Positions 1 to 55,040 of a stretch of DNA of 55,040 nt are shown here, in pieces; position 1 is the first letter of the stretch, and every line of letters begins with the position of its first letter. The stretch covers positions 1-55,040 of the forward strand of contig DULO01000044.1 in assembly GCA_012840345.1 (NCBI GenBank), given 5' to 3'. A model generated the notes under the pieces. It was not told where the DNA came from. It worked only from the letters and a program-made list of their open reading frames with translations, and searched no databases. The translations under genes were made by a program, and so were the position numbers. Source of the DNA: Candidatus Fermentithermobacillaceae bacterium (GTDB lineage: Bacteria; Bacillota; Sulfobacillia; Fermentithermobacillales; Fermentithermobacillaceae).

Positions 1-2481
1 CCGGTCCTGAAAGAGGTCCTGGATACCCTCAACTTACCCGTATTGGAGCTGGCGGGGTTCGAGGCGGACGACATAATCGGAACCCTGTCCACGCAGGCAC
101 AAGAACACGGGTTTTCCGTGAGCATTCTCTCCGGCGATAAAGACTGCCTCCAGTTGGTAAGTCCCGATACCCGCGCAATCTTGCCGGTTAGAGGGATTAC
201 CCAGGTGAAGGAATATGACCCCGAGGGGGTCCTTAAGGACATGGGGTTTACCCCGGCACAGGTGACAGACTATAAGGCCTTGGCCGGGGACTCTTCGGAC
301 AACATCCCTGGGGTGAAAGGGATCGGAGAGAAGACAGCAGTATCGCTGCTTGAGAGGTTCGGAAGCCTTGACGGGATATATGAGCATTTGGAAGAAGTGA
401 CTCCCGCCAGGGTACGCAATCTCCTGGCCGAGGCCAAGAGCATCGCTTTCTTGTCCAAAAACCTCGCCACCATTAACCGGGACGTGCCGCTCCCTCTTGG
501 TCCGGAAGACCTGGAGTGGAAGGGCCCCGATATCCCCCGGGCCCATGCCAAGTTCGTCGAACTGGAGTTTTACAGCTTGGCGCAGCGTTTGGGGAGCCTG
601 CGCGAGAGTGAGAAGGCCGGGGAGACATCCGGCGGCGTCGAGAACCCGGAAGGTACGCATCCTATCCAGGCGCTTGCGGCGCCGGCCGCGCAGGCCCCGG
701 CGGCGGGAAGCCCGGATTACCGGGTCGTCGACACTGTAGACGGGCTCGCCCGGTTCGCCGAAGAGGCCAAAGCCACTGGCCGCCTTGCGGTTTACGCGGA
801 GGTTTCGGAAATCACCCGGGATTTTCGCTGGCCTTCGTTGATTGGGGTCTCGACCGGAACGCGTTGCTTCCTGTTGAGACAGCCGGAGATGAACCCTGAG
901 GCTTGGCAAGACGCCCTGTGGACTCACTTCGGTCCGCTTCTTGTGGACGATAGCGTGACGAAGGTGGGCTTTGACCTAAAGTGGCTGTTTACCTTGTGCT
1001 TTAAGCGGGGGATCCGTTTTTCGGGCAAGTTCTTTGACGTGCTCGTCGCTTCTTACCTCCTCGATCCTACGAGAAGCTCCTACCGGCTTCCCGAGATAGC
1101 CAGGAAGTATACGCGGATAGAAGTCCCCTTCATCCCCATGAAAGCCGAGAGAGAGGCCGATCCGGCGTCCGCGATAGCGGCGACTGAGGCGCACTTCGCC
1201 GTAGGAGCCGGTTCGTGCCTTGAGGCCGCGTCAGGGCTTAAGGAAGACTTGGAGCGGCAAGGTCTTACGCATCTCGCTGAAGATGTCGAGTTTCCGCTCA
1301 TAGAGGTTTTGGCGGCCATGGAAGCGACAGGGGTGGGCGTAGATCTTCCCCTAGGAAGGTCCATCCGGAAGGAGTTCGGCGAAGCTCTCAAGTCCTTGGA
1401 AGAAGTCATCTACGGGATGGCCAAAGAGGAGTTCAACTTGGGCTCGCCCAAGCAGCTGGCCCACATCTTGTTCGACAAACTGGGCCTAAAACCCGTCAAG
1501 AAAACCAAGACCGGTTTCTCCACCGATGCCGAAGTGCTGGAGTCATTGAGCCTTGAACACGAGCTTCCGGCCAAAATCCTGGAGTACAGGCAATACGCGA
1601 AGCTGAAGTCCACGTACCTGGACGTCTTGGAGGATGTGATAAACCCCACTACAGGACGGATTCACTCCACTTTCCACCAGACGGTCACCGCTACCGGAAG
1701 GCTTTCAAGCTCAGAGCCCAACCTTCAGAACATCCCGGTCCGCGGAGAACTGGGCCGTTCCTTGCGCAGGATTTTCGTACCCTCACAAGGCAGGCTGTTC
1801 CTCGCCGCCGATTATTCCCAGATCGAGCTCAGGATCATGGCTCACATGGCCAACGACCCGTCCATGATCGACGCTTTCGTCAGGGGAGAGGACATCCACA
1901 GGAGGACGGCCTCAGAGATGTTCGGAGTGCCTCTTGACCGGGTGGACAGCGACTTAAGGTCTAAGGCCAAGGCCGTCAACTTCGGGGTTATCTACGGCAT
2001 ATCCGACTTTGGACTGGCGCGGAACACGGGCGTGTCCAGGGAAGAGGCGAGGCACTTTATCGAGACGTACTTCGCCAGGTACCCCATGGTGAAACAGTAC
2101 ATGGAGGAATCAATCGAAAACGCCAGGAAGACGGGGTACGCGGTAACGATTATGGGCAGAAGGCGGCCCATCCCCGATATCGAGTCCAGGGTCCGCCAAA
2201 AGCGCTCTTTCGCCGAGAGGACCGCGATAAACACGCCCATCCAAGGAAGCGCCGCCGACATAATCAAGCTGGCAATGGTCAAGATCTACAAGCGCCTTCA
2301 GGACGAAGGGCTCATATCCAAACTTATCTTGCAGGTCCACGACGAGTTAATCTTCGAGATCCCGCCTTCCGAGGAACAGATCATGAGGCAACTGGTGACC
2401 GAGGAGATGGAAGGCGTAATGCAGCTCAAAGTCCCGCTCAAAGTCGATCTAGACGTTGGGGAGAGCTGGTACGATGTCTAG
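1..2481 (+). CDS. polA: DNA polymerase I (5' end outside window)
   Basis: Family A DNA polymerase used for Okazaki fragment processing and repair. The frame is open from base 1 and already reads through the 5'-nuclease motif FEADDIIGT, so the true start lies before the window; 826 residues are visible. Domains in order: the end of the 5'-3' exonuclease with its helix-hairpin-helix (GDSSDNIPGVKGIGEKTA), a 3'-5' exonuclease-like domain (about residues 230-400), and the polymerase with motif A DYSQIELR, motif B around KAKAVNFGVIYG and motif C QVHDEL. In the middle domain the expected DxE metal ligands read AEV (LAVYAEVSEI), so proofreading is probably lost, as in Bacillus and Thermus Pol I. The stop overlaps the start of coaE by 8 bases, which indicates translational coupling. 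Confidence 0.97.
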   Translation, partial: PVLKEVLDTLNLPVLELAGFEADDIIGTLSTQAQEHGFSVSILSGDKDCLQLVSPDTRAILPVRGITQVKEYDPEGVLKDMGFTPAQVTDYKALAGDSSDNIPGVKGIGEKTAVSLLERFGSLDGIYEHLEEVTPARVRNLLAEAKSIAFLSKNLATINRDVPLPLGPEDLEWKGPDIPRAHAKFVELEFYSLAQRLGSLRESEKAGETSGGVENPEGTHPIQALAAPAAQAPAAGSPDYRVVDTVDGLARFAEEAKATGRLAVYAEVSEITRDFRWPSLIGVSTGTRCFLLRQPEMNPEAWQDALWTHFGPLLVDDSVTKVGFDLKWLFTLCFKRGIRFSGKFFDVLVASYLLDPTRSSYRLPEIARKYTRIEVPFIPMKAEREADPASAIAATEAHFAVGAGSCLEAASGLKEDLERQGLTHLAEDVEFPLIEVLAAMEATGVGVDLPLGRSIRKEFGEALKSLEEVIYGMAKEEFNLGSPKQLAHILFDKLGLKPVKKTKTGFSTDAEVLESLSLEHELPAKILEYRQYAKLKSTYLDVLEDVINPTTGRIHSTFHQTVTATGRLSSSEPNLQNIPVRGELGRSLRRIFVPSQGRLFLAADYSQIELRIMAHMANDPSMIDAFVRGEDIHRRTASEMFGVPLDRVDSDLRSKAKAVNFGVIYGISDFGLARNTGVSREEARHFIETYFARYPMVKQYMEESIENARKTGYAVTIMGRRRPIPDIESRVRQKRSFAERTAINTPIQGSAADIIKLAMVKIYKRLQDEGLISKLILQVHDELIFEIPPSEEQIMRQLVTEEMEGVMQLKVPLKVDLDVGESWYDV

Positions 2482-3124
2482 CCTTGAGACTCGTGTGCCG
2501 GGAGTGTACGCTATCGGGTTGACCGGCGGGATAAGCACGGGCAAGAGCACGGTCTCCTCTATGCTGGCTTCCCTCGGGGCCGAGATAATCGACGCGGACA
2601 AAATCAGCCATCAGGTCACCGAGAAGGGATCTTCCGGACTTCTGCGTGTAAAAGAAGTGTTCGGACAAAAAGTGCTCAACCCTGACGGGTCTTTGAACCG
2701 CAGGAAGCTCGGCAGGGTGATCTTCAATGACCCGTCGGCCCGGAGGAAGCTGGAGGACATAATCCACCCGCTGGTCATGGCCGAGATGCGGTGTGCCCTT
2801 CAGCGCTTGAGCCAAGAAGCGATGAAGGAAGGCCGGACTGTAATCGCGGTGTTGGAAGTACCCCTCTTGTTTGAGGTGGGAGCGGAAGACCTGGTGGACG
2901 AAGTGTGGGTGGTTTCGACTGACCCGGAGACCCAGGTACGGCGCCTGATGGCGAGAGAAGGCTACAGCCGCGAAGAAGCAGTCTCGAGGATCAACGCCCA
3001 AATGCCCTTGTCCGAAAAGGTGAAGCGGGCCAAAGAGACAATCGACAACCAAGGAGACCTGGAAAAAACCAGGGCGCAAGTGGAGGCGCTTTGGGAGTCG
3101 GTCAAGAGGAGAATCTCAGGCTGA
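2474..3124 (+). CDS. coaE: Dephospho-CoA kinase
   Basis: Catalyses the last step of coenzyme A synthesis, ATP-dependent phosphorylation of the ribose 3'-hydroxyl of dephospho-CoA. The protein (216 aa, normal for the family) begins with the P-loop GLTGGISTGKSTV, followed by the family hallmark IIDADKISHQV and a lid region rich in Arg and Lys. I chose ATG 2474 because a GGGGAG ribosome site lies about 10 bases upstream; an in-frame TTG at 2456 has no such support. It overlaps the polA stop by 8 bases, and the polA-coaE order is common in Bacillota. Confidence 0.93.
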   Translation: MSSLETRVPGVYAIGLTGGISTGKSTVSSMLASLGAEIIDADKISHQVTEKGSSGLLRVKEVFGQKVLNPDGSLNRRKLGRVIFNDPSARRKLEDIIHPLVMAEMRCALQRLSQEAMKEGRTVIAVLEVPLLFEVGAEDLVDEVWVVSTDPETQVRRLMAREGYSREEAVSRINAQMPLSEKVKRAKETIDNQGDLEKTRAQVEALWESVKRRISG

Positions 3125-3169
3125 ACCCGAATCCTAAGGAAGATGTTTTCTGGATCGGAGGAGAATGAC

Positions 3170-3514
3170 TTGTCTACATCCGCGAAAGTCCCCAGAGATG
3201 TCACGACCTCAGAGTTTGACAAAGAGATCGCGGCGGCAAAGGTAGTTATCGTCGATTTTTGGGCTACTTGGTGCGGTCCGTGCCGGAGGTTCGCCCCGGT
3301 GTTTGAGGAAGTCTGCGCCGAAGCCTCGGACAAGTATCCCGGGGCGGTTTCCTTCCTGAAAGTTGACGTGGATAAGGAAGGCGCCTTGGCGGAGAAGTTC
3401 AACGTCATGACCATTCCCACGGTAATCGGGTTCCGTGACGGGGCCATGGTCGAACGCTTTGGTGGCAGATCCAAAGACGAGCTTATGAGGTGGATCGATA
3501 GGCTCATGGCGTGA
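3170..3514 (+). CDS. Thioredoxin family protein
   Basis: Thiol-disulfide oxidoreductase with the classical active site WCGPC in the context [13 protein letters not shown], and the cis-proline motif MTIPTVI. It is 114 aa, the size of a single thioredoxin domain, and has no signal peptide, so it should be cytoplasmic. The start is set at TTG 3170 because GGAGGAG lies 6 bases upstream; an in-frame ATG at 3143 is possible but has only AAGGA three bases before it. It lies 45 bases after coaE in the same direction and may be co-transcribed. Whether it is the housekeeping TrxA or a specialised paralogue cannot be told from the sequence. Confidence 0.9.
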
Positions 3515-3545
3515 CGGCTCACGAAGGATGAGGAGGAGCAGCCAG

Positions 3546-4595
3546 ATGGCCGGAAAGATGATTGACTTTCGTTCAGATACGGTAACCAAGCCGACGCCTG
3601 AAATGCGGGAGGCCATGTACAAGGCTGAGGTCGGAGACGACGTCTACGGCGACGACCCCACCATCAACAAGCTTGAGGCGCTGGGAGCGGCTAAGGTCGG
3701 GAAAGAAGCCGCGGTCTTCGTTCCCAGCGGCACCATGGGGAACCAGGTGTCCGTCATGGCCTGGACCGACAGGGGAGACGAGGTAATCCTCGAAGAGCAG
3801 GCCCACATCTACATGTACGAAGTGGGGGCTCCCGCGGTGTTGTCGGGAGTCCAGACCAGGACCATCAAGGGCAATAGAGGAGCAATGGACCCGGCCGACG
3901 TCGAGGCGGCCATCAGGGGGCAGAACATCCACTTCCCCAGGACATCCTTGATTTGCCTCGAACAGACCCACAACCGTTCGGGCGGCTGCGTGGTGCCCCT
4001 TGACAACATGAAAGCCATATACGAGCTGGCCCATGAGAAGGGCGTTAACGTTCACCTGGACGGCGCCAGGGTTTTCAACGCGGCGGTCGCCTTAGGGGTC
4101 GACGTTAAGGAGATTACGAAGTACTGCGACTCGGTGCAGTTCTGCCTCTCCAAAGGGTTGTGCGCGCCCGTGGGTTCTTTGGTGGCGGGGCCCAAGGACT
4201 TTATCGCCAGGGTCCGGAAGTACCGGAAGATGCTCGGCGGCGGGATGAGGCAAGCGGGCATTTTGGCTGCCGCGGGCATTGTCGCTCTGGAGAAGATGGT
4301 CGATAGGCTGGCCGAAGATCACGCCAACGCGAAGATGCTCGGCGAGGCGCTGTCTCAGATGGAGGGCCTCCACGTCGACCTGTCCACAGTCCAGACCAAC
4401 ATGGTCGCCGTTGGAACGCGGGGATTGGGTATGGACGGTCCCGAGTTTGCCGGTTTGATGAGGAAGTATGGGGTATGGTTCAACGCCGACCTCCCCTACA
4501 GGGTCAGGATCGTCACTCATCACGACGTATCCAGGGAAGACTGTGAAGAAGGCATAAGGCGGTTTAGGGAAGCGCTTAAGGAGCTTCGCAAGTAA
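3546..4595 (+). CDS. ltaE: Low-specificity L-threonine aldolase
   Basis: PLP-dependent enzyme that cleaves L-threonine or allo-threonine to glycine and acetaldehyde. The 349-aa product starts with the family signature [15 protein letters not shown], carries the glycine-rich cofactor site PSGTMGNQV, the [11 protein letters not shown] segment, and the lysine expected to bind PLP in [15 protein letters not shown] 3546 has AGGAGGAG 7 bases upstream; the in-frame ATG at 3528 lies before that ribosome site and is unlikely. It follows the thioredoxin gene by 31 bases. Confidence 0.93.
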
Positions 4596-4672
4596 CGAGA
4601 ACTCCGCGGCGCCAAAAAGCTGATTTGGTGTCTGGGCGGGCTCATCTTTAGGCCCGACAAGGGGGGCAACCT

Positions 4673-6022
4673 GTGAACCAGTTCGGGCTTTGGGGAGATG
4701 AACCTCGGCTAACGGACGACGACAAGAAGGTATCTGGGGATTTAGGCATCCTCCAGATACCTTCTGACGCTCCATTGGCGTTGAGGATGACCCCGCGTTC
4801 TTTTGACGAGTTTTTGGGACAGGAAGATGTCGTAGGCCCCGGGAAGGCCTTAAGAAAGGCCATCGAGGGAGACCGGATCCCTTCCATGCTGTTTTGGGGT
4901 CCGCCCGGAACCGGAAAGACGGGCTTAGCCAGGCTAATAGCAATGCAGACCCGGTCGGTCTTCCGGGAGCTTTCGGCGGTTACTTCCGGTGTGCAAGACG
5001 TAAGGAACGTCATATCCGAGGCGGAGAAATCCAGGCGAGCGGGAAAGCGGACGATACTCTTCTTGGACGAGATACACCGGTTTAACAAGGCCCAGCAGGA
5101 CGCCTTGCTTCCCCATGTCGAGAAAGGCACCATAACCCTGATCGGGGCCACCACCGAAAACCCGTATTTCGCTGTGAACAGGGCCCTTCTCTCCCGGATG
5201 AGAGTCTTTACCTTCAACCACCTGTCCGAGGACCACATCCGCGCTTTGCTGCTTAGGGCAGTCGCCGACAGGGAAAGAGGGCTTGCGGTAGGCACAGACT
5301 TGGAAGTCTCCATTGAGGACGACGCCATAACTCATATCGCCGTGTTCTGCAAAGGCGACGCTCGTGTGGCCCTTAACGTGCTGGAGGCCCTTTACAACGT
5401 GGGTGAAGTCAAAGACGGCAAGGTGTATCTGACCCTCGACAAGGCGTTGGATATAACCCAGAGTCCTCAACTCTTCTACGACAAGACGGGGGACCAGCAT
5501 TACGACGTCATCTCGGCCTACATCAAGAGCATGCGGGGAAGCGACCCTGACGCGGCGGTGTACTGGCTTGCCAGGATGCTTGAGTCAGGAGAAGACCCCA
5601 GGTTTGTGGCCAGGCGCCTCGTGATATGCGCCGCCGAGGACGTGGGAAACGCCGACCCCATGGCTTTGGTTTTGGCGGAGTCCGCCTTCAGGGCTTGCGA
5701 GCACCTGGGGATGCCCGAGGCCAGGATCCCGCTGGCCCAGGCCACCATATACGTGGCGCTCGCGCCTAAGTCCAACTCGGCCGTCACCGCTATCGACAAG
5801 GCAATAGAAGACGTGCGTAATAAGCCGGCTTACCCCGTGCCTCCCCATCTTAGGGGCACAGGATACTCGGGAGCCGAGAAACTCGGGCACGGCGTAGACT
5901 ACTTATACCCCCATTCCTTCCCCGGCCACTACGTCCGCCAACAGTATTTGCCCGCGGAGCTTTTGGACGCGACTTATTACGAGCCGTCGGAAAAAGAGAA
6001 GAAAAGCCCTCAGCGAGAGTAG
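4673..6022 (+). CDS. rarA: Replication-associated recombination protein A (RarA/MgsA AAA+ ATPase)
   Basis: Clamp-loader-like AAA+ ATPase that acts at stalled replication forks. The 449-aa protein has Walker A GPPGTGKTG, Walker B LFLDEIHRFNKAQQDALLP, sensor 1 IGATTENP and arginine finger SRMRVF, followed by the C-terminal tetramerisation region (MRGSDPDAAVYWLARML) typical of RarA/WRNIP1. The start is GTG 4673, preceded by AGGGGGG. It stands 77 bases after the threonine aldolase gene. A zinc-ribbon gene, a small membrane protein and an AI-2E permease follow it. Confidence 0.94.
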   Translation: MNQFGLWGDEPRLTDDDKKVSGDLGILQIPSDAPLALRMTPRSFDEFLGQEDVVGPGKALRKAIEGDRIPSMLFWGPPGTGKTGLARLIAMQTRSVFRELSAVTSGVQDVRNVISEAEKSRRAGKRTILFLDEIHRFNKAQQDALLPHVEKGTITLIGATTENPYFAVNRALLSRMRVFTFNHLSEDHIRALLLRAVADRERGLAVGTDLEVSIEDDAITHIAVFCKGDARVALNVLEALYNVGEVKDGKVYLTLDKALDITQSPQLFYDKTGDQHYDVISAYIKSMRGSDPDAAVYWLARMLESGEDPRFVARRLVICAAEDVGNADPMALVLAESAFRACEHLGMPEARIPLAQATIYVALAPKSNSAVTAIDKAIEDVRNKPAYPVPPHLRGTGYSGAEKLGHGVDYLYPHSFPGHYVRQQYLPAELLDATYYEPSEKEKKSPQRE

Positions 6023-6074
6023 TCTCTGGACCTGGTCGAGGGACCTCGTATCGCCTCCTCTCATCTTGGGCAGA

Positions 6075-6335
6075 ATGGTGATGGGGAGGCGTATTCCATT
6101 GGTGTGTCCAAAGTGCAAAAGCAGAGCTACCGGAAGGATAGGGCAGAACCAGTATTACTGCTGGGACTGCGCTATCGAGTTTGTTCCGACCAGAGACGGT
6201 TTCCGTATGTACAGGCTAGAAGAAGACGGCACTGTGTTGCTTGATTCCCTGGACGGAACCTCCCAGGCTCCGGGCGTTTCAGCGGCCTTGGGCGAAGGCT
6301 CCGTCACGCCTCCCCGGGAGAAAGGCTCCAGTTAG
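6075..6335 (+). CDS. Small zinc-ribbon protein of unknown function
   Basis: An 86-aa protein with two CxxC knuckles, CPKC and CWDC, 18 residues apart in a CPKCKSRATGRIGQ...YYCWDC arrangement, which is a zinc-ribbon pattern, followed by an acidic and then Ser/Pro-rich tail likely to be disordered. No enzymatic motif is visible. The start is uncertain: ATG 6075 is used, but GGGGAGG at 6083-6089 would fit the in-frame TTG at 6099 better and would remove the first 8 residues without touching the cysteines. It sits between rarA and a small membrane protein gene. Small zinc-ribbon proteins of this kind are frequent near rarA/alaS loci in Bacillota, but I do not recognise a named family. Confidence 0.7.
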   Translation: MVMGRRIPLVCPKCKSRATGRIGQNQYYCWDCAIEFVPTRDGFRMYRLEEDGTVLLDSLDGTSQAPGVSAALGEGSVTPPREKGSS

Positions 6336-6398
6336 GCGAAAGCCCGATCTCGGGCCGGGCTTGTCCGGCCTAGGTCAAAGGAGGGGATACTCTACGAG

Positions 6399-6593
6399 AT
6401 GAAAGAACGCTCCTTTTGGGACTATCTGGCGATGGGTGTGGCGGCGGGCGCCGCGATCGGATTGGTAGTTATGGCTAGGAGGCGGCCCGACTCGGTTGAA
6501 CGCGCCAAAATGATGGTCGAGAGGACGGCCAGGCGCGCCATGTCCGGCGCTCAGAGCATAGCAGACCAAATAGCGGGAAGGTTCTCTGACTGA
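6399..6593 (+). CDS. Small single-pass membrane protein (YtxH-like)
   Basis: A 64-aa protein with a short charged N-terminus, one hydrophobic segment with small residues (LAMGVAAGAAIGLVVMA), and a basic amphipathic tail. The layout resembles the YtxH-type small membrane proteins, though the match is too short to be sure. ATG 6399 has AAAGGAGGGG about 12 bases upstream. Its TGA stop (6591-6593) overlaps the proposed CTG start of the next gene in the tetranucleotide CTGA, so the two are probably translated together. Confidence 0.7.
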   Translation: MKERSFWDYLAMGVAAGAAIGLVVMARRRPDSVERAKMMVERTARRAMSGAQSIADQIAGRFSD

Positions 6594-7666
6594 ATAAGGT
6601 ACGTGTTATCAGGGCGCTTGCACGCGCCCTTATTGTTTTCGGACTGGTCTACTTCCTGTACCGGGTAAGAGCTATCCTTCCGCCTTTCATAATCGCGGGA
6701 TTCCTTAGTTTCGTCCTCGAGCCGTTCGTGGCCCTTTTTCAGAGCAGGGGCTTTACCCGTTCCCGGAGCATTATCATCGTCTACGTTGTCGTCACCGTCC
6801 TTTTCCTTACAGTGATCACCACTTTTATACCGCGACTGGTCCAAGACGTCCGTAAGCTCGCCTTGGAAATACCCCGGCTCATAGATGCCGTTCAGCGTTA
6901 CGCCGGCGAGATCCAGGAATTTGCTCTGAGGTACAACCTTCCGCCCGGCGTGAGCAAGGCCGCCGTCTCGACGCTCCGCGATATCGAAGACATGCTGGGT
7001 AAGCTTGGAGACAACATTTTGGGGTACTTCGCCACATCGGCCGCGTTCCTCTCTTACGTCGTCATATCTCCGGTCATCGCCTACTACATCCTGAGGGACT
7101 TAAACCGCTGGCGGCAGAGGGCGTTGTTGTTCACCGCGCGGTACCCCTTGCCTTACGTAGACCTGTTCAGGGATATTGACCGGGTCGTATCGGGCTTCGT
7201 GAGGGGACAGTCCATCGTCGCTTTCGCGGTCTTTATCATGGTCTGGGTAGCTTCGGCGGTGCTCAGGCTAGGTTACGGCGCCGTGCTCGGGATCGTGGCC
7301 GGCATAGGCGAGTTCATTCCGTTTTTGGGGCCGTTTCTCGGCGCCATCCCGTTCTTGGTGGCAGCGTTGGCCAGGTCTCCCGAGATCTTTTTCTGGGCTC
7401 TCATTACCGTCGTCGTTATACAGTGGATCGACGGGAACATCATAGTGCCCAAGGTTACCGGCCCCAGGGTCGGCCTGCATCCTTTGTGGATCATTTTCTC
7501 TCTTCTGGCCGGCGCTGAGCTGTTCGGTTTTTGGGGAGTTGTCCTGGCTGTTCCTGTAGCCGGGGTGGTGGGCGCTCTGGTCAAGTTCGCGAAGACAATG
7601 GCTTCGCAGGGAACTACTAGAGAGACTCCTCAAGGAACTACTCAAGAAACTCCGCCCGAAGGTTAG
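6590..7666 (+). CDS. AI-2E family permease with apparent CTG start
   Basis: A polytopic membrane protein of the AI-2E family (358 aa), with the C-terminal block YGAVLGIVAGIGEFIPFLGP and PKVTGPRVGLHPLWIIFSLL that mark the family. Members export or import varied small molecules or ions; the name does not prove autoinducer transport. The first conventional start is GTG 6728, but the frame is open upstream and encodes the first transmembrane helix and family-like FIIAGFLSFVLEPFV, so it must begin earlier. Upstream of GTG 6728 the same frame has no ATG, GTG or TTG back to the stop at 6587. CTG 6590 has GGAAGG 8 bases upstream and overlaps the preceding stop by 4 bases. The C-terminus carries two copies of GTT[RQ]ETP. 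Start codon is inference; family is secure. Confidence 0.88.
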   Translation: MNKVRVIRALARALIVFGLVYFLYRVRAILPPFIIAGFLSFVLEPFVALFQSRGFTRSRSIIIVYVVVTVLFLTVITTFIPRLVQDVRKLALEIPRLIDAVQRYAGEIQEFALRYNLPPGVSKAAVSTLRDIEDMLGKLGDNILGYFATSAAFLSYVVISPVIAYYILRDLNRWRQRALLFTARYPLPYVDLFRDIDRVVSGFVRGQSIVAFAVFIMVWVASAVLRLGYGAVLGIVAGIGEFIPFLGPFLGAIPFLVAALARSPEIFFWALITVVVIQWIDGNIIVPKVTGPRVGLHPLWIIFSLLAGAELFGFWGVVLAVPVAGVVGALVKFAKTMASQGTTRETPQGTTQETPPEG

Positions 7667-7755
7667 TCCCTCACGCAAGGATTTGCGCCATCTCCGCAGA
7701 AAGTGGTCACTGTTGATATGACTGCTTTGGCATCGACCTTATGGGGGGTAGCGCT

Positions 7756-8616
7756 ATGAAGGCGGGAGTAATCGGAGCGGGTACCATGGGGCGAGGGATT
7801 GCTGAGGTGCTGCTGGCTTCGGGCTTTGAGGTGGTCCTGGTGGACAGATCGCCGGAACTCGCGGAAAAGGGCCGTGAAAGCATAAGAAAGAGCCTTCAAC
7901 GCGGTGTGGATAAGGGCCGGATCGCGGAAACCAAAATGGATGAAATGCTCGGCAAACTTAAGGTAGGCGCGGATTTTACCGCTGTGGCGGACGCGTCGGT
8001 AGCGCTGGAAGCCGTCTATGAGAATATGGAGGTCAAGCGTGCCGTCTTGGACGCCGTGTCCTCGGTTGTGTCTTCCACTGCCCTTATCGGGTCCAACACT
8101 TCGTCCTTGTCGGTAACCGGTATGTCTTCTTCGGTTAAGAACCCCGGGAGGTTCCTGGGCGTCCACTTTTTCAACCCCGTGCCTGTAATGAAGCTGGTGG
8201 AGATAATACCGGGGGAGAAGACCCTTCCGGAATACGTGGAGAAGGCGCGGGACCTCGCTGTTCAAATGGGGAAGACCCCGGTCGTGGTCAAGGAGTCCCC
8301 CGGTTTCATAGTGAACAGGCTCCTTTGTCCTTTGATGAACGAGGCGGCTTATCTTGTCTCTGAGGGAGTAGCTTCCCCGGAAGACATTGATACGGCCATG
8401 AAACTGGGCGCAAATCACCCCATAGGCCCTCTTGCCCTGGCGGACCTTGTAGGCATCGATGTCTTGTACGCGATCATGGAGACGCTTCACGAGGAGTTGG
8501 GAGGAGAAGCTAATCCGGACTTGGCGGCCAAGTACCGCCCGTGCCCTCTCTTAAAAGAGATGATGGACAGGGGCGAACTCGGAAGAAAGACGGGCAGGGG
8601 CTTTTTCTCCTACTAG
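7756..8616 (+). CDS. 3-hydroxyacyl-CoA (3-hydroxybutyryl-CoA) dehydrogenase
   Basis: NAD(P)-dependent oxidoreductase of butyrate/acyl-CoA metabolism or beta-oxidation (286 aa, the usual length for stand-alone Hbd/PaaH enzymes). It has the Rossmann motif GVIGAGTMGRGIAEV, the substrate-loop NTSSLSVT, the catalytic His/Glu region GVHFFNPVPVMKLVEII, and the C-terminal domain signature GFIVNRLLCPLMNEA and LADLVGIDV. ATG 7756 follows GGGGGGT by 6 bases; ATG 7741 would sit before this site. It stands alone, without thiolase or crotonase neighbours, so the exact pathway cannot be named. Confidence 0.92.
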   Translation: MKAGVIGAGTMGRGIAEVLLASGFEVVLVDRSPELAEKGRESIRKSLQRGVDKGRIAETKMDEMLGKLKVGADFTAVADASVALEAVYENMEVKRAVLDAVSSVVSSTALIGSNTSSLSVTGMSSSVKNPGRFLGVHFFNPVPVMKLVEIIPGEKTLPEYVEKARDLAVQMGKTPVVVKESPGFIVNRLLCPLMNEAAYLVSEGVASPEDIDTAMKLGANHPIGPLALADLVGIDVLYAIMETLHEELGGEANPDLAAKYRPCPLLKEMMDRGELGRKTGRGFFSY

Positions 8617-8675
8617 GAACCGCCTGAGGCTACCTAGGAGTTGCCTAAGGATTGCCGGGGCACCGCCTAGGAACC
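8612..8675 (+). repeat. Cluster of short imperfect direct repeats
   Basis: The stretch after the dehydrogenase stop contains the 9-mer CTAGGAACC twice (8613-8621 and 8667-8675) with related CCTAGGA and CCTAAGGA copies between them at intervals of about 12 bases. It ends shortly before a small hairpin (GGCCCC 8698-8703 with GGGGCC 8713-8718) at the convergent gene boundary. No protein is encoded here and no function is evident. Confidence 0.45.
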
Positions 8676-8718
8676 ACGCTCACCCGGAGCGAAGGCCGGC
8701 CCCTGCCCTTTTGGGGCC

Positions 8719-9207
8719 CTACTTCTTGTAGCCGATCTTTCTCAAGAAAGAGTGGCGCCACTCGACGTCTTCCGGACCTTCCACGCCGGCGGGCGGGTTC
8801 CCGTCAATGACCCCCATTATCCCGCGGCCTTGGGAAGTCTTGGCGACCACCACTTGCACCGGGTTGGCGGTCGCGCAGTAGATTGAGCAGACTTCCGGCA
8901 CCATTTTGATGTTGTTCAGCACGTTTATCGGGTAACCGTTTTCCATCACGATGATAAAGGCGTGGCCGGTCCCCAGCGCCAAGGCGTTGGCCTTTGCCGT
9001 TTCCACCAACTTGTCGTCGTTTCCCGCGCACCTTACCAGACAAGCGCCGCTGGCTTCCAGGAAGGCGATGCCGAAACGGATGCCGCCTCCTACCTGAACA
9101 ATGGCTTCGTACAGGTCCTCAACAGTTTTTATAAAGTGGCTTTGACCGAGGATGATATTGGCGTCCCCGGGTTTTTCGATAGTAACCAGTTCCAGTTCAA
9201 CGCTCAC
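8719..9207 (-). CDS. Adenosine-specific kinase-like protein (PF04008 type)
   Basis: A 162-aa cytosolic protein of the family named after an archaeal adenosine-specific kinase. Recognisable blocks are NIILGQSHFIKTVEDLYEA, FGIAFLEASG, CLVRCAGND, the glycine-rich GTGHAFIIVM, EVCSIYCATANP and GRGIMGVIDG near the C-terminus. The GTG start at 9207 has only a weak upstream G-rich ribosome site. The gene is convergent with the dehydrogenase gene and stands 62 bases downstream of the PIN toxin gene on the same strand. In vivo function of the family in bacteria is poorly known, so the kinase name is by family only. Confidence 0.85.
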   Translation of the reverse strand: MSVELELVTIEKPGDANIILGQSHFIKTVEDLYEAIVQVGGGIRFGIAFLEASGACLVRCAGNDDKLVETAKANALALGTGHAFIIVMENGYPINVLNNIKMVPEVCSIYCATANPVQVVVAKTSQGRGIMGVIDGNPPAGVEGPEDVEWRHSFLRKIGYKK

Positions 9208-9269
9208 CTAAGACCCACCCTCTCTGCCTGATAGCCGGTTTATACTAGCCGGATGTTTCTCCTTTGGCA

Positions 9270-9704
9270 TTAATAATCCTTCCGGCCGGTCCTCTCTGAC
9301 ACCAAGAGAGACCCGGGGAGTAGTCTCGCCATATCTTTGTCCGCCGTGACCAGGGTCCCGCCTATGGTCGTCGCCAGCTCGGCGGCAGACCCGCCGGCGC
9401 TGTCCTTTATTCCCTTGACAAGCGAGGTTCTGACAGACTGCGCCGCCAGGTCGCCGGTTAAGGGCACCACCTCCAGCGGCAACTGTTCTAGCACCGAAAT
9501 CACGTCGTCCATCATGAGTTCGTTCTCTTCGGCGGCCTGTTCGTAAACTCTCAAGAGAACCAGGGCGGTGGTCTTGGCTTTGTAGCCGCATTCGGCGCAA
9601 TGGGAAAACACCCTCTGGACCAGGTCTCCTCCCGGTTCCCCGCGCAGGTAAGCCAGAAGAGATGAGGCATCCAGGACGAAGTCGCCTTGCTCAGGCACGG
9701 CCAT
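9270..9704 (-). CDS. PIN-domain ribonuclease, VapC-like toxin
   Basis: A 144-aa PIN-fold protein expected to be an Mg-dependent RNase. The first catalytic aspartate is in FVLDASSLLAYLRGE and the C-terminal acidic cluster in GGTLVTADKDMARLL, with DSAGGSAAELATTIGG forming the central helix. The start at ATG 9704 lies inside the end of the AbrB-type gene (14-base overlap), so antitoxin and toxin are co-translated; a longer in-frame reading would run back through the antitoxin gene and is rejected. The arrangement antitoxin first, overlapping toxin second, is typical of type II toxin-antitoxin modules. Confidence 0.85.
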   Translation of the reverse strand: MAVPEQGDFVLDASSLLAYLRGEPGGDLVQRVFSHCAECGYKAKTTALVLLRVYEQAAEENELMMDDVISVLEQLPLEVVPLTGDLAAQSVRTSLVKGIKDSAGGSAAELATTIGGTLVTADKDMARLLPGSLLVSERTGRKDY

Positions 9705-9909
9705 TCTCTTTGTTCTCCTCCAAGGGAGTCGCTTCTCGCCTGAGGATTCCCAGACCGTGCCCGACAGGGTCCTTGACTTCTCGGATGAGCACAATTTTGT
9801 CGCCCTTGTCGTAAAGCCTAAAAGAAGTCCCAGCCTCAAGGGACAGCCGCTTCCTTAGTTCCGCGGGAATCACAATTTGGCCTCGGGCCGATAAGGTCGC
9901 TTTGTACAA
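9691..9909 (-). CDS. AbrB/SpoVT-family antitoxin
   Basis: A 72-aa swapped-hairpin AbrB-type DNA-binding protein with the standard pattern ATLSARGQIVIPAELRKRL followed by GTSFRLYDKGDKIVLI and a charged tail that would contact the toxin. The start is TTG 9909, with GAGGTGA 8 bases upstream. It probably neutralises the PIN protein and represses the pair's promoter, as known for VapB-type antitoxins. The tail EENKENGRA overlaps the toxin start. Confidence 0.85.
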   Translation of the reverse strand: MYKATLSARGQIVIPAELRKRLSLEAGTSFRLYDKGDKIVLIREVKDPVGHGLGILRREATPLEENKENGRA

Positions 9910-10155
9910 GACAAGCTCACCTCGGGGTTATTGGTACAGTCACCTTGGTATTATGCGCAGCCGTTTCGGAAAGGACAGCGGGAGTAAGAACGTGCCCGGC
10001 CGTGTAAAAAGGCCCAAAAAAGGTGAAGCTTGCGCTTAGGAGCATTGAAAAGGAGCCTTTCGCGGTGGATGATCAAGGTGTAGCGAGCGCCGCGAGGCCA
10101 AAGGAGCGATGGCGCTCAAGAAGCCAAGTAGAACCGGATACGAGGAGGCGCGAAG
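9910..10155. other. Intergenic region between antitoxin and glutaredoxin genes
   Basis: This divergent gap of about 245 bases should hold the promoters of both flanking genes. I see no convincing -35/-10 pair. A possible stem pairs GAGCGCC (about 10085) with GGCGCTC (about 10112) around a 20-base loop. A reading frame from about 10023 runs through here into the glutaredoxin gene in another frame and lacks any family resemblance, so it is not called. Confidence 0.4.
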
Positions 10156-10395
10156 ATGTCTCAGCATACCGTCGTGGTTTATTCCACGCCCACTTGCCCC
10201 TGGTGCGACAGGGCAAAGGCCTATCTTAAACAACTCGGAGTTCCCTACGAGGAGAAAGACGTTTCCAGGGATATTGAGGCCGCCACTGAGATGACACGGC
10301 TGTCGGGGCAGATGGGAGTCCCGGTCCTCAATATCGACGGGAAGATAGTTGTCGGTTTCGACAAGGAAAAGATCGACAGGCTTTTGGGTCAGTAA
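10156..10395 (+). CDS. Glutaredoxin-like protein (NrdH/YruB type)
   Basis: A 79-aa thioredoxin-fold redox protein with active site TCPWCDRAKAYL, the cis-proline motif GVPVLNIDGK and the C-terminal VGFDKEKIDRLL that is common in the small UXX/YruB-like glutaredoxins of anaerobes. ATG 10156 follows GAGGAGGCGAAG. It is a single-gene unit: it is followed by a strong terminator and the upstream 250 bases contain no gene. Confidence 0.88.
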   Translation: MSQHTVVVYSTPTCPWCDRAKAYLKQLGVPYEEKDVSRDIEAATEMTRLSGQMGVPVLNIDGKIVVGFDKEKIDRLLGQ

Positions 10396-10461
10396 CCGTG
10401 TTTCCCGGTCCCAGAGCCGGGGCCTTATGTGAAGGCGCCCAGAGGCGCCAACAAAGAAAAA

Positions 10462-10487
10462 GGGAGCCCGAGCGGCTCTCTTTTTTT
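10462..10487 (+). terminator. Rho-independent terminator after the glutaredoxin gene
   Basis: GGGAGCC pairs with GGCTCTC (one G-T pair) around the loop CGAGC, followed by seven T. An A-rich run upstream makes it usable from the other strand too. A second small hairpin (GGCGCC repeated around CCAGA-like loop, about 10435-10450) precedes it. Confidence 0.85.
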
Positions 10488-10562
10488 GGGTCCTACTTCG
10501 GCGCCGCAAGGCGGTCTGAAGGACTTCCAGCCTGATTAGAGAAATATCCAAGGTCTTGGGGA

Positions 10563-12017
10563 TTGGTAGGAACGCTGCTCTTGGGGGTGCGTTGGTTGGG
10601 CGAGTTATTGCCGGAGGCCGGTATTCCCGAGCGAGAACCTTTGCTTCAAAGGGCAATAGGGCGCCTGTTCGGGCGAGATCCTGATTCGCGAGCGCTTCTT
10701 ACGGCGACGTGGGCCCTCGCCTGGCCCGTGGTCTTGGAACAGGCGCTCTCCATGGTCAGTCAGGTTGTCGACACGGCCATGGTGGGCAGGCTCGGGAAGG
10801 AATCGACCACCGCGGTAGGCCTCAGCATGCAGCCTTTTTCCCTGCTTAACGCCGTGTTTATGGGCCTTAGCGCGGGGACCACCGCCCTCGTGGCGCGGGC
10901 CGTGGGAGCGGGGAACAGGGAAGAGGCGGGCAAGGTAGCGGGTCAATCCCTTGTCATAGCTTTCATCTTCGGCCTGGTCATCAGCTATTTAGGTTACACC
11001 AACGCCGACTGGATAATCGGGTTCATGAAAGCTGAGGACTCGGTCCGGGCTATCGGAGCGGGTTACGTCAGGGCTATGATGCCGGGCATACTGTTGTTTT
11101 TCGTCTTCACCATAGCCACCGGAGCTTTAAGAGGAGCGGGCGACACGAGGACTCCTATGCTCATCAACTTTGGGCTTAACGCCATTCACATTTTCACCAA
11201 CTACTTGTTCATCTTCGGAAACTTGGGAGCTCCTCGCATGGAAGCCGCCGGCGCGGGGTTGTCCACGTCCATCTCCCGCATCTTGGGCGGCATCGCCATC
11301 TTGACAGTGCTGACCCGTCCCGGCGGGAAACTGACCGTGGACTGGAAAAACACCATCCGCCGCTTTGACCTGGGACTCTTTAAGCGGATCCTGAACATCG
11401 GAGTCCCGGCCATGCTGGAGAGGGTCCTCACCTCGTCGGGACAGATCGCGTACGCCCGCCAAGTGGCGGGGCTGGGCACAGAAGCCTACGCCGCTCACTC
11501 TTTGTCTTTGAACTGCGAATCTTTTTCTTACATGCCTGGGATGGGCTTCGCCACGGCTTCTACGGCACTGGTTGGGCAGCGGCTAGGGGCCAAAGATCCC
11601 GACGGCGCGGAAAGGAGCGCCTACATCGCCCTCAAGATGGGCGTGCTCACCATGGGCACTATGGGAGTCCTGTTCTTCCTGTTTCCCTCCACCTTCTTGA
11701 GGATATTCACCACCGACGAAGGGGTCATAGCCGCGGGCGTGCCGCTTCTTAGAATAGTGGCGTTCACTCAAATCCCCGAGGCCTTCGGTTTCGTCATACC
11801 GGGGGCGCTTAGGGGCGCCGGCGATACGAAGCCCGGAATGTATGTCACGGTGCTGGGCATCTGGTGCGTCAGGCTCGCCCTGACTTATGTTTTGATGAAC
11901 GTGTTTCATATGGGGCTTACGGCGGCCTGGGTCGCGATGTTCGCTGACTGGGTCGTCCGCGCGTCTTTGTACTGGTACAGGCTTAAACAGGGCGGTTGGA
12001 AACGTATCAAGGTGTAG
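10563..12017 (+). CDS. MATE family efflux transporter
   Basis: A multidrug/toxin extrusion-type secondary exporter with about 12 membrane helices (484 aa). Characteristic segments are WPVVLEQALSMVSQVVDTAMVG, FSLLNAVFMGLSAGTTALVARAVGAG, GALRGAGDTRTPML and, in the second half, the pseudo-repeat GALRGAGDTKPGMYVT. The N-terminal 40 residues before the first helix are longer than usual. The start is uncertain: TTG 10563 gives the longest form, while TTG 10596 has GGGGGT seven bases upstream. Substrate cannot be predicted. The next gene is under a separate TPP riboswitch, so no link with thiamine is implied. Confidence 0.9.
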   Translation: MVGTLLLGVRWLGELLPEAGIPEREPLLQRAIGRLFGRDPDSRALLTATWALAWPVVLEQALSMVSQVVDTAMVGRLGKESTTAVGLSMQPFSLLNAVFMGLSAGTTALVARAVGAGNREEAGKVAGQSLVIAFIFGLVISYLGYTNADWIIGFMKAEDSVRAIGAGYVRAMMPGILLFFVFTIATGALRGAGDTRTPMLINFGLNAIHIFTNYLFIFGNLGAPRMEAAGAGLSTSISRILGGIAILTVLTRPGGKLTVDWKNTIRRFDLGLFKRILNIGVPAMLERVLTSSGQIAYARQVAGLGTEAYAAHSLSLNCESFSYMPGMGFATASTALVGQRLGAKDPDGAERSAYIALKMGVLTMGTMGVLFFLFPSTFLRIFTTDEGVIAAGVPLLRIVAFTQIPEAFGFVIPGALRGAGDTKPGMYVTVLGIWCVRLALTYVLMNVFHMGLTAAWVAMFADWVVRASLYWYRLKQGGWKRIKV

Positions 12018-12028
12018 GCTTCTTGAGA

Positions 12029-12058
12029 GTGACAGTATCGCCCAAACGGTGTTAAGAT
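12029..12058 (+). promoter_or_regulatory. Putative sigma-A promoter for the thiT-thiN leader
   Basis: GTGACA (12029-12034), an 18-base spacer and TAAGAT (12053-12058) match the housekeeping consensus with one mismatch in each box. Transcription would begin just before the TPP aptamer, as expected. Confidence 0.5.
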
Positions 12059-12067
12059 ATTCTAAAA

Positions 12068-12150
12068 CGGGGAGCTGCTAGGAGCGGCTGAGAAAGGGCT
12101 ACTGAGCGCCTGACCCTTGGAACCTGTAGGGGTAATGCCCGCGTAGGGAA
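12068..12150 (+). promoter_or_regulatory. TPP riboswitch aptamer (THI element)
   Basis: The conserved TPP-binding elements are all present: an initial GGGG, the CTGAGA of the pyrimidine-sensing loop (12088-12093), the ACCCTTGGAACCTG block (12113-12126), and the closing GGTAATGCCCGCGTAGGGAA (12131-12150). It lies upstream of the thiamine transporter gene thiT and followed at once by a terminator hairpin, so thiamine pyrophosphate should shut off thiT and probably thiN by premature transcription termination. Confidence 0.95.
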
Positions 12151-12166
12151 ATCCGAGTCCAAGCGC

Positions 12167-12191
12167 CCGCACGCCCACTGTGCGGTTTTTT
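12167..12191 (+). terminator. Intrinsic terminator, expression platform of the TPP riboswitch
   Basis: CCGCAC (12167-12172) pairs with GTGCGG (12180-12185) around GCCCACT, followed by six T. Located 16 bases after the aptamer and before the thiT ribosome site, it is the switching element. Confidence 0.9.
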
Positions 12192-12224
12192 GTTGCCTCC
12201 CCGCACAATGGAGGGAATGCAAAG

Positions 12225-12731
12225 ATGCGTGACGAGAAGTTGAGAATCCTTGTGGAAGGGGCCCTCATGGTGGCGGTGGCGTTCGCGCTAAGCTTCGTCA
12301 AAGTCTTCCACCTCCCCCAGGGCGGTTCGGTTACCCTTGGAAGCATGATACCCATACTGCTGTTTTCGGCCAGGAGAGGAACAGGGGCGGGGATCATGGC
12401 TGGTACCGTCTACGGCATACTGCAGTTCATCGTCGAACCGTACTTCGTCCATCCCGCCCAGTTGATACTGGATTACCCGCTGGCTTTCGGGCTTTTGGGC
12501 CTGGCTGGCCTCTTCGGCGAGGACATTCTGAAGGGAACCTTACTGGGGGTCTTCGGAAGGTTTGTTTCCCACTTCATCTCGGGCGTGATATTCTTCGCCG
12601 AATACGCCGAAGGGAACGTTTACGCCTACTCCGCCGCCTATCAGGCCAGCTACCTTGTACCCGAGTTCATCATCTCGGTGTTAGTATTGAGAGTGGGACT
12701 GTACAATCTGGTCAAGAAGTCCAACATCTAA
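12225..12731 (+). CDS. thiT: Thiamine-binding ECF transporter S component ThiT
   Basis: Substrate-binding membrane subunit of an energy-coupling-factor transporter for thiamine (168 aa, six helices). Family-typical segments are VEGALMVAVAFALSFVKVF, LPQGGSVTLGSMIPILLFS (the thiamine-contacting loop), GILQFIVEPYFVHPAQLILDYPLAF and the C-terminal EYAEGNVYAYSAAYQASYLVPE. ATG 12225 has GGAGGG 9 bases upstream; an upstream in-frame reading begins inside the riboswitch terminator and is rejected. The riboswitch in front confirms the substrate. The ATPase and EcfT subunits are not in this window. Confidence 0.95.
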   Translation: MRDEKLRILVEGALMVAVAFALSFVKVFHLPQGGSVTLGSMIPILLFSARRGTGAGIMAGTVYGILQFIVEPYFVHPAQLILDYPLAFGLLGLAGLFGEDILKGTLLGVFGRFVSHFISGVIFFAEYAEGNVYAYSAAYQASYLVPEFIISVLVLRVGLYNLVKKSNI

Positions 12732-12749
12732 TTCTCGGGAGATGGCTTT

Positions 12750-13460
12750 TTGAGGGCAAGTCTTACAAACCCGGAGTACGCGGCGATCGTGAGCGGCGGC
12801 GATATATGCTTTGACTCCACGCAGGAGAAGTCCGCTTTGGAACTCATACGCGGGGCGAAGAGCGTGATAGCCGCGGACTCGGGAGTCGACTTCCTGCTCC
12901 AAAAGGGAATTATTCCGCAGGTGCTCCTGGGGGACTTCGATTCGTGCCTGGGCGAGTCGGTCCGGTTTTGTGAGAAGTCGGGGTCGAGAATACTCCGGCT
13001 TAAGGTCGACAAAGACCAGACCGATACGGAAGCGGCTTTGGAAGAAGCGCTCAACATGGGGTTTTCCCAGACCGTCGTCATTGGGGCTCTGGGAGGCGGA
13101 AGGTTCGAGCACTCTCTCGCCAACATCTCCCTAATCGAGACGTACAAGCGGCGCGGAATGGACGTGGTGCTTGTTTCGGGCAAGACTGCTGTCTGCTCGG
13201 TAGGACTCCCCGGAGGAACCGTCGAGGAAGGCCAAGCCGGTCGAGAACGAGTCTTCTACGGCAAACCGGGAGACTGGGTGTCTCTTTTCCCCGTGACCGG
13301 GGAAGTCCACGGCGTCACCACGATGAACTTGCGTTTTCCCCTGGCGTCCGCCACCCTCCGCAGAGGGTCGACTTTGGGTGTGTCCAATGAAATGCTGAAA
13401 GAAGAAGCCCGCGTTAGCGTGGACGCGGGCTTCATGCTGATAATCCTCACGGACCGCTGA
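12750..13460 (+). CDS. thiN: Thiamine pyrophosphokinase
   Basis: Transfers pyrophosphate from ATP to imported thiamine to make TPP. The 236-aa protein shows the fold's signature blocks: VIAADSGVDFLLQKGIIPQ, LLGDFDS, the metal site KDQTDTEAALEEAL and the thiamine-binding GALGGGRFEHSLANI. Start TTG 12750 has GGGAGATGG 6 bases upstream. It follows thiT by 18 bases, so uptake and activation of thiamine are probably in one riboswitch-controlled operon. Confidence 0.93.
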   Translation: MRASLTNPEYAAIVSGGDICFDSTQEKSALELIRGAKSVIAADSGVDFLLQKGIIPQVLLGDFDSCLGESVRFCEKSGSRILRLKVDKDQTDTEAALEEALNMGFSQTVVIGALGGGRFEHSLANISLIETYKRRGMDVVLVSGKTAVCSVGLPGGTVEEGQAGRERVFYGKPGDWVSLFPVTGEVHGVTTMNLRFPLASATLRRGSTLGVSNEMLKEEARVSVDAGFMLIILTDR

Positions 13461-13517
13461 GTTCGACAGGACGGTCCGAAACTGGGCCTGAACCGGGCTT
13501 ATACACGCGGCGCCCGA

Positions 13518-14309
13518 CTACTCGCCCAAGATTTCAGATATCGGGCGCCCCCTGGGGTCGTCTCTGGCCGGTTTCCCCAGCGCCAGAAGCTGGCCCAAGG
13601 GCATGATCTCGTATCCCGCGGTCTTCAGGTTTTGCAGGACCATAGGCAAGGCTTCGTGGGTTTCGCGCGCCGAGTCCGAGGCGTGGAACAAGATGATGGC
13701 TCCCGGGAACGTGTACTTGGAGACCTCGGTCACGATGGCCGTGACTCCCGGGTTCATCCAGTCCTTGCTGTCGACTGCCCAGATCACCGTCTCATATCCC
13801 AGTTCCCGGGCGGTAAGCACAACAGTCTTGTCATAGTCTCCGTTGGGGGGTCTGAAAAACTTGGGCGTCGTCCTGGTGATGTTGACCAAAATGTCGTGGG
13901 CCGTCTGTATGTTTTGCCGGATCGATTCTTTGCTCTCTTGGCTCAAGTTTACGTGGTCCTGGCCGTGGCTCGCGATCTCGTGCCCATCCTCGACTATTCG
14001 TCTCACTACGTCTTTGTAGTTGTTGGACCAGGGTCCCGAAAGAAAAAAGGTGGCCTTCTGGTTGTGCTCTTTCAAGACGTCCAGGACCTTGTTTGGGACT
14101 TCCTTTCCCCACGAGATGTCGAAAGTCAGCGCTGCGGCCTTGCGGTCCGTCTTGACGTAAAACATGGGCATCTGGGAATCAGCAGCCACAGTCAGGTCGT
14201 ATAGCTCGATTACCGGTTCTTCTTTTTGGCTCTGCATACCCCACAGGGCGCCCGTTATCGTCAAGATGAGGGCAAGGGCGATCAGTACGAACTTCCTTCT
14301 GATAAACAC
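13518..14309 (-). CDS. Polysaccharide deacetylase family protein (PdaB-like)
   Basis: A membrane-anchored NodB-fold carbohydrate esterase (263 aa). After an N-terminal anchor (RRKFVLIALALILTITGALW) come motif 1 LTFDISWG, motif 2 SHGQDHVNL, motif 3 RPPNGDYDK, motif 4 near IWAVDSKDW and motif 5 ILFHASDS. The DIS form of motif 1, in place of DDG, is the pattern of PdaB-type sporulation deacetylases. GTG 14309 has GGGGGAG upstream; readings further upstream are not supported. It is convergent with thiN and separated from the upstream operon on its own strand by a hairpin. Substrate is probably peptidoglycan, by family. Confidence 0.88.
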   Translation of the reverse strand: MFIRRKFVLIALALILTITGALWGMQSQKEEPVIELYDLTVAADSQMPMFYVKTDRKAAALTFDISWGKEVPNKVLDVLKEHNQKATFFLSGPWSNNYKDVVRRIVEDGHEIASHGQDHVNLSQESKESIRQNIQTAHDILVNITRTTPKFFRPPNGDYDKTVVLTARELGYETVIWAVDSKDWMNPGVTAIVTEVSKYTFPGAIILFHASDSARETHEALPMVLQNLKTAGYEIMPLGQLLALGKPARDDPRGRPISEILGE

Positions 14310-14432
14310 GGCCACTCCCCCTAGATGGGCAAGCGTAGTGGGATTCTTCCCCAAAGGGAAAGCATCCTTCAAGAAATGATATTTCGGACCTCTGGGTATA
14401 TGCGGCTTGGGGAGACGTTCACACAAAAGCGG

Positions 14433-14457
14433 GGCCCGGACTTTCGCTGTCCGGGCC
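14433..14457 (-). terminator. Hairpin terminator after the YbaB-containing operon
   Basis: GGCCCGGAC and GTCCGGGCC form a nine-base-pair stem around a TTTCGCT loop. Read on the minus strand it is followed by CCGCTTTT, a weak T tract. It separates the four-gene operon at 14495-16513 from the deacetylase gene. Confidence 0.6.
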
Positions 14458-14494
14458 GAATAAACTGGCGGTTTCCAACGCGCGTGGTTTCGGG

Positions 14495-15625
14495 TTATTG
14501 AACGGCAGGGACGCCAGGCCAGCCCCGGTATATGCCGGTGCCCGGTTTATGGTAAGTCCTCCTGGTCGTGGGCCGCTTTCGAATGAGCTGGGCCAAAGGG
14601 TCCTTGGGCACCGCGTTAGCGGCTCTATCCGCTTTCGCCGCGGGTTCCCCGCCTTCAGAAGGTTTCTGTTCAACCGGTATGGATGAGGTAGGCTTTGGCT
14701 CCGCTGCTTTTGGATCCGCGACCTTAGCCTCTGCTGTTTTCCATTCTGGAGCTTTGGCTTCGGGCGCTTTGGGCTCCGGCCTCAATTCTTCGGCTTTGGG
14801 GTCCACCGGAGTCTTTTGCTCAAGGTTCCGGCGGTCCGGCAACTTAGGTTCTGAAGCCTTAGATTCGGTCGTCTTAGGTTCCGCCGCCTTGGGTTCCGGC
14901 TGTCTCCCTTCGCCGTTTTTCTGCCTCATGAAATCCATGCTCGCTATGATGTTTAGGAGCAGGGTCAGGATCTTGGGATCGAACCCCAGGGCCTGCTGCA
15001 ACGGGGAAGGCTTATTGGGCGCTTCCGAACCGGGTTCTCCGGCGCGCCCGGCTTCGTTTCCCTGGCCCTCACTGCCTTTCTCGCCCTCGGCTGCCCGCGG
15101 TTTCAACGCTTTGGTAAAGGCGGTGACCACAGACAAGAGTGAGGCCAGCATCCTCGGGTCAAGTCCTTCAGAAGGAGCCGCCTTGCCCGTGTCTCCTCCC
15201 TGAGACGCGGGGGCTTCCGTCTGTCCGGGCGTCCCAAAGAGGGACCTGGCCAGCATCGAGAATAATGACATCACAGGGTCGCTCGCTGCCGGCGACTGCG
15301 GCTGAACCGGCGTTATGGCTCCGGCCTCGCCGGCATCTCCCTGTACCTCCGACGGTTTCTCTTCGGAAGGTTTGCTGTCCGCAGCTTCCTTAATGTTCAT
15401 GAGAGCTTTTTCTTGGGATTCGGGCAGGGTCACCCCAAAGAAGGCGTCCATGATCCCCAGGAGATTTATGAGCGCCAAGAGCCCGGCCTTCTCCCTCAGA
15501 GTCTTCGGGTTCCCGTCAGGGTTTTGGACCAAGAGCGACTTGGCTATGTCAGATAGGGTCTTATCGCTAACCATCAGATCCGATCCGCCCGAAGAAGTTA
15601 GCAAATTCCGGAGGAACCTGTCCAC
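14495..15625 (-). CDS. Unknown protein with internal helical repeats and a Pro/Glu/Lys/Ala-rich region
   Basis: A 376-aa protein that I do not recognise. Predicted-helical hydrophobic blocks recur: ALINLLGIMDAFFG (about 50-63), LFSMLARSLFG, GLDPRMLASLLSVVTAF (about 155) and GFDPKILTLLLNIIASM (about 215); the last two are clear copies of one unit. Between and after them lie low-complexity segments, the longest a run of xPKAxEPK-type repeats (about 230-325), then a basic tail RKRPTTRRTYHKPG. GTG 15625 has GGGGGAG 6 bases upstream and starts 59 bases inside the end of the YbaB-like gene, so coupling is likely. It has no signal peptide. The shape suggests a structural or scaffold protein; spore association would be inference only. 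Confidence 0.8.
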   Translation of the reverse strand: MDRFLRNLLTSSGGSDLMVSDKTLSDIAKSLLVQNPDGNPKTLREKAGLLALINLLGIMDAFFGVTLPESQEKALMNIKEAADSKPSEEKPSEVQGDAGEAGAITPVQPQSPAASDPVMSLFSMLARSLFGTPGQTEAPASQGGDTGKAAPSEGLDPRMLASLLSVVTAFTKALKPRAAEGEKGSEGQGNEAGRAGEPGSEAPNKPSPLQQALGFDPKILTLLLNIIASMDFMRQKNGEGRQPEPKAAEPKTTESKASEPKLPDRRNLEQKTPVDPKAEELRPEPKAPEAKAPEWKTAEAKVADPKAAEPKPTSSIPVEQKPSEGGEPAAKADRAANAVPKDPLAQLIRKRPTTRRTYHKPGTGIYRGWPGVPAVQ

Positions 15626-15914
15626 CGATTACTCCCCCAATTTCGGTTCTTAGGACTCTCCTCGCCTCTTTTACGGTGTTGTTCACGGCTTCAACTATGG
15701 CGTTCTCAAGCGTGGTCAGATCGTGTGTCTTGGCCGCGAGTTTTTCCCGATCGATACGGATGCTCTTCAAGTTAAACCAGATATCTCCTGTGGCCGTGAC
15801 AAGGCCTCCCCCTGCTTCCCCTTGGACCAAACGGTCTTGCAGCCCTGATAGCCGCGTGTTTACCTCGGTTTCGAGCTTCTCCATCTGCATCAATAGTGCG
15901 GCAAGGTTCTGCAC
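15567..15914 (-). CDS. YbaB/EbfC-like nucleoid-associated family protein
   Basis: A 115-aa protein matching the YbaB/EbfC pattern: an N-terminal helix (MQNLAALLMQMEKLETEV), the strand-turn GEAGGGLVTATGDIWFNLKSIRID and the C-terminal helix LENAIVEAVNNTVKEARRVL. Classical YbaB is encoded downstream of dnaX; here it is embedded in an unrelated operon, so this is probably a specialised paralogue. GTG 15914 has GGGGGGAT upstream. DNA binding is the family expectation and is not proved for this divergent copy. Confidence 0.78.
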   Translation of the reverse strand: MQNLAALLMQMEKLETEVNTRLSGLQDRLVQGEAGGGLVTATGDIWFNLKSIRIDREKLAAKTHDLTTLENAIVEAVNNTVKEARRVLRTEIGGVIGGQVPPEFANFFGRIGSDG

Positions 15915-15935
15915 TTCTATCCCCCCAAGTCACGC

Positions 15936-16217
15936 TTACTTCAGCATCTTATGCCGGAAGCGGAACCGGGGGTGATAGGAGAAAGCTCCAAGCGGCAGTA
16001 TCCTTCCTAAGTTAACCTGTCTTTTTGAGACCGGCCCGACGCCGGGGAACGGCCCCCACGAGCGGATTTCTTCCGTCGCCTTTTCTTGGCTCTTTGCTTC
16101 ACGCGCCTCCTGGAAGAGCATGACGGCACGCTCGAAACTGCCGTTGGCGGCCAGGAGCAGGATCAGTATGAGAAACAGCAAGTAAGGGTTTTCGCCCTCT
16201 TTGCCTAGGGTTTCCAT
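15936..16217 (-). CDS. Small membrane protein of unknown function
   Basis: A 93-aa protein with a short hydrophilic start, one strongly hydrophobic segment (PYLLFLILILLLAANG) and a basic, Pro/Gly-rich C-terminus rich in Arg, Phe and His (YHPRFRFRHKMLK). ATG 16217 has TAGGAGGAG 5 bases upstream; a longer upstream reading lacks support. The hydrophobic segment resembles those of small spore-associated proteins in Bacillota, which is only a resemblance. It is the second gene of the four-gene operon. Confidence 0.7.
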   Translation of the reverse strand: METLGKEGENPYLLFLILILLLAANGSFERAVMLFQEAREAKSQEKATEEIRSWGPFPGVGPVSKRQVNLGRILPLGAFSYHPRFRFRHKMLK

Positions 16218-16228
16218 TTCTACTCCTC

Positions 16229-16513
16229 CTAACCGGCAGGGTTTCTTTGCTCGGACGCGTAGGCTTCGATGGATGAACCTAGCCAAGCCGCCGCAAGGAG
16301 CAGGGATAACGATACGGCCGAGTCGATCCGTTCGGCCAAGAGGTTCTTGGCTCTCACGGCCAGGTTGGATATGTTGAAAGCTTCCATGCTGCCCGAACTC
16401 GACTGCGCTATCTCTGCCAGGGTGTCGATGATTTTCTGTCCTCTCGGCCCGGTGAACGGGCGCAGGGCCATGATTAAGTCCAGAGTCTCGCGGGTCACTT
16501 GCCCGTCAATCAC
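16229..16513 (-). CDS. Small helical protein of unknown function, first gene of the YbaB-containing operon
   Basis: A 94-aa, mostly helical protein containing LDLIMALRPFTGPRGQKIID and a C-terminal hydrophobic helix (VSLSLLLAAAWLGSSIEAY). The pattern ALRPF-GP-GQ-xID followed by a helix is similar in feel to the helical units of the 376-aa protein of the same operon, which hints at a common assembly. GTG 16513 has GAGGAGGGA 6 bases upstream. The next gene follows after 11 bases. Confidence 0.7.
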   Translation of the reverse strand: MIDGQVTRETLDLIMALRPFTGPRGQKIIDTLAEIAQSSSGSMEAFNISNLAVRAKNLLAERIDSAVSLSLLLAAAWLGSSIEAYASEQRNPAG

Positions 16514-16724
16514 AGCTATCCCTCCTCTGAAGGGAAACGATCATGACATAATATGACCCCGGGTGGAAAGTGTTCCGTCGGTTTACCTGAGGATATACGG
16601 GTGACGTCACGCGTTGAGTTGAGGTCTATCGAGAGGGCGCGCGACCGGAGGTAAAGTGAACAGTAAGGCAGAACAATAATAGGGATGTCCGCGATAAGAA
16701 AGGTCTTTTGAGGGGGTTTTTGGC

Positions 16725-17762
16725 GTGGATATAGGTTCGGCTCTCAAGATAGGCAAGAAGAAAGAAGAGACTGAGGAAGACAGGCAATTGGCTCTTGAAC
16801 GCGCCCATGAAGTACATGATGAGAGCCTTGTGGTGGATGGCCATGTTGGGACCCTCTTTGACATCCTTCACCAAGGGAAGCGAGTAGACGCTGAGGACGA
16901 CCAGGGTCGCGTGAACCTGGCTGCCTTACGCGAAGGGGGCGTCAAGTGCGCCGTACTGAGCGCTTTTCCCGCAGACCGGCACTACCCCATCCGGGGCGTC
17001 CGTTCCGGTATGGAATACATAGACGCTTTCGCCTCCCTATCGAGCGTTTCCGGCGTCAAGCTTGCTTTTTCCGCCAAGGACATTGAGGAAGCGGCGGAGA
17101 GGGACGAAATCGCGTTGGTACTGGCTTTTGACGGCGGTGAGTTCCTGGACGGAAGCCTCGGGGCCCTTCGAATGTTCCACCGGCTGGGGCTCAGGGTCTT
17201 GAGCCTGACATGGAACGAGAGAAACCTTCTCGCTGACGGGGCCGCCGAAAGCAGCACCAAGGGCGGGCTCACCCATTTCGGACGGGAAGTGGTGGCCGAA
17301 TGCGCCAGGCTAGGCATAGTGGTCGACGCCGCCCACCTGTCGGAAGCCGGCTTCTACGACCTCGCCGAAAGGTCCGAAAAGCCGTTCGTGGTGAGCCACG
17401 CCAACTGCCACACGCTCTACGCCCATCCGAGAAACCTGACGGATGACCAACTCCGCGCTCTAAAGGATACCGGCGGCCTTGTTGGCATCTCCTTCAACCA
17501 CGCTTACTTGGGGCCCTACGATGGCTCGGGGCTAGACAGGGTGTGCGAACACATTGAGCACGCGTTGGAAGTGGCCGGAGAGGAACACGTAGCCTTGGGC
17601 ACGGATTTTGACGGCTTTTCGGGGCCCGGTCCGGAGCCGGTCACCGATCATTCCAAGTTGAGAAAACTCACCGAGCGGCTCTTGGCCAGGGGCGTAAGCG
17701 GCAGGGTCATATCCGGCGTGCTCGGCGGGAACTGGATGCGCGTATTTAGGGCGGTAATGTAA
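16725..17762 (+). CDS. M19 (renal dipeptidase) family protein with altered metal ligands
   Basis: A 345-aa TIM-barrel protein of the membrane dipeptidase family, without signal peptide. Conserved blocks are VVDGHVGTLFDIL, LGALRMFHRLGLRVLSLTWN, VVDAAHLSEAGFYD, PFVVSHANC, HPRNLTDDQLRAL and LGTDFDG. Active members hold two zinc ions through H-x-D near the N-terminus, a Glu in the E-G-G motif and two later His residues. Here the H-x-D Asp is Gly (GHVGT) and the Glu is Asp (FDGGEFLDG), while both His are kept. The start GTG 16725 follows GAGGGGG. The next gene starts 4 bases after the stop. Activity on D- or L-dipeptides is therefore uncertain. Confidence 0.88.
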   Translation: MDIGSALKIGKKKEETEEDRQLALERAHEVHDESLVVDGHVGTLFDILHQGKRVDAEDDQGRVNLAALREGGVKCAVLSAFPADRHYPIRGVRSGMEYIDAFASLSSVSGVKLAFSAKDIEEAAERDEIALVLAFDGGEFLDGSLGALRMFHRLGLRVLSLTWNERNLLADGAAESSTKGGLTHFGREVVAECARLGIVVDAAHLSEAGFYDLAERSEKPFVVSHANCHTLYAHPRNLTDDQLRALKDTGGLVGISFNHAYLGPYDGSGLDRVCEHIEHALEVAGEEHVALGTDFDGFSGPGPEPVTDHSKLRKLTERLLARGVSGRVISGVLGGNWMRVFRAVM

Positions 17763-17765
17763 ATC

Positions 17766-19340
17766 ATGGCTGGCTTTAAGACTGTTGTGGCGATGAACGC
17801 CTTTAAGGGCGGCATGTCGGCCGTGGAGGCCTCTTCTATGGTGGCCGAGGGCTTCTCCAGGGGGTTCTGGGAGGCTCAGGTTGTGGCCGCACCCATGGCT
17901 GACGGCGGCGATGGAACCCTGGAAGTCTTGTTGAAGTGCCGCGGCGGCTACGTGGAGACGGTTTCGGTGACCGGGCCGTACGGCCAAACCGTGGAAGCTC
18001 CCCTCGGGCTTATTGACGGCGGGACAACGGCCGTGATCGAGAGCGCTTCGTGTTCCGGTCTGGCCCTACCCTATTCGGGCAAGAGGGATGTCCGTATCGC
18101 CCAGAGCAGGGGCGTGGGCGAGTTGATGTTGGCGGCCGCGAAGAAGGGCGTAAAGCGCATCGTTGTTGGAATAGGCGGTACCGCCATGAACGATGGAGGG
18201 CTGGGAGCGGCCCTGGCGGCGGGAGGGGAAGCGCTGGACGCGGCTGGAGACCCGGTTTCCGCGGGCGTTTTTGGACTTCGGGACGTAAGACGCGTTTCCA
18301 GAGGAGACATTCCCCGGCTATTTGACGGCATCGAGGTCGTCGCGATTACCGACGTGAAAAACCCCCTGGTGGGGCCAGAGGGAGCTACCGCGGTGTTCGG
18401 CCCCCAGAAAGGCTTGAGCGCCGGCGAGGTGCCGTTAGTGGACTCCTACATGGCCAACTACGCGGAGGTGCTCGCCCGGGACCTCGGCCGAAACCCCAAA
18501 GACCTCCCGATGACAGGGGCCGGAGGCGGATTAGCGGCGGGCTTGTGGGCGTTTTTCGGAGCCGAACTCAAAGACGGAGCCGCTTTTGTCGCGGGAGCCA
18601 TAGACCTTCCCAAGATCATTGAAGACGCTTCTCTCGTTATCACCGGCGAAGGCAAAGTAGATTCCCAAACAAGTATGGGAAAAGTTCCTTTCGCGGTGGC
18701 GTCTTTGGCCGCGGAGGCCGGAGTGCCTGTGGTGGTCATAGGCGGTGCCCTGGGAGAAGAAGTGGTCCGGGGTTTCCCGCCCGAGTTCGCGGCAGTATTC
18801 GACTGTACCTTGCGTCCGATGACGGTCAGTGAGGCGGTATCGGAAGGGCCGAAAAACCTGTTGTTCGTCTCAGAACAGATCGCGCGGCTCGCAAGGGCGT
18901 GCGCCGTGTGGCGCCCGACTCAGACGGACCTCGCGGTCGGCGGCATAGCGGTGAGGCGCGACCCGGACACGGGCGACAGGGAAGTCCTCTTGATTATGGA
19001 CCGTTTTGGGATGGTGGCGCCGCCTAAAGGCCACCCTGAAGAAGGGGAGACCCTCGAGGAAGCCGCCGAAAGAGAGGTCAGGGAGGAGACGGGGCTTTCG
19101 GTGGTGTCCCGCGCTCCCATCGGTTCTGTCAGGTACCGGTTTCCCAATCCCCAAGGGGCGACCGAAAAGGTCGTGCACTATTTCTTGATGGAAGTCGTGG
19201 GCGGCGAGATGACTCCCCAACAGGGGGAGACGCTCCAGGTGTTGTGGGTGAATGAAAAGGACCTCCCCGGCCTTAGGACTTACAAGGACACCCACTCGAT
19301 CGTCAAGAAGGCCCTCAGCGCGTTCGAACGCGTGAGCTAA
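17766..19340 (+). CDS. Glycerate 2-kinase fused to a NUDIX hydrolase domain
   Basis: One continuous 524-aa frame. Residues 1 to about 375 are a type II glycerate kinase (GlxK/GarK): MNAFKGGMSAVEA, APMADGGDGTLEVL, GIGGTAMNDGGLGAALAAGG, ITDVKNPLVGPEGA and VITGEGKVDSQTSMGK. Residues from about 395 form a NUDIX domain with the complete Nudix box G-x5-E-x7-REVxEETGL (GHPEEGETLEEAAEREVREE). Glycerate kinases normally end near residue 380, so this is a true fusion, and the linker is in the same frame with uniform codon use. The kinase makes 2-phosphoglycerate from glycerate; what the NUDIX part hydrolyses is unknown. ATG 17766 lies 3 bases after the dipeptidase-like gene, so the two are co-transcribed. 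Confidence 0.92.
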   Translation: MAGFKTVVAMNAFKGGMSAVEASSMVAEGFSRGFWEAQVVAAPMADGGDGTLEVLLKCRGGYVETVSVTGPYGQTVEAPLGLIDGGTTAVIESASCSGLALPYSGKRDVRIAQSRGVGELMLAAAKKGVKRIVVGIGGTAMNDGGLGAALAAGGEALDAAGDPVSAGVFGLRDVRRVSRGDIPRLFDGIEVVAITDVKNPLVGPEGATAVFGPQKGLSAGEVPLVDSYMANYAEVLARDLGRNPKDLPMTGAGGGLAAGLWAFFGAELKDGAAFVAGAIDLPKIIEDASLVITGEGKVDSQTSMGKVPFAVASLAAEAGVPVVVIGGALGEEVVRGFPPEFAAVFDCTLRPMTVSEAVSEGPKNLLFVSEQIARLARACAVWRPTQTDLAVGGIAVRRDPDTGDREVLLIMDRFGMVAPPKGHPEEGETLEEAAEREVREETGLSVVSRAPIGSVRYRFPNPQGATEKVVHYFLMEVVGGEMTPQQGETLQVLWVNEKDLPGLRTYKDTHSIVKKALSAFERVS

Positions 19341-19384
19341 TCAAGACCCCTCGCGAGGGGCCCGTTTCCGTCCTCGGGGAGGAG

Positions 19385-19413
19385 TTGACGAACGGGGTCG
19401 GAAATGGGATAAT
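19385..19413 (+). promoter_or_regulatory. Strong sigma-A-type promoter
   Basis: TTGACG (19385-19390), a 17-base spacer and GATAAT (19408-19413) match the housekeeping consensus at 10 of 12 positions with ideal spacing. Transcription would begin near 19420, directly in front of a structured region. Confidence 0.7.
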
Positions 19414-19419
19414 ATGGTA

Positions 19420-19497
19420 GAAAGGCTTCGCGAAGAGCCCGGTGACCATCGTCCACGATGGCGTTTCGCTAGAGGCGGCCGGGCTCTTTCCTTTTCT
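19420..19497 (+). ncRNA. Candidate structured leader or small RNA, attenuator-like
   Basis: Just after a strong promoter, AAGAGCCCGG (19433-19442) pairs perfectly with CCGGGCTCTT (19479-19488), enclosing a second hairpin CCATCG/CGATGG (19446-19461) and a short CGC/GCG stem. The long stem is followed by a pyrimidine tract, TTTCCTTTTCTT. An alternative stem, GGCT (19424-19427) with AGCC (19436-19439), would compete for the 5' arm of the long stem, as in attenuators. I do not recognise a known riboswitch class. It lies about 100 bases before the next gene. Confidence 0.45.
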
Positions 19498-19595
19498 TCG
19501 TATCATGCTCCCTGACTGTAGTCGCTGACTCCGCGTTCCCGGGCTTGCCTGAGAAACCCATCGAAGGACAGACGCGACGAAGGGGGTCCTCTGAG

Positions 19596-20291
19596 TTGAC
19601 TGTTGGATGGCAAGAAAAAAGGAGCATGCGGCGTTCTGTCATCATTTTGCTCGCGCTGGCTTTCTTGGCGACCGCGGGTTTTGCCGTAAGGCACATCCTG
19701 GTCTTCAAAGACTCTTTTGTGATGCTTACTGTCGAGGAGTCATCTACAAGCGCGCTCTTGGCGTGGCCTCTTCTAGGGGAGCAAATCCCCTGCGCGTATG
19801 TGGACTGCGCGGGAAAGGTCCTTCAGGTTCCTCGCAAGCCAAACCTCTTGGGAGTATCTCTTTGCGTGTACCGGAGCTCAACCTCTCAAGGTGTCTTGTT
19901 TTCGGATTCCATAGACTTTTGGAGACTGGGGTCGGGGGAAATCGACCTTGATCGGGACGCTTCTCTTCCGGTCCGGGATTTCCAGGGACGGGCCGTAGAG
20001 GCGCTGGACGGGGAAGCCCGAGTGCTAAGAGGAAAGCTCAAGGTAAAGAAAACCTCGGAAGACGGAACGGTTTGGCTTGATTACGACGGGCGGCCGATCG
20101 TGCTTAAACCCGGCGAGTCTTGGGCCGAACTCCTGGTGGCATCCCCGGAGGGAGTGCGCGAAGTTGGAGAGCACGAGTGGTCGGATAGGCTGAACGAGGC
20201 CATATTGGGCGGTTATCCCGCGACTCGCCTCGCCATATGTAACCGCGGGCTTTGGCCGAAGAGCAATGTGGAGGAGGCGGTCTGGCCGTGA
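19596..20291 (+). CDS. Membrane-anchored or secreted protein of unknown function
   Basis: A 231-aa protein with an N-terminal basic stretch and hydrophobic helix (RRSVIILLALAFLATAGFAV) that would act as signal anchor. The rest is a beta-rich extracytoplasmic region without motifs I can name; it includes VWLDYDGRPIVLKPGESW, which has the look of a short beta-sandwich segment. TTG 19596 has AGGGGG 9 bases upstream. The stop overlaps the next start in GTGA (20288-20291), so the product probably works with the lipase-fold protein that follows. Confidence 0.7.
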   Translation: MTVGWQEKRSMRRSVIILLALAFLATAGFAVRHILVFKDSFVMLTVEESSTSALLAWPLLGEQIPCAYVDCAGKVLQVPRKPNLLGVSLCVYRSSTSQGVLFSDSIDFWRLGSGEIDLDRDASLPVRDFQGRAVEALDGEARVLRGKLKVKKTSEDGTVWLDYDGRPIVLKPGESWAELLVASPEGVREVGEHEWSDRLNEAILGGYPATRLAICNRGLWPKSNVEEAVWP

Positions 20292-22939
20292 CATCTCGTA
20301 TCGTTCTGAAGTTCCCGCCTCTTCTCCGGCTCAGCCGTACGGCCCCGCCGGTTTGGGTTGTGTACTTAGTCCTGTCGCTAGTTCTCGCGGCTCAGGCAAT
20401 TGTGACTGGGCCTTGTGTGATAGCCTTGGCCGCGCCAGCGGGAACCCGCGTGCCGGTGCTGGTCCTTGAGGAACCTGAAACTGCCGGGATCCCCGCCGAA
20501 CTGGATGGCGCGACAGGCCGGTCACACCCCATGGTTTCTCGTTTGGCCAAAGCCGGATATGTCCTGGGGTCGGACTTATTTGTCCTAGCGTCCCGGGAAC
20601 CCTTTTTCAGTTTGCAGGCCGGAAGCGACTGGGTGAGCCAAGCGGTCGCGGGCGTCCTGTCCAGAACGAAAGCTGAAAGACTGGACGTCATCGCCTACGG
20701 GATTACCGGCTTGGCCTCCAGGTACGCGATTGAGTCGGGCGCCGTACCCCACTCAAGAGTGCGGAACCTTGTAATGGTGTCCTCCCCCAACAGAGGCACC
20801 TTTGTGGCCGAACTCTTGAAATCCCTGGTCAGTAAAGCTTTGTTAGAGTCAATGTGGGAACAAAGCACCAGGAGCCAGCGGTATCTTCAACTGGTCTCCG
20901 GACCGGACAGGCAGGAGGCGGCTAAAGACAGCCTCAAGAAATGGGTGCCCGAGAACACGCCGTGGGAAGACGAGACCTCGTGGCTCATCAGGAGATCCGA
21001 AGAGGTGTACGAGCCTCTTTATGCCCGCTACGTGTCGGAGCGGTTTTACTCCATACCCTACGTGCCCGTAGACTCGCCCAACCTGACCTTCGCGGGTTGG
21101 CTGTCGGACAATGCGCCCAAAATGTGGGAATCGGTAGTATTGAAGGGAACCGACCCGCCTGTCCCGGCCGGGTCAGCGAAAGAATCGCCTCGTCCCGGTC
21201 TCACTTCCGCCTACTACGAGCTTCTGGCCATGGATGTAGCGAGAAACCAGTATGTGGTGAAGACGGCCCCGCAGAAGGGCCTCCTGGAAAGCTTGTTCGG
21301 TGAAGGGTATGTTCCGGCCGACTGGAAGGACGCCGCTGTCTACTACGGAGAAAGGCTGCTCAAGCATTACGCCGGGAAAGCGCTGGTCACCATCAAGGCC
21401 GAGACCCAGAAATGGCTGGCCGGACAGCTTCTTAGGGCGACGGGCTTTGGAGGAGACCCCGGCGCTCCTCTTCTGGGATCTCTCATCCGCGAGGACATAC
21501 TGGTCAATCTGGGCAAGTCGGCCGGGCACAGGTTCGAGAGGATACGGGCCAACGCCTCCCTTATCGCGTACAACCAGGACTCGAGCAGGAACAGCGCCAC
21601 GAGAAGCACGCGCTACATCTCCGTGGTAGGGCAGACGGTGAACCCCTGGGGCATTTTCTGGCCCCAAATAGGTCCCAACGACATGTACTGTGAAGTGGAT
21701 TGCGCCGTGCCACCGTTGGGGCCGCTGGATATTGTGAAGGTATTCCGCGGGTGGTTCTCTCCGTCCCACAACGGTCTTAGGGATGACAAGGCCGCGCAGG
21801 ACTTCATTGTGTCAGCTATTACAGGCGCCGACAAAGGAGCGCGATACTCCATAAAACCTTCTCACTCGGGACCGTCTTTGTCTTGGGTCACCGTATCCTC
21901 TTGGCGTCCGACCTACTTAGTAGCGGAGGAAAGCGGCAAAGGGGAGGATTCCTGGGCGGTGGCTACCGTTAGCGTTCCGGATCCGCCCACCGGCTGGGGG
22001 TACCTCTTGTGGACTGAAGACGAATCGGGTGTCGTGTACGATCCGGTACGTCAGCCGGTGGGAGGCGCCGTCGATGTCGGGTTCCATCAGGGCAAGAGGT
22101 TGGGGATACGGCTGGTGCGGAGCGGGCCCGCCAACCCTGTCACAGTGGGCGGTAAGGTGGATTCCGCTTTCTCCAACGAAGTCCAAACCCGGGTTCAGGT
22201 GTCGGTCCGGCCGTCCTACGCTTCCGTGGGAGGAGAACCGGGAAAGGGAAGCGTCTACCCGCCGGAGGGAGGCGGGAGCGGTCAAGGGGGAGGCACCGGG
22301 AACGGAACGGGTTCACCGGAAGGGCAAGTCCCGTCTGACCAAGTTCCCGGACTTGCCGATCTTCCCATGGTGCGCGTAGTGTACCGGTCGAAGCAGACTA
22401 CCCTCAAAGACCCCTCTGAGACTTACCACGAGTGGTGGTCGGTGGATTGGGGCGACGGCAGCCACCAGCTTGTGTCCGGCCAAGTCTCTTTGGAGATGAC
22501 CCACAGGTACGCGAAAGAAGGGACGTATGAAGCGGTTCTTACTTCCTACGGTCCGGACGGGAAGAAGATCCTTTCCAAGACGTTTGAGTTGTACGTCTCA
22601 GGCGAGGACGACCGTGAAAAGACGGTGCGTTGCGAGAGCATCCCGCGAGTTCCCGTGGACGTGATACTCAGCGGGCCCGCCAAGTGGATCACGGGGAAGC
22701 CCGCGCAGTATAAATGCCAACTGTGGACTGACCTGCCTTCCGACGTGGAAGTGGCGGAGGTTACTTTCGATCCCGGTCCCGAGTTTCTGGTTTTGTGGGA
22801 GAGAGCCGGGGACTTTACCGTGTCGGCGGCAGCGGTGGTGAGGCTAAGATACGTGCTGGAGGACAAGGAGATTACCGTGAAGAACACCTATGTTCAGTCC
22901 ATGCCCGTGACGGTCCTTACCACGGGAGTGACTAGATAG
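20288..22939 (+). CDS. Large exported lipase-fold protein lacking the nucleophile serine, with C-terminal PKD-like domain
   Basis: An 883-aa protein. An N-terminal hydrophobic segment (VVYLVLSLVLAAQAIV) would export or anchor it. Residues about 50-190 resemble the PGAP1/lipase type of alpha/beta-hydrolase: VPVLVLEEPE, the nucleophile-elbow region DVIAYGITGLASRYAIE and NLVMVSSPNRGTFVAELL (family form ATPNxGS). In active relatives the elbow is AHSMGGL; here the Ser position is Gly, so hydrolysis is doubtful. A Gly-rich linker near residue 680 leads to a PKD-like domain (VDWGDGSHQL, THRYAKEGTYEAVLTS) and a last beta-rich region. GTG 20288 has GGAGGAGG 10 bases upstream. No cell-wall sorting signal is visible. 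Confidence 0.78.
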   Translation: MTSRIVLKFPPLLRLSRTAPPVWVVYLVLSLVLAAQAIVTGPCVIALAAPAGTRVPVLVLEEPETAGIPAELDGATGRSHPMVSRLAKAGYVLGSDLFVLASREPFFSLQAGSDWVSQAVAGVLSRTKAERLDVIAYGITGLASRYAIESGAVPHSRVRNLVMVSSPNRGTFVAELLKSLVSKALLESMWEQSTRSQRYLQLVSGPDRQEAAKDSLKKWVPENTPWEDETSWLIRRSEEVYEPLYARYVSERFYSIPYVPVDSPNLTFAGWLSDNAPKMWESVVLKGTDPPVPAGSAKESPRPGLTSAYYELLAMDVARNQYVVKTAPQKGLLESLFGEGYVPADWKDAAVYYGERLLKHYAGKALVTIKAETQKWLAGQLLRATGFGGDPGAPLLGSLIREDILVNLGKSAGHRFERIRANASLIAYNQDSSRNSATRSTRYISVVGQTVNPWGIFWPQIGPNDMYCEVDCAVPPLGPLDIVKVFRGWFSPSHNGLRDDKAAQDFIVSAITGADKGARYSIKPSHSGPSLSWVTVSSWRPTYLVAEESGKGEDSWAVATVSVPDPPTGWGYLLWTEDESGVVYDPVRQPVGGAVDVGFHQGKRLGIRLVRSGPANPVTVGGKVDSAFSNEVQTRVQVSVRPSYASVGGEPGKGSVYPPEGGGSGQGGGTGNGTGSPEGQVPSDQVPGLADLPMVRVVYRSKQTTLKDPSETYHEWWSVDWGDGSHQLVSGQVSLEMTHRYAKEGTYEAVLTSYGPDGKKILSKTFELYVSGEDDREKTVRCESIPRVPVDVILSGPAKWITGKPAQYKCQLWTDLPSDVEVAEVTFDPGPEFLVLWERAGDFTVSAAAVVRLRYVLEDKEITVKNTYVQSMPVTVLTTGVTR

Positions 22940-23039
22940 GAAAACCTTTCTTGTTGTGGAACACGGTTAGATTGCGTCACGTCTACACCTAGTGTGTTGG
23001 CTTTCTATGTTCTCAAGCAAGGGCGAGAGGTGAATTTCA

Positions 23040-23777
23040 TTGATCAAGGTGTCGAAGCTGACCAAGGAATACAGCATGGGGAAGATCAAGGTGCCGGCTT
23101 TGAAGGGACTGGACTTGGAGTTTCCGGCGGGTCAGTTCGCGGCCATAATGGGGCCGTCGGGTTCGGGCAAGTCAACGTTAATGAACATACTGGGTTGCCT
23201 CGACCGGCCCACCTCCGGCCAGTACTTTCTGGACGGGTCCGATGTCAGCCGCAAGTCCGACAACGAGCTGGCGGACCTGAGAAACCGGTTCATCGGCTTC
23301 ATCTTCCAGACATACAACCTTTTACCCAGGACCGACGCCATTGGCAACGTGGAATTGCCTCTCATCTATCGCGGTATGGCGGCCAAAGAAAGGCGCGAAC
23401 GGGCGGAAAGGGCGCTAGAATCGGTCGGACTTAAGGACAGGATGCGCCACAAGCCCAATGAAATGTCAGGCGGAGAACAGCAGCGGGTTGCCATCGCCAG
23501 GGCTGTGGCGGGCGATCCAAAGGTGATTTTGGCGGACGAACCTACCGGAAACCTGGACTCCCGCTCGGGAGAGGAAGTCATGGCCATTTTCCAGGACCTC
23601 CACAAAAAAGGTATTACCCTGGTGCTGGTCACCCACGATCCCGATATAGCCAGGCACGCGGAAAGAATCGTATCTCTTAGGGACGGAAAACTCCTCTCCG
23701 ATGTAATGGTGCAAGATCGCTTGGACGCCAGAGAAGTTTTGGCACAGATGCCGGTAAACGGCGACAAGACCGCTTAG
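23040..23777 (+). CDS. ABC transporter ATPase, MacB/LolD/FtsE type
   Basis: A 245-aa nucleotide-binding subunit with Walker A GPSGSGKSTLMNILGCLD, Q-loop FIFQTYNLLP, signature MSGGEQQRVAIARA, Walker B VILADEPTGNLDS and the switch histidine VLVTHDPDIA. The segment LMNILGCLDRPTSGQ marks the MacB/LolD subfamily, whose partners are FtsX-like permeases that drive mechanotransmission or export rather than uptake. TTG 23040 follows GAGAGGTG. No permease gene is adjacent; two permeases of the right type lie at 32777-35460 without an ATPase. Confidence 0.93.
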   Translation: MIKVSKLTKEYSMGKIKVPALKGLDLEFPAGQFAAIMGPSGSGKSTLMNILGCLDRPTSGQYFLDGSDVSRKSDNELADLRNRFIGFIFQTYNLLPRTDAIGNVELPLIYRGMAAKERRERAERALESVGLKDRMRHKPNEMSGGEQQRVAIARAVAGDPKVILADEPTGNLDSRSGEEVMAIFQDLHKKGITLVLVTHDPDIARHAERIVSLRDGKLLSDVMVQDRLDAREVLAQMPVNGDKTA

Positions 23778-23785
23778 GGTCCGGC

Positions 23786-24202
23786 TCAAGGGCTCATGGC
23801 CTCTTGGGCCACCTTTTTTATCAGGGCCTTTCCCTCCGCGCTTTGGAGAAAAGTGCCCAAAGCGTCGCTTAGGGCCGAGCGGAAGTCCGGGTTTTTCATG
23901 GCTTCGGCGAAGAAAGTCTCAAAGGTGTCCTGGGACTGGCTTTTCACCAGATCCGACACAATGGCCTTCCCCTGTTCGGAAGTGAGGATATCTTGAATCA
24001 TGCCCTTCAAAAAGGTTGTGTCGATCCCGTTCATCGTTTCTCCGTTTTCCCCTGTGGGCGAGATTTCCTTGGCCGCGAAGTACGCCATGGCTTGAGCCAA
24101 CAAGTTGGGTGAGAACTGCATGACGGCGTAGACCGTCACCAAAGTCAGAGAGATCCCTAAGAGGAGCCCTAAGAACAGCATCAACCCTGGGTGTTTCCTC
24201 AA
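23786..24202 (-). CDS. Anchored protein of unknown function
   Basis: A 138-aa protein with an N-terminal transmembrane segment (GLMLFLGLLLGISLTLVTVY) and a helical extracytoplasmic part in which the phrase SEQGKAIVSDLVK and SAEGKALIKKVA are two related units. TTG 24202 has AGGAGG 9-10 bases upstream. It is divergent from lgt and convergent with the ABC ATPase gene. No family recognised. Confidence 0.65.
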   Translation of the reverse strand: MRKHPGLMLFLGLLLGISLTLVTVYAVMQFSPNLLAQAMAYFAAKEISPTGENGETMNGIDTTFLKGMIQDILTSEQGKAIVSDLVKSQSQDTFETFFAEAMKNPDFRSALSDALGTFLQSAEGKALIKKVAQEAMSP

Positions 24203-24288
24203 TTGGCAAATACCTCCTTTTGTTCCTTTAGCATGTATATGGTGGAATGGGATTATTCAGGCATGTTATGATTGACCGGGTGATGCTC

Positions 24289-25044
24289 ATGTATCCGGTA
24301 CTCTTCCAGCTAGGGCCACTTAGCTTTTACTCATACGGTCTCATGATAGGGTTGGGGTTCATTGCCGGCGTTTTGGTGGCGTCGAAACGAGCCCGCCTGA
24401 AGGGCATAGACCCCGATTCCTTGTTCTGGTTCTTCATCGTCCTTCTGGCGGGAGGAGTGGCCGGAGGGCGCCTGTTTCACATCGCTTTGAACTCGTGGTA
24501 CTACACCGATTGGAAGTCCTTCATCGACACGAGAAGCGGCGGTCTTTCCATTCACGGTGTGCTGGCCGGGGGGATTATCGCGGCCGCGGCCTATTCCCGG
24601 TTCCACTCATTGAAGTTCGTGGACCTTGCGGACTTGGTGGTGCCTTCGGTGGCGTTGGGCCAAGCCATCGGTAGAATAGGCTGCTTCCTGTCAGGATGCT
24701 GCTACGGCATTGAGACGTCGGGCACGTGGGGATTCGCGACCAGGTTCGCTCCGGGTCTCAGGCATCCTTACCAGCTGTACGAGAGCGCGGCCGACCTCCT
24801 ATTGTTCTTCGTCCTGCTCGCCGCTGGGAAGAGAATCAAGATTCCGGGAGGACTGTTCCTCGCGTACGTCTTCGGATACTCTATGATCAGATTCTCCCTC
24901 GAGTTTTTCAGGGACAACGACTCCTACGCACTGGGATTGAGCTACGGACAGTGGGGCTCTCTTGTCGCGGCTTTGGTCGCTGTTGGCATCTACTTGTACC
25001 TCAAGTCGAGAGAAGGGGAAGCTGTAACAGCCAAAGAAGAGTAG
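24289..25044 (+). CDS. lgt: Prolipoprotein diacylglyceryl transferase
   Basis: Integral membrane enzyme that transfers diacylglycerol from phosphatidylglycerol to the lipobox cysteine of prelipoproteins. The 251-aa protein shows the Lgt signature GRIGCFLSGCCYG, the SIHGVLAGG segment with the essential His, HPYQLYES and FFRDND. ATG 24289 is chosen because GGTGAT lies 5 bases upstream; earlier in-frame starts at 24247 and 24268 have no ribosome site. A substrate candidate, the S41 lipoprotein at 52.3-53.6 kb, is in the same window. Confidence 0.95.
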   Translation: MYPVLFQLGPLSFYSYGLMIGLGFIAGVLVASKRARLKGIDPDSLFWFFIVLLAGGVAGGRLFHIALNSWYYTDWKSFIDTRSGGLSIHGVLAGGIIAAAAYSRFHSLKFVDLADLVVPSVALGQAIGRIGCFLSGCCYGIETSGTWGFATRFAPGLRHPYQLYESAADLLLFFVLLAAGKRIKIPGGLFLAYVFGYSMIRFSLEFFRDNDSYALGLSYGQWGSLVAALVAVGIYLYLKSREGEAVTAKEE

Positions 25045-25168
25045 AGCGGAAGTTTCGCCTGCAAAAGTATTTGGGTTCCCCATAAACCGAATGCCCGACA
25101 TTTCCGACATTTCTATAGATGGAGTTAGGAAGCAAGGTCTGGTCGGGGACCGGGCAGGAGGAGAAGTT

Positions 25169-27250
25169 ATGAAACTCTCGAACGGTGTGAGCCCATCAGA
25201 ACGGCAGGTTTTAGGGACCGGGCTCCATTTGGACTTGGACGCGGTCCTCAATGCCGCGGATAGCGCCATGGTTTTTGTGGACGAAGACGACATCGTGAGA
25301 GTCGCCAACGAAAAGGCGTGCCGCTATCTGGGAATGGAGAGCGACAAGGTCCGGGGCCTTGTTTTCCAAGAACTCATAAAGGATAACCTCACCCCCAGGG
25401 TTCAAAGACCCAAGGCGCTCCTTGACTGGCTGGAATTGGTCCGTGCCATGCACAGTTTTTCGGCGGTATCTTCGGCGGCGGGAAACCGCTGCGAGATGGC
25501 CTACGAAGATGAGGAACTGGGAGAGCGGGTTCTATCCCTCTACGCATCCTTCGTTCTTGACCGTTCCGGCGCCAAACTCGGCATGCTGTATGTCATTGAC
25601 GACATAACCGGACACAGACGGGCGGAGAAGATGCTCGAGCTGTTGTCTGAAGCCGCCAAGGCGGCAGACGCGGATTCGTGCCCCGGGGAGTTACTTCTCA
25701 AGCTAAGGGAAGCGGTGCGACAGTATGTCCCGGCGGACGCGATGGCCATCCTTGAGGCACGCGAAGACGGCAAGGGTGTGGTGCTGGGCTCTACGCCGCC
25801 CGCTTTTCTCGGGGGTCCAGGCTCCGCGGGACCGCTCGCCGGATACCTGCCCGGAGATGAAGTGCTCTTTGACATAGTGACCGATGTGGGCAAAAGCCTC
25901 AGCGAGCTGGGAACGGAAGGCCGCGGGGCTTCGGTGCTCCCGCCCGCGTTCTTGGAGAGCGCGTTTGTGGAGGGGTTCCGGTCAATGGTTACCCTTCCTT
26001 TGAGGTTCCGAGGACGCGTGATAGGCATGTGGATCCTGGCAAGCGCCCGGATCGGGACGTACAGCCTGGATGATGTGTCTTTTCTGACCCCGGTTTCCCA
26101 ATACCTGGCAGGCATTGTCAATAACGCCGTCTTCTCTAACAACGTGAAGGGCATGTATTCCGCCGCGGTCCGGAAGCGGGAAGCGGAAGCCGGTTTCTCC
26201 GCCAGGATCTCCGCGTTGACAGGGAAGATCTCCAAGGGCGAGGGGAACGACTCTTCCGACGAAGCTGTAGACTCCAAGGAACTCGAGGTATTGTTCCGTA
26301 TAGCACAGGAAATGAAGAAGCTTCTGGACCTCAGGGAACTCCTCGACCACCTGGTAAACCTGATCGCCGAAAAGATGGGCTATTCCAACTGCGTGATCTT
26401 GCTTCCCGACGAAGACGGCAAGAACCTGGTCGTCGAAGCCGTAGTCGGCATGTCCCGGGAGCAGATCGGGACGAAAATCCCTAAGGGGAAAGGCATATCT
26501 TGGTCGGTGATGACCAACGGGAGAACCGAGAACATCCCTGATGTGTCTGTGGATTCCAGGAGCTACGAGTGCGCTCGTGGCGTAGGTTCCGAGTTATACG
26601 TCCCCCTTGAGGTGAGAGGCAAGACGTTGGGAGTCGTTGTGGTCCAGAAGACTGAGAAGAACGGTTTCGGGCCGGGCGACGCGCGCTTGATGACGGCCAT
26701 CGCCGGACACATCGCTTCCGCCCTTGAAGTAGCCCAGCTCCACGAACAGGTTAAGAAGTCCGCCTGCGTGGACGCCTTGACGGGCCTTGCCAACAGGCGA
26801 GTGTTTGTGTCAAGCCTTGAAACGGCCATCCGGAGGGCCGCGAACCGAGACTATGGCGGGGTTGTCTCGGTGGGAATACTAGATGTCAACTCAATGAAAG
26901 CCGTCAATGACTGTTACGGGCATCTCACGGGCGACGCCGTCTTGGCCCACATCGGGCTCCGTTTGGGTTCAGGGTTTCGGGCATGCGATGTGGTGGCAAG
27001 ATACGGCGGGGACGAATTCGTCGTGTTGCTGCCGGGCGTGCCTAAGGAACTTGCTTCCAAGCGAATAGGGGAAGTTGTTTCCCGGTGGGTCAAAGACTCG
27101 GTCAAAACCCCCAACGGGGAGCAGGTCGCGGTCCCCGCGGCGTGTTACGGTGTCGCGTCTTATCCAGAGGACGGACACGAGGCTCGGGTGGTGCTTTCCG
27201 TCGCCGACGACAGGCTTCTTCGAGCCAAGAAGCGGTTGGGCTCTCGCTGA
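25169..27250 (+). CDS. Diguanylate cyclase with PAS and GAF sensor domains
   Basis: A 693-aa cytosolic signalling protein. In order: a PAS domain (about 20-165; DLDAVLNAADSAMVFVDED, LYVIDDITGHRRAEKML), a GAF-like domain (about 175-330), a short coiled linker, a second GAF domain (about 375-540; ELLDHLVNLIAEKMGYSNCV, GISWSVMTNGRTENIPDV) and a GGDEF domain (about 545-693). The active-site motif YGGDEFVVLLPG is intact and is preceded by RACD five residues upstream, the usual position of the product-inhibition I-site RxxD. It should make cyclic di-GMP and be feedback-inhibited. ATG 25169 has AGGAGGAG 5 bases upstream. An HD-GYP protein at 49.1 kb is a possible opposing enzyme. Confidence 0.93.
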   Translation: MKLSNGVSPSERQVLGTGLHLDLDAVLNAADSAMVFVDEDDIVRVANEKACRYLGMESDKVRGLVFQELIKDNLTPRVQRPKALLDWLELVRAMHSFSAVSSAAGNRCEMAYEDEELGERVLSLYASFVLDRSGAKLGMLYVIDDITGHRRAEKMLELLSEAAKAADADSCPGELLLKLREAVRQYVPADAMAILEAREDGKGVVLGSTPPAFLGGPGSAGPLAGYLPGDEVLFDIVTDVGKSLSELGTEGRGASVLPPAFLESAFVEGFRSMVTLPLRFRGRVIGMWILASARIGTYSLDDVSFLTPVSQYLAGIVNNAVFSNNVKGMYSAAVRKREAEAGFSARISALTGKISKGEGNDSSDEAVDSKELEVLFRIAQEMKKLLDLRELLDHLVNLIAEKMGYSNCVILLPDEDGKNLVVEAVVGMSREQIGTKIPKGKGISWSVMTNGRTENIPDVSVDSRSYECARGVGSELYVPLEVRGKTLGVVVVQKTEKNGFGPGDARLMTAIAGHIASALEVAQLHEQVKKSACVDALTGLANRRVFVSSLETAIRRAANRDYGGVVSVGILDVNSMKAVNDCYGHLTGDAVLAHIGLRLGSGFRACDVVARYGGDEFVVLLPGVPKELASKRIGEVVSRWVKDSVKTPNGEQVAVPAACYGVASYPEDGHEARVVLSVADDRLLRAKKRLGSR

Positions 27251-27352
27251 CGGCCCCGTAGAAGACATGCAAAGAGCCCGCTTAGGTGCGACCGGCAGGG
27301 ATTCTGCGTGATATACTTTTCTCATGTCTTGTAGATCGGTGGGGTCGTCGGA

Positions 27353-27862
27353 GTGACGCGGTCACAAAGCATGGCAAGGACCGCGCTTCTGGTGGCGTTG
27401 GCCAGCGTGCTGCACGTGGCGGAAGCGCTTATACCAATTCCATACGTGGTCCCTGGGGCTAAGCTCGGTTTGGCGAATGTGGTCGCCTTATACGCGGTGA
27501 TCGCGTTGGGATTCAAGTTCGCCATAGGCGTTAGCTTCTTGCGGACTCTGGTTGGCAGCCTCCTCTCGGGCACGTTTCTAAGCACAGGCTACTACTTGAG
27601 CGTGTCCGGCGCGTTGTTCTCAACCATCGTGATGGCCCTGGTATGGAGGGCGGCGAAAGGGAAAGTCAGCGTTGTCGGGGTCAGCGTGGCCGGTTCTTTC
27701 TCCCACAACCTCGCCCAGTTGATCACCGCGGCGTTTCTGCTCAGGACTCCAGGCGTCTTCTTTTATCTCCCCTACCTTTTGGCTTTCGCTATTCCAACCG
27801 GCATATTTGTGGGACTCTTAGCAGGGAGAGTCATCTGGTATCAGAGAATTAAGAAGATGTAA
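27353..27862 (+). CDS. Gx transporter family protein (heptaprenyl diphosphate synthase component I type)
   Basis: A 169-aa ECF-S-like membrane protein of the family historically called heptaprenyl diphosphate synthase component I, now regarded as small transporters. Typical segments are ALLVALASVLHVAEALIPIP, VPGAKLGLANVVALYA and FLRTLVGSLLSGTF. GTG 27353 is used with GTGGGG upstream; ATG 27371 is an alternative. Its stop lies 25 bases before the rex start, and the pair could be co-transcribed. Confidence 0.88.
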   Translation: MTRSQSMARTALLVALASVLHVAEALIPIPYVVPGAKLGLANVVALYAVIALGFKFAIGVSFLRTLVGSLLSGTFLSTGYYLSVSGALFSTIVMALVWRAAKGKVSVVGVSVAGSFSHNLAQLITAAFLLRTPGVFFYLPYLLAFAIPTGIFVGLLAGRVIWYQRIKKM

Positions 27863-27887
27863 CCCTTATTGGATGGAGGTGCTCCGC

Positions 27888-28520
27888 GTGGCATCCAACA
27901 AGATTCCGGACGTCGTCATAAGACGGATGGTTACTTACTTGCGCATTTTGAGAGAGATACCGCCCGGATCCAAGGAGTACATATCCAGTTCTGAGATGGG
28001 CGAATGGGCAGCGGTGAACAGCGCCCAGGTCCGTAAGGACCTCGCCTTGTTTGGTGAGTTCGGGAAACAGGGAGTCGGCTACCCTGTTCAGGCGTTAACC
28101 GAAGAGCTTGTCAGGATCTTGCGCGCCGACCGGGACATACCTGTGGCCGTATTCGGCATAGGGGAACTCGGTACCGCGTTGGTCAGGTACCTGACCGGCC
28201 GAAGGCGTTCCGACCCCAAGTACCCCTTTGTGATCAGCGCACTGTTTGATTCGGATCCGGCCAAGATAGGCACGAATGTGGAAGGCTTGACCATCGAGCT
28301 ACTGGAGTCGTGGTCTGAGGACAAGAACCGCAAAGAAGTGAAGATTGCCCTGATCACTGTGCCGGCCGGCGCGGCCCAAGAGGTGGCGGACCGGGCCTAC
28401 AGGCTCGGGATCAAAGGGTTCCTGAATTTCGCTCCCACGAAACTGAGGCTGCCGCCGGATGCCCGCGTGCTGAACGCCGACGTTACTCACCAACTTCAAG
28501 AACTGGCTTACTACCTATAA
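27888..28520 (+). CDS. rex: Redox-sensing transcriptional repressor Rex
   Basis: NADH/NAD-responsive repressor of fermentation and respiration genes (210 aa). The N-terminal winged helix contains RMVTYLRILREI and SSSEMGEWAAVNSAQVRKDLALFGEFGKQGVGYPV, the DNA-recognition signature; the Rossmann domain contains VAVFGIGELGTALVRY, and the C-terminal swapped helix ends in QLQELAYYL. GTG 27888 has GGAGGTG 7 bases upstream; the ATG at 27873 precedes that site. I looked for a Rex operator (TTGTTAA-type palindrome) in the flanking gaps and found none that I trust. Confidence 0.95.
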   Translation: MASNKIPDVVIRRMVTYLRILREIPPGSKEYISSSEMGEWAAVNSAQVRKDLALFGEFGKQGVGYPVQALTEELVRILRADRDIPVAVFGIGELGTALVRYLTGRRRSDPKYPFVISALFDSDPAKIGTNVEGLTIELLESWSEDKNRKEVKIALITVPAGAAQEVADRAYRLGIKGFLNFAPTKLRLPPDARVLNADVTHQLQELAYYL

Positions 28521-28676
28521 CGTACCATAACGCGGGGGCGTTCCGGCTCGCCCGAAGCCGTGGGAAGACCCGTGGAGTCTTATACCATTGGACTGTATGG
28601 CTGAGCCAATCCTCAAAGAGCCCGCCTTGGCGTTGCCAGAACGCAGGGTTTCGACTTCCATCTGGCGAAAGTTTAG

Positions 28677-28685
28677 TGATATGAT
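28677..28685 (+). promoter_or_regulatory. Possible extended -10 promoter of the methylmalonyl-CoA operon
   Basis: TG-A-TATGAT (28677-28685) is an extended -10 element; no good -35 box stands upstream. It would give a leader of about 80 bases before the TTG start at 28770. The 250-base gap after rex holds nothing else I can name. Confidence 0.35.
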
Positions 28686-28769
28686 ACGCTTCGGTCGCAA
28701 GTGCGACATTATTGGTTGGTCCAAAGGCTCCCAAGTACCAGCGATAATCCTGCCGGAGGTGGAGTGAGT

Positions 28770-30335
28770 TTGGCAGAGTCGGTGTCGTTGTTTGAGCAGA
28801 AGTTGCGTGAACTGGCAAAACGCAGGGAAACCGTCATTCAGGGCGGAGGAGCGGCCAGAGTTGAGCGCCAGCACAAGGCGGGGAAATGGACCGCCCGGGA
28901 GAGAATAGCCGCGCTGTTCGATCCAGGTACCTTCGTTGAGATCGATGCTTTTGTAACTCACCGTGCCAAAGAGTTTGGCATGGATAAAGTCCAGGCTCCC
29001 GGTGAAGGAGTTGTCACGGGTTACGGGTTAGTGAACGGTAGGGCAGTCTGCGTAGCCTCTCAAGATTTCACGGTCATCGGCGGGTCTTTGGGAGAAATGC
29101 ACGCGGCCAAGATAGTCAAGTGCATGGAACTGGCGGCCAAAGTGGGCATCCCCTTCATATCTCTCAACGACTCGGGCGGCGCCAGGATCCAGGAAGGCGT
29201 GGACGCACTCAAGGGATACGGCGATATCTTCTACCGCAACGTTCAGTGTTCCGGCGTTATCCCCCAGATTTCAGTGATTCTGGGCCCATGCGCGGGCGGT
29301 GCCGTGTATTCGCCCGCTCTCACCGACTTCATCTTCATGGTGCAGGGCACGGCCAACATGTTCATTACGGGTCCTCAGGTTATCAAGGCTGTAACCGGTG
29401 AAGAGGTCACCGTTGAACAGCTGGGCGGCGCGGCGGTGCACTCTCAGATCAGCGGCAACGCCCATTTCGTAGCCCCTGACGAGGAGACCTGTCTCCAGCT
29501 CCTGAAGGCGCTTCTGGATTACCTGCCGTCCAACAACCAGGAAGACCCGCCCCAGTACGACCCCACCGATGATCCGGCCAGGGTGGAGCCCGCGCTCAGG
29601 GACGTGGTCCCGGCGGAGCCCAACAAGAGCTACGATATGCACCACGTGATCGACGCCATAGTGGACAATGGGGTATTCTTCGAGGTCTCCCGGGATTACG
29701 CGCAGAACATAATTACCGGCTTTGCCCGTATGAACGGACGGTCGGTCGGGATCATCGCGTCCCAGCCCAACGTAAAGGCCGGGTGCTTGGACATTAACGC
29801 CTCGGACAAGGCGGCGCGGTTCGTGAGGTTCTGCGACGCCTTCAATATACCCCTGGTGACCCTGGCTGACGTTCCCGGATACCTCCCGGGAGTAGACCAG
29901 GAGTACGGCGGCATCATCCGCCACGGCGCCAAGCTCCTTTACGCTTACTCAGAGGCCACCGTTCCGAAAGTCACGGTGATCACCAGGAAGGCGTACGGAG
30001 GGGCCTACATAGCCATGTGCTCCCGCCACCTGGGGGCGGACATGGTGTTCGCGCTGCCCACGGCCGAAATCGCGGTCATGGGGCCTGAGGGCGCCGCCAA
30101 CGTGGTGTTCAGAGACGAGATAGCTTCGGCCGAGAACCCAGAGGAAAAGCGCAAGGAGAAGATCAAAGAGTTCCGCGATGTGTTCGCCAATCCCTACGTG
30201 GCCGCCTCCAGGGGTTACGTAGACGACGTGATAGACCCGGCCGAGATAAGGCCCAAGGTTATCGGAGCTTTGGAGCTTTTGGCTACAAAGAAAGGCGAGG
30301 GCCTGCCCAAGAAGCACGGGAACATGCCTGTATAG
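28770..30335 (+). CDS. mmdA: Acyl-CoA carboxylase/decarboxylase carboxyltransferase subunit (methylmalonyl-CoA or propionyl-CoA)
   Basis: A 521-aa carboxyltransferase that moves CO2 between methylmalonyl-CoA (or propionyl-CoA) and carrier-bound biotin. Two crotonase-like halves are visible: the N-half with RERIAALFDPGTFVEID, FTVIGGSLGEMHAAKI, FISLNDSGGARIQEG and GPCAGGAVYSPAL, and the C-half with PNVKAGCLDINASDKAARF, LVTLADVPGYLPG, and TRKAYGGAYIAM. TTG 28770 has GGAGGTGG 7 bases upstream. It heads an operon with an OadG-like subunit, a biotin carrier and a B12 mutase subunit, which points to methylmalonyl-CoA as substrate. Confidence 0.93.
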   Translation: MAESVSLFEQKLRELAKRRETVIQGGGAARVERQHKAGKWTARERIAALFDPGTFVEIDAFVTHRAKEFGMDKVQAPGEGVVTGYGLVNGRAVCVASQDFTVIGGSLGEMHAAKIVKCMELAAKVGIPFISLNDSGGARIQEGVDALKGYGDIFYRNVQCSGVIPQISVILGPCAGGAVYSPALTDFIFMVQGTANMFITGPQVIKAVTGEEVTVEQLGGAAVHSQISGNAHFVAPDEETCLQLLKALLDYLPSNNQEDPPQYDPTDDPARVEPALRDVVPAEPNKSYDMHHVIDAIVDNGVFFEVSRDYAQNIITGFARMNGRSVGIIASQPNVKAGCLDINASDKAARFVRFCDAFNIPLVTLADVPGYLPGVDQEYGGIIRHGAKLLYAYSEATVPKVTVITRKAYGGAYIAMCSRHLGADMVFALPTAEIAVMGPEGAANVVFRDEIASAENPEEKRKEKIKEFRDVFANPYVAASRGYVDDVIDPAEIRPKVIGALELLATKKGEGLPKKHGNMPV

Positions 30336-30392
30336 GTCCCAGAGTCAGGCGGAGTTGCCAAGAAGCGCGAGGGAGAGCTGGGAGGGCCTGGA

Positions 30393-30899
30393 GTGCGAGA
30401 CACGTACCGTGAAGCTCTGGTCTTGATAGGCGTGAGTGTGGCCGTTGTGTTCGCCGTGCTTTGGGTTCTGTTCCTGTTGATTAGGTTTATGAGGTCCGTT
30501 TTCGACAAGCTCGAACTCCGCGACCCCGAGCGGGGCTCCACAGAAAAGGATAAACACATGATGATTCTTACCGGCGCCCAGTCCGAGGACTCTTCACAGG
30601 AAGAAGACCTAGACTTGGATCCGGTAATCGGGACGGAATCCAGCGATGACAGTTCTCGGGAGGAGATGCGGTTCATGTCTTCCGGTGTGGACGCTCTGAC
30701 GCAGGCGGCCGTTATGGCGGCATTGGCGGCCTACATGTCGTCAGAGACTGTTTCCAGCAAGCCCATGTTTCTTAGAGGGATCAAAGGTTCCGGCGCCTGG
30801 GGCCGGATGTCGAGGACAAACGCGTATAGGGGTTCCGGTTCATATATTAGGCACCTTGGCTCCAAAGGAGGATGTGGCAGTTGCGTCGATTTAAAGTAA
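30393..30899 (+). CDS. OadG/MmdD-like decarboxylase gamma/delta subunit
   Basis: A 168-aa protein with one N-terminal membrane helix (ALVLIGVSVAVVFAVLWVLFLL), followed by an acidic linker and a helix with VDALTQAAVMAALAAYM, the arrangement of the small anchoring subunit of Na-translocating decarboxylases (OadG, MmdD). In known pumps this subunit ties the carboxyltransferase to the membrane subunit. The C-terminal tail, GGCGSC, with extra Cys, is unusual. GTG 30393 is preceded by GGGAGGG. The last 19 bases overlap the biotin carrier gene. The membrane Na pump subunit OadB/MmdB is not in this operon. Confidence 0.75.
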   Translation: MRDTYREALVLIGVSVAVVFAVLWVLFLLIRFMRSVFDKLELRDPERGSTEKDKHMMILTGAQSEDSSQEEDLDLDPVIGTESSDDSSREEMRFMSSGVDALTQAAVMAALAAYMSSETVSSKPMFLRGIKGSGAWGRMSRTNAYRGSGSYIRHLGSKGGCGSCVDLK

Positions 30900-31333
30900 A
30901 GGTAAACGACCAGGTATTCGAAGTAGAGGTCGAGGAAATCGGCGGGGATACGCCCCGCGTTTCCAGGGTTCCTCAAACAGTGCCGGTTACTCCGGCAATG
31001 ACCGCTCCCGCGCCGGTTGCCCCAGTCAGAGTACCTTCCAGCCCCGCTCCCCAAGCGGCTCCGGCCGCACCGAGGCCCGCGGCCGCGCAGGGCGCCGGCA
31101 AGGCAGGGGAAGGGTCCGGAGACGAGGTGCGCGCGCCCATCCCCGGCGTTGTCAGCGAAGTCCGGGTTGCTCCGGGCAAGAGCGTGAAGCGTGGAGAAGT
31201 GCTGTTGATGCTTGAGGCCATGAAGATGCAGAACGAGATCCCGGCCCCCTTTGACGGGGTCGTCGCCGAAGTGCTGGTCTCGCAAGGGACATCGGTTCAG
31301 ACCGGCGACGTGCTGGTGAGGATAGAGCGCTAG
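30881..31333 (+). CDS. mmdC: Biotin carboxyl carrier protein of the decarboxylase/carboxylase
   Basis: A 150-aa biotinyl domain protein. The N-terminal strand block RRFKVKVNDQVFEVEVEE is followed by a Pro/Ala-rich swinging linker (about 30-85) and the C-terminal biotinyl domain with the target lysine in LMLEAMKMQNEI. TTG 30881 has AAAGGAGG 9 bases upstream; ATG 30872 directly abuts the ribosome site and is unlikely. The overlap with the OadG-like gene suggests coupled synthesis of complex subunits. Confidence 0.92.
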   Translation: MRRFKVKVNDQVFEVEVEEIGGDTPRVSRVPQTVPVTPAMTAPAPVAPVRVPSSPAPQAAPAAPRPAAAQGAGKAGEGSGDEVRAPIPGVVSEVRVAPGKSVKRGEVLLMLEAMKMQNEIPAPFDGVVAEVLVSQGTSVQTGDVLVRIER

Positions 31334-31375
31334 AAAACGGTGAAAGAGCAGCGTTTGGCTAGGAGGGGCATCGCG

Positions 31376-31789
31376 ATGGCTAGAAAGATCAGGGTCCTTG
31401 TTGGGAAACCGGGCCTGGACGGGCACGACCGCGGGGCCAAGGTAATTGCCCGCGCTTACCGCGACGCGGGGATGGAAGTCATCTACAGCGGCCTCCACCG
31501 GACTCCGGAGGAGCTTGCCCGCATGGCCGTAGATGAAGACGTGGACGTGGTGGCCCTGTCCATCTTGTCAGGCGCCCACTCCACCCTTCTTCCCAAGGTA
31601 GTCCAGTGCCTCTTGAGAGAGAAAGGCCAGTCATCCCTTGATGTGTTGGTCTTGGCTGGCGGAATCATCCCGGAGGAAGATATACCCGCGCTAAAGGCCG
31701 CCGGGGTGGATGAAGTCTTTGGGCCGGGCACCAGCACCCAGGAGATCGTAGAGTACACCAAGACGCACCTGAAGAGGGAAGTGGCTTAA
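31376..31789 (+). CDS. mcmA2: Methylmalonyl-CoA mutase C-terminal (cobalamin-binding) subunit
   Basis: A stand-alone B12-binding domain (137 aa) of methylmalonyl-CoA mutase. The base-off cobalamin motif is present as [13 protein letters not shown] (D-x-H-x-x-G), with [18 protein letters not shown] and [20 protein letters not shown] typical of the domain. ATG 31376 has AGGAGGGG 7 bases upstream; an in-frame GTG at 31340 is not supported. The catalytic large subunit is not in the window, so it must be encoded elsewhere. It sits directly before the meaB chaperone gene. Confidence 0.92.
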
Positions 31790-31797
31790 GCGGCGCC

Positions 31798-32772
31798 ATG
31801 AGAGAGACAAGCCCGACCCGGGGAGCCGGGATCTCTGACCAACTCTTGGAAGGCATCTTGCGCGGAAGCCGCCCTCACCTTGCCAGGGCCATCTCTTTGG
31901 TAGAAGACGGAGCCGGCGAAGCTGTCCGGCTCCTGTCCCACGTCTACAAGCGGCGCAGGATGGCTTCGGTAGTGGGAGTCACCGGTTCTCCCGGCGTCGG
32001 CAAGTCTACCATCGTTAACGGGCTCGTCGGGGAGTTTCGGTCTTTAGGCCGGTCGGTGGGCGTTATCGCCGTAGACCCGACGTCTCCCTTTTCAGGCGGC
32101 GCCATTTTGGGCGACCGCGTCAGGCTCAGGACCCACACCACCGACGACATGGTGTACTGGAGAAGCCTTGCCACCAGGGGTCACCTTGGAGGACTGTCCC
32201 GCCACACGGGGGACGTTATCGCGCTCATGGACGCCTACGGGTTCGACGAGATAGTCGTGGAGACCGTGGGCGCGGGTCAATCGGAAGTCGACATAATGAA
32301 GTATGCCGAGACCGTGGTGGTCGTTTTGGCTCCCAACCTCGGGGATGACGTCCAAGCCATCAAGGCGGGTATCCTCGAAATCGGGGACGTTTTCTGCTTG
32401 AATAAGGCGGACCTTCCCGGGGCCGAGCGGACCCGCCGCGACATAGAGATGATGTTGAACCTTAGGGAGGAGTCCGGGTGGCGTCCTCCTATAGTCATGA
32501 CCCAAGCGCACACCGGAGAAGGGCTCTCGGAGCTGGTAAACGCGGTGAACTCCCACAGAGAGTACCTGGTCTCCTCAGGCCTCTTAGAGCAAAAGGCGCG
32601 CCAAAGCCATTTGGCTATCCTAAATGAGTATTTGAGCCTCTTGACCGTAGAGAAGGTGCTTGAGAGCGCCCAAGTAGACGGATCGTTGGAGCGGGCGCTC
32701 AAAGACTTGTCTTCGGGCAACTCCGACCCTCTTACTTGCGCTTCCGAACTGGTGAAGCGCCACCTTACTTAG
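31798..32772 (+). CDS. meaB: Methylmalonyl Co-A mutase-associated GTPase MeaB
   Basis: G3E-family P-loop GTPase that loads and protects the adenosylcobalamin cofactor of methylmalonyl-CoA mutase (324 aa). Motifs: Walker A GSPGVGKSTIVNGL, switch I/II region VDPTSPFSGGAILGDRVRL and ETVGAGQSEVD, and the guanine-specificity motif LNKAD. ATG 31798 lies 8 bases after the mutase subunit gene; its ribosome site is weak. It is the last gene of the operon, convergent with the permease genes with only 4 bases between the stops. Confidence 0.95.
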   Translation: MRETSPTRGAGISDQLLEGILRGSRPHLARAISLVEDGAGEAVRLLSHVYKRRRMASVVGVTGSPGVGKSTIVNGLVGEFRSLGRSVGVIAVDPTSPFSGGAILGDRVRLRTHTTDDMVYWRSLATRGHLGGLSRHTGDVIALMDAYGFDEIVVETVGAGQSEVDIMKYAETVVVVLAPNLGDDVQAIKAGILEIGDVFCLNKADLPGAERTRRDIEMMLNLREESGWRPPIVMTQAHTGEGLSELVNAVNSHREYLVSSGLLEQKARQSHLAILNEYLSLLTVEKVLESAQVDGSLERALKDLSSGNSDPLTCASELVKRHLT

Positions 32773-32776
32773 AAAC

Positions 32777-34081
32777 TTAACGCCTCTTTCTGAAGATGGG
32801 GATAGGGCGGTTGTTCAGTAGTTCCATGACTGTCCCTTGCCTTGACATGGCGCGAGGCACGTAGGTCGCCGCGGCAATGATGAGCGCGGACACGCCTGTG
32901 CCGGTCAGCACCGCGGAGAAGGGGATCGTAAGCGCGTTTCCTGAGATCCCTTTCAAGAAGCGGTCCGTAATTACCAGAGACGCTACGACCCCAAGCACGG
33001 TGCCCAAGGCGGCCGTAAAGACTACTTCCAGCGATACCGTCGCGGCGGTGTGGGCGTCGTCCATTCCCACGGTCTTCATGATGCCCAGCTCTCGTCTTCT
33101 ATCCAGGAACGAGATGAACATGCACGCGAAAATCCCTATGGCTCCCAGGGCGAAAGCGTTCATCGTGTTGGCGAAGAGGGGAGTCGCGACTTGGCCGGCC
33201 GCTGTCTTCATGGTTTCCTCGGGCAGATTGGGAGTCCAAGTTACTTTGACGGGGGAGATTATGTCGACATCGGTCCCCGGCATGTCAGGATATAGGGCGT
33301 TCCAATAGGCGATGACGTCAGAGGCTTTCGCTGGGTCCGAAAGCCCTATATAGATGGTATTGGGAACCGGCCATTCCATTTCCACGGTCTGGGGATCCCT
33401 TTCGGGGTACGAGTCGACCCGGTTGACGGGCAAGTACCCGATGAGGCCGGAAAGCATGGGCGAAACGGGTTCGTAGACTCCGGTCACAAGCTTTGAGGCT
33501 ACCGGCTCAGGATCTGGTTTCGCTTTGAGGCGCCTGTCCCAGGGGTAGTCCGGCGGAATCGTCATCGTGGCCTTTTTGACCAAAAGGCTAGCGCCTACCT
33601 TGGCGCCGGCCTCGTAAAGCGCCTTCGGGATTAGGATTTCTTCCGGGTTTTGGGGCGCGCGTCCCTGGATGATGTTTAGGGTGCCGAGTATTTCAGAGCC
33701 CGGCTCGATGGAGATGAGCTCCATGATCCCGTACTTGGTGAAACACTCCTGGATGAGGGCCACCGACAGGGACCGGACATTAGTTAAGCCTTCAATGCGA
33801 GCGAGTTCCGCGTCATTGTAAACAGGGATGTATTCGGCCGGCGGCGGCACGTCCCCCTCGGCCTGAGGCGGGTTGTTCCAATACGCGTGCAGCACGGTGG
33901 CCTTAAGGTAGGGGAAGTTGAAGGGTTCCACGGTGCCGAGCGCGACAGACGACGCGTCTCTCCAGTATGCATTGACCGTCAGGTACCCCGTTACTGTGAA
34001 CCCCACCAACAGCATCATCACAAGGTAGGTACCGAGACGGTGCCTAAAGCCGTGCCCCGCTATGTCGATCCCGTCCCTCAT
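32777..34081 (-). CDS. FtsX/MacB-type ABC transporter permease (second of pair)
   Basis: A 434-aa permease with an N-terminal helix (LGTYLVMMLLVGFTVTGYL), a large extracytoplasmic MacB-PCD-like domain, and three C-terminal helices of FtsX type, with RRRELGIMKTVGMDDAHTAATV as the cytosolic coupling segment between helices 2 and 3. ATG 34081 is preceded by GGGGTGAT; a longer upstream reading would run into the preceding gene. It begins 11 bases after the first permease gene, so they are co-transcribed and probably form a heterodimer. No ATPase of the matching type is adjacent. Confidence 0.85.
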   Translation of the reverse strand: MRDGIDIAGHGFRHRLGTYLVMMLLVGFTVTGYLTVNAYWRDASSVALGTVEPFNFPYLKATVLHAYWNNPPQAEGDVPPPAEYIPVYNDAELARIEGLTNVRSLSVALIQECFTKYGIMELISIEPGSEILGTLNIIQGRAPQNPEEILIPKALYEAGAKVGASLLVKKATMTIPPDYPWDRRLKAKPDPEPVASKLVTGVYEPVSPMLSGLIGYLPVNRVDSYPERDPQTVEMEWPVPNTIYIGLSDPAKASDVIAYWNALYPDMPGTDVDIISPVKVTWTPNLPEETMKTAAGQVATPLFANTMNAFALGAIGIFACMFISFLDRRRELGIMKTVGMDDAHTAATVSLEVVFTAALGTVLGVVASLVITDRFLKGISGNALTIPFSAVLTGTGVSALIIAAATYVPRAMSRQGTVMELLNNRPIPIFRKRR

Positions 34082-34092
34082 CCTTATCACCC

Positions 34093-35460
34093 CTACTCTC
34101 CCCTTAAGACTGCCGCGGGGGTGACGCGTAAAGCCTTCATTAGAGGCAAGAACCCAAACAGGACGGCCGACGCCACCGCGAATCCCGCGCTCATCCTGAG
34201 GTTCATCCACACCTGCCCCATGACAAGGTCAGCCCCGACTCTGTTGGTAAGGTAGTTCAGGAGGACGGCCGGCTGGGATATGAGGTTGCCCAAGAGAGCT
34301 CCTATCAGAGCTATCCACACCGATTCGGTTATCACCATCACGGCTATGTTCCAGCGAGTAGCGCCTATGGAGCGGAGGATGCCGATCTCACGCTTGCGCG
34401 ACAGCATCAACACCGAGAGATTGGTGGCCGACAACAAAGCCGCCGTGAGGAAGGACAGGACTTCCGTTACTTTCCGCATGTCCATCGGAACTCCGGACGG
34501 AGCCGTCCCTCCCGAGTAGGCCGAGGCCATCTTGGGTACCGAAACCACGGTAAAGTCCGGATACTCCCTTTGCAGCATGGAGACGAAGTTCTCAAGGGCC
34601 GATATCTCGTGGAGCGTGACGCTTACGCCCCACGCGGTGTCGCATTGGGTGTATCCCAGACTGTTCGCTATCTCATTGAAAAAGGCTTCTGTGACGAATA
34701 TGGATGGGTTCGAGTAGATCTGTCCGACCGGGTTGGCCTCTCCGCCTTCTCTGAAGCCTACGGTTCCAACTACCTGGACCATGGTGGTCCGGGAGTCTTC
34801 GTAGTCTCTGTACTTGATTCCGTCTTGTCCTACGTGTATCCGGGGTATTTCCAGGCGGATACTGGTTCCGGGAGGAGCGGCATTCCACTCGGTTACCACG
34901 GCAACGGGAGAGTTGCTGTCATCGACGGTCAAGTACCTTCCGCTCCTCACTGCGCTTTCCATGCGCCACGATTCCAGATCGTTTGTCACGTTCCGCGCCT
35001 CGATGAAAGCGAATGTAGAGCCCCCGACTATTACCGGTATCGCGTGCCCCACGTGAGCGTCCTTTACTTCGGGGCGGGAGCGAAGCTCGATGGCGACGTC
35101 CCGCATGCGGGCAGAGTTCACTCTGCTTTCCGGGGGTATAACCCCTTCGAGACCTCCGTATGTAAAACGGTCCCTGCCAAGGCCCAAGAGCGGGTGGGGC
35201 CGGTCAAGGCTGGCCTTTTGGAAACGCCATTTTATGTTTGGGAAGGCGAGGTCTTCTTGGGACACCCGGGTCTTGCCGGGCAAGAGCACTATATCGCTGC
35301 CGCAAAGCTGCCGGGCCTCAAAATAGGCCATCGCGGGATATCCCTGGCTCAAAGTCGTGCTGGAAGTGAACACCATGGCGGCTATCGCCATGCTTACTAT
35401 GCCGAGAGCCGTACGGCTCCTGTTGCGCCACGCGTTTCGGAGGCCAAGCGTCACAAACAA
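34093..35460 (-). CDS. FtsX/MacB-type ABC transporter permease (first of pair)
   Basis: A 455-aa permease beginning GLRNAWRNRSRTALGIVSMAIAAM, the standard FtsX-family opening, followed by a large extracytoplasmic domain (about 45-310) and three C-terminal helices with SRKREIGILRSIGATRWNIAVMVI as coupling segment. TTG 35460 has GGGGGAG 7 bases upstream. These permeases usually export lipids, peptides or drugs, or transmit conformational signals, with a MacB-type ATPase; the nearest such ATPase is at 23040-23777 on the other strand. Confidence 0.9.
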   Translation of the reverse strand: MFVTLGLRNAWRNRSRTALGIVSMAIAAMVFTSSTTLSQGYPAMAYFEARQLCGSDIVLLPGKTRVSQEDLAFPNIKWRFQKASLDRPHPLLGLGRDRFTYGGLEGVIPPESRVNSARMRDVAIELRSRPEVKDAHVGHAIPVIVGGSTFAFIEARNVTNDLESWRMESAVRSGRYLTVDDSNSPVAVVTEWNAAPPGTSIRLEIPRIHVGQDGIKYRDYEDSRTTMVQVVGTVGFREGGEANPVGQIYSNPSIFVTEAFFNEIANSLGYTQCDTAWGVSVTLHEISALENFVSMLQREYPDFTVVSVPKMASAYSGGTAPSGVPMDMRKVTEVLSFLTAALLSATNLSVLMLSRKREIGILRSIGATRWNIAVMVITESVWIALIGALLGNLISQPAVLLNYLTNRVGADLVMGQVWMNLRMSAGFAVASAVLFGFLPLMKALRVTPAAVLRGE

Positions 35461-35633
35461 GTAGATTCTCCCCCGCGCAGGTGATTAGCCACGATGACGG
35501 GCAGTGACGAACAACTAGGTTAACTGGTTTCTCTGTCGCTGTCCCTTTTACCTTCCTTACGACCCTTGCGATGCGGACGCCGCTATCGTGCTCGGCGGGA
35601 GCAGGGAGAAAGCTGATCCCAGGCAAGAAGAGA

Positions 35634-35651
35634 GCCCGGCGTCCGCCGGGC
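35634..35651 (-). terminator. Hairpin after oppF
   Basis: GCCCGGC and GCCGGGC form a seven-base-pair stem with loop GTCC, about 40 bases downstream of the oppF stop. On the minus strand it is followed by TCTCTTCTTG, a weak T-rich tract. It probably ends the opp operon, ahead of the permease pair. Confidence 0.55.
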
Positions 35652-35692
35652 CCGTGATCGTCGATTGGGTGAGTAACCGGTTGCGCCGAAAC

Positions 35693-36649
35693 CTAGTACA
35701 AGAAGCAAGACACCCAGTGCCCCGGTTCCACCTCTTTGAGTTCGGGGTCTTCGTGTTTGCACCGCTCCATCGCCTGTGGGCAACGTCCGGCGAAACGGCA
35801 GCCGGGGAGCGGGTTGATCGGGCTAGGGACTTCCCCGGGCAGAGTCAGCCTCGTGCGTCCCTTTTCAATGTCCGGATCGGGGATCGGGTTGGCCGACATC
35901 AACGCTTTGGTGTACGGGTTTAGGGGATGCTTGTAAATCTCCTCTGAACCCGCGATCTCCACCATCTTCCCGACGTACATTACCCCCACCCTGTGAGATA
36001 TGTGCCTCACCATGGAAAGGTCGTGGGCGATGAAAATGAAGCTCAGACCTCTTTCTTCTTGGAGGCGGGTCAAGAGGTTTACTATCTGCGCCTGGATGGA
36101 GACGTCCAGGGACGAAATGGGTTCGTCGGCGATGATGAACTCAGGGTCCACGGCCAGCGCGCGCGCTATTCCGATACGCTGCCTTTGTCCGCCAGAGAAC
36201 TCGTGGGGGAACCTGCTCGCGTGTTCCGGGCTAAGGCCCACGATGCTAAGCAAGTGGTTGATCCTCTCGGCGCGTTCCTTGCCGGTGGCCAAGCGGTGGA
36301 CGTCCAGGGGTTCCCCGATGATCTCGCTCACAGTCATCCTCGGGTCCAAAGAGGCGTACGGGTCCTGAAAGATCATCTGAAGCTTTCGTCTAAACCAGAG
36401 AAGCTCCGATTCCTTGGCGCTGGTGATGTCCTTTCCATCGAAAATGATAGAGCCCGAAGTCGGAGTGTAGAGCCTCGCGATAGTCCTGCCTACCGTGGTC
36501 TTCCCGCATCCCGACTCTCCGACTATCCCCAGGACTTCGCCTTTTCCCACGGTGAACGAGACGTCGTCAACGGCTTTCAGCGTCCTGCGCCTGTCCAGCC
36601 GGAAGTACTTCTTGAGGTTTTTGACCTCCAAAGCCAGCTCAGCGCTCAA
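35693..36649 (-). CDS. oppF: Oligopeptide/dipeptide ABC transporter ATPase OppF
   Basis: A 318-aa ATPase with Walker [18 protein letters not shown], signature FSGGQRQRIGIARAL, Walker B FIIADEPISSLDVS, and the C-terminal OppF/DppF extension with the cysteine-containing segment LPGCRFAGRCPQAMERC that binds an iron-sulfur cluster in relatives. TTG 36649 follows AAGGGGGGCG and overlaps the oppD end by 11 bases. It is the last gene of the opp operon. Confidence 0.92.
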   Translation of the reverse strand: MSAELALEVKNLKKYFRLDRRRTLKAVDDVSFTVGKGEVLGIVGESGCGKTTVGRTIARLYTPTSGSIIFDGKDITSAKESELLWFRRKLQMIFQDPYASLDPRMTVSEIIGEPLDVHRLATGKERAERINHLLSIVGLSPEHASRFPHEFSGGQRQRIGIARALAVDPEFIIADEPISSLDVSIQAQIVNLLTRLQEERGLSFIFIAHDLSMVRHISHRVGVMYVGKMVEIAGSEEIYKHPLNPYTKALMSANPIPDPDIEKGRTRLTLPGEVPSPINPLPGCRFAGRCPQAMERCKHEDPELKEVEPGHWVSCFLY

Positions 36650-37709
36650 TCGCCACGCCCCCCTTCTCAAGTTCCATGGCTGCCCTGGGGTTTGACTCAT
36701 GGTACAGCCAGCACGAAACTTGGTGTTCCTTCTCCAGCTCCATAGGGAACGCGTCGGCCTCCAAACACACCTTCATGGCCCTGGGGCATCTCGGCGCGAA
36801 AGCGCACCCTTTTGGCGGCACGAAAAGGTCGGGAGGAGTCCCGGGTATTGAGGCCAGGGCTGTCCGGGTCTTGCGGTCCAGCCTCGGCACCGACCTTAGA
36901 AGGGCGTGAGTGTACGGGTGCAAAGGCCTGTAGAAGATTTGGGAAGAAGTCCCCTGCTCGACCACCTTGCCCGCGTACATGACCACTATCTCGTTTGCCA
37001 ACCTGGCTACGACCCCGAGATTGTGGGTGATGATGATAATGGTCATGCCGAGCCTCTCCTGCAGCTCCAACAAGAGGTCCAGTATCTGAGACTGGATGGT
37101 TACGTCCAGTGAGGTTGTCGGCTCGTCGGCAATGAGGAGGTCGGGTTCGCAAGCCAAAGCCATGGCTATCATGGCCCGTTGCCTCATGCCGCCCGAATAC
37201 TGGTGAGGATACTGCAGTGCCCTTACCTTGGGATTGGGTATCTCAACCATCTCAAGCATCTTTACGGCCTTTTCCCACGCCGTCGCCTTGTCGACGCGCT
37301 GGTGCTTCACTATGGCCTCGACGATCTGGCTGCCCACGTTCATTGTGGGGTTTAGGCCGGTCATTGGGTCTTGGAATATCATGCCTATCTCCTTGCCCCG
37401 TACCGACTGCATTTCCTTTTCGGAAAGGGCAAGGATGTCTTTGCCTTTGAAGATAATCCTGCCGCCCTTGATCCGGCCGGGAGGAGTGGGGATCAACCGC
37501 ATGACGGATTGAACCGTTACGGTCTTGCCGCACCCCGACTCGCCGACCACCGCCAGGGAACTGCCCTTCTTCACCGAGTAGGACACGCCCCGGACCGCGT
37601 GGACTTCCCCCGCATAGGTGTAAAAGGAGACTTGGAGGTCTTCTATGGAGAGAAGCGGCGCCTCACCAGAGGACGGCGCAAAGGCTTTTCCTTCAATCGC
37701 TGTTTCCAC
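36639..37709 (-). CDS. oppD: Oligopeptide/dipeptide ABC transporter ATPase OppD
   Basis: A 356-aa ATPase: Walker [18 protein letters not shown], signature [16 protein letters not shown], Walker [15 protein letters not shown], and the C-terminal [15 protein letters not shown] cysteine cluster. GTG 37709 has AAGGAGGG upstream. Partner of OppF; genes overlap. Confidence 0.93.
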
Positions 37710-37722
37710 AAGATTTCCCTCC

Positions 37723-38646
37723 TTATTGCCTCAACCGGGGGTCAAGGGCGTCTCTCAGACCGTCCCCAACAAAGTTGAAGGACAGAATGAGCAAGCTAAT
37801 GGCCACTGCCGGGATTATCATGTTGTGAGGATAGACCAAGAGCACCTGGTAACCTTCGTTGGCGAGGGTCCCGAGGCTGGCTAAGGGCATAGGAACGCCC
37901 AAGCCGATGAAGCTTAGGAACGCTTCCCCAAATATCGCGTTTGGGATGGACATTGTGAGGCTGACTAAGACGACTCCCATGGTGTTTGGTATGAGGTGCC
38001 TTAGGATGATCTTTCTGGGGCTGGCTCCCACGGATTTGGCGGCCAAGACGTACTCCATCTCTTTTAGCTGCAGGATCTGACCTCTTACCAGCCTTGCCAT
38101 GCCGACCCATCCGGTTATGCTCATGGCTACGATGATGGTACCGAGTCCCGGTTCCATTACCACCAGGAGAAGGATGACTACCAGAAGGTAGGGGATACCC
38201 ATCAGGATGTCAGCTATGCGCATCATGATGTCATCCACGAGGCCTCCAAAGTAACCTGAGACGCCTCCCCATATGACGCCGATAATAAGGTCCAAAGCGG
38301 CGGCGGTGATGCCGATGAAGATCGAGATCCGTGTACCCATCCAGAGCCTAGTGAACATGTCGCGGCCCATGTAGTCGGTACCGAGCCAGTGGCGGGCGCT
38401 GGGCAACTCGTTTGCGTGCCCGAAGTCGATTTCGCGGTAATCCCATTTGCTTATCATGGGCCCCACGATCGCCGCCACCGTCAGGATAGCGAGGACCGTA
38501 AAACCTATAATAGCAAGCCTGTTCTTTCGGAACCTCGTCCAGACGTCCTTCCAGTAACCTATCGGCGGGCGCGTTATGGCGTCTCCTGTAAGGGAGCCCG
38601 TCGCAAGTGGCGCGAAGTCCTCTGGTTTAGGGACATACCTGATCAT
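37723..38646 (-). CDS. oppC: Oligopeptide/dipeptide ABC transporter permease OppC
   Basis: A 307-aa inner-membrane permease with the N-terminal OppC-type segment WTRFRKNRLAIIGFTVLAIL, GTDYMGRDMFTRLWMGTRIS and the EAA-type coupling motif ARLVRGQILQLKEMEYVLAAK. ATG 38646 follows GGGAGGGCGG; only 3 bases separate it from the oppB stop. Confidence 0.94.
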   Translation of the reverse strand: MIRYVPKPEDFAPLATGSLTGDAITRPPIGYWKDVWTRFRKNRLAIIGFTVLAILTVAAIVGPMISKWDYREIDFGHANELPSARHWLGTDYMGRDMFTRLWMGTRISIFIGITAAALDLIIGVIWGGVSGYFGGLVDDIMMRIADILMGIPYLLVVILLLVVMEPGLGTIIVAMSITGWVGMARLVRGQILQLKEMEYVLAAKSVGASPRKIILRHLIPNTMGVVLVSLTMSIPNAIFGEAFLSFIGLGVPMPLASLGTLANEGYQVLLVYPHNMIIPAVAISLLILSFNFVGDGLRDALDPRLRQ

Positions 38647-38649
38647 CGT

Positions 38650-39579
38650 TTAATCCGCCCTCCCTTTGGCCAGCCGGATCCTGGGGTCGATGAACCCGTA
38701 AGCGACGTCCACCAGGAACGTCATGAGGAGGAGAATGGCGGAATAGAACACGGTTGTGCCCATAATCAGCGGATAGTCTCTATTGTAAATGCTGTCGACG
38801 AAATAACGGCCCAACCCCGGTATCCCGAACATCCTCTCGACGACCAGCGTGCCGGTGGTGATTCCCGCGATGAGGGGGCCGAGAATCGTGACGACCGGCA
38901 AGATGGCGTTCCTGATGCAGTGACGCCACGTAATCTGGGTGGGTGTGAGACCTTTGGCTTTGGCGGTCCTGACATAGTCTTGGTTTATTACCTCAAGCAT
39001 GCTCGATCTCATCATCCTGGCCATGGTGGCGAGGGTGGTGAGGCCCAGAGCGAACGCGGGGAGGATATGATGGGCGGGGCTTTCCCACCGGGCAATGGGC
39101 AGAAGCTTGAGCTTAGCCCCCAGGACGTACTGCAGCACCGAAGCAACAACGAAGTTGGGCACCGACACTCCCAAGATAGCAATTATGATGGCGATATAGT
39201 CCAGTGTCTTGCCCCGGTATAAGGACGCGATAACTCCCAGCGCGAGCCCCGTGGTCACCGCGAAGGCCAAAGCCTCCGTTCCCAACACCAAAGAGACAGG
39301 GAAACGCGACGCGATTATTCCGTTCACGCTGCGTCCCCGTTCCCGAATTGAGATGCCCAGGTCGCCCCGGAGTAGGTTCTTTAGAAGAGTCACGTATTGC
39401 TGCCACAGGGGCTTATCCAATCCGTACTTCTGCTCAAGTTGCTTTCTGACCAGTGGAGTCATTTTCGCCGTAGTGAACGGGCTTCCGGGGACCGCGTTCA
39501 TTAGAATGAAACAAGCGGTAACGATGACCCACATGGATACCAACATGAATACGAACCGCTTAAGGATGTAGCGCCCCAT
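38650..39579 (-). CDS. oppB: Oligopeptide/dipeptide ABC transporter permease OppB
   Basis: A 309-aa permease beginning GRYILKRFVFMLVSMWVIV, with LDKPLWQQYVTLLKNLLRGDLG and the coupling segment RSSMLEVINQDYVRTAKAKG, followed by IPGLGRYFVDSIYNRDYPLI. ATG 39579 has GGGGGAG 10 bases upstream. It comes after the rearranged binding-protein gene, with a stem-loop between them. Confidence 0.94.
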   Translation of the reverse strand: MGRYILKRFVFMLVSMWVIVTACFILMNAVPGSPFTTAKMTPLVRKQLEQKYGLDKPLWQQYVTLLKNLLRGDLGISIRERGRSVNGIIASRFPVSLVLGTEALAFAVTTGLALGVIASLYRGKTLDYIAIIIAILGVSVPNFVVASVLQYVLGAKLKLLPIARWESPAHHILPAFALGLTTLATMARMMRSSMLEVINQDYVRTAKAKGLTPTQITWRHCIRNAILPVVTILGPLIAGITTGTLVVERMFGIPGLGRYFVDSIYNRDYPLIMGTTVFYSAILLLMTFLVDVAYGFIDPRIRLAKGRAD

Positions 39580-39604
39580 CCCGATACACTCCCCCTTTCT
39601 ACGT

Positions 39605-39637
39605 GAGACGAGGAGCCGCAGGCGGGCTCCTCGTCTC
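39605..39637 (-). other. Strong stem-loop between oppA and oppB
   Basis: GAGACGAGGAGCC and GGCTCCTCGTCTC form a perfect 13-base-pair stem with a 7-base loop. No T tract follows on the minus strand, so it looks like an mRNA-stabilising or partial-attenuation hairpin, the kind often found after binding-protein genes to raise their expression over the permease genes. Confidence 0.7.
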
Positions 39638-39682
39638 GCGCTTGCACCGAAAAGCTAGCTTACAGGCAGGCTTATCTACCCT

Positions 39683-41029
39683 CTATTGCGGCGTTGCGTA
39701 GCCGAGTTCTTCAAGGGCTTCCTTAAGGAGCTGTTTCGCCTTTTCAGGATTGCCGGTAGGAGGCAGGTAGTCCTTGCCTACGTACTTCTCTGCGAAGACC
39801 TCGTCAGGCGTGGCTCCGTGAATGCTCGGAGGCGTCAAGCTGGTCGCCGGGGCCGAGAAGTTCCGGAGCACGTTGTCGCAATAGGCCTTCCTGTCAAGAG
39901 CTTCGGACAGGGCCAGACGGAACTTGGCGTTCTGCATGACCGGGTCCTCAAGGTTGCATTCCAGATACCAGGCGACCGCGTCCGCCATCTGGTGGAACTC
40001 GTCGGGACGTTCGGCCTGGAACTTGGGTATGAAGTCGCCCGGGACTCCGATGGCGTCGAGTTCGTTGGCCTCGTACATGCTGATGGGAGTGTTGATGTCC
40101 TTGATCATGTCGAACTTGATCTCGGTGATCTTCACGTTGTCAGCATCCCAGTAGTTGGGGTTCTTGACGAGAACCATTTTGGAGTCGTGCTGCCACTCCT
40201 TAATGATGAAGGGGCCGCAGTACAGCATCTTGTTAGCTTCAGTCGCGTACTCTTCGCCCCACTTCTCGTGGGCAGCCTTGTTGAGCGGCATGAAAGTCGC
40301 GAAAGAGGTCAGGTTGATAAACACGTTGTTGGGCGCGATGAGGTTGACCTCGAGGGTCTTGTCGTCTAGGGCTTTTACTCCCATGGCGTCCATAGCGGCG
40401 TTAAGGTCGGAGATGGCCTTGTCATACCCGGCCGGGTCGGAGTCCTTGTCGGGGATAACGATGTTGGCTACGTCCTCAGCGCCGACAATGCCGAACAGCA
40501 TATAGTTGTACTGAGAAGCGGTCCGCGGGTCGACTGCCTTCTTCCAGGCGTACTCAAAATCGTGAGCGGTGAGCGGAGTACCGTCAGACCACTTGAGGCC
40601 GTCTTTCAACTTGAAAGTGTAGGTCTTGCCGTCTTCAGAGATGGTCCAGCTTTCGGCCAGCCCTGAACCCATCTTGAAGTCGCCGTCGGGGCCGAGACGG
40701 GCCATTCCTTCGAGGACGGCGTTTAGGATGTCAAACGACACCTGGTCGGTGCTGGTGATGGACTGAAGATCGGGGGGCTCTTCTCCAAGGTTCAGAGACA
40801 GCTTGTTGTCTCCGCCCGGCCGTCCCTCGGTCCAAGCGTACTTCCAATCGTTCTGAGCGCCAATGGCGGATCTGACGATGCCCTTCACCCAGGTGTGCTC
40901 GGCGTAGTTCCTCTGAGGCCAATAGACCGGGATGATGGGGGATTCATCGAGAAGGATCTTCTCAGCCTGACCCATCAATTCCATTCGCCGTACCGGGTCT
41001 TCCTCAGCCCTGGCTTGGGCTATGAGGAA
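39683..41029 (-). pseudogene. oppA: Rearranged (circularly permuted and truncated) oligopeptide-binding protein gene
   Basis: The open frame reads, from its 5' end, the C-terminal portion of an OppA-type protein (LIAQARAEEDPVRR, AEKILLDESPIIPVYW, VKGIVRSAIGAQNDWKYAW), then near 40822 switches in frame to the start of a mature OppA (GGDNKLSLNLGEEPPDLQSI, LEGMARLGPDG, GLAESWTISEDGKTYTFKL), and ends at NPEKAKQLLKEALEELGYATPQ. Signal peptide, lipobox and roughly 90 residues of the C-terminal lobe are missing, and the two outer ends would be neighbours in a normal OppA. ATG 40984 is the first start but has no ribosome site. As written it could not be exported. It is either a rearranged remnant or an assembly error over tandem oppA copies. 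Confidence 0.75.
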
Positions 41030-41044
41030 AGAAGGTGGATCCCT

Positions 41045-41343
41045 TCAAGAATTTATCACTGCATATGGCCAGAATTGTCACTTCCTACGAGCGAAAGTTT
41101 GTCTGTACCTTGGGAAGCGGGAGCGGGCTCAGTCATATTTTGGTATTTGCTGTGACAAGGCATTTTTCTGGAAGAGGCCGAGACGCCTTGAGATCCGCGC
41201 CAGTTTGTGTGCCCGGCCGTCGAGTCCAATTGAGAACTCTTGACTGGGATCGCTAAGGATACTTATAGTCTTTTGTGAAGAAACTTATGTGGGTTTTGTA
41301 AGGTATTGAATCTGTTGCCGCAAAATACATGGGAGGTGATGTC
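41045..41343. other. Gap between rearranged oppA and hspR
   Basis: About 300 bases without a gene. The left part (to about 41200) is more AT-rich than its surroundings and matches nothing I know; it begins where the oppA resemblance stops, so it marks a breakpoint. The right part contains the hspR promoter. No inverted terminal repeats of an insertion sequence are visible. Confidence 0.5.
41240..41269 (+). promoter_or_regulatory. Sigma-A promoter of hspR-dnaK-grpE
   Basis: TTGACT (41240-41245), 18-base spacer, TATAGT (41264-41269). The sequence around the -35 box (TTGAGAACTCTTGA) is a small inverted repeat reminiscent of half of an HspR HAIR element (CTTGAGT-N7-ACTCAAG) but is not a full match. 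Autoregulation by HspR is expected from the family. Confidence 0.6.
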
Positions 41344-41766
41344 GTGAGCGTCTTTCACGGGCCGGACGACCCTGTTTACACCATCAGCGTGGCGGCTCGG
41401 TTGCTTGGAGTCAGCCCCCATCTCTTACGCCAGTTTGAGATGGAAGGCTTGATAACGCCCGCCAGGACCGACTCTAACATCCGCCTGTACTCCGACAACG
41501 ACCTCAGGCTGCTTGCCAAGATCATCTACCTGTCCAAGGATTGCGGCATCAACACCCAGGGCATAAAGGTCATTTTGGCCATGGAGGGCGACTACAGGGC
41601 GCCGCCTAGGAACGCTTTGAACGGCCCCAAGACCGGCCTTCCTTTCGGGCTTCCGGCAGGCGAGGCAGGCCGGAAGAGACCGGGCGGAAGACCGGCTGAA
41701 GAACCCAAGGATACCGCAAGGGACTCGGAAGACTACAGTGAAGATTACGCGAAGAAGAGTCAGTGA
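41344..41766 (+). CDS. hspR: HspR-type MerR family heat-shock repressor
   Basis: A 140-aa protein with the MerR winged helix [46 protein letters not shown] and a C-terminal charged tail (about 95-140) that is likely disordered. HspR proteins bind DNA with DnaK as co-repressor and so sense free chaperone. GTG 41344 has GGGAGGTGAT about 6 bases upstream. The gene heads the dnaK operon; in Actinobacteria, where HspR is best known, it is last. Confidence 0.88.
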
Positions 41767-41783
41767 ACAGTGGAGGTGCGCGC

Positions 41784-43745
41784 ATGTCAAAGGTTGTTGG
41801 CATTGACCTTGGGACCACTAACTCGGTTATAGCGGTGATGGAGGGTTCGGAACCCACCGTAATCATCAGCGCGGAAGGGTCCAGGTTAACGCCGTCAGTG
41901 GTGGCATTCACCAAGAACAAAGAAAAGCTCGTAGGGCAGTTGGCCAGGAGGCAAGCTGTCCTAAACCCCACCAACACCATCGCGTCCATCAAGCGGTTTA
42001 TGGGCCGCAGGTACGATGAGGTGGAAGACGAACGCAAGCGCGTCCCTTACGAAGTGCGCCGCGGACGCCACGACGAGGTAAGAGTATACCTTCCGGCGAT
42101 CGACTCCGAGATAACACCGGAGGAAGTCTCGGGCCACATACTTAGGAAGCTAAAAGAGGACGCCGAAAAATACCTGGGCGAGCCAGTCACCAAGGCCGTC
42201 ATTACCGTCCCCGCCTACTTCAATGACGCCCAGAGGCAGGCAACCAAAGACGCCGGACGCATCGCGGGCCTCGAAGTGTTGAGGATTATAAACGAGCCTA
42301 CGGCGGCTTCCCTCGCATACGGCATCGACAAGCGCGAGAACGAGAAGATACTTGTCTGGGACCTCGGCGGGGGCACGTTTGACGTTTCCCTCCTGGAGGT
42401 CGGCGACGGCATCCTCCAGGTACTGGCCACCTCGGGCGATACCCATCTGGGAGGCGACGACTACGACCAGGCGATAGTGAACTACGTCGCCGAAGAGTTC
42501 AGGAGAGAAAACGGTGTGGACCTGAGGAAGGACCGCCAGGCCCTGCAGAGGCTCATTGAAGCCGCCGAAAAGGCCAAGATAGAACTCAGCGCCGTCTTAG
42601 AGACCACCATAAGCCTTCCCTTCATAACCGCCGACCGAGAGGGGCAGCCTTTGCACCTCGAGACCAGGATAACCAGGGCCAAGTTTGAGGAGCTCACCAA
42701 GTCCATCACGGAACGGTGCATAAAGCCCTTCAGGCAGGTGCTCGAGGACGCCAAGTTGGACGTGAAGGACCTGGACGAAGTCATTCTGGTCGGCGGAGCC
42801 ACCAGAATGCCCAAGATTCAGGAGCTGGTGCGGACCCTCACAGGAAAAGAGCCCAACAGGTCCGTCAACCCCGACGAAGTGGTCGCCATTGGCGCCGCGA
42901 TCCAGGCCGGCATTTTGGCGGGCGAAGTGAAGGACATGGTGCTTCTCGACGTCACGCCCCTCACTCTGGGAGTTGAGACGCTGGGTAACGTCATGACCCC
43001 CATCATCAAGCGGAACACCACTATTCCGGTGCGCCGCTCTCAGGTCTTCACGACCACAGCGGACTTCCAGCCGCAGGTAGAGATACACGTCCTGCAGGGC
43101 GAAAGGCCGATGGCACGGGACAACAGGTCCCTCGGACGGTTCACGTTGACAGGTATTCCCCCGGCGCCCAGAGGTGTTCCGCAGATAGAGGTAGCTTTCG
43201 ATATCGACGCCAACGGGATTCTGAAGGTTACCGCCAAAGACTTGGGAACCGGCAAAGAACAGAATATTACCATCAAGGCTTCAACCCAGCTGCCAAGGGA
43301 AGAGGTTGACCGGCTTGTCGAGGAAGCCGAACGCCACGCCGAAGAAGACAAGAAGGCCCGCGAGCTGGTCGACGCCAAGAACGAGTTGGAGCAGCGGATT
43401 TACACGGTGGAAAAGAGCCTGAAAGACGCCGGCGACAAGTTGTCGGAAAGCGACCGCCAAAACGTCGAGAAGGCTCTGGAAAAGGCCAGGGAGGCCCTGA
43501 ACAGCGGAGACGTGGAGACCATGAAGAAGGGTACCCAGGAACTCCTGGACGCGGCGGCCAAGCTGGCGGAAGAAATCTACCGTCACGCCCAGCAAGCGCA
43601 AGCGGGAGCAGGAGGGACGGAAACCGGTTCTCAGGGACCGGGCCCTGAAGGGCAGGGCGGTCAGGGGACTCTCAAGGGAGACGTGTACGACGCCGAGTTC
43701 CACCCCAAGAACGACAAGACAGACGGAAAGAGCGATGACCGTTGA
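41784..43745 (+). CDS. dnaK: Molecular chaperone DnaK (Hsp70)
   Basis: ATP-driven Hsp70 chaperone of 653 aa. The ATPase domain begins [19 protein letters not shown] and carries [33 protein letters not shown] and [12 protein letters not shown]; the substrate domain follows [11 protein letters not shown], and the lid ends in a Gly/Gln-rich tail. ATG 41784 has GGAGGTG upstream. The segment [15 protein letters not shown] shows the shortened Gram-positive type of subdomain IB. It follows hspR by 17 bases. Confidence 0.97.
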
Positions 43746-43792
43746 GGTTAACTCGAGGCGGCAAGCAGAACGCGAAAGGAGCCGGGCAAGAG

Positions 43793-44608
43793 ATGGGAGG
43801 GCCTGACAAGGAAAAGCTCGTTCCTCCGGCGGAAGGGACAGCCGTGCCTAACGGTGAGGAAACCGCGGTTCCCAAAGCCGCGGAACCCGGTCCGGTGACA
43901 GAAGAGGACAGGACCCGTTCGGAAGAAGGCAAGTCCGCCGGAGAGGGAGGGCAAGAGGAGACCGCGTTGGCCCAAGAAGATGGTCAGCGCCGGCCCGACG
44001 AGTCCTCCCTCCGGAGCCAGCTTGAGGCCGTCCAGGCCGAGCTTAAGTCCGCATTGGATCAAGCCAAGGAGTTCGAGGAACGAGCGGCCTCGCTTCAGGC
44101 CGAAAGGGACGAATGGGCCGAGAAGGCGAAGATAGCGTACGAGCAATTCCTTAGAGCCAGAAGCGACCTGGACGGGTTTAGGAAGAGAACGGAAAGGGAT
44201 CTAGAGGACCGGATAAACAGGGGAAAGGCCGATCTCATCTTGGCTCTCCTGGAGGTGCTGGATAACTTCGACCGGGCCTTGGAAGCCGCCCAGAAGACCG
44301 GCTCCGCTCAGGCCGAAGGCGTTCAGGGCGCTTACGCGAGCGCGGATAGCTCTGCTTCCGGTCAGGCCCTTCAGTCGTTCATCAGGGGAGTCCAGATGAT
44401 CAGGAGGCAGTTCTTCGAGACCCTCGCGAGGGAGGGCGTCGAGGAGATACCCTCGCCGGTGGGCAAACCCATGGACCCGAGCTTGCACGATGCCGTCGCC
44501 GCCCAGGAGGGAGGCGGCGAACACGGCACTGTCGTGGCTGAGCTGCGTAAAGGATACCTCTACAAAGGCATGGTGCTGAGGCCCACCCGGGTGAAAGTGA
44601 TCAGGTAG
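43793..44608 (+). CDS. grpE: Nucleotide exchange factor GrpE
   Basis: Co-chaperone releasing ADP from DnaK. The 271-aa protein has a long acidic, low-complexity N-terminus (about 1-85), the coiled-coil helix (LRSQLEAVQAELKSALDQAK onwards), FLRARSDLDGFRKRTERD and the C-terminal beta domain KPMDPSLHDAVAAQE, YLYKGMVLRPTRVKV. GrpE is usually about 190-200 aa, so it is long, and there is an insertion (GSAQAEGVQGAYASADSSAS) in the middle. ATG 43793 has AAGGAG 11 bases upstream; TTG 43742, overlapping the dnaK stop, is an alternative. No dnaJ follows. Confidence 0.92.
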   Translation: MGGPDKEKLVPPAEGTAVPNGEETAVPKAAEPGPVTEEDRTRSEEGKSAGEGGQEETALAQEDGQRRPDESSLRSQLEAVQAELKSALDQAKEFEERAASLQAERDEWAEKAKIAYEQFLRARSDLDGFRKRTERDLEDRINRGKADLILALLEVLDNFDRALEAAQKTGSAQAEGVQGAYASADSSASGQALQSFIRGVQMIRRQFFETLAREGVEEIPSPVGKPMDPSLHDAVAAQEGGGEHGTVVAELRKGYLYKGMVLRPTRVKVIR

Positions 44609-44662
44609 AGGTCCCGGGGAAAGCGGCCGCGCACTTGCCGGCACTTATCGGTTGAGACTCAA

Positions 44663-44692
44663 AAAACCCCTTGCGGCGGCGCAAGGGGTTTT
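44663..44692. terminator. Bidirectional terminator between grpE and the kinase gene
   Basis: AAAACCCCTTGC (44663-44674) pairs perfectly with GCAAGGGGTTTT (44681-44692) around GGCGGC, with A and T tracts on both flanks. It ends the hspR operon and the convergent kinase gene. Confidence 0.92.
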
Positions 44693-44711
44693 GCGTTTTG
44701 TGGCAGGAGAG

Positions 44712-45713
44712 TCAGGACCGGGATAGCAACCCGAGAGTTTCAATGGTTCTCTTACGCACTTCTCCCTTGGTCGAAATGCCGGCGGCCTCAAGTGCCAACA
44801 GAAAGGCTCCTCCCCCAGGCTCGGTATCGGGGAACTTTATCCTGGCCAACGGAGCGTATCTTTGGCATGCCGCGGCGAAACTTGTGACCAGGAGAGGGCT
44901 CTTTCCTTTGGTGAAGGTGCTCCCCGCAAGCACCACTTCCACGGGCAGTTCTGACAGTCCCAGGCTCTTGAGCAGGCGTCCCGACGTCTCGCCCATGATC
45001 GAACCCATCTCCACCAGTATAGTTTGTGATACTTCGTCTCCCCTGAACGCCAGGTCAAAGAGGGCCGGGACCAGGTCGTATGTGCGTGGATTGACCTTGT
45101 TCAGCCTTCCTCCCGCTCTATAGAGGTCCAGGGCGAGCTCGTCATAGGTCTTGTAGCCGAGGATTTCCAAGACCACCGGTTCAAGAGCGGTCTTCGGCCC
45201 CGTGTTGTCGTGGGACCTGAACGCATAGTGGAATATCTCGGTGACAAATCTCGCCGCGCCGCCTTCGACGCCCCATTCGTAACCGATGCCCCTTCCGGTG
45301 ACCTGCCTGCCTTGACGGTCCCTTGCGGCAAAGTTGGCTCCTGTCCCCGAGATGAACACCAGACCGTAGTCTTCCTCCGCGCCGGAGCGCAGCGCGGCCC
45401 AGGTGTCATTCACGACTTCCAGGGATAAGAACGGCCACATTTCCCGAAGGCCGCCTCGCAGCGTCTCGTAATCTACCGGGTAGTCCGCGCCAGCCATCGC
45501 AAATAGCCCGAACGAAACTTGATCCAGGGTGAGCGAAGCGTTCGTCAGGGCGGTCGCCACGCTCTTTCTGACGTTGCTCATGGCCTCCTTTAGGCCGTTG
45601 ACCTGGTAGTTGCTGGGCCCGGCGATGCCCGTGGCCAAGACCCGTCCGTCCTCATCGCCCAATACCGTCATGGTCTTAGTCGCTCCGCCGTCCACCCCGA
45701 GGAAGTAGCGCAT
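44712..45713 (-). CDS. BadF/BadG/BcrA/BcrD-type ATPase, N-acetylglucosamine kinase-like
   Basis: A 333-aa ASKHA-fold sugar kinase or ATPase. Phosphate-1 motif FLGVDGGATKTMTVLGD, phosphate-2 LVFISGTGANFAARDRQG, and adenosine motif VEVVLAGSTFTKGKSPLL are present. Relatives include N-acetylglucosamine kinase and MurNAc kinase, so a role in cell-wall sugar recycling is plausible. ATG 45713 has AAGGAG 9 bases upstream. It is monocistronic and divergent from the Pro/Cys-rich protein gene. Confidence 0.88.
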   Translation of the reverse strand: MRYFLGVDGGATKTMTVLGDEDGRVLATGIAGPSNYQVNGLKEAMSNVRKSVATALTNASLTLDQVSFGLFAMAGADYPVDYETLRGGLREMWPFLSLEVVNDTWAALRSGAEEDYGLVFISGTGANFAARDRQGRQVTGRGIGYEWGVEGGAARFVTEIFHYAFRSHDNTGPKTALEPVVLEILGYKTYDELALDLYRAGGRLNKVNPRTYDLVPALFDLAFRGDEVSQTILVEMGSIMGETSGRLLKSLGLSELPVEVVLAGSTFTKGKSPLLVTSFAAACQRYAPLARIKFPDTEPGGGAFLLALEAAGISTKGEVRKRTIETLGLLSRS

Positions 45714-45851
45714 TCTGTCCACTCCTTGTGCCGGTCGCCTACGCTTTCGCGGTTCGTGATTCCGACAGTAGTATATCCCACCGTTGGAACGTGTTTGGGC
45801 GGCTTGACATAACATGTTGACGACGAAGACCCAGATTGGGGGGAAATGTTT

Positions 45852-46370
45852 ATGCCGCCCGTAGATTTTGAAGCGACCATCAACCACGTGCCTCTTACTC
45901 TTTTTGAGGTTTTGGCAACGTCTTTGGGGGAGCCGGTCACCGTCTACCTCAACTCGGTAACGGCTCCTATTGAAGTCTGTCCCCAACCCGAGCCGCCTTG
46001 TCCGCCGGAGCCCATGCCGCCGTTGCCTCCGCTGCCGCCAATGCCTCCGTGTCCGCCGGTGGAACCAAGCCCGCCGCAACCGTGCCCGCCTTGGCCGCCG
46101 TGCCCCTGGTCTCAGGCAGCTAAAGGAGGCGGCTCCTGCCCGCCCGGACAGCAACATCCCATGATGTGCTGCATGACCACAGTCTTGAGCGGAATACTGA
46201 CTCAGGTCGGAGCGGACTTCCTGGCTCTTGCCGTGCCCATCGGATCCCCCGAACCCGCGGAAATTCTCATTCCTTATCCCGCCGTGGGAGCCATAGTCCG
46301 TGGGACCGCGGTGTGTCCCGACGTTCCGTACGGGCCTGTGAAAAAAGGCGGACGGATGTCCGTAGGTTAG
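45852..46370 (+). CDS. Pro/Cys-rich protein with two small beta-type end domains
   Basis: A 172-aa protein that I do not recognise. The N-terminal 45 residues (NHVPLTLFEVLATSLGEPV) and C-terminal 70 residues (TTVLSGILTQVGADFLALAV, EILIPYPAVGAIV) look like small beta domains; the C-terminal one has the rhythm of short LSm/DUF2642-like sporulation proteins. Between them is a linker of PxPP and PCPP repeats with many Cys (about 45-85) and a CC pair. There is no signal peptide. Cys/Pro-rich composition suggests a cross-linked structural protein such as a spore-coat component; that is inference. ATG 45852 has GGGGGGAA 7 bases upstream. Confidence 0.72.
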   Translation: MPPVDFEATINHVPLTLFEVLATSLGEPVTVYLNSVTAPIEVCPQPEPPCPPEPMPPLPPLPPMPPCPPVEPSPPQPCPPWPPCPWSQAAKGGGSCPPGQQHPMMCCMTTVLSGILTQVGADFLALAVPIGSPEPAEILIPYPAVGAIVRGTAVCPDVPYGPVKKGGRMSVG

Positions 46371-46403
46371 CGCAAGACTCAGCCACAGCTATGGCTCTCC
46401 CGG

Positions 46404-46430
46404 GCCCTCGCGGAGGACGCGAGGGCTCCT
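46404..46430 (+). terminator. Terminator after the Pro/Cys-rich protein gene
   Basis: GCCCTCGC (46404-46411) pairs with GCGAGGGC (46419-46426) around GGAGGAC, followed by TCCTCCTTTC, a modest T tract. Confidence 0.6.
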
Positions 46431-46543
46431 CCTTTCAGGGTTAAGGCATGTTGGGATACTATTAGGGCGTCATCAGTTGGCGATAGTTACCCGCGCGTTG
46501 GAGTTACAGATGCGGGGATGAGCGGTAGAGAGGTGGCGAGTCT

Positions 46544-47803
46544 TTGGCTAAGATGAGAGTCGCGGTAGCCATGTCGGGCGGAGTGGACAGTTCGGTCGCT
46601 TGTCTCTTGCTCGTCCGCGCCGGTTACGATGTGGTGGGCCTGACCATGAAGCTTCTTTCAAATGTCAGTTACGCCGACGGGCCGGACGGTGGAGGACCCG
46701 CGCCCTGCTGTACGGTGGATACCGCTCGCGACGCTGCTGCCGTATGCCACCGGCTCGGAGTCCCTCATTACACCATCAACCTGGTGGAAGAGTTTGAGGA
46801 AGGAGTCATAGGCCCGTTTGTTAAGGACTACGCGGAGGCCCGCACTCCCAACCCGTGCCTTCTGTGTAACAGCGTCATGAAGTTTGGCCACCTTTTGAGG
46901 AAAGCCAGGGAGATCGGAGCCGAGTACGTGGCAACGGGACACTACGTCCGCGCCGCCAGAAAAAAGGACGCCCTGGGCGGCCTCGAGGCGGGCGGAGGGG
47001 AAAGCTCAGGTCCTTGGGTGGAAAACCATGTTTATGCCATGTGCGCCTCCGAAGCGGCCGATGCCGGGGACGCGGATGAGGCGCCCGCGTACCTCCTTCG
47101 AGGGGTTGATAAGAGCAAGGATCAGAGCTACGCGTTGTACGGCCTTACCCAGGACATGCTTCGCCACTCCATGTTCCCTCTGGGCGGGCTCACCAAGAAG
47201 GAAGTCAGGGCCATAGCGCGGGAAGCGGGCCTCGTCACAGCCGAACGTCCGGAAAGCCAGGAGATTTGTTTCGTCACAAGAGCCGGCTATCGCGAGTTTC
47301 TGGAGCGGAGGGGCGTTACGGGCAGGCCCGGCAACATAGAGGACACTTCGGGACGAGTTGTCGGACGGCACCTGGGCTTGCCGTTCTACACTGTTGGGCA
47401 GCGCCGGGGAGTCGGAGCGCAAGCCGGCAAGCCGGTTTACGTGGTTGCCCTGGACGTGGAGCGCAACGTGGTCGTCGTGGGGAGCAGGGAAGAGGCCCAT
47501 TCGGCCGGCTGTTACATCGAGGACCTTAACGTGATCTCAGGGAATCATCCGGACGGGCCCGTCTCTGGGACTTGCATGGTCAGGTACCGTGGAACGGAAG
47601 TTGACGCGGTGATGCGTCCTGTTCACGGCGAACAGAGTGAACGAGATGTTGCCCGCCGCGCTCTTGTGGATTTCGCGCGCCCTTTGTTCGCCGTCACCCC
47701 GGGACAAGCGCTGGTCTTCTATCAAGGAGAAGTTGTCTACGGAGGCGGCATCATTTCGCGGCCGGTGAAGCAATCAGGGAGGGAGTTGCTCCCCCAATCT
47801 TGA
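46544..47803 (+). CDS. mnmA: tRNA-specific 2-thiouridylase MnmA
   Basis: Sulfurates uridine 34 of Lys, Glu and Gln tRNAs. The 419-aa protein has the PP-loop VAMSGGVDSSVACLLL, the first catalytic Cys in TPNPCLLCNSVMKFG, the second in RPESQEICFV, and the C-terminal beta domains. It is longer than the usual 360-370 aa because of an insertion of about 45 residues (around 145-190; Gly/Ala/Glu-rich) between ATGHYVRA and YLLRGVDKSKDQSYALYGL. TTG 46544 has GAGAGGTGG 7 bases upstream. Confidence 0.94.
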   Translation: MAKMRVAVAMSGGVDSSVACLLLVRAGYDVVGLTMKLLSNVSYADGPDGGGPAPCCTVDTARDAAAVCHRLGVPHYTINLVEEFEEGVIGPFVKDYAEARTPNPCLLCNSVMKFGHLLRKAREIGAEYVATGHYVRAARKKDALGGLEAGGGESSGPWVENHVYAMCASEAADAGDADEAPAYLLRGVDKSKDQSYALYGLTQDMLRHSMFPLGGLTKKEVRAIAREAGLVTAERPESQEICFVTRAGYREFLERRGVTGRPGNIEDTSGRVVGRHLGLPFYTVGQRRGVGAQAGKPVYVVALDVERNVVVVGSREEAHSAGCYIEDLNVISGNHPDGPVSGTCMVRYRGTEVDAVMRPVHGEQSERDVARRALVDFARPLFAVTPGQALVFYQGEVVYGGGIISRPVKQSGRELLPQS

Positions 47804-47831
47804 AGTTAAAGAGACCTGGAGGGACGACGCC

Positions 47832-48458
47832 ATGTTTGTAAGAGACATAATGACCCGTAACCCGGTCTCCATTAGTCCCGGCGCAAGCCTAAGAGAACTC
47901 CTGAGCCTGATGACGGACAAAACCTTCGAGGCAATCCCCGTCCGCGAAAACGGAAAAGTGACGGGAATAGTCACCGACTGGGACATAGTGACCAACGCCC
48001 CCAACCTGGTGTCCGATTACCTTGACACAACACAAGTGAAAGACATCATGACCGCCAACGTCGTGACCGTCACCTCCGACGAAGTAGTGGAGATGGCGGC
48101 TTTCCATATGTACTTCCACGACCTGGACGCCTTGCCTGTCGTGGACGGCCAAGGCGAGCTCATCGGCATCGTGACCCAAAACGATGTCTTTCGCGCCCTG
48201 GTGACCCTAATGGGGCTCAGGGCCAAGGGGACGAGGATTACCCTTGACGTTCCTGACGAAAAGGGCGTCTTGGCAAAAGTGGCGGGCGTCGTAAGGGATG
48301 CCGGGGTCAACATATCCAGCTTATCCACTTACGGAAACCCGACCTCAGGCAGGGCAACGGTGATACTGAGGGTCAAGACCGAAAAGGTCCAGGAACTGGT
48401 GGAAGCGCTGAATCGCGAGAAGTTCAAAGTGGTGCACGTGTCTGAGGTGTGGAATTAG
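47832..48458 (+). CDS. CBS-pair and ACT domain protein (AcuB-like)
   Basis: A 208-aa protein with two CBS motifs (VRDIMTRNPVSISPGASLRE, VKDIMTANVVTVTSDEVVEM) forming one adenine-nucleotide-sensing Bateman module, then an ACT domain (ITLDVPDEKGVLAKVAGVVRDAGVNISS). The layout is that of AcuB-type proteins, which are regulatory; the partner enzyme is unknown. ATG 47832 has GGAGGG 7 bases upstream, and the gene follows mnmA by 28 bases. Confidence 0.9.
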   Translation: MFVRDIMTRNPVSISPGASLRELLSLMTDKTFEAIPVRENGKVTGIVTDWDIVTNAPNLVSDYLDTTQVKDIMTANVVTVTSDEVVEMAAFHMYFHDLDALPVVDGQGELIGIVTQNDVFRALVTLMGLRAKGTRITLDVPDEKGVLAKVAGVVRDAGVNISSLSTYGNPTSGRATVILRVKTEKVQELVEALNREKFKVVHVSEVWN

Positions 48459-49103
48459 AGCCCGTGGTGGAGCAGTGAACGGAAGCGGCCTCGCTGCGGG
48501 GTCCTGCCCTACTCTCAGCCCGCCGGTTCCTGTGGCGGAGCAGGCCCGGAAATCCTAACTGCCCCTAGACGAACGGCCCCCGACGTGTTGGGCCTGCTCC
48601 AATAAAAGGGCTATGAGATTATGCTTGACCCATATTCAACATGGTGCAAAATGGAACGGGCAAGCCCAGGGCTCCGAACAAGCACTAGTCTCGGCCATAC
48701 TTCGCTATTGGAACCTGAAGGAGTCTGCCTCGTCTATACAGTATAGTCCGAATGGACGCAATTGTTTGAGCGCAAGGGGGGTCTCCTCCGGTGTTCAAGC
48801 GAGAACGAAAGCCCCTTCTCACGAGCATATCTCCATCGGCGCGGGCGATCCCACCAACATCATCATTAGGCCGAAGAGGGCTGTGACCAAGGACGACGAC
48901 TGCACAATTCATCTCCCCGCCAACTCTTTCGTGCTATCGAGCGGAGCGACCAATCCTGAGCCGTTAGACCTTAGGAATTACATCTACTACTAAGGGGACT
49001 CCAGGTTCGAGGACTTCACGTTACCAGCGAAAACACGAAATTACCTAGGGAGGCATCGCCAGACCTTAGACGAACTAATATCCGAACCACGAGGTGGTAG
49101 GTT
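48459..49103. other. 645-base region without a recognisable gene
   Basis: It starts with a GC-rich part carrying a long inverted repeat (48537-48600). The rest is lower in GC than the neighbours. A frame at 48613-48993 could encode 126 residues, with a late part (TKDDDCTIHLPANSFVLSSG) that looks protein-like, but it lacks a ribosome site and family resemblance, and early codons are unlike those of neighbouring genes; it may be a decayed gene. No tRNA was found. Confidence 0.5.
48537..48600. repeat. Long perfect inverted repeat, possible structured RNA or terminator
   Basis: GGAGCAGGCCC (48537-48547) and GGGCCTGCTCC (48590-48600) are perfect complements 42 bases apart. The enclosed sequence is GC-rich with further small pairings. 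It lies about 80 bases after the CBS-ACT gene and lacks a T tract (AATAAAAGGG follows), so it is not a standard terminator. Confidence 0.5.
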
Positions 49104-50486
49104 TTGCCAGAGCAGTATTTGTCGAGGACAAGTTCCGCGCAGCCTGGAAGCATCCTCTGGAAGTTCCTCATATCTCTCAGCAGGGCGCTAGACCTCAGCT
49201 ACAACGGCATAATGTCCCATCATATGAGGGTGGCCGTTATCACCGACAAGATCAGCCGGGCAATGGGGTTGTCTCAAGACATAACTGCCCGTACGGTTCA
49301 AGCGTCGCTAATACACGACCTTGGGGTGAAGACGTGGGGTGACCGGAACATACTTCAGAAATTCGAAGTAGCTGACCCGTACACCCATGCTCTTGAGGGT
49401 TGCCGGATCCTGACCGACGGCGGAGACCGCATGGCTTCGCGCAGTTCCAACGACAGAGGCGGGGGAGCCCTTTTCGGATCCCACGCGGTGGTTATCCTTC
49501 ATCATCACGACAAGTGGGATGGAGGGAACCCCACCGGCGCGAAGCGGAACGCGATTCCCATTGAGGCGAGGATGATCCACCTTGCCGACAGAATCGACGT
49601 GCTCCTGGACGAAAGCAGGCCTTTCAATTCTCAGAGGCAGGAAATCCTTAAGATTATCCAAAGCCAACGCGGCAGGGTTTTCGACCCCGAACTCATAGAT
49701 GTCGTGAGCGACCTCTCCAAGAGCGAAAGCTTCTGGTTTGATCTGGAGCAGAGTTTCCTGCCTAAGAGCTTGGAGTCGAACGCTAACCGGGATCTCGCCG
49801 GCGCGCTGCCCTTCGGTCTTGTCTCCCTTGACGGCTTAGGGCCTTCTCTCCTCGATGTCGTCGAGGCCCTTTCGTGGGTGTTCGCTGAAGTCGTCGACCG
49901 TCGAAGCCCCTACACCCAAAGGCACTGCCGGATGGTAGGCGATTGCTCCTACACGGTTGCCAAGAACCTGGGTCTAAGCGACTCCGTATGCAGGGAACTC
50001 AGGGTGGCCGGTCTGTTGCACGACCTGGGCAAGCTGGGCGTCTCGGAAGACATCTTGAACAAGGAAGGGCCGCTGGATGATGAAGAACTATACATGATCA
50101 AGCGTCATCCCTATCTGACATACCACCTGCTAAGCGATATCCCCGGGTTCGACCGGATCAAGGAATGGGCTTCTTTCCACCATGAGCGTCCGGATGGCCA
50201 GGGCTACCCGTTCCGGATGGATTCATCAGAGCTATCGCTGGAATCCAGAATCGTTGCCGTCTGCGACGTTTTCTCGGCTCTCTATGAGAACCGTCCCTAC
50301 AGGCCGGGTCTTTCACCAGAAGAAGTGAAAAGGATTCTCGTGGAAATGGCGCAAGAGGGCGCCCTGGATAGGGAAGTGGTGGATGTGGCCGTGGAGGTCC
50401 TATGGGAAGTTACTGACCTTGGCGGAGTCTCTGACCTTGGCGAAGTCTCCGATCTTGTCGCGTCCACGAGCGTTAACGGCTCGTAA
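49104..50486 (+). CDS. Tandem HD-domain protein with C-terminal HD-GYP
   Basis: A 460-aa cytosolic protein with two HD hydrolase domains. The first (about 30-190) has SHHMRVAVITDKISRAMGL, LIHDLGVK and HHHDKWDG, but the GYP position reads GGNPTG, so it is degenerate. The second (about 245-430) has TQRHCRMVGDCSYTVAKNLG, LLHDLGKLGVSEDIL, HHERPDGQGYP and VCDVFSALYENRPYRPG, a standard HD-GYP cyclic-di-GMP phosphodiesterase core. The tail repeats [TS]DLG[GE]VS. TTG 49104 has GAGGTGG 6 bases upstream. It may balance the GGDEF protein at 25-27 kb. Confidence 0.9.
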   Translation: MPEQYLSRTSSAQPGSILWKFLISLSRALDLSYNGIMSHHMRVAVITDKISRAMGLSQDITARTVQASLIHDLGVKTWGDRNILQKFEVADPYTHALEGCRILTDGGDRMASRSSNDRGGGALFGSHAVVILHHHDKWDGGNPTGAKRNAIPIEARMIHLADRIDVLLDESRPFNSQRQEILKIIQSQRGRVFDPELIDVVSDLSKSESFWFDLEQSFLPKSLESNANRDLAGALPFGLVSLDGLGPSLLDVVEALSWVFAEVVDRRSPYTQRHCRMVGDCSYTVAKNLGLSDSVCRELRVAGLLHDLGKLGVSEDILNKEGPLDDEELYMIKRHPYLTYHLLSDIPGFDRIKEWASFHHERPDGQGYPFRMDSSELSLESRIVAVCDVFSALYENRPYRPGLSPEEVKRILVEMAQEGALDREVVDVAVEVLWEVTDLGGVSDLGEVSDLVASTSVNGS

Positions 50487-51400
50487 CTGTACGGCAGTTG
50501 CCTGGCGCGATTTCCATCCTGCACCGGGGATTTCCCAGGTGGTCGTATATTGTATTATCGACATCAACGAAGCCGAATTTGTGATATACGTGGCGGGCAG
50601 GTTCTCCGGGGGCGTAACCGGCTCTGTATGTCTCGACTGTAATAGATCTAGATGAATCTAACTGCGCTAGCGCCAGCCGCAGCAACTCAGAGCCAATGCC
50701 TCTTTCCCGGTGTTTTTCGAACACGCCGAACCAGGTGATCCGGTTGTGAGTCTTGGAGAACCCTATGACGCCAAGACACTCGCCCGTATCCTGTGTGACG
50801 GCGATCAAAGCCTCGTTCTTCGAAATCTTGCCTTCCGGCGCTGAAGATGGGATCATTCTGAAAGAAGTTCCAGCCGATAAGGACCTGCCCATCGTCGTCA
50901 TACCCGGTAATGAGGCAGCAGTCAGGCGGACCGATCACGCCGAAAGCCAAGACCGGGCGGCCGTCGTCCACTTCACGCTTGATGCGTGTACGCATGATAG
51001 CCTCATCGTCGGGACGCCCCTGCTTCTGAATGATTTCGTATCCGTACCCAACGTGCTCGAAGGTGCGCCGGATGACTTCGCATGGATCGGCGATGAACAT
51101 CAGGTCGGCGTTATCCTGATGCCAGCCGTCGCGCCAGAGCAGGCTGAACGCCATTCCGGAGGCGGCCATTATCTCAGCGTAAGCATAGTTTAGGCGCCAG
51201 TCAGTATTGTGCTCGTGGATTTGGAGCCATGGGTAATCCTCTCCCATGTATCGCAATGCCGCGGCGAGGCAACTGGGAAAAGATATGTCTTCCGGACACT
51301 GGTCTCCGCCGGTGAAGAAACCGACCCGAGGGATGCCGTGAAGTACTTTGCGAGCGGGTGAATGAGCCGAGGAACCGTCTGGCGTTGACGCCGGTTTCAT
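50473..51400 (-). pseudogene. Frameshifted C39/BtrH-like peptidase-fold plus GNAT acetyltransferase gene
   Basis: From ATG 51400 (GGAGGG 7 bases upstream) the frame encodes about 185 residues of a papain-fold/BtrH_N-like domain: FPSCLAAALRYMGEDYPW, RPVLAFGVIGPPDCCLITGYD and VLIGWNFFQNDP. After about 50840 this frame turns to Arg-rich nonsense, ending at 50687, while the next frame begins a good GNAT fold: GKISKNEALIAVTQDTGE, GVFEKHRERGIGSELLRLAL, VYHKFGFVDVDN, ending at 50473. One extra G in the GCCGGAAGG run near 50838 would explain it. The repaired product would be about 308 aa. It may be an inactivated gene or a sequencing error. It converges on and overlaps the HD-GYP gene by 14 bases. 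Confidence 0.7.
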
Positions 51401-51494
51401 TGATAATCCCTCCGTGTTAGCATTTGCGCAGCCTGAGACCCCCGGAGTCGCGCGGTTGTCTGAATCCCAAGGACAAGGTGCAGAGACCGCTGAG

Positions 51495-52238
51495 CTATTT
51501 GGACTTTTTGAACCTGACCTTCTGTTCGGGAGTCATCTTCTCCGTGGCGTACTGAAATATGAGCCTTGCCGCGGAGTCCTTCCACTCCAAAAGAAACGCT
51601 TCGGTCTCGACGGGACTCTTTCTCCATATCTCGCGCAGGAACCACCCGAGTCCCTGATGGACGACCCGCTCCTCGTCCATCATCATGGGGCGGATGAAAT
51701 CCAAGAGCCCGTTCGGGTCAAACGGGCCCTTGAGCAGGACCAGCATCGTAACGGGCACGGCGCGCCTCTTCCAGCGGTCCGCGGATTCTCTCCACGGGGC
51801 GAAGTCCTCCAAGGTCACGATGGACTTGGCGAGCATAGGCGCAAGAATGTCTCCGCAGATGGAGTCAGACGCTGCCCAGTTTGTCACTTTGCCTTCAAAC
51901 CAGTTGCCAATCCGGGCAAACGCGCTCCGGGAGAACTCTTTTGCGAATCGGTTCATGAACCGGATGGCGAAGCCCGACTCCTCATACTTCCCGCTCTCCA
52001 TCAGGAGATCGCAAAGGTCTAGGAAGCCATCCAGGCCCAAAGCATCGCTGTACTCCGAGTAGATGCGTTTGGCCTCTTCCGTTATGGCATTCGGGTCTAC
52101 TCCGTAGGCGTCGTAGCCTTCTTTGAAGTACTTGGCGTATTTGGTCACCACTTTCTCGTCAGCGTTGGCCCGACAGAACGCCCGGATGCGCTCGAGCAGG
52201 GACTTTATTAGGTCCTCGCTGGACAACTCGACGGTCAT
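51495..52238 (-). CDS. AlkD-like DNA alkylation repair/HEAT-repeat protein
   Basis: A 247-aa all-helical protein of the DNA_alkylation (AlkD/AlkC-like) family; segments such as SGKYEESGFAIRFMNRFAKE, NWAASDSICGDILAPMLAKS, WRESADRWKRRAVPVTML and VVHQGLGWFLREIWRKSP match the family pattern, in which W and D residues line the groove that releases alkylated bases. ATG 52238 has GAGGAG 8 bases upstream. It lies between the frameshifted gene and the S41 protease gene, all on the minus strand. Confidence 0.85.
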   Translation of the reverse strand: MTVELSSEDLIKSLLERIRAFCRANADEKVVTKYAKYFKEGYDAYGVDPNAITEEAKRIYSEYSDALGLDGFLDLCDLLMESGKYEESGFAIRFMNRFAKEFSRSAFARIGNWFEGKVTNWAASDSICGDILAPMLAKSIVTLEDFAPWRESADRWKRRAVPVTMLVLLKGPFDPNGLLDFIRPMMMDEERVVHQGLGWFLREIWRKSPVETEAFLLEWKDSAARLIFQYATEKMTPEQKVRFKKSK

Positions 52239-52284
52239 AAGGATCACTCCTCGGTGGAGTCGGTTGGAGCTCTTGCTTGCCTTC

Positions 52285-53625
52285 CTAAGGAGACCAGTCT
52301 CTTATCGCTTGAAGAACAGAATCCGTATTGGACACGAAATCGGAAAACGACGGCTCAACCAGGATATCCGGAAATAGGCTTTCGGAATCGTCATCCGAGT
52401 ACCTGAAGTACTTGGTGGAGTATCTAACGGTCAGTCCGGAGTTGGGAAGGTTAAAGGATCTCACCTCGCCAAAGTGGTTGGGCCGGCCTCCTGTTGGCTC
52501 GCCTACAAATATCGCTTCAGTCTCATTCTTGAGCGTGAGCGCGTTCAAGATCGCGGACGAGAAGGTGGACCGCCCTACAACCACGAATAGGTGACCCTTC
52601 TTGTTGATCTTCGGGGACTCTGCTAGGGCACTAAGCAGGGGCTGCATGACCCTTGAGTCCCCGCCGCCGTTGTTCCTTAGGTCCAGAACGAACTTTTCTA
52701 CGTCATGGGTATCAACGAAGTCCATCAGCTCTCGTGTCAGCTTCCCGACCGGCTTGTTCTTGTCCTCCGTGCAGCTATTGTACTGGAAGTAGAGCATCTT
52801 CTCTGAGTCCACGTATTCGTACCAGTACAGTTCCTGGGGGTTTCGCCTCGACAGGACAACGGTAGACCTTTCTAGGCTGTCCTCCAGTCGTACTACGTTG
52901 AACTTTGCGTTGTTCGGCACGGACTTCAGCGTAATGGTCTCGCGGTTACCGTTTCTGTCCTCGAACTCAAAAGCACCCTCGGCGAGACTGTCAATGAATC
53001 CTTGATGCCTTAGGACTTCGGCGCACCTTGCCGCGTTGACGAATCCGGACTTCAACATAGCTCCGTTCTCGTGCGCGATCACCGGTGTCAGACCTTGGTA
53101 TACTTCTTCGATGGCGACTCCGCCGATACTGACCAGCCGCTTGCCAAGGAGTTCCGCGTACTCTTCCGCCGCCGCGGTCACGTAAATGCCTTCCTTGAAC
53201 CAATACATCTGCACTGGAAACCAGTTCAAGGGTATGGAGAATGACACGGATGTATGGGCATCGCCAACGCTTGCCACAAGCTTCACGAACTCAACGAACC
53301 GTCCCTGGTCATCCAGATCCGGCAACCTGTCTTTCAAGGTGGCGACAGCGGCAGCGAAGTTGTCCTTGGACACATTGTGGTAGAGGTTCTTGTGACGCCT
53401 CTCAAGCTGCGTTGTTAGGTAGTCCAGGTCTTCTTCCCACTTCTTGATCTTGACTTCGTGAGATGCCTCGCCGCATAGCGTCTCCCATTTTTCCGCTACC
53501 CGCTGAGAGGAAAGGACAGGCCCGGATGAACCGGAACATGCGGACAGGCCTACGGCGAGTGCCAAGAACATCGTGAGCAGCGCTGCGGACCTGCCCGCGA
53601 GCCTCGTCTTATATTGGTCAAACAT
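52285..53625 (-). CDS. S41-family C-terminal-processing-type peptidase, lipoprotein
   Basis: A 446-aa lipoprotein: N-terminal basic region and helix followed by the lipobox LSAC (cysteine at about residue 30). The S41 catalytic domain covers the C-terminal half, with FVLDLRNNGGGDSRVM, the nucleophile serine in GRSTFSSAILNAL and the downstream EPTGGRPNHFGE. A PDZ-like segment is not obvious; GKRLVSIGGVAIEEVYQ may be a remnant. ATG 53625 is the start. It would be anchored outside the membrane by Lgt. Its target is unknown. Confidence 0.9.
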   Translation of the reverse strand: MFDQYKTRLAGRSAALLTMFLALAVGLSACSGSSGPVLSSQRVAEKWETLCGEASHEVKIKKWEEDLDYLTTQLERRHKNLYHNVSKDNFAAAVATLKDRLPDLDDQGRFVEFVKLVASVGDAHTSVSFSIPLNWFPVQMYWFKEGIYVTAAAEEYAELLGKRLVSIGGVAIEEVYQGLTPVIAHENGAMLKSGFVNAARCAEVLRHQGFIDSLAEGAFEFEDRNGNRETITLKSVPNNAKFNVVRLEDSLERSTVVLSRRNPQELYWYEYVDSEKMLYFQYNSCTEDKNKPVGKLTRELMDFVDTHDVEKFVLDLRNNGGGDSRVMQPLLSALAESPKINKKGHLFVVVGRSTFSSAILNALTLKNETEAIFVGEPTGGRPNHFGEVRSFNLPNSGLTVRYSTKYFRYSDDDSESLFPDILVEPSFSDFVSNTDSVLQAIRDWSP

Positions 53626-53856
53626 CTCACGTCACCCTTTTGCCACGGTTTCTCCATGAACCCAAGCCCTAGTTCAGTTAACGGTCCGATGCCAAGATTA
53701 CCGCTTCAGGAGACCTACGCTCAGTTCAGGCATTGTTCAACTGGAGATACGTGCCGTCCTTGCAATGGTATGGGCGGGTGACGGTAGGCCAGGTGTCACT
53801 CCTATGTCGCTTTCACCTACAGTACCGTTGCTCCTGTCTGCTCCACAACGCCCGAT
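53626..53856. other. Intergenic region upstream of the S41 gene
   Basis: This gap of 231 bases contains no recognisable gene or hairpin. It should contain the promoter of the S41 gene on the minus strand, but no convincing boxes were found. Confidence 0.4.
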
Positions 53857-54228
53857 CTACTTCCGTTCGGGTACGATCTCCAACCAGTATCCATCGGGAT
53901 CTTCGATGAAGTAGATGCCCATCTGTGGGTTCTCGTAACAGATGCAGCCCATCTGCTTGTGGAGTTCGTGAGCCTCCTCGAAGCGGTCCGTTCTGAACGC
54001 CAAATGGAACTCGTTGTCTCCCAGCTCATACGGCTTGTCGCGGTCCCTAAGCCAGGTCAGTTCCAACAAGAAGTCGGTGGTATCGTTTCCGACGTAGACG
54101 ATGATAAAAGAGCCGTCCTTGGCGGTAATCCGCTTCTTCTCTGTGAGGCCCAACGCTTGCTCGTAAAACTTCAGCGATCTCTCAAGGTCGAACACGTTGT
54201 AGTTCTCATGAACCATCTTGAACTTCAT
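53857..54228 (-). CDS. VOC/glyoxalase I-like protein
   Basis: A 123-aa protein of the vicinal oxygen chelate fold, closest in pattern to lactoylglutathione lyase: HENYNVFDLERSLKFYEQALGL, DFLLELTWLRD, NEFHLAFRTD and YFIEDPDGYWLEIVP. Metal ligands His (HENY), Glu (LLELTW), His (FHLAF) and Glu (WLEIVP) are all at the expected places, so a metal-dependent lyase or isomerase is plausible. ATG 54228 has AAGGAAGG upstream. The frame is open further upstream through an 18-base tandem repeat, which is treated as non-coding. Confidence 0.9.
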   Translation of the reverse strand: MKFKMVHENYNVFDLERSLKFYEQALGLTEKKRITAKDGSFIIVYVGNDTTDFLLELTWLRDRDKPYELGDNEFHLAFRTDRFEEAHELHKQMGCICYENPQMGIYFIEDPDGYWLEIVPERK

Positions 54229-54264
54229 GGGATCCTTCCTTTCTTCTCGTCTCGTTTCTTCTTT

Positions 54265-54318
54265 TCTTGTCATTGCGGGTCTTCTTGTCGTTGCATCGCG
54301 TCTTGTCGCTGCAACTCT
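54265..54318 (-). repeat. Three 18-bp imperfect tandem repeats
   Basis: The 12-base core TCTTGTCRYTGC occurs at 54265, 54283 and 54301, exactly 18 bases apart. On the minus strand, in frame with the glyoxalase-like gene, it would encode A-x-TR-[RK]-x units. It fills the gap between the metallo-beta-lactamase-fold gene and the glyoxalase-like gene. Confidence 0.7.
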
Positions 54319-54335
54319 CCTTGGCGTCCCAGAGA

Positions 54336-55040
54336 CTACTGGTCGATCTCCCACTCTTGCCCTGCCCGCTCAATATCCATGAGGATGGTCGCGCCAAGAT
54401 TCGCGGCCCGGTCCTTCTTGTATCGCTCGATCACTGAGAACTCGCGGCCAAAATGCATGGGGAAGACTCGTTTTACATTTGCTGTGCTCAAGAGACCCTC
54501 AAGGCCCAAGTGGTAGTATTCCTCTTGTCTGGGGTCCAAGGGCACAAAAGCGACGTCGATGGCAAGGCCTTCGAGATGGCTCATCTGTTCGCGAAACGCT
54601 GCCGTCATGTCGTCGTTGTACTGCTGAGTCTCCTCTTTCCACACCCAGTGGTTCAAGTCGCCCGCGTGGTAGATGGTTTTTCCGAGGTAGCTCAAGAGAA
54701 ACGCGACACCCAAGTCGGTCGACTTAAGCGTCATCAATTTGATTGACCGGTTGTCGCCGTCGAAGAGCTCATATTGCTTTTCGGGCTCCACGCGTGTGAC
54801 CAGCTTGGAAACCCAGTCCTCGCGGGGCAAGTCGATGTCGGAGGACAGTATGTATCCGATGTTGGGGTACTCGTGGCGCAGGCGGAAGATTTTGGGGTTG
54901 AAGTGATCCCCGTGACTGTGGCTCGCAAATACGAAGACCTTCTTTTCCGCGTCCATCCGCGGGATATCCCCGGTGTAATAATCAAACAGCCAGTAACACC
55001 TTTCCCACTCAATCAGGAACCCGCTATGACCGATGTACCG
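54336..55040 (-). CDS. Metallo-beta-lactamase fold hydrolase (5' end outside window)
   Basis: The frame is open to the right edge and reads YIGHSGFLIEW, the usual MBL beginning, so the true start is at or beyond the window end; 234 residues are visible. Metal site: FASHSHGDHFNP (H-x-H-x-D-H), then YHAGDLNHW and a late histidine in VFPMHFGREF. The segment FAxHSHGDHF is found in UlaG/YtnP-like and uncharacterised MBL proteins. It is followed by the tandem repeat and the glyoxalase-like gene on the same strand. Substrate unknown. Confidence 0.87.
   Translation of the reverse strand, partial: RYIGHSGFLIEWERCYWLFDYYTGDIPRMDAEKKVFVFASHSHGDHFNPKIFRLRHEYPNIGYILSSDIDLPREDWVSKLVTRVEPEKQYELFDGDNRSIKLMTLKSTDLGVAFLLSYLGKTIYHAGDLNHWVWKEETQQYNDDMTAAFREQMSHLEGLAIDVAFVPLDPRQEEYYHLGLEGLLSTANVKRVFPMHFGREFSVIERYKKDRAANLGATILMDIERAGQEWEIDQ

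Follow-up and report, generated by a model that had tools for sequence, protein, structure and literature searches.

We find that one gene in the stretch of DNA analysed here (the window; 55,040 nucleotides from a Candidatus Fermentithermobacillaceae bacterium) is very likely one of a family of oligopeptide-binding proteins with a natural circular permutation; the copy in the window is truncated at its 5' end. On the minus strand, positions 41044 to 39683 form one open frame of 453 codons in which the old C-terminus of OppA comes first, followed by a short linker, the mature N-terminus and a stop inside the C-lobe (Table 1). Residues 7-75 of the frame correspond to the C-terminal end of OppA and residues 83-453 to its mature N-terminus and middle. 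When both ends of the frame are searched against OppA proteins, residues 78-446 align with residues 18-359 of Bacillus subtilis OppA (PDB 8are) and residues 7-62 with residues 460-515, placing both parts in reversed order relative to 8are. The stop codon (TAG at 39683) lies directly past the C-lobe helix '...KQLLKEALEELGYATPQ'. These alignments and the relatives described below bear out three claims of an initial annotation of this DNA: that the C-terminal segment stands in frame ahead of the mature N-terminal segment, that the two are joined in frame near 40822, and that the frame ends inside the C-terminal lobe.

Table 1. Features of the permuted oppA gene and the opp operon in the window.
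Feature	Coordinates	Strand	Comment
oppA, circularly permuted, 5'-truncated in the window copy	39683..41026	-	within the 453-codon open frame 41044-39683
Ancestral OppA C-terminal segment, now foremost	40820..41026	-	residues 7-75; ends ...DWKYAWTEGR
Linker, old C-terminus to old N-terminus (PGGDN..)	40799..40819	-	TEGRPGGD conserved in the main permuted clade
Ancestral mature N-terminal and middle OppA segment	39686..40798	-	residues 83-453; new C-terminus after the helix preceding a C-lobe strand
DNA unrelated to oppA, 46% GC, single copy	41027..41328	.	truncation site (deletion or misassembly); occupies the place of the oppA 5' end of relatives and of a divergent chemoreceptor gene of the sister genome
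Inverted repeat between oppA and oppB, perfect, 13 bp	39605..39637	-	seen in sequence
oppB, permease	38650..39579	-	
oppC, permease	37723..38646	-	
oppD, ATPase	36639..37709	-	
oppF, ATPase	35693..36700	-	

The permutation is conserved in the order Fermentithermobacillales. With the whole permuted frame as query, we obtained single continuous matches (query 7-452; 61-74% identity) in ten other genomes of the order, from the window's own family and its sister family. Because each of these genomes matches straight across the junction in one alignment, the sequence comparison confirms that the permuted OppA read in the window is real and excludes chance. The open frames of the relatives are longer than that of the window (576-621 codons, stop to stop) and supply the parts missing there: a start codon preceded by a good ribosome-binding site, the signal peptide of a lipoprotein, whose cysteine is residue 23, and some 93 C-lobe residues. 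Intact permuted proteins in the order have 569-573 amino acids, a lipobox at residue 23, and a gene that comes first in an oppBCDF operon. Permuted oppA is present in 11 of the 17 species of the order (12 genes, all 12 permuted), and only the window copy is truncated. An order-wide search found no oppA of the permuted type in the other six species (genus g2, G004 and G016), and one genome (G014) has two permuted paralogues on separate contigs (L169:1945-3684 and L045). In other species of the class, a profile of the junction region matches only in two parts that separate at the junction, the pattern expected if their proteins keep the canonical order.

The initial annotation had offered a natural permutation, a remnant of two tandem oppA genes, or an assembly collapse as the source of the join at 40822. 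The same junction and linker recur across many independent assemblies, among them the closed Candidatus Fermentithermobacillus carboniphilus Bu02 chromosome (CP062796.1) and two single-contig genomes (G345/G737 and G528/G912, each drawn twice under different handles), which identifies the junction as a natural permutation; most of the genomes used are metagenome-assembled. Tandem oppA genes do exist (for example, L235), a general fact only, and we consider it next to impossible that the junction is a collapse of two such genes or another assembly artefact, a candidate that its conservation rules out. The annotation therefore stands in part, for the permutation at 40822, and fails for the collapse and for a tandem remnant in the window's genome; tandem duplication followed by trimming is nevertheless plausible as the ancient origin of the arrangement. 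In the portion of PMC10215811 available to us, the Bu02 chromosome is described without remark on its permuted oppA.

Close pairs of permuted genes have dN/dS values of 0.018-0.089, the lowest coming from a pair with saturated synonymous sites. These low values point to strong purifying selection, and the genes are thus presumably functional. By score, the permuted proteins are members of PF00496 (SBP_bac_5): the window frame reaches 248 bits and the full-length relative L037 294 bits, against a gathering cut-off of 32.4. They depart from the family in segment order, matching as two reversed stretches where canonical members are co-linear. The full-length proteins L037-L045 contain the complete domain with both segments homologous and exchanged, as in a natural permutant; the window copy is this domain minus 93 residues, and has neither export signal nor lipobox.

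We next consider the 5' end of the window copy, where homology to the relatives begins at 41026. By comparison with L037, the missing front amounts to 115 codons (22 of signal peptide and 93 of mature protein), in agreement with the roughly 90 missing residues estimated initially. The description of the protein as leaderless is right for the window copy only and fails for the relatives, which have the signal peptide and the 93 residues ahead of the frame. AT-rich, unrelated DNA had been noted beyond 41029, and we find this as well, with the boundary at 41026/41027: the segment 41027-41328 has 46% GC against about 57%, and no match in the sister genome or elsewhere in the window's genome. It is not repeated in the genome, so that there is no repeat at the truncation point, and a search of it for remnants of oppA or of a chemoreceptor gene gave chance-level matches only.

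Intact oppA genes, full-length, permuted and with a signal, are found in related genomes, and the copy in L037 lies beside dnaK-hspR like that of the window. The order in L037 is grpE-dnaK-hspR, a chemoreceptor gene, and then oppA, divergent from the chemoreceptor. These neighbours recur in the window in mirrored order, except that the chemoreceptor gene, the intergenic promoter and the first 115 oppA codons are missing; an ortholog of the L037 chemoreceptor was not found in the window's genome (best match 28% identity). A chemoreceptor gene divergently adjoins permuted oppA in two related genomes (L037:3516-5432 and L043:3302-5158, both on the minus strand), and a chemotaxis link to the peptide-binding protein is possible.

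The loss at about 41026 is an event separate from the permutation and local to the window, either a deletion or a misassembly. Distance ratios of the window relative to L037 are 1.04-1.21 for oppA and 0.89-1.33 for the other opp genes, with no clear sign of relaxed selection or acceleration of oppA compared with oppBCDF. Since oppA has diverged about as much as oppBCDF, the loss is either recent or an assembly error. We give an even chance to an assembly error, in which case the contig was misjoined at about 41026 and the genome itself would have a complete permuted oppA, signal peptide included, and perhaps a divergent chemoreceptor gene. The intact frame, its rate of change, similar to that of the other opp genes, the full length of oppA in relatives and the draft state of the genome (136 contigs) all fit this explanation, and an exported lipoprotein without its leader would be hard to retain. 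However, the missing 345 bp of the oppA 5' end are found nowhere else in the window's assembly, 41027-41328 is not a repeat, and the flanking hspR-dnaK-grpE is the neighbour expected from L037. A real and recent deletion that took out the first 115 oppA codons together with the divergent promoter and the chemoreceptor gene, leaving a dying oppA, has in our judgement somewhat under an even chance. The hspR-dnaK order preserved beside opp and the absence of a chemoreceptor ortholog are consistent with such a deletion, but the remaining 453 codons are without decay, and losing the binding protein would be costly for an intact oppBCDF operon unless another one substitutes. In the window's genome there is no close second intact oppA of the permuted kind, the best among the matches that cover most of a lobe being 37% identical. 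Without signal peptide and 93 residues, the window copy is not exportable as assembled, and in that form it is probably non-functional.

As the initial annotation held, the opp operon is otherwise complete, with oppB, oppC, oppD and oppF all downstream of oppA. The binding-protein gene lies directly upstream of two permease and two ATPase genes in the window and in L037, L043, L044, L047, L171, L172 and L174, and the permuted protein should feed OppBCDF in a presumed peptide transport. The inverted repeat in the oppA-oppB gap may restrict read-through from oppA into the permease genes, and is of a type that may set expression of the binding protein above that of the permeases.

To locate the cut and the join, we compared permuted and canonical proteins. 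Canonical sisters run ...KAKELLAKGMQELGIDKLPKIKFVGGDSD... through the cut site, whereas permuted proteins finish at ...AQKLLKESLKQLGYALPKQK and, in the order, start with LPPIKFLSGDSE... after the lipobox and a further 5-9 residues. Because canonical sisters read through at the point where permuted proteins end and begin, we place the cut in the short loop that connects a helix of the C-lobe with the strand after it (8are residues 359-368). The canonical tails of L030 (...WKWAYTQGRPNS; 'AYTQGRPNS') and L033 (...FKWAYTEGRGQ; 'AYTEGRGQ') recur as the first half of the linker in permuted proteins, ...WKFAYTEGRPGGDDPQHLNLNLGEEPP, and the fusion therefore kept the old tail minus its stop codon. An origin in which the gene was duplicated, the copies were fused in frame and both outer ends were trimmed is plausible from these sequences, although we found no intermediate.

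The permutation extends beyond the order. Among 399 genomes sampled evenly from the phylum Bacillota, nine further genomes have the same permutation; they fall in three other families and include the two single-contig genomes mentioned above, and the operons inspected are again oppA-BCDF. The linker TEGRPGGD or TQGRPGGD is common to L159-L166. L159-L165 have a plain signal sequence that ends in A-A-K-P without a lipobox cysteine, which suggests that their binding protein is unanchored or anchored otherwise. In one of these nine genomes (L167; G528/G912), an in-frame stop codon interrupts the gene. Three proteins (L047, L185 and L186) share the cut of the main clade and have a lipobox but a different linker; in L187, of the same type as L047, an assembly gap at the junction interrupts the gene. 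There is also a second type of permuted OppA-like protein, in which the cut precedes the 'ERVRKALSLAIDR' helix and the sequence ends '...YFYVFNLKE' (L192:1507-3138 on the minus strand, L215, L216/L237:5350-7068, L234, L235 and L236). Its cut, before the DERVRKALSLAIDR helix, lies about 90 residues earlier. The L192 type is kept in two relatives (G1027 and G1028; L215 and L216) that are 78% and 59% identical, one of them on a 3.1 Mb contig. Proteins of G1098 (five paralogues) and G1087 are cut at the same site with 29-32% identity, and some copies of this type are tandem, as in L235.

We turned the permuted proteins back to canonical order before aligning them for a tree. The main permuted clade forms one branch (support 96/91), adjacent to canonical proteins from the same class as the window; the L047 clade falls at another place in the tree (100/98). 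L192 clusters with a canonical protein at a large distance from the other permuted proteins. In this tree the L047 clade (L047, L185 and L186) is a second origin, the same cut having been made independently. It is very unlikely that all OppA proteins with this cut stem from one permutation event, with the intervening canonical proteins having regained the old order or being misplaced. The cutting of the same loop in both clades would be accounted for by one event, but the AU test rejects a single origin (p = 0.0003), the clades unite in 0% of bootstrap trees, and the linkers differ (IEDGDS or EGRKD versus TEGRPGGD); the L192 group, with its earlier cut, is separate in any case. We think it likely that Bacillota OppA has been permuted at least three times independently, always by opening a C-lobe loop and shifting the export signal and anchor to that site, and that tethering by the opposite lobe is a recurrent, selected alternative for Opp systems.

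Structure prediction points to an OppA-type fold with two lobes. AlphaFold2 models have a mean pLDDT of 94.0 and pTM of 0.88 for mature permuted L037, and a pLDDT of 94.6 and pTM of 0.90 for L047, from alignments of little depth (45-54 rows) to which canonical homologues contributed as fragments. The best Foldseek matches of L037 are DppE and OppA of B. subtilis (TM 0.54-0.55 by query length, about 390 sequential columns), as expected of a sequential aligner that sees only the unpermuted stretch of a permuted fold. We propose that, ancestrally, a short linker came to connect the old C-terminus in frame with the old mature N-terminus, that new termini opened in the loop between the C-lobe helix and the next strand, and that a signal sequence (of lipoprotein type in the order) was placed ahead of the new N-terminus. 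Going by the models, the product would adopt the usual two-lobed clamp that binds peptides, and OppBCDF would be fed by a clamp whose membrane anchor hangs from the C-lobe, not the N-lobe.

Circular permutation seldom occurs in nature. The permuted OppA proteins have close canonical sisters, a linker whose derivation from the old tail can still be read, and two or more independent origins at one loop; they allow one to test directly by what route permutations arise, and also whether a lipid anchor on the other lobe changes delivery to the transporter. Because family profiles match permuted OppA in two pieces, annotations of truncated or oddly ordered OppA proteins may hide more of them. OppA is a 'cluster C' protein, and no solved structure in the permuted order is present among PDB sequences. 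Our literature search, thin on subscription journals, found no permuted protein of the OppA class, and on permuted topology only TpMglB-2 of Treponema pallidum plus engineered or unrelated cases.

TpMglB-2 (Tp0684; 'Type Ic / Cluster Bc') is a natural circularly permuted substrate-binding protein that keeps ligand binding despite the permutation (PMC4990184), and it is the sole natural precedent that we found among substrate-binding proteins, from another structural class. Like permuted OppA, it is a lipidated substrate-binding protein of an ABC transporter and is conserved among relatives. However, it binds glucose with a Type I/cluster B fold, where permuted OppA is of the peptide-binding class; the best structural matches of the latter are all of OppA/DppE type, which sets it outside Cluster Bc. 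The permutation of TpMglB-2 lies within the N-lobe and adds a fourth hinge crossing, whereas OppA is cut in the C-lobe, and the permuted parts of TpMglB-2 are hardly alignable by sequence (13% identity), whereas the OppA segments align with canonical sisters at 40-53% identity. Permuted halves of the Thermotoga maritima ribose-binding protein, as described in the portion of PMC9815098 available to us, are likewise permuted substrate-binding parts that fold, but they are laboratory-made half proteins of a sugar-binding class. Also close are the canonical Bacillota OppA/DppE proteins (PF00496; PDB 8are and 8azb), which have the same segments, predicted fold and oppBCDF operon, and mostly a lipoprotein signal; they run from 1-359 to 368-511 (8are numbering), whereas permuted OppA has this order reversed and its anchor on the other lobe.
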